Source: Chloroflexota bacterium (GTDB taxonomy: Bacteria > Chloroflexota > UBA11872). Taken from it: a stretch of 64,000 nt of DNA. The stretch lies in the NCBI GenBank assembly GCA_026707585.1, contig JAPOWQ010000025.1, positions 1-64,000 of the forward strand, given 5' to 3'. A program made the position numbers and the translations under genes. Of this stretch, positions 1-64,000 are shown piece by piece; positions within the stretch are counted from its first letter, which is position 1, and every line of letters starts with the position of its first letter. The notes below the pieces were generated by a model that was not told where the DNA came from, searched no databases, and saw nothing but the letters and a program-made list of their open reading frames with translations.

Positions 1-2
1 AC

Positions 3-1328
3 CTGATCACCCGGGGCCTGCTGGTGCACGAGGTGGGCCACGCCCGCTACACGACGCCCCGGGCCGAGGCCGCCCCGGTCGTGCACCAGGTGGCCAACTG
101 CCTGGAAGACGAGCGGATCGAGCGGATTATGGGCGGGCAGTTCTGGTCGGTGCGCGGGGCATTGACGGCCGTGTGTCGGGCCTCGTACGCCGCCGTCGGC
201 CCGCTGGGCCAGCCGCGGGGCGACTTGCAGGACCCCGACGATCCGCGCTGGGTGGTGATCGCCGCGTTGCACTGGCGGTGGGCGCAGCGGCTGGACGAGC
301 CGTTGAAGGGCGACCTGTCGCCGCGGAATCGGCGGCTGTGGCGCCGGGTGCGGCCGCTGGTGGAGCGCGCGTGGGTGGCCCCAGACACCGGGCGGGTGTA
401 CGACCTGGCGGAGGAGATCGTGCGGATCCTTGGTCTCGTGCAGGCGATGCCCGAGCCCCCGTTGGTCCTGGTCGCGCCCGGCCGAGGCACCCGATCGGAT
501 GCCGCCGAGCCGCGGCCGGGCGGTGCCGCCGCGTGGCAGGGCCCGGGCGAGCCGCAGGCCGGCGAGGATGATCTGCCGGCAGGTCTGGTGGGCGCCGGCG
601 GCTACGCCCAGTGGACCATGGCGCCGCCGGGGCCGCTGCTGCGGGCGGCGGAGCCGCTGGCCGGCGAACTGGTGGCGCGGCTCAGGCTGCCGGAGGTGGC
701 GCGGACGCCGGACTGGTCGGATCGGTACGGCCGGCTGAGCGTGCGGGCAGCGATCCGCAGCCAGGACGCCACCCCGTTTGTGGTCGCGGCCGAGCCGGAG
801 CCGGATCCCACGGCGGTGGCGGTGGGGGTGTTGCTGGACCGGTCGGGCTCGATGCAGGGGGCGGCGATGGAGGCCGCGCGCCTGGCGACGGCCGCGCTGC
901 ATCTGGCCTGTGCCGAGCTGGGCATCTGGCATGCCGTGACGGCCTTCGAGGGCGCTATGCCGATGGTGCGCGAGGACGAGGTCTCGGAGCAGACGCTCGC
1001 CCGCCTGGCCGGGCTGCAGGCCACCTCGGGGACCCGGATCGGCCCGTCCTACGAGGCGCTGCTGGCCCAGCTGCGCCCGCGGCCGGAGGCCCTGAAGGTG
1101 CTGGTGCTGATCCATGACGGCGAGCCCGAGGATGGCAGCACGGTCCGCCAGCTGAATGCCCGTGCGGCCGACGCGCGGATCGAGGTGCTGGGGCTGGGCG
1201 TGGCGCTGGAGGCGAAGAACCGCGCGGCGATGCGCGAGCTGTTTGCCGGCCGCTTCATCGACTGCCCGACGCCGGCGGCGCTGGCGCCCCTGCTGGCCGG
1301 CGTGGTGAACACCTTCCGACGGACCTGA
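3..1328 (+). CDS. VWA-domain protein with N-terminal zincin-like HEVGH motif (CobT/putative metallopeptidase-VWA type); 5' end cut by window edge
   Basis: Open frame runs to the left edge (LITRGLLVHEVGHARYTT); HEVGH followed by LEDERIER; MIDAS-like DRSGSM; later TSGTR and IHDGEPED. Confidence 0.75.
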   Translation: MITRGLLVHEVGHARYTTPRAEAAPVVHQVANCLEDERIERIMGGQFWSVRGALTAVCRASYAAVGPLGQPRGDLQDPDDPRWVVIAALHWRWAQRLDEPLKGDLSPRNRRLWRRVRPLVERAWVAPDTGRVYDLAEEIVRILGLVQAMPEPPLVLVAPGRGTRSDAAEPRPGGAAAWQGPGEPQAGEDDLPAGLVGAGGYAQWTMAPPGPLLRAAEPLAGELVARLRLPEVARTPDWSDRYGRLSVRAAIRSQDATPFVVAAEPEPDPTAVAVGVLLDRSGSMQGAAMEAARLATAALHLACAELGIWHAVTAFEGAMPMVREDEVSEQTLARLAGLQATSGTRIGPSYEALLAQLRPRPEALKVLVLIHDGEPEDGSTVRQLNARAADARIEVLGLGVALEAKNRAAMRELFAGRFIDCPTPAALAPLLAGVVNTFRRT

Positions 1329-1572
1329 GGGCCCGTCGGGTCGGTGCGGTCTGGCCGCGCGCCGTGCGGCGCAGCCGATGACCGGCGGACGTATCGAGCG
1401 AACCGGCGACCAACCGCACGTCGGTCCGCGGCCGCCGCGACGTACGGGCGCGGCGCTTGCGACCGACGGTATTCGATGCGCACCGGGGCGTTCCCGCGAT
1501 GCCGCGGCGCCATGGCGACGTCCGGGATCAGGGAGCGCCCCGGACCTGCGCCCACCACACACGGAGGCTGAC

Positions 1573-2115
1573 ATGACGGAATCGAGGACGACTTTCTGCA
1601 ACGACGCCCTCCTCGACGCGCTGCGATGCAACCTGAGCCTGTTGCACGAATTGACGTTGCGCTACGGCGTCGAAACCCGCCCAGACCCAACGGACGACCC
1701 ACGGCCCGTCATCAACGGCCCCGATGACGTGCAGCACCTGCTGGGGCCCGAGATGGCGGGGCTGGCCCAGGAGCAGGTGCGGGTGCTGCTCCTGGACACC
1801 GCGCACCGCGTCGTCGGCCAGCGGGTGATTTACCAGGGGAACGTGCGGGCCGTGCTGGTTCGCCCCGCCGAGGTGCTGCGGCCGGCGGTGATAGAGGCCA
1901 TCCCTCGCCTCATCGTCTGCCACAACCATCCCAGCGGCGACCCGACGCCCAGCGCCGAAGACCGGGCGCTGACGCGGGCGCTGGTCGGCGCGGCCGATCT
2001 GCTCGGGATCCAGCTGCTCGATCACGTGATTATCGGCGGGGCGCGAGCGTTCAGCATGCAGGAGCATGGCCTGATGCCGCGACCCCTGCGGACGACGAGC
2101 AGGTCAGATCCTTGA
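1573..2115 (+). CDS. RadC/JAB (JAMM) domain protein
   Basis: JAMM motif HNHPSGDPTPSAED; ATGACGGAATCG at 1573 is a more plausible start than the ORF-track start 1378. Confidence 0.85.
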   Translation: MTESRTTFCNDALLDALRCNLSLLHELTLRYGVETRPDPTDDPRPVINGPDDVQHLLGPEMAGLAQEQVRVLLLDTAHRVVGQRVIYQGNVRAVLVRPAEVLRPAVIEAIPRLIVCHNHPSGDPTPSAEDRALTRALVGAADLLGIQLLDHVIIGGARAFSMQEHGLMPRPLRTTSRSDP

Positions 2116-2547
2116 ACTTCAGCCCGGCACGCCGGCGGCTGGACGAAGGAGGTAATGGCCCGAGATCGGTACGGCCACCGGGCGATGCGTCCGTGCCAAG
2201 ACGATCCACGAATCAGAAAACTTGCGTGCGACGACCTCGTCAGCCGGTGGCTTCCTTCGAGTAGACATCCGCCACAAGGCTACGGAATCCTGCGTATCCC
2301 CACGGCGGGGAGGTGCGTACAGTTGTCAGGTGCGCACGGAACCGAAGTCGGTCATGCACGACGAGCGTTGCCCCGGCCAGCCCATGGGCATGTTTGGCTC
2401 GAGCTTGACGACCGAAGCGCCAGTCGGCCCAAGTCGGCTAGCGGTCGACGGCGCATCAAAACCGGACGACGCCCGTCGCGCCAGACCCGCGAATCAAGCG
2501 GGCGGCGCTGGTCCGCCCGGCACCGTGCGGCGACCCAGTAATTCACG

Positions 2548-2775
2548 ATGACGCCGACCACAGCTGCCGATCCGCCTGCCGTGCTCACGGTCGACGAGGC
2601 GGCCGCGCTGCTTCGGACCGGACCAAAAGCCGTACGCCGAGCGGTCCAAGACGGCACGATACCGTCATTCCGAGTTGGTCGGCACATTCGCATTCCCTAT
2701 GCCGCGCTCATGCGGCTCATCGACAGCCCAGGTTCGGCCGCGGGTCCTGTGGACCCGGCGGACCTCACTCCCTAG
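2548..2775 (+). CDS. excisionase-like helix-turn-helix DNA-binding protein
   Basis: LTVDEAAALLRTGPKAVRRAVQDGTIPSFRVGRHIRIPYAAL is typical of MerR/excisionase-type HTH; directly precedes integrase. Confidence 0.8.
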   Translation: MTPTTAADPPAVLTVDEAAALLRTGPKAVRRAVQDGTIPSFRVGRHIRIPYAALMRLIDSPGSAAGPVDPADLTP

Positions 2776-2786
2776 GTGGTACAGCT

Positions 2787-4079
2787 ATGGCTTCAATCCA
2801 ACGCCTCCGACGCGGCGCGTGGCGCGTCCGCGTCTATGACGGGCGCGACGACCGTGGTCGCAAGCGCTATCGATCCCGCACCGTCAAGGGCACACGCCGC
2901 GATGCCCAACGCGTCGCTTCGGATCTCGAACGCGAGGTCGAACTTGGGGTTTCGGCGGGCGCTGGCCGAAGCTCACTGAGCGGGTACCTGCACCAGCGCT
3001 GGCTGCCGCATGTCCGGCTGCACAAGCGACCGGGCACGCATGCTAGATACGCAGGCATCGTGGCTCGCCACATCGTCCCCGAGGCCGGGCACCTTGCGAT
3101 GCGCCGGGTCTCCCCGGCCGATGTCCAGCGCCTATGCGACGCGGCCATCGAGCAGGGCTTTGCCCCGGCCACGGTGCACCTGATTCATGCGGTCATTCAC
3201 AAGGCGCTCGCCCAGGCGGTCACCTGGCAATTGGTGTCGCGCAACGCGGCGGACGCTGTCGAACTGCCGCGCATCCCGCAACGTAAGGTGACGGTCCTCG
3301 ACCAGCCGGCGCTCCAGCGCTTGTTCGCGGCGAACGCGACGCAGCCCGTGTACCCGCTGCTAGTGTTGGCCGTGCTTGGAGGGCTCCGCCGCGGCGAACT
3401 GCTGGGGCTCCAATGGGCGGATGTTGACTTTGACCGCGGCTTTGTGGTCGTGCGCCGGAGCCTCACGCCGGTGCAGGGCCACGGGCTCGTCTTCGGTCCG
3501 ACGAAGACCCATCAGGCACGCATCGTGGATCTGGGACCGTTTGGGCTCACGGCCCTGCGCGAGCAACGTGCGCGCCAAGACACGCAGCGGCAGCGGCTGG
3601 GCGCGGGCTATGCCGACCATGACCTGGTGCTGTCGGATGCAATGGGCAAGCCGCTCCAGGTGAGTACGGTGTATCGCTGGGTGCGGGCGGCGCTTGCGCG
3701 GGCAGGGCTCCCACGTACCACGCGGCTCCACGATCTGCGGCACACGCACGCCTCGCTGCTGCTGGCGCGCGGCCACGCGCTGCCGGTGGTCAGCGAGCGC
3801 TTGGGGCACCGGGACAAAACCACGACTGCGAACCTCTACGCGCACGCGCTCCCGACCTCCCAGCGGGCGGCCGCACGGGACCTGGACGCCTATGTTTCCG
3901 GACATCGGGATGACGCGGGGATGACCTGGACCCCCTCGGCCGGGGTCCCCCAACAGGTGTGGGAGGGGTCGATGGAGCGGAAGACGGGATTCGAACCCGT
4001 GACCCTCTCCTTGGCAAGGAGATGCTCTACCACTGAGCCACTTCCGCCGGGCCACCAGAGGGTAGCCGCCCCATTCTAG
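2787..4079 (+). CDS. tyrosine site-specific recombinase (phage/ICE-type integrase)
   Basis: Catalytic motifs: GLRRGELLGLQW, HDLRHTHASLLLARG, LGHRDKTTTANLYAH; C-terminus MERKTGFEPVTLSLARRCSTTEPLPP is translated tRNA sequence. Confidence 0.92.
   Translation: MASIQRLRRGAWRVRVYDGRDDRGRKRYRSRTVKGTRRDAQRVASDLEREVELGVSAGAGRSSLSGYLHQRWLPHVRLHKRPGTHARYAGIVARHIVPEAGHLAMRRVSPADVQRLCDAAIEQGFAPATVHLIHAVIHKALAQAVTWQLVSRNAADAVELPRIPQRKVTVLDQPALQRLFAANATQPVYPLLVLAVLGGLRRGELLGLQWADVDFDRGFVVVRRSLTPVQGHGLVFGPTKTHQARIVDLGPFGLTALREQRARQDTQRQRLGAGYADHDLVLSDAMGKPLQVSTVYRWVRAALARAGLPRTTRLHDLRHTHASLLLARGHALPVVSERLGHRDKTTTANLYAHALPTSQRAAARDLDAYVSGHRDDAGMTWTPSAGVPQQVWEGSMERKTGFEPVTLSLARRCSTTEPLPPGHQRVAAPF
3973..4047 (-). 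tRNA. tRNA-Gly(GCC), CCA encoded
   Basis: Reverse complement GCGGAAGTGGCTCAGTGGTAGAGCATCTCCTTGCCAAGGAGAGGGTCACGGGTTCGAATCCCGTCTTCCGCTCCA folds as a cloverleaf; anticodon loop TTGCCAA. Confidence 0.95.
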
Positions 4080-4564
4080 TCAGCGGCATCCTCGTCGGCC
4101 AACGGCGAGTCTGGCTGATCCGGTTCGATCTCGGCCAGCAGTTGCGCCAGCAGGTCGACCAGCGGCTGGCGGTAGGCGGCGGGCACCCCGCGCTCGGCCA
4201 GCGCCTGCGCGAGGGCCGGGCTGGCGGTGTGGAACTGCCAGCTTCGAGCCGAGTGGTCGAGGTCGAGAATCGCTTGGGCCTGAGAGCCGGCAGGGTCGGC
4301 ACGTCCCTCGCCGAGAAGCCACGTCATCCCCTCGCCGGGTTCGACCATCCCAGCATCCTCCACCATCCGTGCCAGCGCCTGCGCCGCCACGATGTTTGGC
4401 ACGGACAATCCGCGCGACCAGCGGTTGATCGTGCTCACGCTGGCATTCACCCCAAGGGCCCGTAGGCTCTGTGCGACGTCATTCAGTGTCCGGTCCGCGT
4501 AGCCCATATAGGCACGCAGCCGTCGCGCGAACTCGTTGCGTTCGTAGGTTCCTTGCCCTGCCAT
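4076..4564 (-). CDS. XRE-family-like HTH transcriptional regulator
   Basis: FARRLRAYMGYADRTLNDVAQSLRALGVNASVSTINRWSRGLSVPNIVAAQALARMVEDAG. Confidence 0.7.
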   Translation of the reverse strand: MAGQGTYERNEFARRLRAYMGYADRTLNDVAQSLRALGVNASVSTINRWSRGLSVPNIVAAQALARMVEDAGMVEPGEGMTWLLGEGRADPAGSQAQAILDLDHSARSWQFHTASPALAQALAERGVPAAYRQPLVDLLAQLLAEIEPDQPDSPLADEDAAD

Positions 4565-4601
4565 GGTCGATCAGAGGCGCAATCGTGACTTCCAGTGTGT
4601 C

Positions 4602-4650
4602 ACCAGTGAGAGTGTATTGCAAGATTGACAAAATATGCTACCAGTGAGAG
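4602..4650. promoter_or_regulatory. direct repeat ACCAGTGAGAG x2, possible operator
   Basis: ACCAGTGAGAG at 4602-4612 and 4640-4650, just upstream of the HTH regulator start (4564). Confidence 0.45.
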
Positions 4651-5006
4651 GATGCCCCAACGGGCGGGCACACAGTTCCTCTCCATTTCTCTCCATCCAC
4701 GAAGGAGTCCGGCCGTTGATCAGCACCACGGCGCCTCCGGCGCCCCGAAATCGGCACCACACAAAAGACAGGCAATCAACTGCCCGTGCGCTCGTCCTGG
4801 AACCGCGTCTCGCAGTCCTGCGGACACTGCGCGCGTGGGCAGCCGAGCATCAAATCGACACCAACGATCTGGCCGCCATGGATCGGGTGTTTGCAACGTT
4901 GGCGGCGGCCGACCATGGGCCAAGTCTGGACCTGGTAATGCGAGCCGCTCGCCGCCGAGTCATCGTTCAGGCCCGACAGCGCCGCCGCCCCGTGGCCTCC
5001 GGCTGA
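4635..5006 (+). CDS. hypothetical small basic protein, divergent from the HTH regulator; start uncertain
   Basis: C-terminal part (LAVLRTLRAWAAEHQIDTNDLAAMDRVFATLAAADHG...) looks protein-like; N-terminal part does not. Confidence 0.35.
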   Translation: MLPVRGCPNGRAHSSSPFLSIHEGVRPLISTTAPPAPRNRHHTKDRQSTARALVLEPRLAVLRTLRAWAAEHQIDTNDLAAMDRVFATLAAADHGPSLDLVMRAARRRVIVQARQRRRPVASG

Positions 5007-5024
5007 CCGTGCCCTGACGCCCGA

Positions 5025-6059
5025 TCACACGCTTGGCGCGGCTCGAGCTGCGAGCCGGGCCGCAAGGCGAAGGGCGTATTCAATCCCACCAGGGTCGGCG
5101 ATGCCCTGTCCGACGATATCGAATGCCGTGCCGTGCGCGGGCGTTGTGAGCGTGACGGGTAGGCCGACGTGGACCGTGACGCCCTTGCCGAAGCCGAGCA
5201 GCTTGGTCGCGATCTGCCCCTGGTCGTGGTACATCATCAACACGCCGTCGAATTCTCCCCGCTTCGCTCGCAGGAAGATCGTGTCCGAGGGGATCGGACC
5301 AGCCACGCGAATGCCTTCGGCCTTGAGTCGCTCGACGGTGGGACGAATAGTGCGAATCTCCTCGTCGCCGAACAGGCCCTGCTCGCCCGCGTGGGGATTC
5401 AGCGCTGCCACGCCGAGACGCGCGGGACGCTTCCCCAAACTTCGCAGCGTCCGATCGGCCAGCCGCACCACCGCCGTCAGACGGTCCGGCGTGATCATGT
5501 CGGGCACGTCGCGCAGCGCGACATGTGAGGTGACCCTGAACGTGCTGAACTCAGGGATGACGTTCATCTCGCCGAAGAGACCGTCATGGCCGGTGAAGTC
5601 GGCGAACATGTGGGCCTCGTCCGGAAAGTGCCAGCCGCCGCGGTGAAGGGCGGCCTTGTTGAGCGACGCATAACAGAGGATGTCGAGGGCTCCCGCCGCC
5701 GCGAGGCCGATCATGTGCTTGAGCGTCTCGCCACAGGCGTGGCCAGACTCGGGCGAGACCTTGCCTCGCTCAGTCTGGTCGGGATCCATATTGCCGAGAT
5801 CCACGACCGGCACGGTGCGGCGAGACCAAGTCACGTCGTCGAGCCCCTTGTAGACGTGGTAGTCGAATCTCCGCTTGGCGTCCCGCATGCCCTGCTCAAG
5901 GACGCGCACGTCACCAACGATCACAATGCGAGCACAATCGTCGACGGCGCCGGAGGCCACGGCCTTCACGGCAACCTCGGGCCCTATGCCACAGGCGTCG
6001 CCGAGCATGAGCCCGACGAGTGGCAGGCCGTCAGCGGTCACACACGTTCCCCTTGCCAT
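5025..6059 (-). CDS. 4-hydroxythreonine-4-phosphate dehydrogenase (PdxA) family protein
   Basis: LPLVGLMLGDACGIGPEVAVKA, YHDQGQIATKLLGFGKGVTVHVGLPVTLTTPAHGTAFDIVGQG; the ORF extends to 6170 but the family start fits about 6059. Confidence 0.88.
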   Translation of the reverse strand: MARGTCVTADGLPLVGLMLGDACGIGPEVAVKAVASGAVDDCARIVIVGDVRVLEQGMRDAKRRFDYHVYKGLDDVTWSRRTVPVVDLGNMDPDQTERGKVSPESGHACGETLKHMIGLAAAGALDILCYASLNKAALHRGGWHFPDEAHMFADFTGHDGLFGEMNVIPEFSTFRVTSHVALRDVPDMITPDRLTAVVRLADRTLRSLGKRPARLGVAALNPHAGEQGLFGDEEIRTIRPTVERLKAEGIRVAGPIPSDTIFLRAKRGEFDGVLMMYHDQGQIATKLLGFGKGVTVHVGLPVTLTTPAHGTAFDIVGQGIADPGGIEYALRLAARLAARAAPSV

Positions 6060-6238
6060 GCTGGCTGGTGCGATGTCGCCGGTATCGCCACGCCGATCAG
6101 TGTTCCGACGACGTTCGATCAGCCTATCCGTCTCTGGCGCATCTTGTTGCCGGGCTGACCGCTCGGTCACTCCCGGATGCGCTCGCGCCCGCTATGGTGG
6201 CGCCTGCCGGTTCGTCCCCCGCAACTGAGACGTGGCCC

Positions 6239-7885
6239 ATGCCCCGACTGGACCCGACCGAACTCGTGATCGGCGATGCGCCGCAGTACTTCTTCGACAA
6301 CGGCATGGTCAGCGCCGTCGCCAACGTCACGCGCACGGTCCACAGGCCCTCCAAATCGCCGGCCAACCCCGTCATCCAGGCCGACCGGCCCTGGGAGCAC
6401 ATCACCTACTTTTCGTTTAATGGCTGGCAGGCCTGGCAGGACGCGGATACCGGACGCACCCACTGCATGTACGAGGACTGGTGGCTGGACCGCGACAAGC
6501 TGGCTCGCGGCGAAGGCGGCACCATTCACGCCTGGGCTAACGCACGCATGCGCTACCTCTACGCCCACACCGACGACGGCGAGACCTTCGCCAAACCTCC
6601 CATGGGCATGTTCAGCCACGACAGTGAAGACACCAACGTCGTGATGGGCTCGGAAGTCGACGGCTCGCCGCACTCCATGGGCCTGCTCCGCGACCCATGG
6701 GAAACCGACGAAGCACGTCGATTCAAGGCCCTGTACTTCCACGTGCCGCCCTCCGAGGAGGAGGTCGGCGGAGGCGTCGTTCGCCACGGCGTCTCGCCCG
6801 ATGGCATTCACTGGACGCCGCTGGACGAGCCCCCGGTAGTCGGCGCCGAGCGCGCGCGTCTGGACGACACGGCCATCGTCGCGGTCGATCCTGAATCCCG
6901 CGCGTATCTCGCCATCACCCGCCATCCGTTCATGGTCGGCGCGCCCGACCCGCTCCGCTTGCCGCCCCTGGGACCAACCGGCGGCACGCCCACCTTTGAC
7001 GTAGCCACCGACCAGCCCGGCGGCCGTAACCGTCGCCGAGTTTTCATGATGGAGAGCGCCGACTTTCACCATTGGACCCGGCCTCGGCTTGTGCTGGCCC
7101 CCGACCCCGACATCGACAACCTCGACACGTCCTTCTACGGCATGTCGCTGTACCGGGTCGGCGCCCAATGGCTCGGTTTCATGGGCGTGTTCAACATGGT
7201 TAGCAACACCATGCACGTGGAGCTGACGCACAGCCGCGATGGACGATCCTGGCGACGCGTGTGGCCGGGTCGCCCATGGCTGGAGCCCGGCCCGCTTGGT
7301 GCCTGGGACCAATTCATGGTCAATGTGTCCAGCGCGCCTGTCACCAAGGACGGTGAGTTGCGCGTCTACTACGGCGGCTCGCGCAACCATCACGACTGGT
7401 GGTTCGCCGGCCCGCCCGAGCAATACGCCGGTTCAACCGCCTGGGACCACCTGCCCGAGGTCAACGACATGAGCAACGTCGGCTATGCCCTGGGCCTGGC
7501 CCGCATGCGGCCCGACGGATTCGTGTCGCTGGACGCCGGCCGCGAGCGCGAGGGTCTCATCGTCACCGAGCCGATGGTCGCTCCCGGCGACCGCCTTCGC
7601 ATCAACGCCCGCTGCCGCCCCGGTGGCTTCGTTCGGGTTGAAGTCACCGATGCCCAGGACCGCCCGCTGCCCGGCGTCACCGAAGCCGACTGCGACCCCT
7701 TCACCGGCGACGCGCTGGACCACACCATCACGTGGGCCGGCAGTGCCGCGGTCCCGCACGGCGACGGCGGCGAGCCCGACCCCCGCCGTCCCGGCGCCCC
7801 CTTCCGCCGTCTCCGCTTCAGCCTTCGCAACGCCGAGCTTTATTCGTTCCAGTTCACCACGGAGGACGCCGCCCCGACTGGCTGA
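6239..7885 (+). CDS. hypothetical glycosidase-like protein (GH32/GH43-type beta-propeller style)
   Basis: Repeated D/W-rich segments such as MMESADFHHWTRPRLVLAPD and DGELRVYYGGSRNHHDWW; ATG at 6239 fits better than 6020, which overlaps pdxA. Confidence 0.65.
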   Translation: MPRLDPTELVIGDAPQYFFDNGMVSAVANVTRTVHRPSKSPANPVIQADRPWEHITYFSFNGWQAWQDADTGRTHCMYEDWWLDRDKLARGEGGTIHAWANARMRYLYAHTDDGETFAKPPMGMFSHDSEDTNVVMGSEVDGSPHSMGLLRDPWETDEARRFKALYFHVPPSEEEVGGGVVRHGVSPDGIHWTPLDEPPVVGAERARLDDTAIVAVDPESRAYLAITRHPFMVGAPDPLRLPPLGPTGGTPTFDVATDQPGGRNRRRVFMMESADFHHWTRPRLVLAPDPDIDNLDTSFYGMSLYRVGAQWLGFMGVFNMVSNTMHVELTHSRDGRSWRRVWPGRPWLEPGPLGAWDQFMVNVSSAPVTKDGELRVYYGGSRNHHDWWFAGPPEQYAGSTAWDHLPEVNDMSNVGYALGLARMRPDGFVSLDAGREREGLIVTEPMVAPGDRLRINARCRPGGFVRVEVTDAQDRPLPGVTEADCDPFTGDALDHTITWAGSAAVPHGDGGEPDPRRPGAPFRRLRFSLRNAELYSFQFTTEDAAPTG

Positions 7886-7938
7886 CCCGCCTGCTACCTC
7901 CAGCCGTTCAGGTCGCCTCGCGGTCTTTGGAAACCAAG

Positions 7939-7983
7939 GGAACTCGTCTAATTCAAAATCAAACTTTGAATTAGCCGAGTTCC
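7939..7983. repeat. 19-bp inverted repeat (one mismatch), 7-nt loop
   Basis: GGAACTCGTCTAATTCAAA-atcaaac-TTTGAATTAGCCGAGTTCC; ends 17 nt before ATG at 8001. Confidence 0.9.
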
Positions 7984-8000
7984 GGTACTAGCATCTGTAC

Positions 8001-9173
8001 ATGACCATCCCACGCGACCTCGCTCCCCGACTGCTGCACGCGGCGCAAACCGCGCCATCAATCACCCTGACTGGTCCGCGCCAGAGCGGCAAAACCACGC
8101 TCGCCCGGACCGTGTTCCCCAGACACCGCTATGTCAGCCTTGAGGCTCCAGACACTCGGAGTTTCGCAGCCGAGGATCCCCGTGGCTTCCTCACCGAGTA
8201 TCCCGATGGCGCGATCATTGATGAGGTTCAGCGCGCCCCGGACCTGCCCGCCTACCTCCAGGGAGTCATCGACGACAGCCCAAGCCCTGGTCGATGGCTC
8301 CTGACAGGCTCTCAGAACCTCGCCTTGACCGCCTCGGTCAGTCAATCCCTGGCCGGGCGAACGGCGGTCCACCATCTCCTGCCGCTCGCCCGGCGCGAAG
8401 TCGAGCGCTTTGACCAGCATCCCCGGACGTTGGAAGAAGCCCTGTTTACCGGTGGTTATCCCCGAATCTTCGACCGCAGGCCCGACCCTTCGGAATGGCT
8501 CCGGTCATACGTGGCCACCTACGTGGAACGCGATGTGCGGATGATTAGCCAGGTCGGCGACCTCGCGATCTTCCAACGTTTTGTGGAGTTGTGCGCGGGC
8601 CGCACGGGACAGCTGGTCAACTTTCTCTCGCTGGCGAGCGACTGCGGCGTGTCCCAGCCGACGGCGAAGGCGTGGCTCAGCATTCTGGAAGCTAGCTTCA
8701 TCGTCTTCCGCCTCCCGCCGTTTCACCGGAACTTGGGAAAACGGCTCGTCAAGACCCCGAAATTGCACTTCTACGACAGTGGCCTCGCCTGCTGGCTGAT
8801 TGGCATTCGGACTCCGCAGCAGCTCCGTACGCACCCGCTGCGAGGAGCAATCTTCGAGAGCTGGGTCGTGTCGGAAATCGTCAAGCATCGGCTGAACCGG
8901 GGCGAAACCCAGGGGCTTTGTTTCTACCGGAATCGAGACGGAGCCGAGGTCGACCTGGTCATTGAGCAACCGTCCGGCCTAACGCTGATCGAGGCCAAGT
9001 CGTCGCAGACCCAATCCTCAGGCCTCTTCAGCGGGGCGTTACGCGTTCAACGAAACCTCGCCCCTGCTTCGCTGCCAATTGAGATAGCGGTCATCTATGG
9101 GGGCAGCGAGTCTCAAGTCCGATCAGTTGGACGTCTCATCCCCTGGGACAGCGTCCACGAGGCAGCGGATTAG
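8001..9173 (+). CDS. AAA ATPase, DUF4143-type
   Basis: Walker A GPRQSGKTTLAR; IIDEVQRAPDL; TGSQNLALTASVSQSLAGRT; C-terminal RNRDGAEVDLVIE. Confidence 0.9.
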   Translation: MTIPRDLAPRLLHAAQTAPSITLTGPRQSGKTTLARTVFPRHRYVSLEAPDTRSFAAEDPRGFLTEYPDGAIIDEVQRAPDLPAYLQGVIDDSPSPGRWLLTGSQNLALTASVSQSLAGRTAVHHLLPLARREVERFDQHPRTLEEALFTGGYPRIFDRRPDPSEWLRSYVATYVERDVRMISQVGDLAIFQRFVELCAGRTGQLVNFLSLASDCGVSQPTAKAWLSILEASFIVFRLPPFHRNLGKRLVKTPKLHFYDSGLACWLIGIRTPQQLRTHPLRGAIFESWVVSEIVKHRLNRGETQGLCFYRNRDGAEVDLVIEQPSGLTLIEAKSSQTQSSGLFSGALRVQRNLAPASLPIEIAVIYGGSESQVRSVGRLIPWDSVHEAAD

Positions 9174-9314
9174 CAACTGTCGGGCTTCGGTCGTATCGAC
9201 TCATCCGGCTGTGTCGGAACGCGTGTACGCATCGGATTCGGACCCTGCAGCCGTTCATCCTGGAAGCCCATCCGCCCCAGGTTCGTCGAGGGCCGGCGGC
9301 AGAGACAACTGAGA

Positions 9315-10049
9315 TCAGACAGGTGAGGCCGCGAGCAAGCGTCCTCGCCCGGGCGTGGCCGTCGAGATGCCGGCTAGCTGCCCCAGATGCCACAGCGTCG
9401 CCTGATTGGCCGTCACCACCGGCTTGCCCAGTGACACCTCAATGTGGTCGATGACTCCCGCCGTCCGCATCCCCGTGCAGCTGATGAACACGGCGTCGGC
9501 GTCCGGCCTGTCCACCTGCGACTCCACGATCTCCCGCGTCTCCCCAGGCTCCACGTCCTCGATATCGCATCGCAGATTCAGCCCCACCATGGCCGCCACG
9601 GTGAATCCCGCGGCTTCCAGGTAGGCCTGCAGGCGATCGTTCAGATCATCGATGTGCGGCGAGAGCACCGCCAGGGACCGAACACCCAGCACTCGCAGGG
9701 CCTCAACGACAGCCGATGACGTCGTCGTCGCGGGCAAGCCGGAAGCAGCTTGCATCTCGTCGATGATTGCCGCGTCGCCTTCGGGGCCCAGGACGTAGCT
9801 GGCTGACGTACACCCGTACGCCACGGCCTGCGCGCCGCGCTCAGCCAGCCGCCCCGCCGCGTGTCCGTTCTCCGGATCCCGCGCCAGCCCCTCCACCAGC
9901 GCCAGCGTGATGTTCTGCTCCGGCTCCGGATCGGTTCTGATGGGTTCGATGTCCAACACGAGACCGTGCCCGATAAACCGCTCCAGTTCCGCCAGGTGAC
10001 GGTCCTGCACAGGCTCCGGCCAAACGATTCCGACCCGGGATGTGCCCAC
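9315..10049 (-). CDS. Asp/Glu racemase superfamily (maleate isomerase/arylmalonate decarboxylase-like)
   Basis: YGCTSASYVLG and ISCTGMRTAGVID Cys motifs; GTG start at 10049; N-terminal part of the longer ORF overlaps the M24 gene. Confidence 0.8.
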   Translation of the reverse strand: MGTSRVGIVWPEPVQDRHLAELERFIGHGLVLDIEPIRTDPEPEQNITLALVEGLARDPENGHAAGRLAERGAQAVAYGCTSASYVLGPEGDAAIIDEMQAASGLPATTTSSAVVEALRVLGVRSLAVLSPHIDDLNDRLQAYLEAAGFTVAAMVGLNLRCDIEDVEPGETREIVESQVDRPDADAVFISCTGMRTAGVIDHIEVSLGKPVVTANQATLWHLGQLAGISTATPGRGRLLAASPV

Positions 10050-10054
10050 GGACG

Positions 10055-11260
10055 CTACCGCTCGATCAGTTCCCGCGGCCCGCGCGTCAGCACCTCGCAA
10101 GCGTCCTCGGTGATCACGCTCGTCTCGCTGAACGCCACTCCAAACTCCCCCAGCCGCCGTACGGCCACCGGGTGGTGAAACACCATCCCAGGTTCCAAAA
10201 CGGAATCCTCGTCGCTCCGAATGAACCCCGAGCCGTCGGCCCAGTTCGGCGGGAATCCGGCGCCGATGCCGTAGCCGAACGTCCCGTGAAACACCAGGTC
10301 GTCGCCCGCGGCCGCCAATTCCCGCCAGCCCGCACCCGCCGCGTCTCGTGCGGCGACGCCCGGTCCCATGGCTTCGAGAACGGCACTCAGGGCGGCAAGG
10401 CACGCGTCGGCGGCCGCCCGAACCTCGGCGGACGGTGGACCGACGGTAAGCGTCCGCATCTGCGGCGCGGTGTAGCGCTGCACGCAGCCCCCAATCTCCA
10501 GCAGCACATTGTCGCCGGGCTGGATGGTGTGCCGCTTGTGGGTCGTGTGCAGCATCCCAGAGCGGCGGCCGCTGGTGACGATCGGCGACAGGCACGGGTA
10601 CTCGCTGCCCGCCCGCGCCATAGCCTCAAATGCCGCGCCCGCGACTTCGCCGTCGGTCACTCCCGCCGTCGCCGTTGACGTTGCGGCCGCTACCGCTGCC
10701 TGCGTGGCTAGTGCCGCGCTACGGATGTGCTTGATCTCAGCGTCCGACTTGCGCCGCTTCAACTCGATCAGCAGGTCGGTCGCGTCGACAAGCTCCGCCT
10801 GGGACAGCGCGTGTGCCAGCCCGGCAGAGAATGCCGTCGTCGCGCCCCACGCGGCGCCGTCGATCCCTATGCGCCCGCGCGTCGCTCCGTGCTCGGCCAG
10901 CATCCCGGCCGCGTACGCCGGTCGGTCGCTCTCCGGCGGATACCCGTGCAGGTCGTCGAACCACACGCCCAGCAGAGCGCCGCCGAACTCCGGCGGATCC
11001 ATCGCCAGCGCCGGTTCGCCGTCGGCAGCCACGACCAGGCAGGCCCCGCCGTCAACCGCGAAAGTCTGGTAACCGGACAGATAAAACACGCTCGCCGGGT
11101 TCATCACCACCAGCGCGTCCAACCCGTGCCCGTCCATTGCCGCCCTCGCCCGCGTCAGCCGCTCTTCGTACTCGGCCGTGGAAAACGCAGGTTCCGGCTT
11201 CAGATCACCCAATTCGGCTTCAGGGAACCGCCCCCCGCTCAGGCTGGCATGCACCCGCAT
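10055..11260 (-). CDS. M24-family metallopeptidase (Xaa-Pro aminopeptidase-like)
   Basis: ALVVMNPASVFYLSGYQTF, GDNVLLEIGGCVQRYTAPQMRT, LEPGMVFHHPV. Confidence 0.85.
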   Translation of the reverse strand: MRVHASLSGGRFPEAELGDLKPEPAFSTAEYEERLTRARAAMDGHGLDALVVMNPASVFYLSGYQTFAVDGGACLVVAADGEPALAMDPPEFGGALLGVWFDDLHGYPPESDRPAYAAGMLAEHGATRGRIGIDGAAWGATTAFSAGLAHALSQAELVDATDLLIELKRRKSDAEIKHIRSAALATQAAVAAATSTATAGVTDGEVAGAAFEAMARAGSEYPCLSPIVTSGRRSGMLHTTHKRHTIQPGDNVLLEIGGCVQRYTAPQMRTLTVGPPSAEVRAAADACLAALSAVLEAMGPGVAARDAAGAGWRELAAAGDDLVFHGTFGYGIGAGFPPNWADGSGFIRSDEDSVLEPGMVFHHPVAVRRLGEFGVAFSETSVITEDACEVLTRGPRELIER

Positions 11261-11279
11261 GGCTTCGACCTTCCTCGGG

Positions 11280-12287
11280 CTACCGATACGTGCGCGGTCC
11301 CCATTGGGCCTCGTAGTACGGCGCAATCATGCGTCCGGGCGGCGCCACGGCATCCAGCCGTACCCGGTCGGCGTCAGTCAATGTGACATTCAGCGCGCCC
11401 AGGTTTCCCTTCCAGTGATCAAGCGTGCGCGGGCCCACGATCGGCGCGGTGATCCCAGGTTGTCCCATATTCCAGGCCAAAGTCAGCTGGCCGGGGCTGC
11501 AACCCTTGTCGCTGGCGATGGCCGCGACCTCGTCCAGCACCGCGAACGCCGCTTCGCTGTGCAGGTTCCGCTGCTCCTGCGTCTCCGGGCTCTTCTCGAA
11601 CCGCGTACCCGGCGGTGCAGTTGTGTTCCGCTGGTAGATCCCGGTCAAAAACCCGCTGGCCAGTGGCGCCCACGGAATGATGCCGATGCCATACGTCTGC
11701 GCCATCGGTACCAGTTCACGCTCGATCCGGCGGTCCAGCAAGTGATACGGCGGCTGCTCGCAGATTGGCCGGTTCAGACTCAGCCTCTCGGCCACCCACA
11801 GCGACTCCACCACCTGCCACGCCGGCCATGTACTCGTGCCGATGTAACGCACCTTCCCGCTCTGCACCAGGTCGTCCAGCGCGCGTAGCGTCTCGTCGGG
11901 CGGAGTGTCCGGCGACGGGCGGTGGATCTGGTACAGGTCAATGTAGTCCGTCTGCAGCCGCCGCAGCGACGCGTCGCACTGCTCCAGGATGTGCCGCCGG
12001 CTGTTGCCCTGTGCGTTGGGATCCTCGTCGTTCATCGCAAAGTGGACCTTCGTCGCCAGCACCACCCGCCCCCGCCGGCTCGGCTCTCGCAGCGCCTCGC
12101 CCACGATCGTCTCGCTCGTACCGCGACCGTACATATTGGCCGTGTCGATGAAGTTGATCCCGGTGTCCAGCGCGTGATCAATGATCGCCAGCGACTCTTC
12201 CCGGCTGGTCGCGTTCCCAAAGTTCCAGCAGCCCACGCACAACGGACTCACCTTGACTCCGGTACGACCCAAATTGCGGTAGTTCAC
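11280..12287 (-). CDS. aldo/keto reductase
   Basis: MNYRNLGRTGVKVSPLCVGCWNFGN, FIDTANMYGRGTSETIVGEAL, YIDLYQIHRPSPDTP. Confidence 0.92.
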   Translation of the reverse strand: MNYRNLGRTGVKVSPLCVGCWNFGNATSREESLAIIDHALDTGINFIDTANMYGRGTSETIVGEALREPSRRGRVVLATKVHFAMNDEDPNAQGNSRRHILEQCDASLRRLQTDYIDLYQIHRPSPDTPPDETLRALDDLVQSGKVRYIGTSTWPAWQVVESLWVAERLSLNRPICEQPPYHLLDRRIERELVPMAQTYGIGIIPWAPLASGFLTGIYQRNTTAPPGTRFEKSPETQEQRNLHSEAAFAVLDEVAAIASDKGCSPGQLTLAWNMGQPGITAPIVGPRTLDHWKGNLGALNVTLTDADRVRLDAVAPPGRMIAPYYEAQWGPRTYR

Positions 12288-12590
12288 TGTGCCCGATCCG
12301 TGCCCCCGGCCGCTGCAATCAACGAGCCGAGTGTGTCACGTTCTCCACTCCAGCGCAGCCAGCGGGGGCTTGGCAGTCCCTGGAATCTGCGCTGTGAGAT
12401 TCGCGCTTCAGTGATCGTCGTTGTCAGGGCAGCTGAGGTTGCCTGGCGCACGCCTTCGTCGACTCGATTCGTTCCGCGACCTGCCGCGACTCAACTGCGT
12501 CCGAGCGGATGTCCGCGACGAGTCCCACAGGCTTCTGGCATGCCGACCTTGCGTCCGACACGCCCAACGGATCCGTCTAGGTGGTGTTTG

Positions 12591-14093
12591 CTATCCGCCG
12601 TGGCAGCCGGCATGCCAATGTTCAACCTCGTTGCAGGACAGCTCGGGCCAGTCGCTATCGATCCATGCAGCAATGTCAATCATCACCTCTTCGTCAACGT
12701 GACCTACGGAACGGAGCGTGGGTGGTCTGACCTTCGTAACGTCAAACAAGCCATGGACATGACCCTGGTACACGCGAAACGCGGCATCTCCCCGCCTGCG
12801 CAAGCTCGAGAGCCACGCTTCGTGGTCCTCAATAGGCGTAACCCCCACCCGGTCGCCAAATATCACGAACATGGGAATCGGGAGATAGCGCGCTACGTTT
12901 TCCGGTCGATACGTAGCCAGGTCGAGGTGGTAGGTGATCCGCACACCGAGTTCCTTCGGATCACCGTCGCCTCTTGCGGCAGCTTCGATTGCGGCGGCAC
13001 GTGCCTTCAGCACCTCAATGCTGTGTTGCTCGCTCTCAGAGACTGTCCTGTCGACCTTGGCGTGCTCCTGTTGCATGCGCCATGCGGAGTCCCAGACGTA
13101 TCCACTGGATGGCGATACAAGCACCAGTCCAGCCAGGTCGGGATCCAGGCTGGCGACCCGCGGCATCGCGAAGCTAGCCACGCTAATACCGAGCAGATAG
13201 ACGCGGGCTGGATCCACACGAGGCGTCAGCCGCAGCCACCCGATTGCCGCCAACGCGTCATCCACGTACTCCTCCGCGAGAGTGAACGATGGTTCTCGCG
13301 CGGCCGCCAGCGCGTGGGTTACGGACCGCTCGGCTAAACGCAGGGAGGCCACCCCATGCGTGGCGAGCCCTTGGGCCATATCGCGATCCCAGCGGTTTGG
13401 ACTCTCCCCCGCAAAGCCACCGCCCGGGCCGAGAATCACCACGGCTGGAAACGGTCCTGGCCCCTTCGGCATGGTGAGCGTGCCGTCAATCTCCCAGGGA
13501 ACCTGGCCAAACGTCACCCGGTACTCGTCGAAAGCTTCCGGCGGCGCGTACGGCGGTGGCGGCGACTCGGGTGCCGGCCCCAGGTCTGTCAAAATCGACA
13601 GGTAGCTGAACCACCCGATCCGACCGTCAGGCGTGAGGTTTATTGCGGTGTACGCGTCGCGTCTGGACTCATGCGATTGCCCGCTTCCCCTCATCGATAG
13701 GCGCAGCACGACTCGCAGGTGGTCGGACGCCGCGTCGTACGCCAACGGCGAGAAAGTCTCGATGGCAATCAGCTCGGGGTGATTCGCCGCAACCACGAGC
13801 CAGAATCCCTCCAGGCCAACCTCGCACAGCCCGCCTCGTCCCAGCCGCTCGAATGCCAACATCCCGTAGGCTGTCTCATAGTCGTCGTCCGCCATGGCCC
13901 GCACGAAGGTGCGTGCGCGCTCCTCCGGATCGAACGCGAACGGCGCCACCTCAAAGTCCGCCGCCGCCGGCGTCGCCGCCTCGCAAGCCGGAACCGTGTC
14001 GGCGCTACGGATCAGCGCAAGCGCGAGCAGCGCGCTGCCGACCAGCCCAATGGCCAGCGGAACAACGATCTTCGCTCGCCGGACGATTTGCAC
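12591..14093 (-). CDS. alpha/beta hydrolase, membrane-anchored or exported
   Basis: N-terminal hydrophobic segment; PAVVILGPGGG; LLGISVASFAMPRVA nucleophile region; MFVIFGDRVGVTP. Confidence 0.75.
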   Translation of the reverse strand: MQIVRRAKIVVPLAIGLVGSALLALALIRSADTVPACEAATPAAADFEVAPFAFDPEERARTFVRAMADDDYETAYGMLAFERLGRGGLCEVGLEGFWLVVAANHPELIAIETFSPLAYDAASDHLRVVLRLSMRGSGQSHESRRDAYTAINLTPDGRIGWFSYLSILTDLGPAPESPPPPYAPPEAFDEYRVTFGQVPWEIDGTLTMPKGPGPFPAVVILGPGGGFAGESPNRWDRDMAQGLATHGVASLRLAERSVTHALAAAREPSFTLAEEYVDDALAAIGWLRLTPRVDPARVYLLGISVASFAMPRVASLDPDLAGLVLVSPSSGYVWDSAWRMQQEHAKVDRTVSESEQHSIEVLKARAAAIEAAARGDGDPKELGVRITYHLDLATYRPENVARYLPIPMFVIFGDRVGVTPIEDHEAWLSSLRRRGDAAFRVYQGHVHGLFDVTKVRPPTLRSVGHVDEEVMIDIAAWIDSDWPELSCNEVEHWHAGCHGG

Positions 14094-14408
14094 GTATCAG
14101 GTTCCCCGCCAGAGCCGCATGAACTGTTTACTGCGCACTCACTCTGGCAACTGTGCCGGCCCATAGTGAAGTTGCACGGACGGCAGCTTCAAGCGCTTCC
14201 TCGCGACCCGCAGTTGATCACGTTCGGCAGCCGCTGTTCGTTGATCTGAGCGACGGATCGTGGATGACTCGGGTATCGGGTGTCGCTTAGGCACCGAATC
14301 TGAGTCGGCCACCTGACTGGAGTCTGGCCAGGATCCGAATCACGCGCCATAGTGTTCACACGGATGCGTGAATGACCGCATGCGGCGCAAGGCGTAGAGG
14401 AGTTCCTG

Positions 14409-15512
14409 ATGGGGATTGAACTCTTGCGGGCCGCCGTCGTCGGCCTCAACTGGGCCGGACGCCAACACGTCCAGACGTACACGCAGCTTGAGGGCGTACA
14501 ACTAGCCGCCGTCTGCGATGTCGATGCGTCGGCCCTTGACCGCGTCGGCCGTTGGTTTCCGGACTTGCACCGCTACCGCGACTACGAGCAAATGCTTGCC
14601 GAAGAGCAGCCCGATTTGCTCAGCATTGCAACCCCGCAGCGCTGGCACGCCTCCCACACCATCCTGGCCGCCACCCGCTATCCGCCGCGCGCCATCCTCT
14701 GCGAGAAGCCCATGGCCGGTAGCCTGGGCGAGGCCAGGGCCATGCTGGCCGCCTGCCGCCAACACGGCGTCAAGCTCGCCATCGGCCACATGATGCGCTG
14801 GTACACCGTGCACGAACAGGCGCGGGCGCTGGTGGCCGACGGCGCCATCGGCACGCCGCTCACCGCCACAGTCTGCTTGGAAGAGGGCGGACTGATGAAC
14901 AACGGCACCCATGTGTTGAGTTACATGCAATACGTTCTCGGCGACCCCGATCCCGAGTGGGTCATCGCCAACGTCCAGCGCCGCAGCGATCGCTACGAAC
15001 GCGGCTGGCCGAATGAGGAGATCTCGGGCGGCCTCATCGCCTTCACCGGTGGCGTGCGTGTCTCCTTCGAGGGCGACATTCCGCGCTATCCGGCCTACGA
15101 CTGGCAGTACCAGACCGTGACCGGAACCGACGGCGTGCTCATGTGGCCAAGCGCCTTTCTGGCGCCCGACTTTGCCGTTCGCCTCGTGCGCCGCGGCAGC
15201 GGTGTGACGCAGACGCCGGCGCCAACGCAGACCCTCGACAACGTGTTCCTGCGCGAATTGGATGGCCTGGCCCGCTGGGCGCGCGGCGACGTGGATGACA
15301 ACCGCAACGACGCCCACCTGGCCATCAAGAACCAGGAAATCCTCATGGCCATGTACGAGTCCGCCCGCACCCACACCCTCGTCCGCCTTCCCCTCCGAAC
15401 CATGGGATCGCCACTCATCGAGGCAATTGCGACCGGCGAGCTCGCCGTCGAGTTTCCGGGGCGCTACGACACGCGCTACGCGGTCGACCGGCCTCTGCGC
15501 TCCCGCGACTGA
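14409..15512 (+). CDS. Gfo/Idh/MocA family oxidoreductase
   Basis: RAAVVGLNWAGRQHVQTYTQLEGVQLAAVCDVD, ILCEKPMAGSLGEARAML. Confidence 0.9.
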   Translation: MGIELLRAAVVGLNWAGRQHVQTYTQLEGVQLAAVCDVDASALDRVGRWFPDLHRYRDYEQMLAEEQPDLLSIATPQRWHASHTILAATRYPPRAILCEKPMAGSLGEARAMLAACRQHGVKLAIGHMMRWYTVHEQARALVADGAIGTPLTATVCLEEGGLMNNGTHVLSYMQYVLGDPDPEWVIANVQRRSDRYERGWPNEEISGGLIAFTGGVRVSFEGDIPRYPAYDWQYQTVTGTDGVLMWPSAFLAPDFAVRLVRRGSGVTQTPAPTQTLDNVFLRELDGLARWARGDVDDNRNDAHLAIKNQEILMAMYESARTHTLVRLPLRTMGSPLIEAIATGELAVEFPGRYDTRYAVDRPLRSRD

Positions 15513-15552
15513 TCGCCGGCTACCTGTCCATTGAGGGCTTTGAGCTCGCCGC

Positions 15553-16755
15553 TTAGTCCCTGAACGGGTCGTACGTGTCCGCGCCAGCCATCGCCACCCC
15601 AATCGGCCGCAACCGGTGAGTCACACGCACCGTTCCCGCGTGTTCGGCCAGCACGTGATCAAGATTCTTGTACGCCTCAGGCGCCTCGTCGGCTCCGCCG
15701 CCGCGTAGCACGATGCCCTGCCCGCGCAGCGACGCCCGCACCTTCGGCCAGTCTACCACGCCGGGTGCCGTCTGCACCCAGCGCTTGCGCTTCCGGTTGT
15801 AGCGCCGCCGGCCCGCCGCCTGACGCCGCGACATTACCCGCCCGGCCCCATGAACCGTGCTGTACAGCGCTTGCTTCGAAGCGGGTGAGTCCAGACCCTC
15901 CAGGATCACCGATGTCCCGCCCATCGTCGCGCCCACGAACCCCTGCTGACCCGGAAACGCTGGCGTCGCCCCCTTGCGCACCACCCAGAAGGTCCGCCCG
16001 AAGTGCCGTTCCTCCCAGGCGAAATTGTGGTGGTTGTGCACCGTCAGGTCCGCCTTGGTTCCTAGCAGCTTCAGAATCCGCGCCACCACCCAGCGTCGTC
16101 CCGCCTGCGCGTACGCCCCCGCCAGCCGCATCGCCGAGATGTACGCCTGTCCGAGTTCAGTCCGTACGTCAAACAGCACCGGCGGCGCGTCCATGCTGGT
16201 GTTCCGCGGTCGGTCCGTGAACTTCCGGCCCTCGCCTATCGCCAGGAATCCGGTGGCCGTCCGGTGACCGAACCCCCGGCTGCCGAAGTGCACCCCGATC
16301 CACAGCTGATCCTGCTGATCGGCAAACAAGTCCACGTAGTGGTTCCCCGCGCCCACCGTCCCCAGCTGTCCCTCCGCCAGCTTCAGCAGTCGCCGCTGCG
16401 GCGCGAACTCGGCGATACGTATGCGTTCCAGCACCGGATCGTCCGCCCGTTCACGATTCTTGCGCCCCAGCCCAAAACTGATCGTCTGCACGATCTCGTC
16501 CATCACCCCTGCCGTATCGAGTCTCGAAGCCCGCAACGGCGTCCGTACCGCCAGGTTCCCGCAGCCGATGTCGTACCCCACGCCCGACGGCGACACGTGC
16601 CGCGGATAGGCAATCGCCGCCCCGATCGGCGCCGAATACCCAACGTGGTGATCGGCGCACAGCACCCCATACGTCGCCTGCCGCAGGCAACGGTTCAGTT
16701 GCGCCACGGCCCGCGGGTCGCCCTGGCCAAAGATGTGAACGCGCGGCTTGCTCAT
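15553..16755 (-). CDS. rtcB: RtcB-family RNA ligase
   Basis: ADHHVGYSAPIGAAIAYPRHVSPSGVGYDIGCGNLAVRT; HNHHNFAWEE; IGVHFGSRGFGH. Confidence 0.92.
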   Translation of the reverse strand: MSKPRVHIFGQGDPRAVAQLNRCLRQATYGVLCADHHVGYSAPIGAAIAYPRHVSPSGVGYDIGCGNLAVRTPLRASRLDTAGVMDEIVQTISFGLGRKNRERADDPVLERIRIAEFAPQRRLLKLAEGQLGTVGAGNHYVDLFADQQDQLWIGVHFGSRGFGHRTATGFLAIGEGRKFTDRPRNTSMDAPPVLFDVRTELGQAYISAMRLAGAYAQAGRRWVVARILKLLGTKADLTVHNHHNFAWEERHFGRTFWVVRKGATPAFPGQQGFVGATMGGTSVILEGLDSPASKQALYSTVHGAGRVMSRRQAAGRRRYNRKRKRWVQTAPGVVDWPKVRASLRGQGIVLRGGGADEAPEAYKNLDHVLAEHAGTVRVTHRLRPIGVAMAGADTYDPFRD

Positions 16756-16823
16756 CTCTTAAACCTACGCGGGATATGCTGAGGCCGCAGCGCCAATACC
16801 CCGCACGAATCGGGAGAGCGCCT

Positions 16824-17618
16824 ATGAGCACCCAGGCCAACGGCCTCCACACCCTGTCCCGCGCGCAAGTCGAGCAATTCAGGCGCGACGGCTTCCTGGT
16901 TGTAGAAAACCTGCTGTCCGAGGACGACATGGCCGCCGTGCGCGAACGCGCCGACCTCATCGCCGGCGGCCGCGCACCCCACGTCCCCGACGACTGCGTC
17001 CAGGTCGAGCCCGGCCTGCGCGACGGACCGCTGCCCGAAGACCGCGCCCTAGCCGTCCGCAAGATCTACAAGGTGGCCCACTACGACGACGTCATGCTGG
17101 CCCACGTGCGCAATCCCAGGCTTGTGGACGTCATCGCCGACCTGCTGGGCAGCGACGACATCAAGCTCTACCTCGACCAGATCCTCATGAAACCCGCGTT
17201 TCACGGATCGGCTCAGGCCTGGCATCAGGACTCCGGCTCCTGGCGCGACATGTTTCCCATGGACCTGGTCACCGCCTGGTGCGCGCTGGACGACGCCACC
17301 ATCGCCAACGGCTGCCTCTGGATGGCGCCCGGCACCCACCGCTGGGGCATGATTCCAAGGCATCTGCAGTCGGATCTTCAGAACTCCTTCGTCGGCCAGT
17401 TCCAGCCGGTCCCCGTGGAAATTCCGGCCGGCGGCGTCAGCTTCCATCACAGCCTGGTCTTCCATTCCAGTCGCCCCAACACCACGCCCCACCGTCGCCG
17501 CGGATCCGCCGTCCACTACATGCGCGCGGCCACCATCAAGGACGAGACGGTCACCGACGCACCCAAAGTTCCGCCGTTCATCCAGGTGCGCGGCCAGTCC
17601 TTCCCTGGCTGCGTCTAG
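16824..17618 (+). CDS. phytanoyl-CoA dioxygenase (PhyH) family protein
   Basis: FRRDGFLVVENLLSEDD, AWHQDSGSW, WMAPGTHRWG. Confidence 0.88.
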   Translation: MSTQANGLHTLSRAQVEQFRRDGFLVVENLLSEDDMAAVRERADLIAGGRAPHVPDDCVQVEPGLRDGPLPEDRALAVRKIYKVAHYDDVMLAHVRNPRLVDVIADLLGSDDIKLYLDQILMKPAFHGSAQAWHQDSGSWRDMFPMDLVTAWCALDDATIANGCLWMAPGTHRWGMIPRHLQSDLQNSFVGQFQPVPVEIPAGGVSFHHSLVFHSSRPNTTPHRRRGSAVHYMRAATIKDETVTDAPKVPPFIQVRGQSFPGCV

Positions 17619-17640
17619 CGCCCGGGCGGAGAACACTCGC

Positions 17641-18621
17641 ATGGAGATTGCGCTGCTCGGATCCAGCGGCATCCGGGTGTCGCGGGTGGGACTCGGTTGC
17701 GGCTTCCGCAATCAGACTGATCTGAATCTGATGGAAGCCGCCATCAGGCGCGCCATCGACCGCGGCGTCACGCTCCTCGACTGCTCCAACTTCTACGGCA
17801 AGACGCCGGACACGCCCTACGGCGGCGCGTCCGAACTGGCCCTCGGGCGCGCCATCGCGGGCTGCCGCGACGATGTGGTCATCACCTCGAAAGTCGGCTG
17901 TCCCATCGGACCGGGCCCAAACGATCTCGGCGGATCGCGAATGCACATCATGCGCGAGATCGACCGCAGCCTGCGGCGACTGCAAACCGACCACGTCGAT
18001 ATCTACATTATCCACTGGCGAGACCCGGACACGGCCCTGGAAGAGACCGTCAGCGCCATGCTCGACGTAATCCGTCAGGGCAAGGCCCGCGCCTGGGGCA
18101 TGTCCACCTTTAGCGCCTGGGAGTCCTGCAAGGCGCTCATGATCGCCGAACGCCTGGGCGGCCCACGCCCGGCCATGGTCATGCACCCCTATAACCTGTT
18201 CGATCGCACGCCCGAGCTTGAGGTGCTCCCCTTCTGCCGCCAGGAACAGGTCGGCTTCTTCGCCTATAGCCCCCTTGCCGTCGGCCTCTTGACTGGCTTC
18301 TACCGACCCGGTCGCCCGCCGCCGCCCGGCTCGGTGATGGCGGCGCCCCGCAGGCGCGCCGAGTACGACCAGACGTTTCGCGGCCGCGCCATCCAGGTCC
18401 TTGCCGCCGTCGAACGCGTCGCCGCCGCCCGCGCCTGCGCCCCGGCCCACGTGGCCCTCAACTGGGTCCGGTCCAATCCCGATGTTTCCGTCACGCTCAT
18501 GGGTGTCGACACGCCCGACCAGGTCGACGCCAACCTCAACGCCCTATCCTGGAGCCTGAGCGACGAAGAGCGTCGCGAACTCCACGAGGTATCGCGGAGT
18601 CTGGATTCCCTGGCCGGTTAG
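17641..18621 (+). CDS. aldo/keto reductase
   Basis: GSSGIRVSRVGLGCGF, LLDCSNFYGKTP, DHVDIYIIHWRDPDT. Confidence 0.92.
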   Translation: MEIALLGSSGIRVSRVGLGCGFRNQTDLNLMEAAIRRAIDRGVTLLDCSNFYGKTPDTPYGGASELALGRAIAGCRDDVVITSKVGCPIGPGPNDLGGSRMHIMREIDRSLRRLQTDHVDIYIIHWRDPDTALEETVSAMLDVIRQGKARAWGMSTFSAWESCKALMIAERLGGPRPAMVMHPYNLFDRTPELEVLPFCRQEQVGFFAYSPLAVGLLTGFYRPGRPPPPGSVMAAPRRRAEYDQTFRGRAIQVLAAVERVAAARACAPAHVALNWVRSNPDVSVTLMGVDTPDQVDANLNALSWSLSDEERRELHEVSRSLDSLAG

Positions 18622-18691
18622 GCCGAACGCATCCCACTGAGACTCGGGTCGGCACCAGGAGTTACGCACGTTGCCGCGGGACTTCCAATGA

Positions 18692-20227
18692 CTATTGCGT
18701 GCCCGTCGCACCGTGGCCTGGCAACGCTCGCGGGTTGTGCCAATCCTGACGCGCACCGTAAAAGACCGGTGCGTACGAGGTGGCGTAGAGCGGCTTGCGC
18801 AGGCCGCCGACCGTTGGGCCGAAACGATCCTGGCTATACGGCTGCGGGATGGGCGTGCCCAAGAGCTCTTCAATTCGCGACCGCCGGTCGCCAACGATCT
18901 CCGGTTGCGAATCATGGACGTTGTGGCGTTCATCGGGGTCCATGCGCAAGTCGTACAGCTCCGGATTCGGGTCTTCGAAGTCCCAGCCCGTGGCGTAAAC
19001 CCAGCGCTCGTCACGCACTGAGACGCGGCCGGCCCACGCCGTGGTCACGTATGAACGCAGCGACTCTCGCTCCCCGGTCGCCAGCGACCAGGCGCTCTGG
19101 CCGTTCATGGTCGCGGGCGCTTCGGACAAGCCGGCCAGGTCCAGGATGGTTGGGCCCAGGTCGTAGTTCTGAATCCAGGCATCAACATCCAGGTCTCGAA
19201 AACGCGCGTCGGGATGTCGAACCGTCAGGTTCTGCTGCGTATTGAATGGGTGCAGCTCGGTGTTGCGCTTGCCCCAGCCAGTGTGATCGGCCAATTCGGT
19301 TCCATGGTCGGTGAAGAAAATAACCGCCGTATCGTCGAGCAGCCGCAGGTGCCGCAGCTCGTCCAGCAGTCGGCCGATCTGCGCATCCGTGAAGGTCACC
19401 TCGCCCTTGTAGCAGGACGTGTAGTAGTCGATGAAATCCGCCGATGACACGTCAAGGTCTGCGCCCTGCATGTCTGACGAGAACGACGGGTGCAGGATGT
19501 GTCGAGGCTGCTGATAGATCGGCCCTTCCCAGGTCCTGTTGTAGCTCCGGACGTATTCGAGAGGCGGATCGAATACCTCGTGCGGCTCGAAACAGTCGAT
19601 CCAGAGGAAGAACGGCGCGTTTCGGGCGTTATCGCGCAGCCAGCGGCGCGCCGACGCAAAGACCTGCGCGCCCGGCCAGTCCGCCTCCTCGCGCCGGTCG
19701 CGGACGTTGTGCAAGTGCTGGAGAAACGCACTCTCGCCCTCCAGCGAAGTCGCCGAAGCCTCGGGCACGGACGGTTCGTACGCACCGAAGTAGTCCTTGA
19801 ACAGCTCTCGAATCAGGTCCCAGGAGCCGGTCCGCCAGCCGTCGCCCCCCGCGCCGCGTATGTGCTCCCATGACATGAACCCGCGGTGCTGGTTCATGTT
19901 GGGTTTGAACAGGTGCGGCGTGTCGGCGATCAGGCCCGTGGCGTAGCCCTGCTCCAGCAGGATCTCGGCAATCGTCGGGTACTCGTCCGGAATCTCATGC
20001 CAGCCGTAGTACCCATGCACGTACGGAAACCCGCGTCGGCCCGTAAAGCAGCCATTCCGCACTTGGATTGTCTGGCCTGGTTCGGTAAAGCAGCGATTGA
20101 AGCGCACCGACTCGGCTGCCAACGCGTCCAGCGCAGGAGTTTCGATGCTGCTCAGCTTCTGGTCGGATCCGACAATGTCCGCTCGAAATGTGTCGAGGCA
20201 AATGACAACGACATTCAGACGGTTCAC
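18692..20227 (-). CDS. sulfatase/alkaline-phosphatase superfamily hydrolase with non-canonical nucleophile motif (TIQVR)
   Basis: NVVVICLDTFRAD, SVRFNRCFTEPGQTIQVRNGCFTGRRG, VIFFTDHGTELADHTGWGKRN. Confidence 0.88.
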   Translation of the reverse strand: MNRLNVVVICLDTFRADIVGSDQKLSSIETPALDALAAESVRFNRCFTEPGQTIQVRNGCFTGRRGFPYVHGYYGWHEIPDEYPTIAEILLEQGYATGLIADTPHLFKPNMNQHRGFMSWEHIRGAGGDGWRTGSWDLIRELFKDYFGAYEPSVPEASATSLEGESAFLQHLHNVRDRREEADWPGAQVFASARRWLRDNARNAPFFLWIDCFEPHEVFDPPLEYVRSYNRTWEGPIYQQPRHILHPSFSSDMQGADLDVSSADFIDYYTSCYKGEVTFTDAQIGRLLDELRHLRLLDDTAVIFFTDHGTELADHTGWGKRNTELHPFNTQQNLTVRHPDARFRDLDVDAWIQNYDLGPTILDLAGLSEAPATMNGQSAWSLATGERESLRSYVTTAWAGRVSVRDERWVYATGWDFEDPNPELYDLRMDPDERHNVHDSQPEIVGDRRSRIEELLGTPIPQPYSQDRFGPTVGGLRKPLYATSYAPVFYGARQDWHNPRALPGHGATGTQ

Positions 20228-20852
20228 TGGAAAGCCTGCTTTCCGATCGACGCGGGCGCCGCGTCAGGGTCAGCGAATTCCCGAAGCGCCGCAAACGGAA
20301 TCCGGCGCACGACGGCGAACGACCATCGGTCGGTGGACTCAGCTCCCACGTCCGCCCGATGCCGTACGCAGTGATGCCACCACGGTTCACCCTGCGCTGG
20401 CAAAGTGCGTTCGGATTCGCATCGCGCCAGACGCTGCCTTTGCAGGGAGCGAGGGTCGGAATGGCATCGCCATCACATGGATTCTCAGTCAACGCCCATG
20501 CCGACGGAGCTGCCTCATCCGCTCGTTCGGATCCAGGCCGTCATGACCGATCGCGCCTGACGCAAGACCCGGGTCACCATGTTCCATGCGGTCCAGCTGC
20601 GGCTTGCAATCCGTCCCACCTCGCGGGGAGCTTTTCTTTTGCCAGCAGAGCAAGGTGAAGCCCGCGCGCATCGTCAAGATCCTGATCCTGAACTGGGGAT
20701 ACCGCCTCCCTGCCCCGCTCACCGGGCCCGTCTCAAGACTCTGCCGACAAGCTCCGCGCCGGTAGGCAACGCTGGCCCGACACGGCGTTGGATGGTCCCG
20801 TGCCGAAGCTTCTCTTCGCCACCGGGACTCGTGGAAATCATCGTGAGCCGAG

Positions 20853-21191
20853 GGGTTGCTCAGCAGCTTCTTCCGGCCGGGCCATCCACCCCCGCCCGGC
20901 TCGCCCGTTGCCCGTCAATCCAAGCGCGCCCAGTACGACCGGACGCTCCGAGATCGAGCGTTTCAGGTAGTGGCTGCCGTTGTGCAAATCGCCGCCCCCG
21001 GCACCTGCGCCGCCAACCATGCGGCTTGCAACTGAGCCTTCTTGCATCCTGAGGTTTCCGTAACCCTCCTGGGCGTCGACATACCCGACCAAGTCGACGC
21101 TAGCCTCAATGCCTTGACCTGGGGACCGAGTAGCGAAGAGCGGCGCGTGCTGGACCAAGGGTCAGGCGCGAAGTTGCCCTCGGGCACTTAG
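20853..21191 (+). pseudogene. decayed 3' fragment of an aldo/keto reductase, paralogous to 17641-18621
   Basis: Frame reads GLLSSFFRPGHPPPPGSPVARQSKRAQYDRTLRDRAFQVVAAVVQIAAPGTCAANHAACN*AFLHPEVSVTLLGVDIPDQVDASLNALTWGPSSEERRVL; matches the intact gene GLLTGFYRPGRPPPPGS...EYDQTFRGRAIQVLAAV...VSVTLMGVDTPDQVDANLNALSWSLSDEERREL. Confidence 0.9.
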
Positions 21192-21209
21192 CGGATTCGC
21201 CAACTTCCG

Positions 21210-22034
21210 TTGGAAGCTAAGGTAGGCCCGGAACACCTGTCTCTGCAAGAAAGAGACCAGATGTACAGACGCTCTGCTCAAGCTCGCGCACTTCGGCATG
21301 GGGGCGTTTCAGTCATGTGGTCAATCTTTTGCGTAGTTATGACTGGCTGCGCGGCCGTGCTCCTTGGGAACGTAACTGTCAACCAAGCGTTTTCACCCCT
21401 ACCTCGACCAGCCTTCGCTTTGGGACCGGTGGTCCCTGGGAACTGGCTGGACCAGCACTTCCGTGTCCCGCCAGGCGGCACCGCTCGCATGGACATCTGG
21501 CTAGGAACGGGTGACAAGAGTCTCGATTACGTTCCTGTGCATATCTCGATCTTTGACCCAGTGCATCCAAACCAATCGCTGCATACGGAGACGATACGCG
21601 TTGCAACAACTGATCCTCGCGTAGTGCCAATCTGGTTTGATCGTCTCACTCCCAACTCGCGTCGACTCGTCCTGCGTATTGCACCGGTTGCAGACGGTCT
21701 GCCCTTCCTGGCAGGCGCAACGAAGGATGATCGTTATGCGGATGGACGCTTATGGATCGGGCCAGAGCAAGCCTTTCCAGATCAGGATGTAGCGCTAACG
21801 ATTTACGACCAAATACCCATTTCGCGCTGGCTGGCGCTGTCCGCCGATCGCCAGCGTGACCAACTTGCCCTGTTTGTTGGACTGCAGATCGCTGTGGTGC
21901 TGGTGTTGTACTCGGCGACTCGACGGATCCAGGATTTGTCGCGCATCGGCACTATCAAACTGTGGCTGGTCTCGCTGCCGCTCGGGATGTTGGTGATGAT
22001 CCCAGTTGCCAGCTCACTCCTGATCGTTACATGA
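21210..22034 (+). CDS. hypothetical membrane protein
   Basis: Hydrophobic segments at both ends; stop overlaps the next start (ATGA). Confidence 0.6.
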   Translation: MEAKVGPEHLSLQERDQMYRRSAQARALRHGGVSVMWSIFCVVMTGCAAVLLGNVTVNQAFSPLPRPAFALGPVVPGNWLDQHFRVPPGGTARMDIWLGTGDKSLDYVPVHISIFDPVHPNQSLHTETIRVATTDPRVVPIWFDRLTPNSRRLVLRIAPVADGLPFLAGATKDDRYADGRLWIGPEQAFPDQDVALTIYDQIPISRWLALSADRQRDQLALFVGLQIAVVLVLYSATRRIQDLSRIGTIKLWLVSLPLGMLVMIPVASSLLIVT

Positions 22035-23593
22035 CGGCGGTGGCTGCGCTGTCGAAGAGGACTCGAACCCACGCAGTTGCCGTCGTGTCAGTTGGGCTTA
22101 GTGCACTAATCGCGCTAGTAGTGAGCTTGGCAAATGGACCCCGGACAATTGACGATGCGTTCATTACCTACAGATATGCTGCCAATCTTTCTGACGGACT
22201 TGGTTTTGTGTTTAACGCGGGAGAACAAGTGCTCGGTACGACCACGCCACTATATACGCTAGCGCTCAGTTCAGTTGGTGTAGTAGGTCTTGATCTTGTC
22301 CAAGTGTCGCTGGTCATTGGAGCGCTAGCAGCAGCCGGAAATGTCTGTCTTGTCCACCTCTATGTACAGCATCTGGGGGCTTCGCGATTAACCGCGGTTC
22401 TGACCGCATTGCTGCTGGCAGTCGCTTTTCCGGCAACGATGGGCGTCGGAAACGGTATGGAAGCCCATGTGTTTGTGCTAGTCGTGCTGAGTTCGCTGGT
22501 CTTGTCCAATGTCGGTCACCCACGGGCTGCGGTTGCGATGGCAAGTGTCTCGGCCCTCATTCGTCCTGAGGGTGTCCTTGCAGTTGTCCTGGTGTTAATT
22601 GCCACTTATGTCAGGAGACGACCTGCACTGAAAGCATCGCTTGTTACGGTCGCGATGACGACAGCGCCATGGGTGGCTTTCGCATTCGTGTACTTTGGAT
22701 CGCCGATTCCTAACTCGGTCCAAGCAAAGTCTGGTGACGCTTTCAGCCTCGTCACGGCGCTTCCTGAGGGCCGTTTCGGACGCCGCTTGTTTAATCACTT
22801 CAATGATTCGTTGCTTGGCCCTACATGGGATGTGTTAAGTGGCGAGGGAAACACGCTAGTCTCGTCCCTCGGGTGGTTGATTGCACTTGCTGCGATTGGC
22901 ATTACGGTTGCGCGTGTTGTGCGCCAAGGTAACCGATCTATAGTGCTAGTGGGGTACCCGGCCGCGTACTTCGCATTCCACTTTCTTTCAGGCGTCTCCG
23001 GCGTTTCCATCCAGTCCTGGTATCTGTCGCCACTCACTCCATTCTACCTTGCAATGACCATGATGGGAATCGAGGTCGGTGGGCGCGTTCTCGTCCGAAA
23101 TCACTGGCGGACGGTCAGCCTCGCGGCTTTTGTCCTCCTGTTTGCAGGTCAAATCTCAGCGCTAGACTTGGGGCAGGGTCAGGGCCTAGAGTTTTCCACG
23201 CGTTCCAATCTTGAGCGTGAGCATTTGTACGCGCGCGCGGCCCGCGACCTTGAGCCGGAAGTGGACTTGACTACCGTAATTGCCGCAGCCGAGATAGGCT
23301 CGCTTGGCTACCATAGCTCCGCGTCAATTCTGGACACGTTAGGCTTGGTCAGCCCGGAGTCGGCACGCTTCTATCCGATAGATCCCAGGGAGGCTGTCCC
23401 CGGAGTAGAAAACGCGATGCCTACGAATCTGATTCTCGAATTGAGACCAGACTACGTTGTTTCGTTAGAGGTGTTCATACGAGAGTCGCTCCTTAAGAGC
23501 GAAGTGTTTGATAATGCCTACGAGCAAGTGGCCTTCTATCCTGCGCAAGCATTTGGAAGCAACGGGCTGTACGTCTTCCGGATCAGGTCGTAG
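22031..23593 (+). CDS. polytopic membrane protein, glycosyltransferase-like (GT-C/ArnT style)
   Basis: Early DDAFITYRYAANLSDGLGFVFNAGEQVLGTTTPLYTL motif and many TM segments; ATG 22031 overlaps the upstream stop. Confidence 0.7.
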   Translation: MTAVAALSKRTRTHAVAVVSVGLSALIALVVSLANGPRTIDDAFITYRYAANLSDGLGFVFNAGEQVLGTTTPLYTLALSSVGVVGLDLVQVSLVIGALAAAGNVCLVHLYVQHLGASRLTAVLTALLLAVAFPATMGVGNGMEAHVFVLVVLSSLVLSNVGHPRAAVAMASVSALIRPEGVLAVVLVLIATYVRRRPALKASLVTVAMTTAPWVAFAFVYFGSPIPNSVQAKSGDAFSLVTALPEGRFGRRLFNHFNDSLLGPTWDVLSGEGNTLVSSLGWLIALAAIGITVARVVRQGNRSIVLVGYPAAYFAFHFLSGVSGVSIQSWYLSPLTPFYLAMTMMGIEVGGRVLVRNHWRTVSLAAFVLLFAGQISALDLGQGQGLEFSTRSNLEREHLYARAARDLEPEVDLTTVIAAAEIGSLGYHSSASILDTLGLVSPESARFYPIDPREAVPGVENAMPTNLILELRPDYVVSLEVFIRESLLKSEVFDNAYEQVAFYPAQAFGSNGLYVFRIRS

Positions 23594-23817
23594 CAGCCCG
23601 TGAGTCTCCTTGCGGCCTGTGCGAGAGGCATGGTCGATGAGCCAGGGTTATCGCAGACCTTGAACGCGAGCAAGTCGGCCAGGTGATCAGTCCTACGTCA
23701 GACCAAGTAGTTTCTGGCCGGCAAGCCAAGGGTTTCGCCAGCACGCCGGCGGTGCGATTTGATGTCGTCCTCATCGCGTAGCCCTCCAGGTTTGCGATCT
23801 CGGCGGTACTGATAGGG

Positions 23818-23890
23818 TGGCGAGGGGCGGAATCGAACCGCCGACACATGGATTTTCAGTCCACTGCTCTACCGACTGAGCTACCTCGCC
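23818..23890 (-). tRNA. tRNA-Phe(GAA)
   Basis: Reverse complement GGCGAGGTAGCTCAGTCGGTAGAGCAGTGGACTGAAAATCCATGTGTCGGCGGTTCGATTCCGCCCCTCGCC; loop CTGAAAA. Confidence 0.95.
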
Positions 23891-23915
23891 GGGGCCTGCG
23901 TCACTTCGGGCCAGG

Positions 23916-23988
23916 TGGGCGGTGCAGGGCTCGAACCTGCGACCTCTACGGTGTAAACGTAGCGCTCTGCCAGCTGAGCTAACCGCCC
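23916..23988 (-). tRNA. tRNA-Val(TAC)
   Basis: Reverse complement GGGCGGTTAGCTCAGCTGGCAGAGCGCTACGTTTACACCGTAGAGGTCGCAGGTTCGAGCCCTGCACCGCCC; loop TTTACAC. Confidence 0.95.
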
Positions 23989-24173
23989 GTCAGCAGGCCC
24001 CGCGACCCGGGCGCGAGGCATCCTACCCCAACACCCAGCTAGCCGAAGCACGCGTGGCCTACTCCCTTGCCGCGTGAAAGCCGCGCGTGACCGCTGACCG
24101 CCGAGTGTCGTCTCGCCGGACAGCGGGCGCTGCGCGCTAGTCACGAGGCGACGCGCGAAGGCGACCTGTCAGG

Positions 24174-25055
24174 CTACGGCGACCCACCCCCGCCGGAACC
24201 GATAGCGGGCGTCCCCAGGATCACTGGCAGCCCAGTGTCCGGATTGGTCGGGACGTACACCACGCTACCCGAGTCAATCTCGCGCAGCGCCGTAATGTAC
24301 TTGTCCTGTAGCACGGCCGCCGTCAGCGATTCATTGATCAGGTTGTTGGCCTCGGCGATACCCGTGGCTTCCTCGACGCGTCGCTGAGCCTCCTGCTCGG
24401 CTTCCTGAACCCGGAATGCCCGCTCTTCAATCGCCTGCTCGGCGGCCAGCTTCCGCTCAATCGCCGTGGTGATCTGCTGTGGCAGCGACACGTCGCGCAG
24501 CAACACGTTCTCTACCAGGACTCCTCGCTCCGACAGGATGCTCTGCAACTGCGCCTCGATTTTCTCGGCAACCTCGGTGCGTGCGGTTGTGTACAGAGCC
24601 TCGGCCTGAAACTCGCCAACCACGTCACGGATCGCATCGCGGATTGCCGGTCGGACGACAATCTCGACGTAATTCGGGCCAATCTGCTGAAACACCATGG
24701 GCGCATCCGCAAACTTCAGCCGATACAGCGTCGTGATGTCCAACCCAACCGACAGACCCTCGGAGGTCAGCGTCCGCACTGTCTGATCCGTCGCGCTCGG
24801 GCTGGCGTCTTCCGCTCGCGAACTCATGGTGAGCTGCTGCGTCCGCACGCTCAGCGTCTCCAGGCTGGCCCACGGGGCCTTGACCAACAGGCCCTCGGGC
24901 CGTGGCGTTTGATCAACCACGCCAAACGTGTGCAGCACGCCGACCTCACCGACGTTTACAAAGCGCACGCTGAACAGCCCCAGCACGATGACTGCGGCAA
25001 TGACGATCACAATCGTGCCGACAGCGGTGTTTCCGTATCTATTTGTGCCCATCAA
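24174..25055 (-). CDS. SPFH/prohibitin (band 7) family membrane protein
   Basis: N-terminal TM; VGEVGVLHTFGVVDQTPRPEGLLVKAPWASLETLSVRTQQL; IERKLAAEQAIEERAFRVQEAEQEAQRRVEEATGIAEA. Confidence 0.9.
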   Translation of the reverse strand: MMGTNRYGNTAVGTIVIVIAAVIVLGLFSVRFVNVGEVGVLHTFGVVDQTPRPEGLLVKAPWASLETLSVRTQQLTMSSRAEDASPSATDQTVRTLTSEGLSVGLDITTLYRLKFADAPMVFQQIGPNYVEIVVRPAIRDAIRDVVGEFQAEALYTTARTEVAEKIEAQLQSILSERGVLVENVLLRDVSLPQQITTAIERKLAAEQAIEERAFRVQEAEQEAQRRVEEATGIAEANNLINESLTAAVLQDKYITALREIDSGSVVYVPTNPDTGLPVILGTPAIGSGGGGSP

Positions 25056-25221
25056 CAGTGGTCCCCTTTGGCGCGGGGCGCCGCTGCGCGGCTGCTCGCC
25101 CGAACCGTGTCGGTGATTCCGACAGATCGCTTACTCTGTTGATACCATCCATGCGGCGCGGATACAAGGACGTTCGGTACCGGCGCGCTGCATGGTGTTG
25201 CGCTGGGAACGGAGATTCGGT

Positions 25222-26499
25222 GTGACGACCCGGCATTCGCTTTCACGTCGGCGCCTGCTGGCATTGGCTGGTGCAGCCGCAACGCTGGCAGCCTGCGGCG
25301 AGTCGGAGGCGCCCACGCCCACCCCCTCGCCCACATCCACGGCGGCCGCCGGCACGCCTGCCGCCACAACCGGGACCCTCGTGGCTGCGCCCCGATCCAC
25401 CGCCGCGGCCTCCCCCGCGCCCGACCCCGCCCCAGAGGTGGACGACGGGCTGCGACGCCTTGACGGCTACGGATTCCAGGCCCACCTCTACAACCAAGAC
25501 CGTAGCCTGATTGTGGATCGCACGCGTGAAGCAGGCTTTGACTGGCTCAAGCAACAGGTCGAGTGGCAGCAGACCGAGCCGTTCGAGAAGGGTGGCTTCG
25601 ATTGGCGGGAGCTTGACAAGGTCGTCGCCGCCGTCGGCAGCGCCGGGCTCAATCTTCTGCTGAGTGTCGTCAAAGCGCCTGATTGGGCCCTGGGCGACCG
25701 GCCGCACGGGCCACCAGGCGACCCGCTGGACTTCCGCGACTTCATGCAGGCTCTCGCCGGCCGCTACCGCGGGCATGTCCAGGCCTACGAGCTATGGAAC
25801 GAGGCGAACCTCGCGCGCGAGTGGGGCTATGGACGGATCGATGCCGGTGAATTCGTGGAACTCATGCTGGCCGGCCACCAGGGCGTGAAGGCGGGTGATC
25901 CCGAGGCCACGACCGTCGGTGGCGCCCTCACACCGGCTGGTGATGTGGATATCCCCGACCAGCAGGTGCAGGCCGTTGACGACGTTCGATTCCTCGAACA
26001 GATTTACGCCTACCGCGACGGCATCGCTCGCGACGCCTTCGATGCCTGGGGTGTCCATCCAGGCGGCTTCAACAACGCCCCCTCCCAGGAAGTCGGCAGC
26101 GAGCGCGGTTCAGGCTGGAACGGCCACGGCAGCTTTTATTTCCAGCGTTACACCCAGCACCGCGCCGTAATGGAAGCCAACGGCGATGCCGACAAGCCCA
26201 TCTGGCTCACCGAAATGGGTTGGTCTACCGTCAATGCCGATCCCGCCTATGGCTTCGGTACCGACAACTCCGAGGAAGACCAGGCCCAATTCTTGGTCGA
26301 TGCCTTCCGACTAATCAGGGAAGACGCGCCATACATTACCCACGCCTTCGTCTGGAATCTGAATTTCCAGTCGGTCGTCGGCCCGCAGGACGAAAAATTC
26401 GCCTTTGGCGTGCTTCGCCCGGATGGCTCACACCGACCGGCGTATACGGCGCTTAAGGAAATGACCAAGGGCGCATCGTCACGCCCAACCACGGCTTAG
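25222..26499 (+). CDS. putative glycoside hydrolase (cellulase/GH5-GH39-like) lipoprotein
   Basis: GTG start; LALAGAAATLAACGES lipobox; Pro/Thr/Ala linker; AYELWNEANLAREWG and IWLTEMGWSTVNADP acid/base and nucleophile-like motifs. Confidence 0.8.
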   Translation: MTTRHSLSRRRLLALAGAAATLAACGESEAPTPTPSPTSTAAAGTPAATTGTLVAAPRSTAAASPAPDPAPEVDDGLRRLDGYGFQAHLYNQDRSLIVDRTREAGFDWLKQQVEWQQTEPFEKGGFDWRELDKVVAAVGSAGLNLLLSVVKAPDWALGDRPHGPPGDPLDFRDFMQALAGRYRGHVQAYELWNEANLAREWGYGRIDAGEFVELMLAGHQGVKAGDPEATTVGGALTPAGDVDIPDQQVQAVDDVRFLEQIYAYRDGIARDAFDAWGVHPGGFNNAPSQEVGSERGSGWNGHGSFYFQRYTQHRAVMEANGDADKPIWLTEMGWSTVNADPAYGFGTDNSEEDQAQFLVDAFRLIREDAPYITHAFVWNLNFQSVVGPQDEKFAFGVLRPDGSHRPAYTALKEMTKGASSRPTTA

Positions 26500-26558
26500 C
26501 GCTCCGCAATCGCCCTCGTTGACCGACGGAAGCGACGCACGTCAGCCCGCCGCCCGGC

Positions 26559-26798
26559 CTACTGGAAGAAGTCGGCGTTGATCTGCGTCCACTCTTCCCA
26601 CTCGTCCGGCACGTCAAAGTCGGGGAAGATGGCCGTCACCGGGCAGACCGGTTCGCAGGCGCCACAGTCAATGCACTCTATGGGATCGATGTAGTACATC
26701 TCGGCTTCGTCGGTGGTATGGATACAGTCCACTGGGCACACGTCGACGCATGAAGCGTCCTTGGTGCCAATGCACGGCTCGCAGATCACATACGTCAT
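26559..26798 (-). CDS. ferredoxin (7Fe/2x[4Fe-4S] type)
   Basis: CEPCIGTKDASCVDVCPVDCI and CIDCGACEPVCPVTAI. Confidence 0.95.
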   Translation of the reverse strand: MTYVICEPCIGTKDASCVDVCPVDCIHTTDEAEMYYIDPIECIDCGACEPVCPVTAIFPDFDVPDEWEEWTQINADFFQ

Positions 26799-26916
26799 CG
26801 ACGAAGGCTCCCTTGGTGGGCTAGCAGCGAAGGTAGCGAACTACCGAAGGCGGGCAGCCGCTTCGGCTGCCAAATCCTATCGCGTCTATCGGAACCGGCA
26901 AAGCGAAAGCGACGCG

Positions 26917-29499
26917 TCAGCCGTCACCGTCCGGCAGACTCCAGCGCACCAATCCGTGCTCCACCGGGTCTGTGAGGTGCGGGTGCCGTGGCACCACGCG
27001 CACCGCGATGCCCATTCGTCCGCTCTGGCGGAGCGGGACCGTGGATTCAAACCAGTGCGTGCCCTCGCCGTCCGGTCCGACCGCCCTGGCCTCGTAGGTC
27101 AGGCCCCCGTCAACGGCGCCGTCGCTCCCCACCCGGCCAACGTAGACCTGTACCGTCAGTTCCTCCGCGTGCAGACCGTTGAGCGACACCCGCGTCCGTA
27201 CCGGAAGCGCGGAGCCCACGTCCACTTCTGGTCCTCCGGACAGCTGCACATCCAGAATCTCTACGGAGTTCCACTGCTCGCGTACACGTGCCAGCCAATC
27301 GGCCAGCGATCGTGCGGGCGAACAGCCGTCGCTCGTCAGCGTGCGCAGCAACTCGTCGGCGCGCAGATAAAACGCTTCCGTGTACTGGCGCATCATGCGG
27401 TGCGCCCCAAAGTCCGTCAGCGCCATCACCATCGACGCCTTGGCACGCTCGATCCATCGAGTCGGCGTGCCGTCCAGCCCCAGATCGTAAAAAAGCGGGA
27501 CGACCGAACGCTCGAACAGCCGGTAGACCGCGGCGGCATCATGAGCGTCGCGCTGAGGATCCTCCACGTCGTCATCCGCCCGTCCGATCGCCCAGCCAAT
27601 CTGGGGGGCGTACGCCTCGGCCCACCAGCCGTCTAACACGCTGACGTTCAGCACCCCGTTGGCGGCTGCCTTCATACCGCTGGTGCCGCTCGCTTCCTGC
27701 GGCCGCACCGGCTGGTTCAGCCAGACATCGCAGCCCTGCACCAGGTCGCGAGCCAGGTCCATGTCGTAGTCCTCCACGAAGACCACGCGGCCCACGAAGC
27801 TCGGATCGCGGCTCAGGTCGTGAATCTCGCGGACCAGGTCCTTGGCCATCGCGTCGTCAGGATGGGCCTTGCCCGCAAAGATGATCTGCACCGGACGCCG
27901 GGCATTGGTCACCAGCGCGCGCAAGCGCTCCAGGTCGTGCAGCAGCAGCGTCGGGCGCTTGTACAGCGCGATCCGCCGCGCAAATCCTACGGTCAGGACG
28001 TTGGGCTGGAGCGCGGAACTTGCGTCCGCCAGTTCCGCGCCCGATCCCCAGCGCCGTTCCACCACGGCTCGCAGCCGCCGCCGCACGTTGGCCACAAGCC
28101 GCTCGCGCCGCCGATGGTGCACGCGCCAGAGTTCGTCGTCCGGAATGGCGTCCAGTCCCTCCCGGATCGCGTCCCGATCGGACATCAGCGCCCACTCCGG
28201 GCCCAGATATCGCCCGAGCACATCCGCCAGTTCGCGCGACACCCAGGTGGGCAGGTGAACCCCGTTGGTGACGTGTTGGATCGGCACTTCTGACCACGGA
28301 ACGTCGCGCCAGAGCGTCTGCCACATCCGGCGCGTCACCTCGCCGTGCAACTGCGACACGCCGTTGCGCCACGCCGCCCCGCGCAGCGCCAGGATCGTCA
28401 TACAAAAAGGTGATGTCGGACTGCCGCCCGGATACCGGCCAATCTCCGTGACAAGGCCCGATTCGATCCCCGACTCGTCCAGGTACATGCCAAGGTGATG
28501 GGCCACTTGGTCTGGATGAAACTCGTCGTGACCGGCGGGAACCGGCGTATGGGTCGTGAATACGGCCCCGGCGCGCACGGCTTCCAGCGCCGCCTCGAAC
28601 GACAGGTCCGTCCCCTCGCGCAGCTCGCGAAGGCGCTCAATCAGGGCAAACGCGCTATGCCCCTCGTTGAGATGCAGCACCGTTGGTCGCATCCCCGCGG
28701 CCCTTAGTGCGCGCATCCCGCCGACTCCCAGCAAGATCTCCTGTCGAATCCGCACGTCGGAGTCGCCCTGGTACAGCTTGGCCGTGAGTTCGCGATCCTC
28801 GGGTGCGTTGCCGGGGACATTGGCGTCCAGCAGCAATACCGGACAGCGCCCAACGTGCATCCGCCACACCCGCGCGTCCACCCACCGGTCCGTGATCGGT
28901 ACGCCCACGGTCAGCGGCAAACCGTCAGGCGTCGTCAGCATGGTCACGGGCTGGCTGTAGAAGTCGGTCTCCGGATGCAGTTCCTGTTGCCCGCCGCTGG
29001 GGTCGATCGTCTGACGGAAATACCCCTGGCGGTACAACATGCCCACCGCGACCAGGGGCACACCCAGGTCGCTGGCGGCCTTCACGTGGTCGCCGGCGAG
29101 CACGCCCAGGCCGCCCGAATAAAGCGGAACCGACTCGGTGATCCCGTACTCCATGGAAAAGTACGCCACCACCAGGTCGCCTGCCCCGGGATACGAGGCC
29201 GAGAACCAGGAACGCGTTTCCAGGTATCGACGCCGTCGCTCCACCACCCGCTGCAGGTCGTGCACGAAAGCGGCATCCTCGGCCCGTCGGGCAAGCTGAT
29301 CGGGTGACACGTGGCCCAGCAACGCCACCGGGTTGTGGTGCGTCGACTGCCAGGCATCCGGATCGATCCGCCGAAAGAGATCCTGGGCGTCAGGACTCCA
29401 GGCCCACCAGAGGTCGTACGCCAGCTCACGCAGTCCGCGCAGTTCCTCCGGAATCGCAGGGCGCACGGTGACTAGGTGGTTCGGCTGCACGTGCGTCAT
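26917..29499 (-). CDS. glgP: alpha-glucan (glycogen) phosphorylase
   Basis: YFSMEYGITESVPLYSGGLGVLAGDH, LHLNEGHSAFALIE, PVRPQEASGTSGMKAAANGVLNVSVLDGWW. Confidence 0.93.
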   Translation of the reverse strand: MTHVQPNHLVTVRPAIPEELRGLRELAYDLWWAWSPDAQDLFRRIDPDAWQSTHHNPVALLGHVSPDQLARRAEDAAFVHDLQRVVERRRRYLETRSWFSASYPGAGDLVVAYFSMEYGITESVPLYSGGLGVLAGDHVKAASDLGVPLVAVGMLYRQGYFRQTIDPSGGQQELHPETDFYSQPVTMLTTPDGLPLTVGVPITDRWVDARVWRMHVGRCPVLLLDANVPGNAPEDRELTAKLYQGDSDVRIRQEILLGVGGMRALRAAGMRPTVLHLNEGHSAFALIERLRELREGTDLSFEAALEAVRAGAVFTTHTPVPAGHDEFHPDQVAHHLGMYLDESGIESGLVTEIGRYPGGSPTSPFCMTILALRGAAWRNGVSQLHGEVTRRMWQTLWRDVPWSEVPIQHVTNGVHLPTWVSRELADVLGRYLGPEWALMSDRDAIREGLDAIPDDELWRVHHRRRERLVANVRRRLRAVVERRWGSGAELADASSALQPNVLTVGFARRIALYKRPTLLLHDLERLRALVTNARRPVQIIFAGKAHPDDAMAKDLVREIHDLSRDPSFVGRVVFVEDYDMDLARDLVQGCDVWLNQPVRPQEASGTSGMKAAANGVLNVSVLDGWWAEAYAPQIGWAIGRADDDVEDPQRDAHDAAAVYRLFERSVVPLFYDLGLDGTPTRWIERAKASMVMALTDFGAHRMMRQYTEAFYLRADELLRTLTSDGCSPARSLADWLARVREQWNSVEILDVQLSGGPEVDVGSALPVRTRVSLNGLHAEELTVQVYVGRVGSDGAVDGGLTYEARAVGPDGEGTHWFESTVPLRQSGRMGIAVRVVPRHPHLTDPVEHGLVRWSLPDGDG

Positions 29500-29543
29500 C
29501 ACTGCTGGTCGCTTCCGAAGGCTCGCCGTCTGCGTTCGGCGCC

Positions 29544-30224
29544 CTAGGCCGCCATTACCCACAAATTGGTGGCGACTCGCTCATCCACGACCACCGTCTC
29601 GCCGTCCAGTTCGAGGACCATGCTGCCGGAGGGCGTGATCTCCCGCACCGTCAAGATATGACCCGGGACCATCTGCTTCGCCTCGAAGTACCGCAACAGT
29701 TCCCCATCGTCCTCCGCCGGCTCCGATAGGCGAACGATCCGAACCACCTGGCCGGGCTCGGCCTGGCCCAGGCTGAAAAACTGCGCGACGTCCGTCTCCG
29801 GATAGTTGCCCGGTATCGGCAATCCATGCGGGCAGGTCGCCGGGTGCCCCAGCGACGCCGAAATCCGTTCCGTCAATTCCTCTGAGACGGAGTGTTCCAG
29901 TCTATCGGCTTCTTCATGCACCTCGGCCCATCCCATGCCAAGCGTGCGGATGAGCCAGTGCTCGATCAGGCGATGACGCCGCGCCAGCCGCTCCGCCACG
30001 CGCTCGCCGCCCAGCGTCAGGAAAATCTGCCGCCGCTCGTCGATCCAGATGTGGCCGTCGCGCGCCAGACGGTCCAACGTGGCCGACACGGTCGGCGCGG
30101 CTACATGAAGCCGCTCGGCAAGCCGGGCGTTGATTACCGGTTCGGCCTCGGCCCGCATTCCGTAAATCGCGAGGAGATAGTCCTCGGTTGTGCTGGTGAG
30201 CGGCATGGGACGCAATTCTGCCAC
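29544..30224 (-). CDS. DtxR/MntR-family metal-dependent transcriptional regulator
   Basis: TTEDYLLAIYGM, RLHVAAPTVSATLDRLARDGHI, RHRLIEHWLIRTLGMGWAEVHEEADRLEHSVSEEL, GHPATCPHGLPIPG. Confidence 0.92.
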   Translation of the reverse strand: MAELRPMPLTSTTEDYLLAIYGMRAEAEPVINARLAERLHVAAPTVSATLDRLARDGHIWIDERRQIFLTLGGERVAERLARRHRLIEHWLIRTLGMGWAEVHEEADRLEHSVSEELTERISASLGHPATCPHGLPIPGNYPETDVAQFFSLGQAEPGQVVRIVRLSEPAEDDGELLRYFEAKQMVPGHILTVREITPSGSMVLELDGETVVVDERVATNLWVMAA

Positions 30225-30257
30225 GGGTGCTCGCAGTCTGGATATCGGGCTTCCGAG

Positions 30258-31286
30258 CTAGCTACCGTTCCTCGGAAAGGCCAGCACGTCCCCGCTCAGT
30301 TGCACCCGCACCCGCGCCCCGCGCCGAAACGAAAACGTTGGACCCACTCGCGACGCCAGCCGCAGCCCCGAGTCGAACCGCAGGCTGATCATCTGGTCGT
30401 GACCAAAAAAGCTCCGACCAACCGCCACCGCCTGCCCTCCCGGGTCCTCGGTCAATTGCAGCGCTTCCGGTCGAATCAGCACGTCGGCCGGCCCGTACAG
30501 ATCGTCAGACACCGAAACCGTGCCCAGGTCGCACACCACTGCCCGACCAATAGCCCGGCCGTCAATCACGTTGATGTCGCCAACAAACTCCGCTACTCGA
30601 CGGGAGGCCGGGCGGCGGTACAGCGCGGCCGGCGGCGCCTGCTGCAAGATCCGCCCGTCCATCATCACGGCCACTTCATCGGCCAGGCTCAGCGCTTCTT
30701 CCTGGTCATGCGTGACGACGATGGCCGTCGCCTCGGCGGCCCGCAGCACCCGCCGCACTTCCCGCCGCACCCCTTCGCGCAGCGCCGGATCCAGGTTGGA
30801 AAAGGGCTCGTCGAGCATGATCAGCCGCGGTCCCGGTGCCAGCGCCCGCGCCAGCGCCACCCGCTGCTGCTGTCCGCCCGAGAGCTCGTGCGGCATGCGT
30901 TTTCCCAGGCCGTCCAGCCCCACCTGACCAAGCATGTCCTCAACACGTGCGGCTTGATCCGGTCCGCGTGCCAGCCCAAACGCCACGTTGTCTTCAACAC
31001 TCAAGTGCGGGAATAAGGCGTATTCCTGGAACACCAATCCAACCTGCCGCCGCTCTGGCGGCAGATGCACCGATTCCGACTCCACCGTGCGTCCCGCCAC
31101 CTCGATCGTGCCGCTGTGCGGACGCTCCAGGCCCGCGATCAGTCGTAGCAGCGTCGTCTTTCCGCAGCCGCTTGGACCCAACAGGGCCAGCAGCCTGCCC
31201 GTCTCGACCTCCAGCGACGCGTCGTGTACGGCCGTCACCCCTGCGAATCGCTTGGTCAGGCGGCTGCAGCGCAGCGCTGGGCTCAT
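30258..31286 (-). CDS. ABC transporter ATP-binding protein (Fe3+/polyamine importer-like, FbpC/PotA type)
   Basis: Walker A GPSGCGKTTLLR, signature LSGGQQQRVALARAL, Walker B RLIMLDEPFSNLD, C-terminal TOBE-like region. Confidence 0.93.
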   Translation of the reverse strand: MSPALRCSRLTKRFAGVTAVHDASLEVETGRLLALLGPSGCGKTTLLRLIAGLERPHSGTIEVAGRTVESESVHLPPERRQVGLVFQEYALFPHLSVEDNVAFGLARGPDQAARVEDMLGQVGLDGLGKRMPHELSGGQQQRVALARALAPGPRLIMLDEPFSNLDPALREGVRREVRRVLRAAEATAIVVTHDQEEALSLADEVAVMMDGRILQQAPPAALYRRPASRRVAEFVGDINVIDGRAIGRAVVCDLGTVSVSDDLYGPADVLIRPEALQLTEDPGGQAVAVGRSFFGHDQMISLRFDSGLRLASRVGPTFSFRRGARVRVQLSGDVLAFPRNGS

Positions 31287-31440
31287 GCGCGAAGCTCCGC
31301 GCCAATGACGGCGTCAATCACAACCAACTCACGGGATGTCTGGGCGTGTCTGAAACGGATTAGCTCATGCTAACCCGGAAATTCGCAATGCCTAACGTCT
31401 GCTGCCTGCCCGGCTTGAACCTCGCAGGTTGCTCCGATGG

Positions 31441-32328
31441 CTAGCTTGGATCTGCCGACCTATGCCGCAAGGACACGTCCGAGTCGACCGACCGCAGGTG
31501 CAAATCCCGCTGCGGGAACGGAATCTCCACGTCGTGCTCCCGGAAGCTCTCGTCGATCGTGAAGTGCAGGTCGCTCAGCGTCGAAAACCGCTCGCTGATG
31601 TCGGCCACGTACGCCAGTATCCGGAAATTCAGCGACGAATCCCCGAACTCGAAGAAGAAAATTCGTGGCTCGGGGTCATCCAGCACCAGTTCGTGCTCCG
31701 TTACGGCTTCCCGTATCAGCCGCTCCACCAGCCGCGTGTCCGAGCCGTATGCCACGCCCACCACAAAATCTACCCGCACCCGCCGGTCGTCCAGCGTCCA
31801 GTTGTTGACCACGCTGGAGATCAGGTCGCCGTTCGGCACGATGGCCTGCGTCTGGTCGAACTTCCGCAGCGTCGTCGCGCGGATGCCCACCCGTTCCACC
31901 GTTCCCAACTCACCGGCCACGCTTACGACGTCGCCGACCTTGACGGGACGCTCGACCAGCAGAATCACGCCCGACACGAAGTTGTTGGCAATGTTCTGCA
32001 GGCCGAAGCCCATGCCCACGCCCAGTGCGCCAAACACCACCAGCACGGCGTCCAGCTGGAAGCCCACCGACCGCAGGCCGATAAACCACCCGACAAAGAT
32101 GATCGTATACCGCGCCAGATTGCCGATGACGTGCAGGATCCCCTCGGGGAAGTCCTCCACGCGGTTGCCAATTTGGTGCTCCAGCACCCACTGCAAGCGC
32201 CCGGCTGCAAACCACGTCACCGCAAAGATCAGGACCAGGACGATCAGGCTCAGCGGCGTCACGGGGTCTGCGCCCAGGCTGAACAGCGGCGCGTTGAAGG
32301 CGTCCCATACCGCCATCCAGACTTCCAT
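31441..32328 (-). CDS. mechanosensitive ion channel (MscS family)
   Basis: VFGALGVGMGFGLQNIANNFVSGVILLVERPVKVGDVV, VERVGIRATTLRKFDQTQAIVPNGDLI. Confidence 0.93.
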   Translation of the reverse strand: MEVWMAVWDAFNAPLFSLGADPVTPLSLIVLVLIFAVTWFAAGRLQWVLEHQIGNRVEDFPEGILHVIGNLARYTIIFVGWFIGLRSVGFQLDAVLVVFGALGVGMGFGLQNIANNFVSGVILLVERPVKVGDVVSVAGELGTVERVGIRATTLRKFDQTQAIVPNGDLISSVVNNWTLDDRRVRVDFVVGVAYGSDTRLVERLIREAVTEHELVLDDPEPRIFFFEFGDSSLNFRILAYVADISERFSTLSDLHFTIDESFREHDVEIPFPQRDLHLRSVDSDVSLRHRSADPS

Positions 32329-32443
32329 CAGCTACTCCCGCCAATTGACTCACCGCCGCCAACTGCGACTCCTGCAACCCGCACCTGAGTCACGAGAGCC
32401 GCGCGCGTAGCCAGTTGACCTTTTGGCTTCCCGCTCTGCCTCG

Positions 32444-32476
32444 CTCTCCCTAGAAGGAAAGGGCCGGGGTGAGGGT
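32444..32476. repeat. possible dispersed intergenic palindromic repeat (CTCTCCCT..AGGAAAGGGCCGGGGTGAGGG type)
   Basis: ctctccctagaaggaaagggccggggtgagggt; resembles a widely recurring intergenic motif, by recollection. Confidence 0.4.
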
Positions 32477-32485
32477 GGCTGCCGG

Positions 32486-32513
32486 CTGCCGCACCCGTGC
32501 ACGGGCGCGGCAG
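32486..32513. terminator. 28-nt hairpin 3' of the zinc-ADH gene
   Basis: CTGCCGC-A-CCCGTG|CACGGG-C-GCGGCAG, a near-perfect palindrome with one mismatch; no clear T-tract. Confidence 0.5.
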
Positions 32514-32558
32514 TCGCCTCAACGAACCATCCTCGGCAAGCTTCTCGTCAAGTGACCC

Positions 32559-33701
32559 CTAGCTCCCCGGAATCAACGCCGACCGCGTGATGTACCCCTT
32601 GTCCTGCTGCTCCATCGCATGGTCAATCTGCGACAGCGGGAACGTGTGCGACAGGATCCGGTCGAACGGCAGCCGTTCCTTGTAGTCGATAAGGAAGTTG
32701 AGCGCGTTTCGCAGATCCTCGGCCTTGTAGTGTGCAACCCCGATGACCGAAATGCTCTTGAACACGATCACCGAGGGGTCGAACTCCGTGTCCCACCCCA
32801 CGTTGATGTTGCCGATCTCCAGGTAGCGCCCGCCGTGGGCCGTCATGTCCAGCCCCTCGCGCACCACCCCCGGGTGCCCCACCAGCTCCAGCGTCACGTC
32901 CGTGCCCAGCCCGCCGGTCAGGTCGCGAACGGCATCGGCCCGTTCCTCTGGGGTCTCGTATTCGCGAATGTCAACGACGTCGGTCGCGCCAAATTCCCGG
33001 ATCAGGTCCAGCCGCTCGTCCACGCCGTCGATTGCGATGATCTTGGCCGCCCCGCGGGCCTTGGCGATGCCGGCCGCATATACGCCCAGCCCGCCGGCCC
33101 CTTGGATCGCAACCGTTTCGCCAAACGTCAGCCCCGCGCGGTCCAGACCGGAAACCACTTGCGCCAGCGCGCAGTTGATCCCCGCGATCTCCAGGTCCGA
33201 TAGCGAGTCCGGCACCTTGAATATCGCGTGCTTGGGGTGCAGGTAGTAGTACTCCGCAAACGTCCCTCGGAAGTGCGGCCACACGTCCGCGCTCTGCGTC
33301 CGGTCGAATTGCCGCGTTGGACATGCGTAGGTGTGGCCCTTCAGGCAGGTCGGGCACTGCATGCACGGGTAGAAGTACTGAAATACCACCCGGTCGCCTT
33401 CGCTCAGTGGCTCGCCCAGCGTGTCCGTCGTCACGCCATCGCCCAGCTTGTGAATCGTGCCGGTGCCTTCGTGTCCCAGCGCCATCGGCGTCGGCCGACC
33501 CATCTTCACCACGTCAATGTCGCCTCGCCAATAGTGCAGGTCCGAGCCGCACACGTTGGCCATTGTCATCGCCAGCACGGCTGCGCCGGGCTGTGGGTCC
33601 GGCACCGGGTATTCCCGCAGGTCGAACGGAATGTTTGTTCCGTGATAGGTGGCGGCTATGCCGGTCTCAGCCATGGGATTCGCTCCGTTCGGCTCGGTCA
33701 C
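32559..33701 (-). CDS. zinc-dependent alcohol dehydrogenase (MDR family)
   Basis: VCGSDLHYWRGD, GHEGTGTI, PCMQCPTCLKGHTYAC, VAIQGAGGLGVYAAGIAKARG. Confidence 0.92.
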   Translation of the reverse strand: MTEPNGANPMAETGIAATYHGTNIPFDLREYPVPDPQPGAAVLAMTMANVCGSDLHYWRGDIDVVKMGRPTPMALGHEGTGTIHKLGDGVTTDTLGEPLSEGDRVVFQYFYPCMQCPTCLKGHTYACPTRQFDRTQSADVWPHFRGTFAEYYYLHPKHAIFKVPDSLSDLEIAGINCALAQVVSGLDRAGLTFGETVAIQGAGGLGVYAAGIAKARGAAKIIAIDGVDERLDLIREFGATDVVDIREYETPEERADAVRDLTGGLGTDVTLELVGHPGVVREGLDMTAHGGRYLEIGNINVGWDTEFDPSVIVFKSISVIGVAHYKAEDLRNALNFLIDYKERLPFDRILSHTFPLSQIDHAMEQQDKGYITRSALIPGS

Positions 33702-33763
33702 GCTGGGGAAGCTGACCGAAGCGTATCCTAAGGCGTGTGCTTCCGGGACGCCCCTAGAGCCCA

Positions 33764-35548
33764 GTGACGCCAGAAGCCTGGATCGTCGTCGGTTGCGTCC
33801 TCGGCGCGCTCGTCCTCTTCGCCAGCGAGCGGTTGCCGCCCGAGGGCGTCGGCGTTCTGGTCCTCCTCGTTCTCGGTCTCACTGGAGTGGTGGACGCGCC
33901 GACCGCGCTCGCCGGATTCGCCAGTCCGGCCGTCATCACCGTCGCCGCGATGTTCATCCTCAGCGCCGGGCTGGTCGAAGCCGGAGCGCCGGCCGCCCTC
34001 GCCTCCGCCATCGTCCGCTATGGCGGCACGCGCGTCGCCGTGCTGACCGTCCTGTTGGTTGTCGTCGTGGGTGGCATGTCCGCCTTCATCAACAACATCG
34101 CCGCCACCGTCATCCTCATGCCCGCTGCTGTAACCCTCGCCCGCGCCGCCGACGCCTCGTCATCCCGCCTGCTCATGCCATTGGCCTTCGGTTCCATGCT
34201 CGGCGGTTTGATGACTCTGATCGGCACCCCGCCCAACCTGCTCGTCAGCGACGCCCTGGCCGCCGCCGGTGAGAAACCCTTCGGCATGTTCGACTTCGCA
34301 CCCACCGGCGCGGCGATTCTCGCGGCCGGCCTGATCTACCTCGTGACCGTCGGGCGCCGGCTCATGCCCGATCGCCAGGGCCCCGATCTCGAGCAGAACA
34401 TTGCCCAAACTCGCGACTACACCGCCGAAGTCCGTGTTCCGGGCGGTGCCCGCCTGGCCGGTCAGTCCCTTCGGGAACTTCGCTGGCGACCCCGCTTCGA
34501 CGTCTCCGTCATGGAGATTTTTCGCGACGGCCGTCGCCTTCGCTTCCCTAACGCCGAGGAGGCCCTCTACGTCGGCGATGTCGTCCTGGTCGAAGGCGAG
34601 CCAGATGACGTGCTCCGACTCACACAGGTCGAGGGCGTGGAGTTCGCCTCCGAGCAGGCCTGGGTACCCGGTCGTCTGCAGGCCGACGATGAGGAAGCGG
34701 AAGTGCTGGAACTAGTCGCCGGCCCTCGTTTCTCGGGCCTGGGCCGCTCAATCGGCGCCATGCGTTTTCGCAACCGCTTCGGTGGCCTTGTGCTCGGTGT
34801 CTGGCGCCAGGGCAGCCACCTGCGCACGCGGCTCCGTGATCAGCGGATCGAGGCCGGCGATGTGCTCATGGTCCGCATGCCCCGCGGACGTGTGGCCGAC
34901 CTGGAACAGTCCACCGACTTCATTGTCCTGTCACAGCGGGCGCGGGCCGTCATTCCGCGACCCCGCATGCTGGTGCCCATAGCCATTCTGGTTCTGACGG
35001 TCGGCCTTGCCGCCGCCAACATTGCCCACATCGCCGTCGCGGGCATCCTGGGCGCGGTGCTGATGGTGGTGACCCGCGTACTGCCCTATGAGCGGATCTA
35101 CGCGGCCGTGGAGTGGCGCACGCTCGTCCTCATCGCCGCTCTTCTGCCGCTTGGCACGGCCATGCAGTCGACGGGACTCGCGGAGGACCTGGCGCAGACC
35201 GTCACTGAGCCGCTGCGTCCGCTGGGCCCCTACGCCGTCCTGGCCGGCATCTTCATCCTCACGTCACTGCTCACCCAGCTCATGTCCAACGCGGCCGCCG
35301 TCGTCCTCGTCGCGCCCATCGCTCTCGGCATCGCCGCCAGCTTTGGCATTGCCCCGCACCCAGTGGTGATGATGGTTGCCATCTCGGGGTCCACGGCCTT
35401 CATGACCCCCATCGGGCACCAGTCCAATGTGCTCATCTACAACACCGGCGCATTCCGCTTCATCGACTTCATCCGGGTCGGCGGTCCGCTCACCCTGATC
35501 GTCCTAATCGTCTCCCTCATCGTCGTCCCTATCGTTTGGCCGCTCTAG
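33764..35548 (+). CDS. SLC13-family permease with two RCK_C/TrkA-C-like domains
   Basis: IGTPPNLLVSD; MSNAAAVVLVAPIALGIA; repeated TrkA-C-like blocks (RLAGQSLRELRWRPRFDVSVMEIFRDG; RFSGLGRSIGAMRFRNRFGGLVLGVWRQG). Confidence 0.9.
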   Translation: MTPEAWIVVGCVLGALVLFASERLPPEGVGVLVLLVLGLTGVVDAPTALAGFASPAVITVAAMFILSAGLVEAGAPAALASAIVRYGGTRVAVLTVLLVVVVGGMSAFINNIAATVILMPAAVTLARAADASSSRLLMPLAFGSMLGGLMTLIGTPPNLLVSDALAAAGEKPFGMFDFAPTGAAILAAGLIYLVTVGRRLMPDRQGPDLEQNIAQTRDYTAEVRVPGGARLAGQSLRELRWRPRFDVSVMEIFRDGRRLRFPNAEEALYVGDVVLVEGEPDDVLRLTQVEGVEFASEQAWVPGRLQADDEEAEVLELVAGPRFSGLGRSIGAMRFRNRFGGLVLGVWRQGSHLRTRLRDQRIEAGDVLMVRMPRGRVADLEQSTDFIVLSQRARAVIPRPRMLVPIAILVLTVGLAAANIAHIAVAGILGAVLMVVTRVLPYERIYAAVEWRTLVLIAALLPLGTAMQSTGLAEDLAQTVTEPLRPLGPYAVLAGIFILTSLLTQLMSNAAAVVLVAPIALGIAASFGIAPHPVVMMVAISGSTAFMTPIGHQSNVLIYNTGAFRFIDFIRVGGPLTLIVLIVSLIVVPIVWPL

Positions 35549-35648
35549 CCTCGGAGCGGCCTGATTCGATCTCATGGCTTCGGCCGAACCATGCGTTGCC
35601 GGAGCGGAATTGAAGTGCAACCATTGAGTGAGATCTTTCTCCTAATCC

Positions 35649-35954
35649 ATGGGCGGTGGAGGCATAAGCGGCATGGCACTTGAGACTTCCCCGCTCACCC
35701 GCGAGGCCCTGCGCGAAGAATTGGACCGCACCCTGCGCCACTACGCCACCAAGGCTGACATGGCTGCGCTTGAAACTCGCATCACGAAGGCCATGGCCGC
35801 CCAGTCGGACGCGCTGACGTCCGCAATGGCCGCGCAGGCAGCCGCGCACACCTCCGCCCTGGCCGCGCAGACGCGCTGGCTGGCCGGGCTTGTGTTGGCC
35901 GCCGCGGCTGCCGCCACCAGTGTGGTCATCGCCGTCGACCGGCTGGCCGGCTAG
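35649..35954 (+). CDS. small coiled-coil plus C-terminal TM protein (DUF1640-like), copy 1
   Basis: LTREALREELDRTLRHYATKADMAALETRITKAM...TRWLAGLVLAAAAAATSVVIAVDRLAG. Confidence 0.75.
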   Translation: MGGGGISGMALETSPLTREALREELDRTLRHYATKADMAALETRITKAMAAQSDALTSAMAAQAAAHTSALAAQTRWLAGLVLAAAAAATSVVIAVDRLAG

Positions 35955-36061
35955 ACACCCAGAGCGACCTGCCGCTCGTCGGATGCACCGGCGGCGCCTG
36001 ATTTCACGTTGTCCCAGCTGCGTCGAAGTGCAACGATCAACCAAGGTTGTCGTATCGATCC

Positions 36062-36301
36062 ATGGGCGGTGGAAGGACAGGCTTGTTGGCAATTGAAGAA
36101 CCCCCGCTCACCCGCTCTGAACTGCGTGAGGAGTTGGACCGAACCTTGCGCCACTACGCGACCAAGGCCGATCTGGCCGCCCTCGAAACCCGCATCACCG
36201 CCGCCGTGGCCTCGCAAACTCGCTGGCTCGCCGGGCTGGTACTTGCCGCCGCAGCGGCCGCCGCCGGCGTCGTGATTGCGGTGGATCGGCTGGCGATCTG
36301 A
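36062..36301 (+). CDS. small coiled-coil plus C-terminal TM protein (DUF1640-like), copy 2
   Basis: LTRSELREELDRTLRHYATKADLAALETRITAAVASQTRWLAGLVLAAAAAAAGVVIAVDRLAI. Confidence 0.75.
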   Translation: MGGGRTGLLAIEEPPLTRSELREELDRTLRHYATKADLAALETRITAAVASQTRWLAGLVLAAAAAAAGVVIAVDRLAI

Positions 36302-36510
36302 CGGCGCGCCGCCGCCCAGGACGCCTGATCCCGACTGCCGGTCCTGGCGTCTAGTCAGTTTCGACCGGCAAGAAACCGTTACGGGCCGAAATCAAGGACG
36401 CCCTGGTACTCGTCGACTGGATGAACGTGCCCGCTGCTTGCTGATTCGCTGGGCCCCCTCCGCCCACAACCGCGCTACGCTTTCCTCACCCCCAACACCC
36501 CGGGCCGCGT

Positions 36511-37761
36511 ATGCAGTTCTACTCGCTCCCTAACCTCATCCGTCGCGGCCTGCGCGGCCACCGCGACTGGACCCCCGCCTGGCGCAAGGCTGAGCCAAAG
36601 CCGGCCTACGACGTCGTCATCGTCGGCGCCGGCGGCCACGGTCTGGCCACCGCCTACTACTTGGCCAAGCTCCACGGCATCACCAACGTTGCCGTGCTGG
36701 AGCGCGGCTGGCTGGGCGGCGGAAATATCGGCCGCAACACCGCCATCGTCCGCTCCAACTACCTCTGGGACGCCAGCGCCCACATCTACGAGTTCTCCCT
36801 CAAGCTGTGGGAAGGCCTAAGCCAGGAACTCAACTACAACGTCATGTTCAGCCAGCGCGGCCTGCTGAACATCGCCCACTCCGAACAGGAAATGCGCGAC
36901 CTTGCCCGGCGCGTCAGCGCCAACCAGCTCAACGGCATCGACGCCGAACTGCTCTCTAACGACGAAATGAGCAAACTCGTCCCCATCCTCAACACCTCCC
37001 CCGACACCCGCTACCCCGTTCTCGGAGGAACCCTGCAGCGCCGCGGCGGCGTGGCCCGCCACGACGCCGTCGCCTGGGGCTACGCCCGCGCCGCCGATGC
37101 CCTGGGCGTGGACATCGTCGAGAACTGCGAGGTCACCGGCATCCGCACCGCCGACGGCCGCGTCACCTCGCTCGAAACCACCCGTGGCGAAATCCGCGCC
37201 GGTGCCGTCGGCCTGGTCGTCGCCGGCAACGCCAGCGTCCTTGCCTCCATGGCCGGCATCCGGCTCCCCATCCAGTCGCACCCGCTCCAGGCCCTGGTCA
37301 CCGAGCCCCTCAAGCCGATCTTCGACCCCGTCGTCATGTCCTCCGCCGTCCACGTCTACGTCCACCAGACCGATCGCGGTGAACTGGTCCTCGGCGCCGG
37401 CATCGACGCGCCCGTCAGCTACGACCTCAACGGCAACTTCCGCATCATCGAGCACGTCCTCGCCGCCGTCTGCGAGCTATTCCCGATCTTCAGCCGCGTG
37501 CGCATGCTGCGGCAGTGGGCCGGCACCGTGGATGTCTGCCCCGACGCCAGCCCCATCATTTCGGGCACCCCAATCAAGGGCCTCTTCATGAATTGCGGCT
37601 GGGGCACCGGCGGCTTCAAGGCCACCCCCGGCTCCGGCTGGGTCTTCGCCCACACCCTCGCCCACCAGGAACCGCACCCCCTCAACGAACCGTTCGCCCT
37701 CGATCGCTTCACCACCGGCGCCCTCATCGACGAGCACGGCGCCGCCGCCGTCGCCCACTGA
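36511..37761 (+). CDS. soxB: sarcosine oxidase subunit beta
   Basis: [53 protein letters not shown]. Confidence 0.95.
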
Positions 37762-37765
37762 TTCC

Positions 37766-38032
37766 ATGCTCCTTATCCCCTGCCCCTGGTGCGGACCCCG
37801 CGAGGACGACGAGTTCACCTTCGGCGGCGAAGCCGATATCCCCCGCCCCACCGACCCCGACGCGCTCACCGACGAAGAGTGGGCCGACTACCTCTTCATG
37901 CGCGACAACCGCCGCGGCCGCCACCGCGAGCAGTGGTGCCACACGGCCGGCTGCCGCCGCTGGTTCATCGTCGAGCGCGACACCGCCACCAACCAGATCC
38001 TCGGCGCCAGCACCTACGACGCCTCGCCATGA
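37766..38032 (+). CDS. soxD: sarcosine oxidase subunit delta
   Basis: MLLIPCPWCGPREDDEFTFGGEADIPRP, REQWCHTAGCRRWFIVERDT. Confidence 0.95.
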   Translation: MLLIPCPWCGPREDDEFTFGGEADIPRPTDPDALTDEEWADYLFMRDNRRGRHREQWCHTAGCRRWFIVERDTATNQILGASTYDASP

Positions 38033-41013
38033 GCCAGCCCTTCCGCCTCAACCGTGGCGGCCGCATCGACCGGCACGCGCCACTCCAATTCACCTTCGAC
38101 GGACGCCCCATCGATGCCTACAACGGCGACACCGTCGCCTCCGGCCTCCTCGCCAACGGCGTCACCCTGGTCGGCCGCAGCTTCAAGTACCACCGTCCCC
38201 GCGGCATCGTCTCCGCCGGCGCTGAAGATCCCAACGCCTTCGTCCAGCTCGGCCACGGCGCCCGTACGCTGCCCAATCGCTTAGCCACCGTCACCCCGGC
38301 CACCCCCGGCCTAAAGGTCCGCCACGTCAACGCCTGGCCCAGCCTCGAATATGACGTCATGTCCGCCTTTGGCCTCGTGGCCCCGTTCATCCCCGCCGGC
38401 TTCTACTACAAGACCCTCATGTGGCCCCGCCGCTTCTGGCCGCTCTACGAGCATTTCCTGCGCCACGCCGCCGGCCTCGGCCACGCGCCGGATGCCCCCG
38501 ATCCCGACCGCTACGACCACGTCCACGCCCACTGCGACGTGCTGGTGGTCGGTGCCGGCCCGGCCGGTCTCGCAGCCGCCCATGCGGCTGCCCACACCGG
38601 CGCACGCGTGATCCTCGCCGACGAGCAAGCGGAGCCTGGCGGAATCCTGCTCTCCACCTGTGAGCACGTCGATGACCAGCCCGGCCCCAACTGGGCCGAC
38701 GCAACCGTCGCCAAACTCTCCGCAGCACCCAACGTCACCCTCCTCCCCAACACCACCGCCTTCGGCCTCTACGAAAGCAACCTCGTCCTCCTCGCAGAAC
38801 GCCTCATCACTGACCAGCCCGACCACGCCGGTTCCGAACACGGCGCCCGCATCTGGCGCGTCCTGCCCAAGCAGATCGTCCTCGCCACCGGCGCCCACGA
38901 ACGCCCCCTGCTCTTCGGCAACAACGACCGCCCCGGCGTCATGCTCGCCGGCGCCATCTCCACCTACGTGAATCGCTACGCCGTGGCCCCTGGCTCCCGC
39001 GCCGTCCTCTTCACCAACAACGACTCCGCCTACCGCACCGCGCTCGACCTCACCGATGCCGGGATCCCCGTCGCCGCCATCGCCGACGTGCGTAGCGATC
39101 CCGACGGCGATCTTCCATCCGAAGCCCGAGCGCAAGGCATCCCGGTCTATCCGGGCGCCGTTGTCCGCCATGCCCACGGCGGTCGCCGCGTCGCCGCCGC
39201 CGAGCTTTGCTCTCTGGACGGCGACCCCCTCGGCACCGTCGAATGCGACCTCCTCGGCGTCTCCGGCGGCTTCGCCCCCGCCCTCCACCTCCACGCCCAG
39301 GCCAGGGGTCCGTCGCAATGGGACCCAACGCTCGCTGCCTTTGCCCCCAAACCGGGCCACGGCATCCATCCCGCCGGCGCTGTTGCGGGTGAACTGGAGC
39401 TGGCCGCCACGCTCCGCCAGGGCACGCAGGCCGGTGCCACCGCCGCCGCGGCTGCTGGCTACTCCAACGGCAACGAGGTCGAAGCACCAGGAGCCAACGA
39501 CTCCACGCAAGCTCCCATCCAGCCCTACTGGCTCCCCCCCGGCAACCTCGCCCGCGCCAAACCCCAGTTCGTCGACCTCCACGAAGACGTCACCCTCGAC
39601 GACCTCCGCCTCTCCCTCCGCGAAGGCTACGAGTCAATCGAACACGTCAAGCGTTACACCACCCTCGGCATGGGGCCCGATCAGGGCAAGCTCGCCAATC
39701 CCCTCGCCACCGGCGTCATCGCCCAGCTGCTCGGTCGCGACCCCGCCTCCGTCGGCACGCCCCGCCACCGCCCCGCGTATTCGCCGGTTTCCCTCGGCGC
39801 CATCGCCGGACGCCACATCGGTCCCCTGGCCGACCCCGTCCGCGTCACCCCAATGCAGGAGTGGCACCAGGTCGCCGGCGCCCGCTTCGAAAACGTCGGC
39901 CAGTGGCGCCGCGCCTGGTACTACCCCCAGCCCGGCGAATCCATGCACGATGCCGTCGCCCGCGAGTGCCTCGCCGTCCGCCGCCGCGTCGGCATCCTCG
40001 ACTACTCCACCCTCGGCAAGATCGAGGTCACGGGCCCCGACGCCGGCGAGTTCCTCGACCGCGTCTACACCAACGCCTGGAAGCGCCTCCGTCCCGGGCG
40101 CTGCCGCTACGGCCTCATGCTCGGCGAAGACGGCATGATCTTCGACGACGGCGTCACCGCTCGCCTCGACGACCAGCGCTACCTCATGTTCACCAGCACC
40201 GCCAACGCGGCCCCCGTGCTGGCCTGGCTCGAGCAGTGGCTGCAAACCGAGTGGCCGGACCTACGCGTCTACCTCACATCCGTCTCCGAGCACTGGTCCA
40301 ACATCGCCCTCGCCGGCCCCCGCAGCCGTGACGTCCTGGCCGCCGCCGGCACCGACATCCGGCTCGCCCGCCAGGACTTCCCCTTCATGACCTTCCGCGA
40401 AGGCCATGTCGCCGGCGTCCCCGCCCGCGTCTTCCGCATCAGCTTCAGCGGCGAACTCTCCTACGAGATCAACGTCCCCGCCGACCGTGCCCGCCACGTC
40501 TGGGAGGCCCTCGTCGACGCTGGCCGCCCCCTCGGCATTACGCCTTACGGCACCGAGACGATGCACGTCCTGCGCGCCGAAAAGGGCTTCATCATCGTCG
40601 GCCAGGAAACCGACGGCTCCGTCACGCCCAACGACGTCGGCCTCGGCCGTCTGATCTCCCGCCGCAAGGACTTCCTCGGCAAGCGCTCCCTCAGCCGCCC
40701 GGACTCTGTTCGCCCCGACCGCAAGCAACTCGTTGGCCTGCTCACCGACGATCCCGCTCAGGTCCTCCCCGAAGGCGGCCATGTCGTGGACGCGCCGGGC
40801 CCCCGGCGCCCCCTCCCCATGCGCGGCCACGTTACCTCCAGCTACTTCAGCCCCGTCCTCGGCCGCTCCATCGCCCTCGCCATGGTCGCCGGCGGCCGCG
40901 CCACCCTCGGCGAGCGCCTCCACGTAGCCACTCTCCACGACGATCGCTGGCTCCCCGTCCGCAGTTGCAACCCCGTCTTCTACGACCCCCAGGGCGCCCG
41001 CCAGCATGTCTAG
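38029..41013 (+). CDS. soxA: sarcosine oxidase subunit alpha
   Basis: LNRGGRIDRHAPLQFTFDGRPIDAYNGDTVASGLLANGV, VLVVGAGPAGLAAAHAAA, C-terminal GCV_T-like region; ATG overlaps the soxD stop. Confidence 0.95.
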   Translation: MSQPFRLNRGGRIDRHAPLQFTFDGRPIDAYNGDTVASGLLANGVTLVGRSFKYHRPRGIVSAGAEDPNAFVQLGHGARTLPNRLATVTPATPGLKVRHVNAWPSLEYDVMSAFGLVAPFIPAGFYYKTLMWPRRFWPLYEHFLRHAAGLGHAPDAPDPDRYDHVHAHCDVLVVGAGPAGLAAAHAAAHTGARVILADEQAEPGGILLSTCEHVDDQPGPNWADATVAKLSAAPNVTLLPNTTAFGLYESNLVLLAERLITDQPDHAGSEHGARIWRVLPKQIVLATGAHERPLLFGNNDRPGVMLAGAISTYVNRYAVAPGSRAVLFTNNDSAYRTALDLTDAGIPVAAIADVRSDPDGDLPSEARAQGIPVYPGAVVRHAHGGRRVAAAELCSLDGDPLGTVECDLLGVSGGFAPALHLHAQARGPSQWDPTLAAFAPKPGHGIHPAGAVAGELELAATLRQGTQAGATAAAAAGYSNGNEVEAPGANDSTQAPIQPYWLPPGNLARAKPQFVDLHEDVTLDDLRLSLREGYESIEHVKRYTTLGMGPDQGKLANPLATGVIAQLLGRDPASVGTPRHRPAYSPVSLGAIAGRHIGPLADPVRVTPMQEWHQVAGARFENVGQWRRAWYYPQPGESMHDAVARECLAVRRRVGILDYSTLGKIEVTGPDAGEFLDRVYTNAWKRLRPGRCRYGLMLGEDGMIFDDGVTARLDDQRYLMFTSTANAAPVLAWLEQWLQTEWPDLRVYLTSVSEHWSNIALAGPRSRDVLAAAGTDIRLARQDFPFMTFREGHVAGVPARVFRISFSGELSYEINVPADRARHVWEALVDAGRPLGITPYGTETMHVLRAEKGFIIVGQETDGSVTPNDVGLGRLISRRKDFLGKRSLSRPDSVRPDRKQLVGLLTDDPAQVLPEGGHVVDAPGPRRPLPMRGHVTSSYFSPVLGRSIALAMVAGGRATLGERLHVATLHDDRWLPVRSCNPVFYDPQGARQHV

Positions 41014-41611
41014 TCCCATCCCCCGCCGCTCACCCCTCGGCGCAATCCACTCCGCCGAGACGTCCCCGCCGGCCGGCCGTCTCATCGAACGCCCCTTCCT
41101 CACCCACCTCAACCTGCGCCTGGACCCCCACGACGCCGAAGCCCTGACTGCCGTCCGTCAGATTGTCGGCGTCCAACTCCCGCGCACTCCCAACACCACC
41201 ACCGTGACTGACGACCTGACCGTCGCCTGGCTCGGTCCCGACGAATGGCTCTTGCTAGACGAGTCCCACCAGTCCGACGCCCTGCTTGTAGATCTACAGG
41301 CTGCCTTGACCGGCCACTTCGCCTCCGTAGTAGACACAAGCGCCGGCCAAACCGTCATTCGCCTCAGCGGCCCGTCCACCCTCGACGTCCTCGCCCGCGG
41401 CTGCGCCCTCGATCTCCACCCGTCCGTCTTCCCACCCGGCGCCTGCGCCCAAACCCTCCTCGCCCGCGCCCAGGCCCTCCTCATAGCCGTCGACGACGCC
41501 CCCACCATCGACATCACCGTCCGCCGCAGCTTCGCCCCCTACGTCGCCGCCTGGCTCGAAGACTCCGGCCGGGACTTCGGCTTCCGTTTCCCCACATCGG
41601 ACACCGCATGA
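41006..41611 (+). CDS. soxG: sarcosine oxidase subunit gamma
   Basis: Position in soxBDAG; AWLGPDEWLLL; VVDTSAGQTVIRLSGPSTLDVLARGCALDLHP. Confidence 0.9.
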   Translation: MSSPIPRRSPLGAIHSAETSPPAGRLIERPFLTHLNLRLDPHDAEALTAVRQIVGVQLPRTPNTTTVTDDLTVAWLGPDEWLLLDESHQSDALLVDLQAALTGHFASVVDTSAGQTVIRLSGPSTLDVLARGCALDLHPSVFPPGACAQTLLARAQALLIAVDDAPTIDITVRRSFAPYVAAWLEDSGRDFGFRFPTSDTA

Positions 41612-42486
41612 GCACCGACCTCCGCCTCGTCCTCCTCGGCACCGGCAACCCAGCCCCTCGCGCCCACCGCGCCGGCCAATCCATCGCCGTTCTGTCCAAC
41701 GACGCCGGAGCCATCTTCGACCTCGGTCCCGGCTCCGCCATGAATCTCTTCGCGTCGACAGTCGATGCACTGCAAATCGACCAGCTCTTCTTCACCCACC
41801 ACCACTTCGACCACATGGCCGACTTCGGCCACTTCGTCATGGCCCGCTGGGACCAGGGCGCTGGTGCCGGCGATGCCCTCTCCGTCTACGGCCCCCCGCC
41901 GCTCCTCCGCATCGCCGAACTACTCTTCGGCCCGGACGGCGTTTATGGTCCCGATCTCCAGGCCCGCACCCGCCACCCCCTCAGCCAGCGCATCCACCAG
42001 CTCCGCGGCGGCCCTATGCCCCGCACCCTTCCTGTCCTCGATGTCCATGAACTGGAGGAGGGAGAAACCGTCGCCAGCCACCGCTGGACCGTCACCACCG
42101 GCCCCGCCCGCCACGTCCAGCCCTACCTCACCTCGCTGTCCTATCGCCTCGAGACGCCCTCCGTCTCAGTGGTCATCTCAGGCGACACCCGGCCCCTCCC
42201 CGCGCTCGTCGAATTCGCCCGCGACGCCGACGTCCTCGTCCACATGGCCATGGACCTGCAGGACGACATCGACCGCTGGCCCGAAATTGCCACCAGCTGC
42301 ACCGGCGCCGCCGGCGCCGCCCGCATCGCCGCCCGGGCCAACGCCAAACGCCTCGTCCTCGTCCACCTCGACACCACCGCCGACAGCCCCGACCGCCAAA
42401 CCGCCATGCTCACCGAAGCCCGCGCCAACTGCCCCGGCGACGTCATCCTCGGCGAGGACCTCCTAGAAATCACTCTCACTGTCTGA
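41608..42486 (+). CDS. metallo-beta-lactamase-fold hydrolase (RNase Z-like)
   Basis: LVLLGTGNPAP, FFTHHHFDHMADF; ATG overlaps the soxG stop. Confidence 0.88.
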   Translation: MSTDLRLVLLGTGNPAPRAHRAGQSIAVLSNDAGAIFDLGPGSAMNLFASTVDALQIDQLFFTHHHFDHMADFGHFVMARWDQGAGAGDALSVYGPPPLLRIAELLFGPDGVYGPDLQARTRHPLSQRIHQLRGGPMPRTLPVLDVHELEEGETVASHRWTVTTGPARHVQPYLTSLSYRLETPSVSVVISGDTRPLPALVEFARDADVLVHMAMDLQDDIDRWPEIATSCTGAAGAARIAARANAKRLVLVHLDTTADSPDRQTAMLTEARANCPGDVILGEDLLEITLTV

Positions 42487-42836
42487 AGCGCCTCTTCAGC
42501 CCAGGCTATGTCCAGCCCGACCTGGCGATCTGGGTCACACAGACAGACTCCCCTCCCACTGAAGCAGACCGCCGTCTCTTGCCTCGAATGTTCCAGGCGC
42601 CTTGGAGGATCTGGGGTCAGGGTTGATGGATCTGGGCAGCCTCGCGGTTCTTCTATATCGCACGGCCCACGGCTGGTCAGACTGGCCCGGGTTCGGACGT
42701 GTGGATTTAGTCATCCCAGAGCCGCGTGACGTGGTTGTTCCGAGTCACGGTCACGCCTGAAACGAGCAAGCCGCCCGCTCCACTCGCCGTCGCAAGTAGC
42801 TATCCTTACCAACGAAATCCGTCCGGAGCCTCAGGC

Positions 42837-43385
42837 ATGACCGGCGACGTCTTCTATCAGGAAATCAAACCCGTCGGCTCGCCGCGCGGCTCGATCGTTC
42901 CCGACGGCGCAACCACTGAAGAGATCAACGGCCAAAACGTTCTTCGCATCCCCGCCGCGACCACCAGCGTCGACACCCCCATCATCTTCCCCGGCTTCCG
43001 AATCATCGTTGAGGGAGCTGAACTCCACGTTTCAGGTGAGACCATCGTCGACGCCGCCATCTACGGCGAGACCCTCGAAGCTCAGGGCGCTGTCGTCTCC
43101 TCCGACAAGGAAATTGAAGTCGTCGGCCTCATGCAGGCCGTAGGCATCAGCGGCAAGACCGTCCGAGCCGACCGCATCGAGGCCGGTCGCGTCGAGGCCG
43201 CCCTCAACGTCCGCGCCACCGGTGCTGTTGTTGTCAGGTCCATTCTTGTCTCCGATGGCGGTGTCCGTTCCCCTGTCCTGGTTACCAAATCCCTGCAAGG
43301 CGAGGATCTCGCCGACACCACCAAGACCTGGGCCGAAGGCATCGCGGCCGGCGATGTTCCCGAGTGGCTCCAGGGCGGTGCCTGA
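42837..43385 (+). CDS. hypothetical protein, repetitive beta-solenoid-like (bactofilin-like character)
   Basis: Alternating V/I/A/G periodic sequence VEGAELHVSGETIVDAAIYGETLEAQGAVVSSDKEIEVVGLMQAVGISGKTVRADRIEAGRVEA. Confidence 0.55.
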   Translation: MTGDVFYQEIKPVGSPRGSIVPDGATTEEINGQNVLRIPAATTSVDTPIIFPGFRIIVEGAELHVSGETIVDAAIYGETLEAQGAVVSSDKEIEVVGLMQAVGISGKTVRADRIEAGRVEAALNVRATGAVVVRSILVSDGGVRSPVLVTKSLQGEDLADTTKTWAEGIAAGDVPEWLQGGA

Positions 43386-43405
43386 GTACCAGCGCCATCA
43401 AAGCG

Positions 43406-44161
43406 GAAGCCCCGCCGTCCTACGGCGGCTTCGCCGCGATCTACGACGTCTGGCAGCGTCTGTACGGCCTCGAATACGCCATCCTTATCGCCCCACGAGT
43501 CAATCAGCAACTTGCCCACCACGTGGGGCGACCCGCCCGTTTGATTGATCTCGCCTGCGGTACCGGTACCCATACTCTCTTGCAGGCACACGGTGGCACG
43601 CAGGTCATCGGAGTCGACTTGTCCTCCGCCATGCTCCATCAAGCGCGCAGCCGCGCCGCCGGTCGCGACATCACCTTTCTGAACGCCGACATGCGCATCT
43701 TCGAGACTGTCCGCCCCGTCGATGCCGTCACTTGTCTCTACGCCAGCCTCAACCATCTACCGAATCTCGCCGACCTCGTCCGCACCTTCGACCGCGTCGC
43801 CACCCACCTACGCCCGGGCGGTGTCTTCGTCTTCGACCTCAACGCAGAGGTCGCCTTCCAAACCCTCTGGCGCGAGCCCGTAACCGAGCGCGCCCCCGGC
43901 TTCACCCTGCACCGTCGCTTCAAGTCCGAGGGCCCACAGACCACAATGCACCTCCGCATCGAACGTCCCGGCCAGCCACCCGTCCACGACAAGCTCACGG
44001 CGCGCTGGTTCCACGAAGCCGAAGTCCGCGCCGCCCTTTTCGAATCCGGGCTCATGCTTACCAACCTCACGCACTTCAACCCATTCCCCATCGTTCCCGG
44101 CAGCAAACTCAAACAGCTATGGACCGCCGTGCGTTCGACGTCGGACAGCTGGGCTGACTAG
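43406..44161 (+). CDS. class I SAM-dependent methyltransferase; start approximate
   Basis: RLIDLACGTGTHTLLQAHGGTQVIGVDLSSAMLHQAR, HLRPGGVFVFDLN. Confidence 0.88.
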   Translation, partial: EAPPSYGGFAAIYDVWQRLYGLEYAILIAPRVNQQLAHHVGRPARLIDLACGTGTHTLLQAHGGTQVIGVDLSSAMLHQARSRAAGRDITFLNADMRIFETVRPVDAVTCLYASLNHLPNLADLVRTFDRVATHLRPGGVFVFDLNAEVAFQTLWREPVTERAPGFTLHRRFKSEGPQTTMHLRIERPGQPPVHDKLTARWFHEAEVRAALFESGLMLTNLTHFNPFPIVPGSKLKQLWTAVRSTSDSWAD

Positions 44162-44232
44162 CCTCTGCTGCGCCCGTCGCGGCGCACCGGCAGGCAGTAG
44201 CTCCCGTGTGGGAAAGTGGCCGCCGTCGCCCC

Positions 44233-44913
44233 TTAGAGCGGGCCTAGCTCCACATAGTCCGTCGGGTCCCGCGCACCTGCGTCCATAAACCCGCGCCGCC
44301 GCTCGCCGCACTTGCCGCACACCCCGCAGTGCCGCCCGTCCACCGGACTGGCGCAGGACAGTGCCTCCTCCACCGGCATGTCGACCCCGGCCCGCACCAC
44401 GTCCGCCTTGTGCATGGCGCCCAGCGGCGTTAGGACCGTGAAACTGGTGTCCATCGCCAGCCCTGCGGTTCGCTCCAGGCTGCGAAGGAAGTCAGGCGTG
44501 GCGTCGGGAAACGGATTGCTGGCCAGTAGCCCAATCGCCAGGTTTGGCGTTGCATGCACCCCGCCGTAGAGCGCCGCCGCCCCCAGCAGCAGCAAGTTGC
44601 GTCCTGGCAGGTACCAGGCATCATCCGGCTGCTGCGCGTCGGGCACATCGGATCCGCCCACGCTCCAGTGCGATCCGTAGAGGGCCCCAACATCCAGCTT
44701 CAGTTCCACGATTGGCCGGATGGCGGCCGCGTTCAACGCGCCGAAAAAACGCTCTAGCGCCGCCAGTTCCGCGTCTTCCCATCGCAGGCCCGCGCGCACG
44801 AACAGCGGCGTGACCTCGGCGTATTCGCGCGCCAGCAGGCCAGTCATGATGCAACTGTCCAGCCCGCTTACCAGCGCCGCCACGCGCGACGCGGCTGGCG
44901 CACGCTCAGCCAT
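44233..44913 (-). CDS. QueC-like (7-cyano-7-deazaguanine synthase-like) protein
   Basis: ALVSGLDSCIMTGLLAREYAEVTPLFVRAG, YLPGRNLLLLGAAALYG, SCASPVDGRHCGVCGKCGERRRGF zinc-site motif. Confidence 0.8.
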   Translation of the reverse strand: MAERAPAASRVAALVSGLDSCIMTGLLAREYAEVTPLFVRAGLRWEDAELAALERFFGALNAAAIRPIVELKLDVGALYGSHWSVGGSDVPDAQQPDDAWYLPGRNLLLLGAAALYGGVHATPNLAIGLLASNPFPDATPDFLRSLERTAGLAMDTSFTVLTPLGAMHKADVVRAGVDMPVEEALSCASPVDGRHCGVCGKCGERRRGFMDAGARDPTDYVELGPL

Positions 44914-45014
44914 GCATTCCCCGTTGAAATCGCCGCAGCCCGGCAACCCGTCGCAGCGTACGATGTAACCGCGAGGGTGGTCGGCCAGCGGCCGCCAATC
45001 GAAGGCAGGAGTTC

Positions 45015-45749
45015 ATGATCCTCAAGGGCGCAACTGTTGTCGTAACCGGCGGTGCGCGCCGCGTCGGGCGCCATGTCGCCACCCGGCTGGCCGAGCGTGG
45101 CGCCAACATCGTCGTCAACTTCCGCACCTCGGCCGACGAGGCTCGCGAGGCGGTGGAGGACTTCACCGCCCTCGGCGTCGGCTCGCTGGCCATCCAAGCC
45201 GACGTTTCGACAAGAGAGGGTGTCGAGCGCATCCGCGACGCCGCCATCAAGCGCTTCGGCGGCGTCGACGTTCTCCTCAACAACGCCTCCATATACTTCG
45301 AGACCCCGCTCGATGACCTCACCGAAGCCGACTTCGACCGCAACATCGCCGTCAACCTTAAGGGCCCCTATCTCGGCTGCTGGCTCTTTGGCCTGCACAT
45401 GCGTGACCGCGGCCGCGGCAAAATCATCAACATCGCCGACTGGGCAGTCGACCGCCCCTACGTCAACTACGCCCCCTACTTCGTGGCCAAGGGCGGCATC
45501 GTCACCCTCACCCGCGTCTTCGCCAAGGAGCTCGCTCCCACCGTCATGGTCAACGCCATCGCCCCGGGGCCCATCCTCATGCCCGCCGACTTCAGCCAGG
45601 AAACCATCGACGCCGTGGCCGCCGCCACCCCGCTCGGCCGCATTGGCCATCCCGAAGACATCGCCCAGACCGTCCGCTACCTCGTCGAAGCCACCGACTT
45701 CGTTACCGGCGCCGTGATCCCGGTCGACGGCGGCCGCACGGTCTCCTGA
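45015..45749 (+). CDS. SDR-family oxidoreductase (pteridine-reductase-like)
   Basis: VVVTGGARRVGRHVATRLAERGANIVVNF (TGxxxRxG), LLNNASIYFETPL, YAPYFVAKGGIVTLTRVFAKELAP. Confidence 0.9.
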   Translation: MILKGATVVVTGGARRVGRHVATRLAERGANIVVNFRTSADEAREAVEDFTALGVGSLAIQADVSTREGVERIRDAAIKRFGGVDVLLNNASIYFETPLDDLTEADFDRNIAVNLKGPYLGCWLFGLHMRDRGRGKIINIADWAVDRPYVNYAPYFVAKGGIVTLTRVFAKELAPTVMVNAIAPGPILMPADFSQETIDAVAAATPLGRIGHPEDIAQTVRYLVEATDFVTGAVIPVDGGRTVS

Positions 45750-45765
45750 CAGGAGAGTCCCCGTC

Positions 45766-46260
45766 ATGTACGAAATCGTCAAACACATCGACTTCTGCTT
45801 CGGCCACCGCCTCATCGATTACCTGGGCAAATGCAACCAGCCCCACGGACACAACGGGCGAGTCGAGATCCGCTTGGCTTCCGACACCCTCGACGAGATG
45901 GGCATGGTCGCCGACTTCCGCGACGTCCGCCGCAGCATGCAGGCCTGGATCGACGAGCATCTGGACCACCGCATGATCCTGCGCCGCGACGACCCGTTGG
46001 TGGAAGCCATCGAAGCCCTCGGCCAGCACGCGTACGTCATCGACGACAACCCCACCACCGAGAACCTCGCCCGCCTCGTCTACGAGCAGACCGAAGCCCT
46101 CGGCTTCCCCGTTATCGCCGTCACCCTCTGGGAAACCCCGGACTCCCACGCCACCTACGCCCCGACCCCCGTCACCGCCACCGCCAACGGACAGCCAGCC
46201 ACTCAACGGGCTTTCGGTTCGCCGACGCATCGGGCGGCCTCTGACTCCCTGCCGCTCTAA
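45766..46260 (+). CDS. 6-carboxytetrahydropterin synthase (QueD/PTPS) family protein
   Basis: DFCFGHRLIDYLGKCNQPHGHNGRVEIRL, DFRDVRRSMQAWIDEHLDHRMIL, PTTENLARLVYEQTE. Confidence 0.92.
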   Translation: MYEIVKHIDFCFGHRLIDYLGKCNQPHGHNGRVEIRLASDTLDEMGMVADFRDVRRSMQAWIDEHLDHRMILRRDDPLVEAIEALGQHAYVIDDNPTTENLARLVYEQTEALGFPVIAVTLWETPDSHATYAPTPVTATANGQPATQRAFGSPTHRAASDSLPL

Positions 46261-46800
46261 GGGGCATCTGCACAACTGAGACCTGCGCCGCGTGGACGTG
46301 TGATTGGGCGGCGAACGTCAGCCAGAAGGCTGCGCCGGCTGCAGCCACGCCCTCACGTCTCGGGGCTGTCAGGCGTTCTCTCGGGATTTCCGCCCGCTGC
46401 CAGAGTGCGGATCCTCGGTGAGCTACCAGCCGGCGCCTGTCCGCGAGCGGCGCGGTGCCTCAATCCTTGTACGGCCGCATATCGGCAGGCACGACGTCGC
46501 AACTGTCGGCTAGGGCGCAGCTCTGGGATCCAGCCGCGCGTTGCAGCCGACCTGAGGGACGAGACGGATGCACGAACGAGGCGTCCCCCGTTGGCCGATG
46601 TGCAGGCTGTCCCCTCGAAAATCCCATCGCCCACATAGTGCGCGCTAGGCGCAATTGCGCACACGCCTCACGATCTCACGGAGATAGCGGTTGAACCGTG
46701 GCCCGTACCTGATCCGGGATGAGGGGTTCTGCTACGCACAGGTCGAGACGCTCCGCTCGGCACCAGACGTTCGTCTCTTGTTCGGCTAAGATGCAGGAAT

Positions 46801-49800
46801 ATGTCCTTGGCTGATCCGGCCTCCGCGACACATGAGGCCACTCCCTTGGCGTTCCACCCCCTCGTGGCCGGCTGGTTCGACGCCACCTTCAAGGCCCCCA
46901 CCGACGCCCAGACCGCCGCCTGGCCCGCCATCCGCTCCGGCCGCGACACCCTTGTCGCCGCCCCCACCGGCTCCGGCAAAACCCTTGCCGCCTTCCTCAT
47001 CGGCATCGACCAGCTCATCCGCCGCGGCCAGCAACAGGGCCTCGACCCCGTCACCCGCATCGTCTACATCTCGCCCCTCAAGGCCCTCGGCCACGACATC
47101 GAGCGCAATCTCCAGGCCCCCCTCGCCGCCATCCGCGAACTCGCCGAGGAGCGTGGTGTCGAGCTTCCCGACATCCGCGTCGGCCTCCGCACCGGCGACA
47201 CCAAGCCATCCCGCCGCCGCACCCTCGTTACCCGCCCGCCCCACATCCTCATCACCACCCCCGAGTCCTTCTACCTGATGCTCACCTCCCAGCGGGCCCG
47301 CGAGACCCTGCGCCAGGTCGAGACCGTCATCGTCGACGAGATTCACGCCCTCGCCCGCGACCGCCGCGGCAGCCACCTCTCGCTGTCACTGGAGCGCCTC
47401 AATCACATCTCCCGCCGCCGCCCGCAGCGCGTCGGCCTCTCCGCCACCCAGCGCCCCATCCAGGAACTCGCCGCCTTTCTCACCGGCGCCGACGAGCAGG
47501 GCGATGCGCGCTCCTGCTTCACTGTCGACCTCGGGCACCAGCGCGACCTGGACCTGGCCGTCGAGACGCCCCCCTCGGATCTCGAAGCCGTCGCCCCCCG
47601 CGAGCAGTGGGACGACGTCTACAACCGCCTCGCAGACCTCATCGTCCAACACCACACCACCCTCGTCTTCGTCAACACCCGCGCCCTGGCCGAGCGCGTC
47701 TCCCACAACCTGCGCGACCGTCTCGGCGAGGAAGGCGTGGCCAGCCACCACGGCAGCCTCTCCCGCGAACGCCGCCTGCACGTCGAACAGCAGCTCAAGG
47801 ACGGCCGGCTCAAGGCCCTTGTCGCCACCGCGTCCCTTGAGCTCGGTATCGATATCGGCAGCATCGACCTCGTCTGCCAGATCGGCTCGCCGCGCAGCAT
47901 CGCCGTCTTCCTGCAACGCATCGGCCGCTCCGGCCACGCCCTCGGCCTCCGCCCCAAGGGGCGTCTGTTTCCGACCACCCGCGACGAACTGGTCGAGAGC
48001 GCCGCTCTCATGCGCGCCGTCCGCGCCGGCGAACTCGACCGAATCGTCCAGCTCGTCGCCCCGCTTGACGTCCTCGCCCAGCAAATCGTCGCCGAGGCCG
48101 CCTGCGAGGACTGGCAACTCGACGACCTCTTCAACCTATTCCGCGGGGCCACTCCCTTCCGGTCCCTGACCCGCGAGGCCTATCTTGAAATCGTCGACAT
48201 GCTCGCCACCGGCATCGGCGACGGCGGCGGGCGCGCCGCGCCCCTGATCCACTTCGACCGCATCAACAACGTCATCCGCGGCCGCCGCGCCGCCCGCCTC
48301 ACGGCCCTGCAAAACGGCGGCACCATCCCCGAACTCGGCGACTTCCGCGTCGTCGCCGAACCCGATGAGACCTTCGTCGGCTCCGTCAACGAAGACTTCG
48401 CCATCGAGAGCATCGCCGGCGACATCTTTCTGCTTGGCAACACCTCCTGGCAGATCCGCCGCGTCGCCCAGAACACCGTCCGCGTCATCGATGCTCAGGG
48501 CGCGCCGCCCACCATCCCGTTCTGGCTCGGCGAAGCCCCCGGCCGCACCATCGAGCTCTCCCAGGCCGTCGGCCGCCTCCGCCGCGACGTAGCCGACCGC
48601 CTTACCGACCCGGCCCTGGTCGACTGGCTGCAAGCCGAGTGCAACGTCGCCGACCTCGGCGCCCACCAGGTCGCCGACTACCTGCGCGCCTCCCACGACG
48701 GCCTGCGCGTCATGCCGTCGGACCATGACGTGGTCTTCGAACGCTTCTTCGACGACTCCGGCGGCATGCAACTGGTCGTCCACGCCCCCTTCGGCCAGCG
48801 CATCAACCGCGCCTGGGGTCTGGCCCTGCGTAAGCGCTTCTGCGTCCGCTTCGACTTCGAACTCCAGGCCGCCGCCAACGACGACGCCATCCTCCTCTCC
48901 CTCGGCCCCCAGCACGCCTTCCCGCTCGAGGAAGCTTTCCGCTACGTCACCCCTGCGAACGCGCTCAAGTCCGTCGAACAGTCCATCCTCTACACCCCCA
49001 TGTTCCCCACCCGCTGGCGCTGGAACCTCACCCGCGCTCTCGCCGTCCCCCGCCTGCGCGGCGGCAAGAAAGTCCCGCCCAACATCCAGCGCATGCGCTC
49101 CGACGACCTTATGGCAGCCGTATTCCCCGAGCAGATCGGCTGCCAGGAGAACGTCCACGGTCCCCTGGTTCCCCCCGACCACCCACTCATCCGCCAGACC
49201 CTCGACGACTGTCTCTACGAGGCCATGGACGTTCGCGGGCTGGAGAAGGTGCTGCAGCGCATCGACGACGGCGCGATCACCCTCCACGCCCGCGACACCA
49301 CCGAGCCGTCGCCCCTCGCCCATGAAATCCTCAACGGCCGCCCCTACACCTTCCTCGACGACGCTCCCCTCGAAGAGCGCCGCTCACGCGCCGTGGCCAC
49401 CCGCCGTGCCCTCCCCGAAAGCGCCCGCGACCTCGGTCGCCTCGACCCGGCCGCCATCGAGCGCGTGGTCGAAGAAGCCTGGCCCCAACCCCGCGACGCC
49501 GAGGAAGTCCATGACGCCCTTCTCGCCCTCGTCGCCATCGACGCCACCGTCGTCGCCAATTGGAAGCGCTGGCTCGAGGAACTCCAGGGCCACGGTCGTA
49601 CCGCCAGGTGCGAGGTCGACGGACGCACGCTCTGGTTCGCCGCGGAGAACGTGGAAGTCTTGCGCGCTCTCTTCGGTGCTGACGCTGTGCCCAACCTGGC
49701 GCTCCCCTCCGGCGTGGCTATCCAGGTAGCCGACCGCGAAGAGGCCCGCCGCCTGCTGCTGCGCGGACACACCGAGGTCTGCGGCCCAACTACTCCCGAC

Positions 49801-51063
49801 GAACTTGCCGCTCGCTGCGGCCTCACTCCCAAGGATGTCGCCCGCGGCCTGATGCAGCTTCAAGTCAGCGGATTCATCCTCCCCGGCCACTTCCGCGCCC
49901 CCAACGTCGAGGACGTCTGCGACCGCCGCCTCCTCGCCCGCATCCACCGCCTCACCCTCGACCGTCTGCGCCGCGAAATCGAGCCGGTCGCTGTCCGCGA
50001 CTTCATGCGTTTCCTTATCCGCTGGCAGCATGCCGACCCCGGCCACACCCTCTACGGCAAGACCGGCCTGCGGCGCGCCATCCAGCGCCTGCAGGGATTC
50101 GAACTCCCGGCCGCCGCCTGGGAGGGCGCGGTCCTCCCTGCCCGCGTCCGCGGCTTTCGCACCCAGTGGCTCGACGAACTCTGCCTCGCCGGCGACGTCG
50201 TCTGGGGCCGCCTCAGCGAACGCAACTCCGACCCCGACCGCCGCAGCGCGCCGGCAACCCGAGCCACCCCCGTCACCCTCGGCCTCCGCGGCGACTTTGA
50301 CCTGCTCCTCCAGGCCGCGCGCTGGCGCAACGGCGGCGTGGACACGGAAGCCGAGCCACCTGAACTCGCTGGCGCCGCCCGCTCCATCGACGCCCTTCTA
50401 CAGGAAAGCGGCGCCCTCTTCTTCGAGCAGATCGTCATTCGCACCCGGCGCCTGGCCGCCGATGTCGAGGACGGATTACGCGATCTGATCGCCGCCGGCC
50501 GCGTCACCTCCGACGGCTACGAAGGCCTTCGCGCCATCGCCTCCGGCTGGTCCAGCACCGGCCGACGCCGCTGGCGCCACACCCGCCGCGCCGGCCGCTT
50601 CGCCGTCGGCGGACCCCCGGGCCGCTGGTCGATCCTCCAGCCGCCCGCCGCTGGCATCGACGCCGACGAGGTCGCCGAAGCCGTCGCCGCCACCCTCCTC
50701 GACCGCTACGGCGTCGTGTTCCGCGATGTCGTGCGCCGCGAGAGTTTTCGCCTCCCCTGGCGCGACGTGCTCCGAGCGCTGCGGCGCCTTGAAGCTCGCG
50801 GTGACGTCCGCGGCGGCCGCTTCGTGGCGGGCTTCGCCGGCGAACAGTTCGCACTTCCTGACGCCGTCAACGCCCTCCGCCGCGCCCGCCGCGATCAGGA
50901 CTCCGGCGAAACGCTCCGCTTGGCCGCCGTCGATCCCCTAAACCTCACCGGCGTCATCACCCCCGACGCCCGCGTCCCGGCCCAACCCGGGCGCCAGCTC
51001 ACCCTCGTCAACGGCTGGCCCCCACTCCCCGACCCCGGCGCCGCCGAAGCCGCCGCCAGCTAG
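46801..51063 (+). CDS. Lhr-type large DEAD/DEAH-box helicase
   Basis: AAPTGSGKTLAAFLIGID, VIVDEIHALARDRRGSHLSLSLERL, ATASLELGIDIGSIDLVCQIGSPRSIAVFLQRIGRSGH; 1420 aa. Confidence 0.93.
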   Translation: MSLADPASATHEATPLAFHPLVAGWFDATFKAPTDAQTAAWPAIRSGRDTLVAAPTGSGKTLAAFLIGIDQLIRRGQQQGLDPVTRIVYISPLKALGHDIERNLQAPLAAIRELAEERGVELPDIRVGLRTGDTKPSRRRTLVTRPPHILITTPESFYLMLTSQRARETLRQVETVIVDEIHALARDRRGSHLSLSLERLNHISRRRPQRVGLSATQRPIQELAAFLTGADEQGDARSCFTVDLGHQRDLDLAVETPPSDLEAVAPREQWDDVYNRLADLIVQHHTTLVFVNTRALAERVSHNLRDRLGEEGVASHHGSLSRERRLHVEQQLKDGRLKALVATASLELGIDIGSIDLVCQIGSPRSIAVFLQRIGRSGHALGLRPKGRLFPTTRDELVESAALMRAVRAGELDRIVQLVAPLDVLAQQIVAEAACEDWQLDDLFNLFRGATPFRSLTREAYLEIVDMLATGIGDGGGRAAPLIHFDRINNVIRGRRAARLTALQNGGTIPELGDFRVVAEPDETFVGSVNEDFAIESIAGDIFLLGNTSWQIRRVAQNTVRVIDAQGAPPTIPFWLGEAPGRTIELSQAVGRLRRDVADRLTDPALVDWLQAECNVADLGAHQVADYLRASHDGLRVMPSDHDVVFERFFDDSGGMQLVVHAPFGQRINRAWGLALRKRFCVRFDFELQAAANDDAILLSLGPQHAFPLEEAFRYVTPANALKSVEQSILYTPMFPTRWRWNLTRALAVPRLRGGKKVPPNIQRMRSDDLMAAVFPEQIGCQENVHGPLVPPDHPLIRQTLDDCLYEAMDVRGLEKVLQRIDDGAITLHARDTTEPSPLAHEILNGRPYTFLDDAPLEERRSRAVATRRALPESARDLGRLDPAAIERVVEEAWPQPRDAEEVHDALLALVAIDATVVANWKRWLEELQGHGRTARCEVDGRTLWFAAENVEVLRALFGADAVPNLALPSGVAIQVADREEARRLLLRGHTEVCGPTTPDELAARCGLTPKDVARGLMQLQVSGFILPGHFRAPNVEDVCDRRLLARIHRLTLDRLRREIEPVAVRDFMRFLIRWQHADPGHTLYGKTGLRRAIQRLQGFELPAAAWEGAVLPARVRGFRTQWLDELCLAGDVVWGRLSERNSDPDRRSAPATRATPVTLGLRGDFDLLLQAARWRNGGVDTEAEPPELAGAARSIDALLQESGALFFEQIVIRTRRLAADVEDGLRDLIAAGRVTSDGYEGLRAIASGWSSTGRRRWRHTRRAGRFAVGGPPGRWSILQPPAAGIDADEVAEAVAATLLDRYGVVFRDVVRRESFRLPWRDVLRALRRLEARGDVRGGRFVAGFAGEQFALPDAVNALRRARRDQDSGETLRLAAVDPLNLTGVITPDARVPAQPGRQLTLVNGWPPLPDPGAAEAAAS

Positions 51064-51066
51064 GCC

Positions 51067-52077
51067 TTAGTGGTGGTGCCCGTTCGCGTAGTGCGCCGCC
51101 AGCAGGTCCTCGCCCCAGTCGCCCACATAGCTCCGCATCACCGAGTGAATGTGGTTCGCCTCGTTCTGCGTGTTGTCGTACTCGATCACGAAGGAGGGCC
51201 CGGCTAGCGCGTAGTAATGCCCCGCGCCCCGGGCTTCCGGACCGGCCCACAGGAACCGGACCTCATCCAGCCCGTCCTGCTCGATCTTGCGCCACTCGTT
51301 AGCTGCCAGATCCGCAGCCTTCCGCTTGACATAGTGTCGAAGCAGCCCAATCAGCCCATCCCGCTGCCCGTCCCGCAACTCCGCCAGAGTGATTCCCCCA
51401 ACGGGAATCTCGTCAGGGTCGGCAACTCGATAGTTCTTCGTCAGAATGTCATCCGGCGCAACCGGATCCACAATCGCCAGCGCCTTCTGCTCGGAATCCA
51501 GCCGACCCAGCAGCTCGCGCGCCAAATCCTCTTCCTCGGCTAGCGTTCGCACGCCCTTATGCTTGCCGTGCCGAACCTCCGCCGGATTCGCGCCCAGGAA
51601 CAGCGGCAGCACCGACACGTAGGTATTGGCTATCACGGTGGCATGGATCCCAATGTGGTGCCCGCCGGCCCGCCAGCCCCAGGGCGCCTCGCCGCCGGGT
51701 TCCCCAAACACACTGAAGTAGTAGATCTCCGGGTCGCGCAGCCAGTGCATGCGCGAGTTCTGAATGCCTTCCCACTCGTCCAGGATGGCCTCCAACTCGA
51801 TAATCTCCCTGGCCTTCTCCGCTCCGTGCGAGCTCAGCGCCGTGTTCATCATTCGGAACGCCGCCGCGCGCTGAGCTGCAGTCATCTCCTTCAGCCGCAG
51901 CCCATTGCGCTCCACGGGTGTGTAGTGCCACAGGTAGCGCTCGCCGCCCTCGAAGAGGAACATCGCAACGTCCCGTTGAGCGACGTCCAGCGAATCAACA
52001 AACACCTGAGCCGCATCGGCCATCTCGGCAGCAACGGCTACGGCGCGCGAGGCCGTGGTGATGTCCATCGTCGTCAT
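51067..52077 (-). CDS. DUF3500-like protein
   Basis: LWHYTPVERNGLRLKEMTAAQRAAAFRMMNTALS, WGWRAGGHHIGIHATV, FVIEYDNTQNEANHIHSVMRSYVGDWGEDLLAAHY. Confidence 0.75.
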   Translation of the reverse strand: MTTMDITTASRAVAVAAEMADAAQVFVDSLDVAQRDVAMFLFEGGERYLWHYTPVERNGLRLKEMTAAQRAAAFRMMNTALSSHGAEKAREIIELEAILDEWEGIQNSRMHWLRDPEIYYFSVFGEPGGEAPWGWRAGGHHIGIHATVIANTYVSVLPLFLGANPAEVRHGKHKGVRTLAEEEDLARELLGRLDSEQKALAIVDPVAPDDILTKNYRVADPDEIPVGGITLAELRDGQRDGLIGLLRHYVKRKAADLAANEWRKIEQDGLDEVRFLWAGPEARGAGHYYALAGPSFVIEYDNTQNEANHIHSVMRSYVGDWGEDLLAAHYANGHHH

Positions 52078-52110
52078 CGGAGCACGCTCCCTCTCGCCGC
52101 CGTCGGCCCG

Positions 52111-52821
52111 CTACCAGTCATACAGGTCAAGTATCCAACGCTGCACCGGTGAAAGCTTGCGGCAGCGCTCGGCGCAGTACTCCACGAAGTCGACTGTATG
52201 CACCTGTGACGGCAACGGACCATCGATCCACGCGTGCAGCGCGTTGTACCGCAGCAAGTCGGCCCGTGGATGATCCGGCGCGAACCCGCGTGGCACCCGC
52301 TTGTAGTGCTCCCCGCCCACCTCGCCGCCGGCCTCTCGCACCTGCGCAAGCGCGCATTCCAGCGCCGCCCCACGACGGTCGTCCGCCACCGCTGCTCGAA
52401 AGGCCTGCAACGGTTCCTTGTCAAACCGATACCGTCCGGCCCCGACCTTCAGGCGATCCGGCTCAAGCCTGAGAAAGTAGCCAGGGCAGTCTCGGCTGTG
52501 CCGATTCCCCTGCCAGAACCACATATCGAAGTGGCTCTTGTACGGCCGCTTGTCCCGGCTGAACCGGGTGTCGCGATGGATGCGAAAGATCGACCCGCTT
52601 ACTCGCGGCTCGGCGTGAATCCCTTGAGCGAACTCCGATAGCGCCATGCCCATCCCCACGACAAACAGCCGCGCGGGCCCCAGCAGCCCCTTGTCATATC
52701 CGCGCCGGTTGGCCTCGAACCACGGCTTGCTGTTGTTGTCGGCAAGGTCTCGGAGAAAGTCAAAACCCTCGGGCGGGAACCCCGCGAAGGAATCCGACAT
52801 CCAGAAGCTCCGGGAGCCCAC
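52111..52821 (-). CDS. DUF2461/TIGR02453-family protein
   Basis: GFDFLRDLADNNSKPWFEANRRGYDKGLLGPARLFVVGMG, SGSIFRIHRDTRFSRDKRPYKSHFDMWFWQG. Confidence 0.88.
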   Translation of the reverse strand: MGSRSFWMSDSFAGFPPEGFDFLRDLADNNSKPWFEANRRGYDKGLLGPARLFVVGMGMALSEFAQGIHAEPRVSGSIFRIHRDTRFSRDKRPYKSHFDMWFWQGNRHSRDCPGYFLRLEPDRLKVGAGRYRFDKEPLQAFRAAVADDRRGAALECALAQVREAGGEVGGEHYKRVPRGFAPDHPRADLLRYNALHAWIDGPLPSQVHTVDFVEYCAERCRKLSPVQRWILDLYDW

Positions 52822-52845
52822 CAGGAGTCACGTTACCAACTCCGA

Positions 52846-54090
52846 TCACGGTTCAGCCTCTGACGCCGTCGATCGTTTCTCCAGCGTTTCAGGGACGAAA
52901 AAGCCGAACGTCAGCGCCCCACACAACCCGAGCGCAGCTACGAAGAATGGGGCCAGCATCAGGCCGAAGAGGTCGGTCACACCGCCCACTACTACCGGCC
53001 CGCCCATTTCGCCAATCCCCCCGACCAGGCGCCAAATCGCCAGGAACTCGCCCGGCCGCTCCGACGGCGTGTAGTCGGTCCCCAGGGTGAGCATCGAGCC
53101 TGACCCGATTCCATTAGAGAACCCGATCAGGAGCCCGATCAGGACGAGCCCCGTGAAGTCCCGAGCCTGGCTCAACAGCGCCATCGATGCACTGAACAAC
53201 GCAAACGACGGGACAATGGCGAACTTCCGGCCGAAGTGATCCATCAGATAGCCAGCCAGCGGAAAAAGCGTCATGTCGATGGCCGCCGAGGCGCTAACGG
53301 CCAATCCGATCTCCTGCTCGTTCAACCCCAGCGCAAACGCGCCGTACAACGGCAATACGACCGGCCGGCCCGAGCGGATGGACTGGGCAAAGATGTGACC
53401 GGTTCCGGCCCTGAGCAGGATGCTTCGACGAGCCTGCAGCGTGGCTCCAAGTCCACGAAGCAGGCTGACGGCCGACTGACTGCTCCGTCTTTCGCTGTCG
53501 GGTGCGTCCCGGTAGGCCACCGCCGGAAGCAGACTAACGGCCATGCACGCGCCGGCGATCAGGAACATCGCTTCGTATCCCAGCGTGCTGGCCATGGTTC
53601 CGCCGAGTCCGGGTCCGATGAACATGCCGATGCGGTTCGTTCCACCGAAGAGCGACATGATGCGCCCGCGCTGATGTCGCGGGGTCACTCGTCGCATGTA
53701 CTGCATGCGCGACAACGCCCACAGGCCCATCCCGGCGCCCATCAGCAGCCGGGCAACCACCAGCACCGAGTACGGCGGCGAAAGCGCCAGCACCATTACG
53801 GCCCCGGCCATAACCGCCAGTCCCGCGGTCTGGCCCACCCACTCCGATATCCGATTCAGAAGAAGCCCCGCTGGCAGTGTCCACATCAGCGTGCCGAGAG
53901 CCGCCATCCCCACGGCCAGACCGACCAGCGTGATGTTCTCCTGGCCCGTCGCGGGATCCCGGACCAAGTCGGCGACGAACAACGGCAGCGTGGGCACCAG
54001 CATGCCGGTGGCTACCGAGCTGAGAAAGGCCGGCAGATAGACGCGCGGAACCAGCGACGTCAGGGTGTTGAGCGCGCCCGTGGGTTGCAC
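52846..54090 (-). CDS. major facilitator superfamily transporter
   Basis: Multiple TM segments; LMGAGMGLWALSRMQYMRRVTPRHQRGRIMSLFGGTNRIGMFIGPGLGG. Confidence 0.88.
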   Translation of the reverse strand: MQPTGALNTLTSLVPRVYLPAFLSSVATGMLVPTLPLFVADLVRDPATGQENITLVGLAVGMAALGTLMWTLPAGLLLNRISEWVGQTAGLAVMAGAVMVLALSPPYSVLVVARLLMGAGMGLWALSRMQYMRRVTPRHQRGRIMSLFGGTNRIGMFIGPGLGGTMASTLGYEAMFLIAGACMAVSLLPAVAYRDAPDSERRSSQSAVSLLRGLGATLQARRSILLRAGTGHIFAQSIRSGRPVVLPLYGAFALGLNEQEIGLAVSASAAIDMTLFPLAGYLMDHFGRKFAIVPSFALFSASMALLSQARDFTGLVLIGLLIGFSNGIGSGSMLTLGTDYTPSERPGEFLAIWRLVGGIGEMGGPVVVGGVTDLFGLMLAPFFVAALGLCGALTFGFFVPETLEKRSTASEAEP

Positions 54091-54166
54091 GAGCGCGCAT
54101 GCTAAGACACAACGCTTGGCTCGAACGTGGACAATGAGGCAAGCAGTCGAACCTCAGGGGAATCCA

Positions 54167-55135
54167 ATGCAGGCCATTCGCGTCAACCAGCCGGGCGGAC
54201 CCGAAGCCCTTTCGTACGAGTCCATCGACGATCCCAGTCCGGCCGCCGACGAGGCGGTCATGCGAATTGAGGCCATTGGCGTCAATTACATCGACACCTA
54301 TCAGCGCAGCGGTCTGTATCCGCTCGATCCGCCCTTTACGCTCGGAATGGAAGGCGCCGGCGTTGTCGAGGCCGTCGGATCCGATGTCAGCGGCCTTGCG
54401 GTTGGCGACCGTGTCGCCCACGCCATGCACCTGGGCTCCTATGCCGAGCTACAAGCCGTCCCGGCCGCCCAACTCATCAAATTGCCCGACGCCATCGACA
54501 CCCGCCAGGCTGCGGCCGCCATGCTTCAAGGAATGACAGCCCACTACCTGGCCCACAGCACCTATCCGCTGGCCGCCGGTCACACCGCCCTCGTGCATGC
54601 TGGCGCCGGAGGCGTGGGACGCCTGCTCAGCCAAATGGCAAAGCGCGCAGGAGCCCGCGTCATCGCCACCGCCGGAACCCCCGCCAAGGCCGAAATCGCC
54701 GCCGCGGCCGGTGCCGACGACGTAATCATCTACACGGAAGCTGACTTCCTCGATGAGGTCCGCCGCCTGACCGATGGAGCCGGCGTCGAAGTCGTCTACG
54801 ACGGCGTTGGCGCGGCCACCTACGAGCGCAGCTTTGACTGCCTCAAGCCGCGCGGTCTCCTTGCGCTCTACGGCGCGTCCAGCGGCCCGGTGCCGGAGCT
54901 CAACCCCCAGATCCTCAACGCCAAGGGTTCGCTCTTCCTTACCCGTCCGAGCCTGGGGCATTACACGCTCACGCGCGACGAACTGGAGTGGCGCGCGGGC
55001 GACGTGTTGTCCTGGGTCGCTGCGGGCGATCTCACCCTCATGATCGACCGCGAAGTTTCACTGGCAGACGCCGCCGACGCTCACATCGCCCTCCAGGGCC
55101 GTGAAACCAGCGGCAAGGTGCTCCTGATTCCCTGA
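54167..55135 (+). CDS. quinone oxidoreductase (zeta-crystallin-like MDR)
   Basis: MQAIRVNQPGGPEALSYESIDDPSP, VLVHAGAGGVGRLLSQMAKRAGARVIATAGTPAKAEIA pattern. Confidence 0.92.
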   Translation: MQAIRVNQPGGPEALSYESIDDPSPAADEAVMRIEAIGVNYIDTYQRSGLYPLDPPFTLGMEGAGVVEAVGSDVSGLAVGDRVAHAMHLGSYAELQAVPAAQLIKLPDAIDTRQAAAAMLQGMTAHYLAHSTYPLAAGHTALVHAGAGGVGRLLSQMAKRAGARVIATAGTPAKAEIAAAAGADDVIIYTEADFLDEVRRLTDGAGVEVVYDGVGAATYERSFDCLKPRGLLALYGASSGPVPELNPQILNAKGSLFLTRPSLGHYTLTRDELEWRAGDVLSWVAAGDLTLMIDREVSLADAADAHIALQGRETSGKVLLIP

Positions 55136-55212
55136 GCGCTGAACCGCCGGACGTCAACGCCGACCTGCAACGCCGGGTCGAGTTTCTGCTGGAGCTCGAC
55201 AAGGCCAAGGGC

Positions 55213-55740
55213 GTGCTGCGTCGCAATCTCATTCCGTCAGCGGATCGCCGCGAGAACGACGCCGAGCACGGCTGGCACGTCACCATGTTCGCATTGGTCC
55301 TGGCTGACTACGCCCCACCGGGTGCCGATATCTCCCGCGTCATCGCCATGCTGCTGGTGCATGACATCGTGGAGATCGATGCCGGCGATGCATTCGTCTA
55401 TGACGAAGAGGCCAAGGCCCGGCAGCCCGCACGCGAACGCGCCGCCGCGGACCGCCTGTACGGCATCCTCCCGCCCGGCCAGGGACGAAACCTGCGGAGC
55501 CTCTGGGAGGAGTTCGAAGCCCGCCAAACTCCCGAAGCCCGCTTCGCCGCCGCCCTCGACCGTCTTCAACCCCTGCTCCTCAACTTTCACACCAGGGGTC
55601 GGGCCTGGCGCCACCACGGCGTCACCCGCGACCAGGTCCTTGCCGTCAACGCCCACATTGCCGACGGCTCAAAGGCTCTGTGGGGCTTCGCGCGCAGCCT
55701 CATCGACGAGGCGGTACGACTCGGTTACCTGAGTCCCTAG
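55213..55740 (+). CDS. HD-domain hydrolase (YfbR-like); in-frame sequence continues upstream to about 55132
   Basis: ENDAEHGWHVTMFALVL, LLVHDIVEIDAGD. Confidence 0.82.
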   Translation: MLRRNLIPSADRRENDAEHGWHVTMFALVLADYAPPGADISRVIAMLLVHDIVEIDAGDAFVYDEEAKARQPARERAAADRLYGILPPGQGRNLRSLWEEFEARQTPEARFAAALDRLQPLLLNFHTRGRAWRHHGVTRDQVLAVNAHIADGSKALWGFARSLIDEAVRLGYLSP

Positions 55741-55852
55741 ACGCTGCTCTGCGCGGCATGGGCCCAGAGCCAGGTGGCATGCAGAGCAGAGGGGACTCTG
55801 AGCCGCGAGGTGTCAGGCACTCGTCTGGCACTTGAATGTAAGACTGTACGTG

Positions 55853-55869
55853 TCGATGCATTGCGTCGA
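55853..55869. promoter_or_regulatory. imperfect palindrome upstream of hicB, candidate autoregulatory operator
   Basis: TCGATGCA-T-TGCGTCGA, 7/8 arm match, 17 nt before the hicB start. Confidence 0.4.
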
Positions 55870-55886
55870 TAGGGAGCTCTTGCCCT

Positions 55887-56093
55887 ATGAAACGGGAAAT
55901 CGTCGTAAGTGTGCGCCAGGAAGGCGCGTGGTTCGTTGCCCAGGCTCTAGATCCTGATGTGGCAAGTCAGGGCGAGTCCGTCAACGTCGCGCTGGCCAAC
56001 CTCCGCGAGGCACTGGAGCTTTACTACGAGCCGCCTGTTCCCACAGTGCCCTCGCAGCTCCACCGTCTAGAGGTCGAGGTTGCCGCCAGTTAG
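55887..56093 (+). CDS. hicB: HicB-family antitoxin
   Basis: REIVVSVRQEGAWFVAQALDPDVASQGESVNVALANLREALELYYE. Confidence 0.9.
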   Translation: MKREIVVSVRQEGAWFVAQALDPDVASQGESVNVALANLREALELYYEPPVPTVPSQLHRLEVEVAAS

Positions 56094-56304
56094 GCCCCTG
56101 CCCTATCGCGAAGTCGCCCGAAAGCTAAGAGCCGCTGGATTCGCAGAAGTCAGCCAGCGTGGGAGCCACGTCAAGTTTGCTCGCGATACGGAGGACGGCA
56201 TGCGAACTGCAATCGTCCCTCGCCACCGCGAGGTTGCAGTAGGGACCTTGCGCAGCATCCTGCGGCAGGCGGGCCTGTCGCGCGACGAGTTCGACAGACT
56301 CTAG
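56080..56304 (+). CDS. hicA: HicA-family toxin (mRNA interferase)
   Basis: LPYREVARKLRAAGFAEVSQRGSHVKFARD, IVPRHREVAVGTLRSILRQAGLSRDEF; overlaps the hicB 3' end; TTG start. Confidence 0.92.
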   Translation: MPPVRPLPYREVARKLRAAGFAEVSQRGSHVKFARDTEDGMRTAIVPRHREVAVGTLRSILRQAGLSRDEFDRL

Positions 56305-56362
56305 GTCTCATCGTCTTTGCAGCGTCTCCTAAAGATCTGCGGAGCGCTCCGGCTGTCAACGC

Positions 56363-56384
56363 AGGACCCTGAAGCAAGGGTCCT
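56363..56384. terminator. hairpin between the convergent hicA and amidohydrolase genes
   Basis: AGGACCCT-gaagca-AGGGTCCT perfect 8-bp stem; no T-tract. Confidence 0.5.
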
Positions 56385-56414
56385 CCCCAAGGGTGGATCT
56401 GGCCAATTCGACGC

Positions 56415-57386
56415 CTAAACGTCCAACCTGAACAACCTCGCCGCGTTCGCCCCATAAATCTTCGCCCGCTCCTCGTCGCTTATCGGCAGGTCGTCCACGA
56501 TTGAACTGATCACGTCCGGCTCAACCCACGGGTGGTCGCTGGCGAACATCAGCTGGTCTGGCCCCACCATCTCCAGGCCGTAGCGCACGGCTGCCGGCCA
56601 GGGCGAAACCGTGTCGAACCAGATCTGCCGCAGGTATTCGCTGGGCGGCTTGGTGAGGTTTTCCGCACCGCGCTTCAGCACCATTGTCTGGTGGTCCAGC
56701 CGGCCGATCAGGTACGGCAGCGCTCCGCCCACGTGCGGGCACACGATCGTCAAGTCCGGATGGCGATCCATCAGCCCGCTGACGATGATGCGCGCCAGCG
56801 CGATCGTCGTATCGAACATCAGGCCCAGCGCGCCGGTCAGGTTCCGGCCTTTCACCTGGTCGATGGTCACCGGACACGCCGGGTGCAGATAGAGCGGAAT
56901 GCCCAGTTCCTCGGCCCGCCCGAACAGCCACTCGAACTCCGGCTCGTCCGGGTGCCGTCCGTCCAGGTTGGCGTAGAGCAGCACGCCCCGCATGTCCAGG
57001 TCGTGCACGGCCCGATCCAGCTCCTCGCGAGCCGCCTCCTCCTGGTAGAGCGGCAGTACGCACAGCCCGGCAAAGCGTCCGGGATACGTTCGCGTCTGCT
57101 CGGCGATGTAGTCGTTGTACAGCCGCGCCACCATCGGTCCGTCGTCCCCAAAGCGCTCGGGTCCCGGATCGTTCGGCGACAGCACCGTCAGGTCAATCCC
57201 CGCCGCGTCCATCGTCCGCACCTTGGCGTCCATGTCCGAGTGCCCCGGCATGGCCGTCCGCCGCCACTTGCCGGTATCGATGAAGAGCGTGCCGCCGTCC
57301 CGGAACGCCAGCGGTTCCTCGTCACGGGTTAGCAGGTAGTCCAGGAACGGTTCGGGCCAGATGTGGCTCTGGGTGTCGATTCGCAT
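56415..57386 (-). CDS. amidohydrolase (ACMSD-like)
   Basis: MRIDTQSHIWPEPFLDYLL, LYLHPACP, TIVCPHVGGALPYLIGRLDH, MFASDHPWVEP. Confidence 0.9.
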   Translation of the reverse strand: MRIDTQSHIWPEPFLDYLLTRDEEPLAFRDGGTLFIDTGKWRRTAMPGHSDMDAKVRTMDAAGIDLTVLSPNDPGPERFGDDGPMVARLYNDYIAEQTRTYPGRFAGLCVLPLYQEEAAREELDRAVHDLDMRGVLLYANLDGRHPDEPEFEWLFGRAEELGIPLYLHPACPVTIDQVKGRNLTGALGLMFDTTIALARIIVSGLMDRHPDLTIVCPHVGGALPYLIGRLDHQTMVLKRGAENLTKPPSEYLRQIWFDTVSPWPAAVRYGLEMVGPDQLMFASDHPWVEPDVISSIVDDLPISDEERAKIYGANAARLFRLDV

Positions 57387-57546
57387 TCGGACCTGTGCGT
57401 TTGTCCGCGGTCGTCACGCAACCGCGGGAGGCGCTCGCCGAAGCACCGGCTCCGGTGAGCTGATCGAGCGTTGCCGATTATGCGCGTTTGCCTGCCTCGA
57501 CACGGACCGGCAGGATTCGGAAGCCGTCTGCGCCCGAGGCTGAACC

Positions 57547-58344
57547 ATGGATCCGAGCGTGCTCGAGTCGGTCGTGAATCGACCCGTGTTTGATCTCGGC
57601 ACGCCCTACAACATGGGCATGCCCGTGCATCCGTCGCATCCGCCCTACGTGTTCACCTTGCAGCGGCGCCACGGCGACACTATGCGCCCGGGCGGCCTTG
57701 GCTCCGCTAATGAACTGATCGTCATGTGCGGCCACACCGGCACGCATCTCGACGCGCTGGCCCACTTCGCGCGCGACGGAATCATGTGCGGCGGTCTCGA
57801 AGCGGCCGAGGTCCAACGCGGCGGCCGCGGAATGACCGAGCACGGCATCGAGCGGGTACCCCCCATCGTGCGCCGCGGCGTTCTGCTTGACGTCGCCGGC
57901 GCCGAGGGCGTCGACATCCTGCCCAATGACTTTGCCATCACCACCGACATAGCCCAGGCCGTCGCCCGCGAGCACGGCGTCGAAGTCCGTAAGGACGATG
58001 CCCTCCTGGTTCGCACCGGCCTCATGCAACGTTGGAACGACCCGGCCTTCCTGGACCTCGAGAACGGCCAGCCCGGAATCACCGCCGACTGCGCCGAATG
58101 GCTGGCCGAGACCGGCGTCTACCTGGGCGGCGCCGACACCATGACCTTCGAGTTCATCCCCGCCGGCGACGACCGCCTTCCGGTCCACGGCATCTTTCTT
58201 GTGGACCACGGCATCCACATCCTTGAGAACGCCGATCTCGAGTCCCTCGCCGCCGCCGGCGTCTACGAGTTCCTCTTTGTAATGTCCCCGCTCAAGATCG
58301 TCGGCGCCACCGCCTCGCCGGTCCGCCCCATCGCCATCGCCTAG
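57547..58344 (+). CDS. cyclase family protein (kynurenine formamidase-like)
   Basis: FDLGTPYNMGMPVHPSHPPYVF, CGHTGTHLDALAHF. Confidence 0.88.
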   Translation: MDPSVLESVVNRPVFDLGTPYNMGMPVHPSHPPYVFTLQRRHGDTMRPGGLGSANELIVMCGHTGTHLDALAHFARDGIMCGGLEAAEVQRGGRGMTEHGIERVPPIVRRGVLLDVAGAEGVDILPNDFAITTDIAQAVAREHGVEVRKDDALLVRTGLMQRWNDPAFLDLENGQPGITADCAEWLAETGVYLGGADTMTFEFIPAGDDRLPVHGIFLVDHGIHILENADLESLAAAGVYEFLFVMSPLKIVGATASPVRPIAIA

Positions 58345-58380
58345 CGTCCGCCCGACGACCCAGCAACCTCGGAGATCCGA

Positions 58381-59397
58381 ATGAAGGCCGCCTACCTCGA
58401 AGAAGCCCTCCAGGTCCACACCCGCGACGTGCCGCTGCCCGATCCCGGTCCCGGCGAGGTACTCATCCGGGTTCGGTCGGTGGGCGTCTGCGCTTCGGAT
58501 GTCCACTACTACGAACACGGACGCATCGGCCGCTATGTCGTCGGTGAGCCGCTCATCCTCGGCCACGAGCCCGCGGGCGAAGTCGTCGCGCTCGGATCCG
58601 GCATCAACTCCCTCACCGAAGGTGACCGCGTCTCCATCGAACCCGGCGTTCCCTGCCGCGCATGCATGCACTGCCGCACCGGCCACTACAACCTCTGCGA
58701 CGATGTTGTTTTCATGGCAACCCCGCCCGTGCACGGCGCGTTCGTCGAATACGTTGCCCATCCCGCCGACTTCGCGTACCGCATCCCCGACCACGTCTCG
58801 TACGACGAGGCTGCCCTGATCGAGCCGCTCTCGGTCGGCCTGTTCGCCGCCCGTCGCGGACAGGCCCGCCTGGGCGACCGCGCCGCCATCCTGGGCGCCG
58901 GCCCGATCGGCCTTATGACCCTGCTGGCTCTCCAGAGCCAGGGGATCCGCGACGTAACCCTGGTCGACATCGAGCCCTTCCGTCTTCAGAAGGCCCTTGA
59001 ACTCGGCGCCGTTGACGCCATCGACGGCCGCGCAGAAGACGTGGGCCAGACCCGCGCCACCCAGTTCGACCTCGTCGTCGAAACCGCCGGCAACTCCACC
59101 ACCCTTACCCAAACCACCCGCATTGCCCGACGTGGTGGACGTGTCGTGCTGGTGGGTATGACGGACGCGGATCTGACGCCCATCGACACCAACGAACTGG
59201 TCGACAAGGCCCTGGACATTGCCGGTGTATTCCGCTATGCCAACACTTGGCCGCTCGCTGTTGACTTGCTGACCCGCGGCGCGGTCGACATCAAGCCCCT
59301 CATCACCGCGCACTATCCGCTCGAAGCCGCTGGCGAGGCCCTCGAAAGCGCCCGCACCCGCAAGGACGCCAACATCAAGGTCATGGTTACCCCCTAG
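58381..59397 (+). CDS. zinc-dependent NAD(P) dehydrogenase (sorbitol/threonine dehydrogenase-like)
   Basis: VGVCASDVHYYEHGRIGRYVVGEPLILGHEPAGEVVALG, VSIEPGVPCRACMHCRTGHYNLC, AILGAGPIGLMTLLA. Confidence 0.93.
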   Translation: MKAAYLEEALQVHTRDVPLPDPGPGEVLIRVRSVGVCASDVHYYEHGRIGRYVVGEPLILGHEPAGEVVALGSGINSLTEGDRVSIEPGVPCRACMHCRTGHYNLCDDVVFMATPPVHGAFVEYVAHPADFAYRIPDHVSYDEAALIEPLSVGLFAARRGQARLGDRAAILGAGPIGLMTLLALQSQGIRDVTLVDIEPFRLQKALELGAVDAIDGRAEDVGQTRATQFDLVVETAGNSTTLTQTTRIARRGGRVVLVGMTDADLTPIDTNELVDKALDIAGVFRYANTWPLAVDLLTRGAVDIKPLITAHYPLEAAGEALESARTRKDANIKVMVTP

Positions 59398-59468
59398 CGA
59401 TCGCGAGGGCGTCCTGGAGGCGGGAGAACCGCTTTGTCGCCGCGACGGTGTGACGTAGAGTCTCGGCC

Positions 59469-59975
59469 ATGCCCCGCGCCGAAGGCTCAACCACGTTCGC
59501 AACCGGCGACCTCGCGCCGGACTTCGACGTTCCGGTGGCTGGCACCGACGAACGGGTCACCCTGCAGGACTTTGCCGGTCGGTGGCTGTGCCTGGTCTTC
59601 CTGAGACATACCTGGTGACTGAGCTGCCAGGGCTACCTGGCGCGGCTCGAGGTCGAGCTGGACGAGTGGACACGCAGAGGCGCGGCCGTCGCGGGCGTAT
59701 TCCCACAGGGTCTTGACGCCGTTTCGGGATTCGCCACGCGCGAAGAGATTCCGTTTCCTATCTTGGCCGATCCCGATCGCCAGATGACCCGCGACTACGG
59801 CGTGTACGTCCGGTTCCGCTACGACTCCTGGAACACCGCGCGGCCATCCGTGTTCCTTATCGATCCCGCCGGCATGGTGCGCAAGCTGTGGGTTGGCAGT
59901 CACCAACTCGACTGGCCGGTAACCGCGGACTTCTGGCAGGTGATCGACGGCCATGAAGCGAACGGTGAGCAATGA
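59469..59975 (+). CDS. candidate selenoprotein: peroxiredoxin/AhpC-TSA-like thioredoxin-fold protein with in-frame TGA (Sec) at 59616-59618 in a UxxC motif
   Basis: MPRAEGSTTFATGDLAPDFDVPVAGTDERVTLQDFAGRWLCLVFLRHTW[TGA]LSCQGYLARLEVELDEWTRRGAAVAGVFPQGLDAVSGFATREEIPFPILADPDRQMTRDYGVYVRFRYDSWNTARPSVFLIDPAGMVRKLWVGSHQLDWPVTADFWQVIDGHEANGEQ*; the frame is continuous apart from the single TGA. Confidence 0.82.
59621..59648 (+). promoter_or_regulatory. candidate bacterial SECIS hairpin downstream of the in-frame TGA
   Basis: GAGCTGCCAGG-GCTA-CCTGGCG-(CG)-GCTC: 11 bp with one G.U pair and a 2-nt bulge; alternative hairpin 59643-59660 CGGCTCG-AGGT-CGAGCTG. Confidence 0.55.
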
Positions 59976-60078
59976 CCGCAACGGAAAGTTCAAGCCTTCT
60001 ATACTCGGAGTGTGGCGCCCGGCAGTACTGAGCACCACGCGCAGCGGAAGGGTGGACCGCTGGCACCGGAGGACCACC

Positions 60079-60282
60079 ATGACCGCAGGCGAGACGAGCG
60101 CCGACCCTGGACTTGAAGTTTCACGACTCGGCCACCGCATGAGCCGGCTCGAAGGCGCCTACGAGCACCTCGCCACCAAGGCCGACCTCAAGGACCTTGA
60201 ACTGCGACTCACGCTGCGCATGCTCAGCATTGTCGGAGTCGCCACCGGCCTCATCATCGCCGTCGATCGGCTGTGGTCGTAA
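60079..60282 (+). CDS. small coiled-coil plus TM protein, third paralog of 35649/36062
   Basis: EGAYEHLATKADLKDLELRLTLRMLSIVGVATGLIIAVDRLWS. Confidence 0.65.
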   Translation: MTAGETSADPGLEVSRLGHRMSRLEGAYEHLATKADLKDLELRLTLRMLSIVGVATGLIIAVDRLWS

Positions 60283-60294
60283 GCAGTCCGCGCC

Positions 60295-62451
60295 TTAGTC
60301 GACGGCTGCCCTGAGCAAGTCGGCCAGATGCATTGGCCGACCCGCCCCGGGCACTGCCGGCCCCTCGTTGAGGTGCATCAGGCACCCGGGGTTGTCCGCG
60401 CACACCACCTCCGCGCCTGTAGCGGCGAAGGCCTCTAGCTTGCGGGTGCGCATGCGGCGGGCGACTTCCGGGTGATCGAAGGAGAAGGAGCCGCCGAAGC
60501 CGCAGCATTCGCCTGAAGGCGGGGCTTCGACGACCGTGTAGCCGGCGTCGGTTAGCAGCTCGCGCGTCTCGGTGGTCAGCCCCAGGCCATGCTTCGACTG
60601 GCAGGCGTCGTGGATCGTCACCACGCCGCTTGCTCGACCCAGCATCTCGTCGGGAATCCCTCGCTCAGCTACATAGCTAGTGAAGTCCCGCACCTTGGCG
60701 GCCGCCGCCCGGGCACGCTCGGCCCACGCCGGATCGTCCTCTGACAGCCGCGCGTAGTCATTCAGCATCGCGCCGGCGCAGCTGGTTGACGTGCTTACCA
60801 CTGCGTCCACCTCAAGCCGCTCAATGGCTTCGACGGTCTGCCGCATCATCCGCGTCGCTTCATCCTTATATCCCGCGTTGATCGCGGGCAGCGCGCAGCA
60901 CGATGGAAACTGCACGGGATCGACACCGACCCCCAGCGCCTCCAGTACCGCCACCGCGGCCTCGCCGGTCTCCGGCGAAAGCCAGTCCGTCAGGCAGCCG
61001 GGGAAATACGCCACCCGCGTGGTCGCCTTGGAGTCCTTCGTCGCCAGTTCACCAATACGGTCCCGGAACGGCCGTCGCTGCACGTTCGGCAGCGGCCGCC
61101 GTTTCAGTGGCGATCCTGGCAGCTGACGGCCCAGCGCCTGCAACCACGGAGCCTTAGAGGCCAGCCGCGCTCCGCGCTCCAGCATCCCTTCGTCCGCCAG
61201 CGCGCCCAGGGCGCGCTTCTTCATGGTGTTGCTGGAATGCCCCTCGGCCACCGCCCGCTCGCGGACATCGAGGATCAGGTCATGAATCGGAATCCCCGCC
61301 GGGCACACGCTGGCGCAGGCCCCGCAGCCGGCGCAGAGCGACTGCGGCCCGGCAATGTGCTCCAGGCCGTGGTGATAGGGCGTCACCAACAGCCCGATGG
61401 GCCCTGTGTAGATGTGCCCCATCGCGTGTCCGCCCACCTGCTGGTAGACCGGACACACATTCGAGCAGGCCCCGCAGCGCACGCACTGCAAGGCCGAGCG
61501 CATGCGCGGGTTGCTGCGAATGGCCTCGCGCCCGTTGTCCAGCAGCACGATGTGGACGTGCCGCGGACCGTGCACGCCCATCGAAAGCGAAAGCTCGATG
61601 TCGGCGCTGCGGCTGGGGCCCGAGATAAATGACACGTAGGTCGAGATCGGCTGGCCGGTCGCGCTACGCGGGAGGCTCTCCAGCATCGTCGTGGCGTCGG
61701 CCAGGGTGGGTACCAGCTTGTCGATGCCGGCAATCACGATGTGCACTGGCGGCAACGCGCTGGCCAACCGCGTGTTGCCCTCGTTGCATACCAGCATCAC
61801 GGTCCCTGACGCGGCCACCAGCGCGTTCGCGCCCGTGATGCCCGCGCCGGCCTCGATGAAGCGGCTGCGCAGGTGGCGGGCCGCCGCTCCCACCAACACG
61901 TCGGGATCCGGCGGCAGGTCTTCGCCGGTGGCCCGGCTGATCAGTTCGGCCGCGCGCTCGCGAACGATGTGTAGGGCGGGGGCGACGATGTGGGAAGGAC
62001 GCTCCCCCGCTACCTGCACCAGGAACTCGCCGAGGTCGGTCTCCACGACCTCGATGCCGTTGTCCTCGAGGGCGGCGTTGAGTTGGATCTCCTCGGTGGC
62101 CATCGACTTGCTCTTGACCACCATCTGGACCTCATGGTCGTGCAGCACCTGCAGGGCGGTCGCAACAGCGCCCGCGGCGTCGGTGGGTCCATGCACCACG
62201 GTCCCCACGGCCTGCGCCGCGGCCGTGAACTCCTCCACCAACTCCGGCATTCGGTCCAGCGCGGCCTGGCGCCGGCCGCCCAGGTCGGCCTGGCTACCCT
62301 CGAAGTCGCGAGCGCTGAAAGCCGCGTCGCGGCGCTCGCTGAGCTGCGGCAGCGAGCGGCCCAGGGCCACCGGCAGCGACTCTGATTCCAGCGCTTCCCG
62401 TAGCCGCTCCTTGAACGGCGGGATCGTGTGCGCGGCGCTACCGGCCGCCAT
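60295..62451 (-). CDS. LutB-like LUD/[4Fe-4S] protein fused to a LutA-like CCG-domain protein
   Basis: LUD-like N-terminus; CVRCGACSNVCPVYQQVGGHAMGHIYTGPIG; CAGCGACASVCPAGIPIHDLI; then YFPGCLTDW, FPSCCALPAINAG, GECCGFGGSFSF (CCG motifs). Confidence 0.9.
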   Translation of the reverse strand: MAAGSAAHTIPPFKERLREALESESLPVALGRSLPQLSERRDAAFSARDFEGSQADLGGRRQAALDRMPELVEEFTAAAQAVGTVVHGPTDAAGAVATALQVLHDHEVQMVVKSKSMATEEIQLNAALEDNGIEVVETDLGEFLVQVAGERPSHIVAPALHIVRERAAELISRATGEDLPPDPDVLVGAAARHLRSRFIEAGAGITGANALVAASGTVMLVCNEGNTRLASALPPVHIVIAGIDKLVPTLADATTMLESLPRSATGQPISTYVSFISGPSRSADIELSLSMGVHGPRHVHIVLLDNGREAIRSNPRMRSALQCVRCGACSNVCPVYQQVGGHAMGHIYTGPIGLLVTPYHHGLEHIAGPQSLCAGCGACASVCPAGIPIHDLILDVRERAVAEGHSSNTMKKRALGALADEGMLERGARLASKAPWLQALGRQLPGSPLKRRPLPNVQRRPFRDRIGELATKDSKATTRVAYFPGCLTDWLSPETGEAAVAVLEALGVGVDPVQFPSCCALPAINAGYKDEATRMMRQTVEAIERLEVDAVVSTSTSCAGAMLNDYARLSEDDPAWAERARAAAAKVRDFTSYVAERGIPDEMLGRASGVVTIHDACQSKHGLGLTTETRELLTDAGYTVVEAPPSGECCGFGGSFSFDHPEVARRMRTRKLEAFAATGAEVVCADNPGCLMHLNEGPAVPGAGRPMHLADLLRAAVD

Positions 62452-62493
62452 CAGGGCCTCGTCGCTTGCGGTACGGCGCGCACACGGGTGGGC

Positions 62494-63498
62494 TTACCAG
62501 GGCATGCGGTGGTAGTCGGTCAGGTGCACCTCGCGGCCGGTGATGCTGGATGTCTCGGCGGCCTGCAGGATCTCGATGATGTGTCGGCCGTACTCGCTGC
62601 TTGTCTGCGGCCGCATGCCCATCTCGATCGACTGCGCGAAGTGGCGGTACTGCTCGCAGAACCCGTGCCTGCCGTCGTGCTCCACCTCGCGCCATTCGTT
62701 CTTCTGGCCGACGCGCACCGATCCGCGGATGGTGTACTGGATTTCGCCCAGCGCGCAGTGCGCCTCGATTCCGTCGGTCGCGCAGCCGTTGACGCTGCCC
62801 ACCACCACCAGGAGGCCGGGAACCCCGTTGGCGTACTGCACGAACGCCGTGGTCACATCGTCGGCGCCCTGGTAGTGCATGGAGGTGCTCTGCTTGGCCT
62901 TCACGGCCACGGCCCTCGACCCAATGCAGTGGGTCAGCCAGTCCACGGCGTGGACGCCGTTGCCCATCCACATGCCGCCGCCCATCCAGCGGGTGCGGTA
63001 CTGGTAGCGGCGTCCGCCGAAGCCCCAGTTCTTGTTGAAGCGCGAGAGGGCCGTGACCACCGGGCCAAGGTCGTTGGAGTCCAGGATTTCCCGCGCTTTG
63101 CGCGGCGCCGGGTGGAACCGCCCCGTCAGCCCGATTTGCAGGATATTGCCGGAGGCCTGTTCGGCCTCGATCATGCGGTCGCATTCCTCCAGCGTGTTGG
63201 CCATGGGCTTTTCGACCAGGACGTGACGTCCGGCGTTGAGCGCGTCGACGGTCAGGTCGGCGTGCAGGTGGTGGCCCAGGATGATGGCCACGGCGTCCAC
63301 GTTGGGGTCTTCCAGCAGCTTGTGGTGGTTGGGGTAGACCGCCGGGATTTCCCACTCCTTGCGGTGCGACTCGCGCAGATCCTCCACCAGGTCGGCCGCG
63401 GCCACGCAGCGCGCGAACCCCTCGTCCTCGGCGATCTTCAGCGCGGTGAGGTGCGCATTCGCGATTCCGCCCAGTCCGACCACTCCGATACCAAGCAT
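62494..63498 (-). CDS. Gfo/Idh/MocA family oxidoreductase
   Basis: MLGIGVVGLGGIANAHLTALKIAEDEGFARCVAAAD, HVLVEKPMANTLEECDRMI; ATG 63498 chosen over the ORF-track start 63684. Confidence 0.92.
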   Translation of the reverse strand: MLGIGVVGLGGIANAHLTALKIAEDEGFARCVAAADLVEDLRESHRKEWEIPAVYPNHHKLLEDPNVDAVAIILGHHLHADLTVDALNAGRHVLVEKPMANTLEECDRMIEAEQASGNILQIGLTGRFHPAPRKAREILDSNDLGPVVTALSRFNKNWGFGGRRYQYRTRWMGGGMWMGNGVHAVDWLTHCIGSRAVAVKAKQSTSMHYQGADDVTTAFVQYANGVPGLLVVVGSVNGCATDGIEAHCALGEIQYTIRGSVRVGQKNEWREVEHDGRHGFCEQYRHFAQSIEMGMRPQTSSEYGRHIIEILQAAETSSITGREVHLTDYHRMPW

Positions 63499-63612
63499 CG
63501 TGCCCTCCAGAATTCGGAACCCTGACCCTGGGCAACCATGGTGCCAGCGCCCCGCGCAGTCGGCATCCCGAGGCGGCGAATGGGGCTGCGAAGTGGGCGC
63601 CTTCGCGCACGT

Positions 63613-63636
63613 AAGAGTTTTTTCCAAAAAACTCTT
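63613..63636. repeat. 11-bp perfect inverted repeat with 2-nt spacer
   Basis: AAGAGTTTTTT-CC-AAAAAACTCTT, 115 nt upstream of the Gfo/Idh start at 63498 (minus strand). Confidence 0.9.
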
Positions 63637-63762
63637 GACCCGCGGCGGGGCACTTTCGGCCGGCATTTGGGGAGTGCCGGGCACGGCAGATTAGATGCCG
63701 ATCAGCGACGACCCGGAGTGATGCGAGCGGCACGCCGCCGGGCGAGGTGACGGCGGCGCGTC

Positions 63763-63791
63763 GCTTGACAGGCTCAGGACGAAGGGAGGGG
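63763..63791. repeat. possible dispersed intergenic repeat half-site (CTTGACAGGCTCAGGACGAAGGGAGGGG)
   Basis: Resembles the commonly recurring TTCGACAGGCTCAGGACGAACGG intergenic motif, by recollection. Confidence 0.4.
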
Positions 63792-64000
63792 TCGGCAGGC
63801 ATCCGGGAATGGGGTTGTGGAGACATCGGGAATAGTGTACTCTGAACGAGAACGCACGGCAAGTGCATTCCCGTCAAGCAGCCGGCGAGGTCTGCGAGCG
63901 GGGGTGACGACCAGGCTTCAACTCCCGCGACGATGAGCCGGCACCAGACAGCCCGTAGGGGCAGGCCAGCTCCTCGAATGCGTCCGGTCAGGGGGTGGTG

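Follow-up and report, generated by a model that had tools for sequence, protein, structure and literature searches.

A predicted UxxC selenoprotein of the AhpC/TSA superfamily in a Chloroflexota genome

The window analysed here, a stretch of 64,000 nucleotides from a Chloroflexota bacterium (GenBank assembly GCA_026707585.1, contig JAPOWQ010000025.1, forward strand), very probably carries a functional selenoprotein gene in which an in-frame UGA is decoded as selenocysteine (Sec), and whose product would be a thioredoxin-fold protein with a UxxC active site and thiol-disulfide chemistry (Table 1). An earlier note on this stretch had proposed a functional selenoprotein and not a nonsense pseudogene, a proposal supported by the conservation of the TGA, by low dN/dS and by the Sec machinery of the genome, with Sec itself predicted. 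We infer both the actual insertion of Sec at codon 50 and the direction and substrate of the redox reaction.

Table 1. Features of the selenoprotein locus and its neighbours (window coordinates)
Feature	Coordinates	Strand	Evidence or remark
Putative cyclase family gene (PF04199)	57547..58344	+	Conserved upstream neighbour
Zinc-dependent dehydrogenase (ADH_N/ADH_zinc_N)	58381..59397	+	Immediately upstream, 71 nt gap; order kept in group A loci tested
Predicted selenoprotein CDS, 168 aa, Sec at residue 50, terminal TGA 59973-59975	59469..59975	+	Frame, PF00578 match, homologues
Predicted Sec-UGA codon (codon 50), first residue of U-L-S-C	59616..59618	+	TGA in 30/30 homologues; Sec/Cys column
TGC codon, Cys53, second residue of UxxC, invariant	59625..59627	+	Alignment of homologues
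Adjacent hairpin TGCCAGG[GCTA]CCTGGCG	59625..59642	+	Compensatory changes in relatives; loop 13 nt from TGA
Candidate bacterial SECIS hairpin CGGCTCG[AGGT]CGAGCTG	59643..59660	+	Loop 59650-59653, 31 nt after TGA, -9.7 kcal/mol
LdhH-like L-lactate dehydrogenase (quinone) large subunit (LUD + Fe-S + CCG)	60295..62451	-	Conserved downstream neighbour

The reading frame is as the earlier note described it, running from the ATG at 59469 through the in-frame TGA and a further 118 sense codons to a terminal TGA. The read-through product matches the AhpC-TSA domain (PF00578; E 2.4e-26; 92.5 bits against a cut-off of 26) over residues 13-139, a span that encloses the TGA, and it also matches the Redoxin domain. 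Standard gene calling yields only a C-terminal fragment or an antisense ORF at this locus, just as had been anticipated for an automatic pipeline. The antisense ORF (59487-60140, minus strand) was rejected as a gene and is regarded as a by-product, its frame being broken by stops in four orthologues (L031, L034, L035 and L036). Further downstream, a 67-aa ORF at 60079-60282 (plus strand), closely preceded by a GGAGG ribosome-binding-like site and lacking a Pfam match, possibly encodes a small coiled-coil/membrane protein.

The AlphaFold2 model is a confident thioredoxin/peroxiredoxin (Prx)-like fold (pLDDT 87, pTM 0.86) in which a helix of residues 51-69 directly follows Sec50, and the motif W-U-L-S-C places UxxC at the thioredoxin active-site position. 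In the proposed mechanism, the UGA would be read as Sec by SelB, tRNA-Sec and a downstream hairpin, for which 59643-59660 is the best candidate, to give an AhpC/TSA-superfamily protein with Sec50 and Cys53 in its UxxC site. From its place at the N-terminal end of helix 1, Sec50 would attack a disulfide or an oxidised thiol of the substrate; Cys53 would carry out the resolving step by way of a Sec50-Cys53 selenenylsulfide, itself reduced in turn by a cellular reductant. The main rival to this mechanism, fully compatible with a selenoprotein and competing on mechanism only, is that the same protein acts chiefly as a peroxidase, Sec50 or Cys53 reducing H2O2 or organic hydroperoxides and a partner residue resolving. 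The AhpC-TSA and Redoxin domains speak for such an activity, as do the closest solved structures by fold, which are peroxiredoxins, the sequence-profile matches in the PDB, led by Bcp-type Prx and followed by ResA, and the alignment of C53 with the peroxidatic Cys of Bcp. However, the known selenoprotein Prx has TxxU, not UxxC (PMC9312934), and the PxxxTxxC plus Arg site of peroxiredoxins is not kept: Prx/Bcp-like homologues carry the catalytic Pro at column 46 in 13/14, Thr or Ser at column 50 in 13/14 and Arg at column 126 in 11/14, whereas all 29 members of the window clade have R46, U50 and P126. Pro126, invariant in the clade, lies by alignment at the thioredoxin cis-Pro position, and UxxC together with a Pro at that position is the thioredoxin/TlpA arrangement. 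This combination, with the Prx site residues absent, favours a thiol-disulfide oxidoreductase, which, as judged from these residues, probably acts via a Sec50-Cys53 selenenylsulfide; a predominantly peroxidatic role is the less likely reading, though a substantial one. The earlier note's placement of the TGA at the first Cys of the CxxC in thioredoxin-fold/AhpC-like proteins stands for TlpA/ResA-type proteins and fails for true peroxiredoxins, whose catalytic Thr/Ser occupies the column and whose peroxidatic Cys aligns with C53. Its label 'Prx' suits the fold and is less apt for the function.

A profile search of 400 genomes in the wider phylum gave matches in 114. Among the extracted homologues, 60 carry U at column 50 and 11 carry C, with Cys53 kept, so that the alignment proposed as a check in the earlier note indeed returns Sec or Cys there; the Prx/Bcp-like homologues carry Thr or Ser. 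In the search table, selA is present in 87/87 genomes with a one-TGA form vs 321/400 overall, the TGA having been placed at the column only for extracted genes and the count of 87 referring to one-TGA forms; the hypergeometric chance of this co-occurrence, 3e-10, is too small a figure owing to shared ancestry. Several Cys forms (L158, L160-L162 and L164, from genomes of families f73 and f10) fall inside or beside Sec clades in the tree, which suggests Sec-to-Cys replacement within the phylum. In three homologues from family f11 (L132, L153 and L154), W-S-P/T replaces W-U/C-x-x-C and there is no second Cys, the redox site apparently having been lost.

The published bacterial SECIS model calls for a loop of 3-9 nt with G in its first two positions, a stem of 4-16 bp, a spacing of 16-37 nt and -7.5 kcal/mol or lower (PMC13188914). 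The earlier note had suggested a SECIS predictor such as bSECISearch; with our own simple implementation of the published constraints in its place, the candidate hairpin of Table 1 (7-bp stem, loop AGGT, spacing 31) falls within the limits in silico, and 94% of its cells are paired in homologues. Taken by itself, the window sequence gives a modest hairpin signal, with some 10% of synonymous shuffles passing the model too, and the single-sequence RNA fold of the region (z -1.46) is indecisive, for which reason comparative tests were applied. The model is passed by 35/41 UGA genes, where 5.8 are expected from synonymous shuffles, and by 5/25 non-Sec homologues, where 3.0 are expected. In the 15 codons that follow the TGA, synonymous conservation reaches 0.89 vs 0.66 elsewhere in the window-type sequences (group A; permutation p 5e-5) and 0.93 vs 0.74 in a second group of copies (group B; p 8.5e-4), with a peak of 0.97 at codons +9 to +15, the site of the candidate hairpin. 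Rfam gave no match to the region at E up to 1. The loop of the adjacent hairpin is too close to the TGA for the published spacing, and this structure could serve as an accessory stem or belong to a longer SECIS. A longer centroid hairpin (stems 59621-59624/59645-59648 and 59626-59631/59636-59641) was rejected: its upper stem covaries, but in the lower one only 86% of cells are paired, with two pairs failing in 5-6 of 20 sequences.

These comparative results bear on another alternative, simple readthrough or regulated early termination, in which a near-cognate tRNA would suppress the UGA and a mainly short product with little Sec would be made. UGA readthrough is possible in general and nothing favours it directly here; the alternation of Sec and Cys at column 50, the conserved SECIS-like hairpin with its synonymous constraint and the complete co-occurrence with selA make it very unlikely. 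Within the Sec-decoding reading, comparison of the sequences suggests a 6-nt displacement of the element in family f1, many other Chloroflexota members having an AGTT- or GGTT-loop hairpin at a spacing of 25. No Cys form was found in the order-level clade of families f1 and f2. It is conceivable, though on balance doubtful, that the two families form a distinct, obligately Sec subfamily (RHxW-U-x-x-C) in which the f1 SECIS moved 6 nt relative to sister lineages, with the kind of protein unchanged. If so, they would offer a natural series for SECIS relocation within a coding sequence; homologues with hairpins at differing spacings are in any case material for studies of SECIS evolution.

Close homologues were sought in 121 genomes (the window genome and 120 relatives) at E <= 1e-20, and 31 were found in 21 genomes. 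The TGA lies exactly at codon 50 in 30/30 extracted orthologues and paralogues from these 21 genomes, down to 38% identity, with terminal stops that vary among TAG, TGA and TAA. Group A (WULSC), its counterpart in the sister genus (A2) and group B, a second copy in the window genus (WUPNC), leave four single sequences outside. Independent assembly of the TGA in 21 genomes contradicts a sequencing error, one of the outcomes the earlier note had named as fatal to its claim; another, further disabling mutations, is likewise contradicted, no other internal stop or disabling change being present in the 30 homologues. Purifying selection acts on the codons downstream of the TGA (dN/dS 0.13 in group A, 0.14 in group B) and likewise on those upstream (0.11 and 0.12). 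A nonsense pseudogene, with a disabling TGA and a decaying downstream part, would account for the interrupted ORF and the truncated gene call, but the shared TGA, the intact frames and the downstream dN/dS leave it almost no probability. No relative was found in the viral contigs searched, and the plasmid search returned only distant Prx/redoxins (~30% identity); relatives on genome contigs beyond the window clade are mostly Bcp/PrxQ or TlpA.

The window genome (3.92 Mb in 75 contigs, 95.6% complete, the window lying on contig C30), whose named relatives are Chloroflexota MAGs, encodes a complete Sec machinery, so that each component the earlier note listed for checking was found: selA (contig C65, 507.8 bits), selB (C39, 332.5 bits, over the cut-off), selD (C49, 369.6 bits, itself interrupted by an in-frame TGA at GAG-U-ACK) and tRNA-Sec (C20, 71.2 bits, anticodon TCA). 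Genome-wide reassignment of UGA, for example to Trp, would also explain reading through codon 50 as an ordinary codon, but is extremely unlikely given this machinery, a tRNA-Trp with anticodon CCA, the exact coincidence of the in-frame TGA with the redox Cys column in the window gene, its paralogues and SelD, and TGA as the terminator of the window gene and several homologues beside TAG/TAA in others. Additional selenoprotein candidates occur in the same genome. SelD itself (L026, G000:C49:11963-12889, plus strand) has a strong SECIS-model hairpin. Another UxxC AhpC/TSA-like candidate (L010, G000:C72:106352-106765, minus strand; FYRAFW-U-GTC) also has a SECIS-model hairpin, with relatives in the window genus, the sister genus and family f46. 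On the window contig beyond the window lies a ResA-like WASW-U-GC candidate (L011, G000:C30:99305-99682, minus strand) that matches NCBIfam WAxxUGC_long at 2e-35, a score under the cut-off of that model for this fragment.

Group A loci share one gene order: cyclase, then zinc dehydrogenase, then selenoprotein, followed on the opposite strand by the LdhH-like gene. The second copy in the window genome (L008, G000:C39:31312-31797, plus strand; 51% identity, WUPNC) has an ABC-2 type transporter ATPase and permease ahead of it, a setting conserved across the genus for group B and found also in the sister genus and two other genus members. In the tree, the window clade unites 29 Sec proteins of the order (support 99/95), and within it A groups with A2 and B stands apart; the ABC-adjacent position is thus plausibly ancestral, the window copy having been relocated. 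The neighbouring genes do not fix the substrate.

Among known systems, the nearest by description is the 'Prx-like thiol:disulfide oxidoreductase (PF00578, UxxC/UxxU)', listed as a predicted selenoprotein family (PMC9312934, PMC13188914), together with 'Prx-like 1' of the GOS selenoproteome, which has the same domain and motif (PMC2398784); the window protein shares PF00578, UxxC, Sec in first position and Cys homologues at that column, and its clade differs in its RHxW-U-x-x-C site and in a SECIS loop 31 nt from the UGA vs 25 nt in many other Chloroflexota members. Bcp/PrxQ peroxiredoxins share the overall fold and the position of C53, but the window protein is without the Pro, Thr and Arg of their peroxidatic site. 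With TlpA/ResA it shares a W-(C/U)-x-x-C motif where helix 1 begins and a Pro that precedes the F-L-I-D strand, and ResA structures are matched; unlike these proteins, it has Sec for the first Cys, AhpC-TSA as top Pfam domain and no signal peptide evident by eye in MPRAEGSTTF. The SelL motif is UxxU, whereas C53 is encoded by TGC in the window gene, making its site UxxC; SelL-related redox proteins (NCBIfam NF040769) are the best NCBIfam match, in the Sec region (5.1e-15), with 55.6 bits lying far under the curated cut-off of 120. Every NCBIfam cut-off is in fact above the score of the window clade. Judged from the titles and abstract openings of the papers surveyed on 'selenoprotein' and Chloroflexi/Chloroflexota, the clade is apparently not treated there. 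Because gene calling truncates or misses such genes and NCBIfam is without a naming model, annotation falls short in a Chloroflexota lineage for which at least five selenoproteins are predicted. The kind of selenoprotein is already described, and the window clade, which no NCBIfam model names, is an added member of it.
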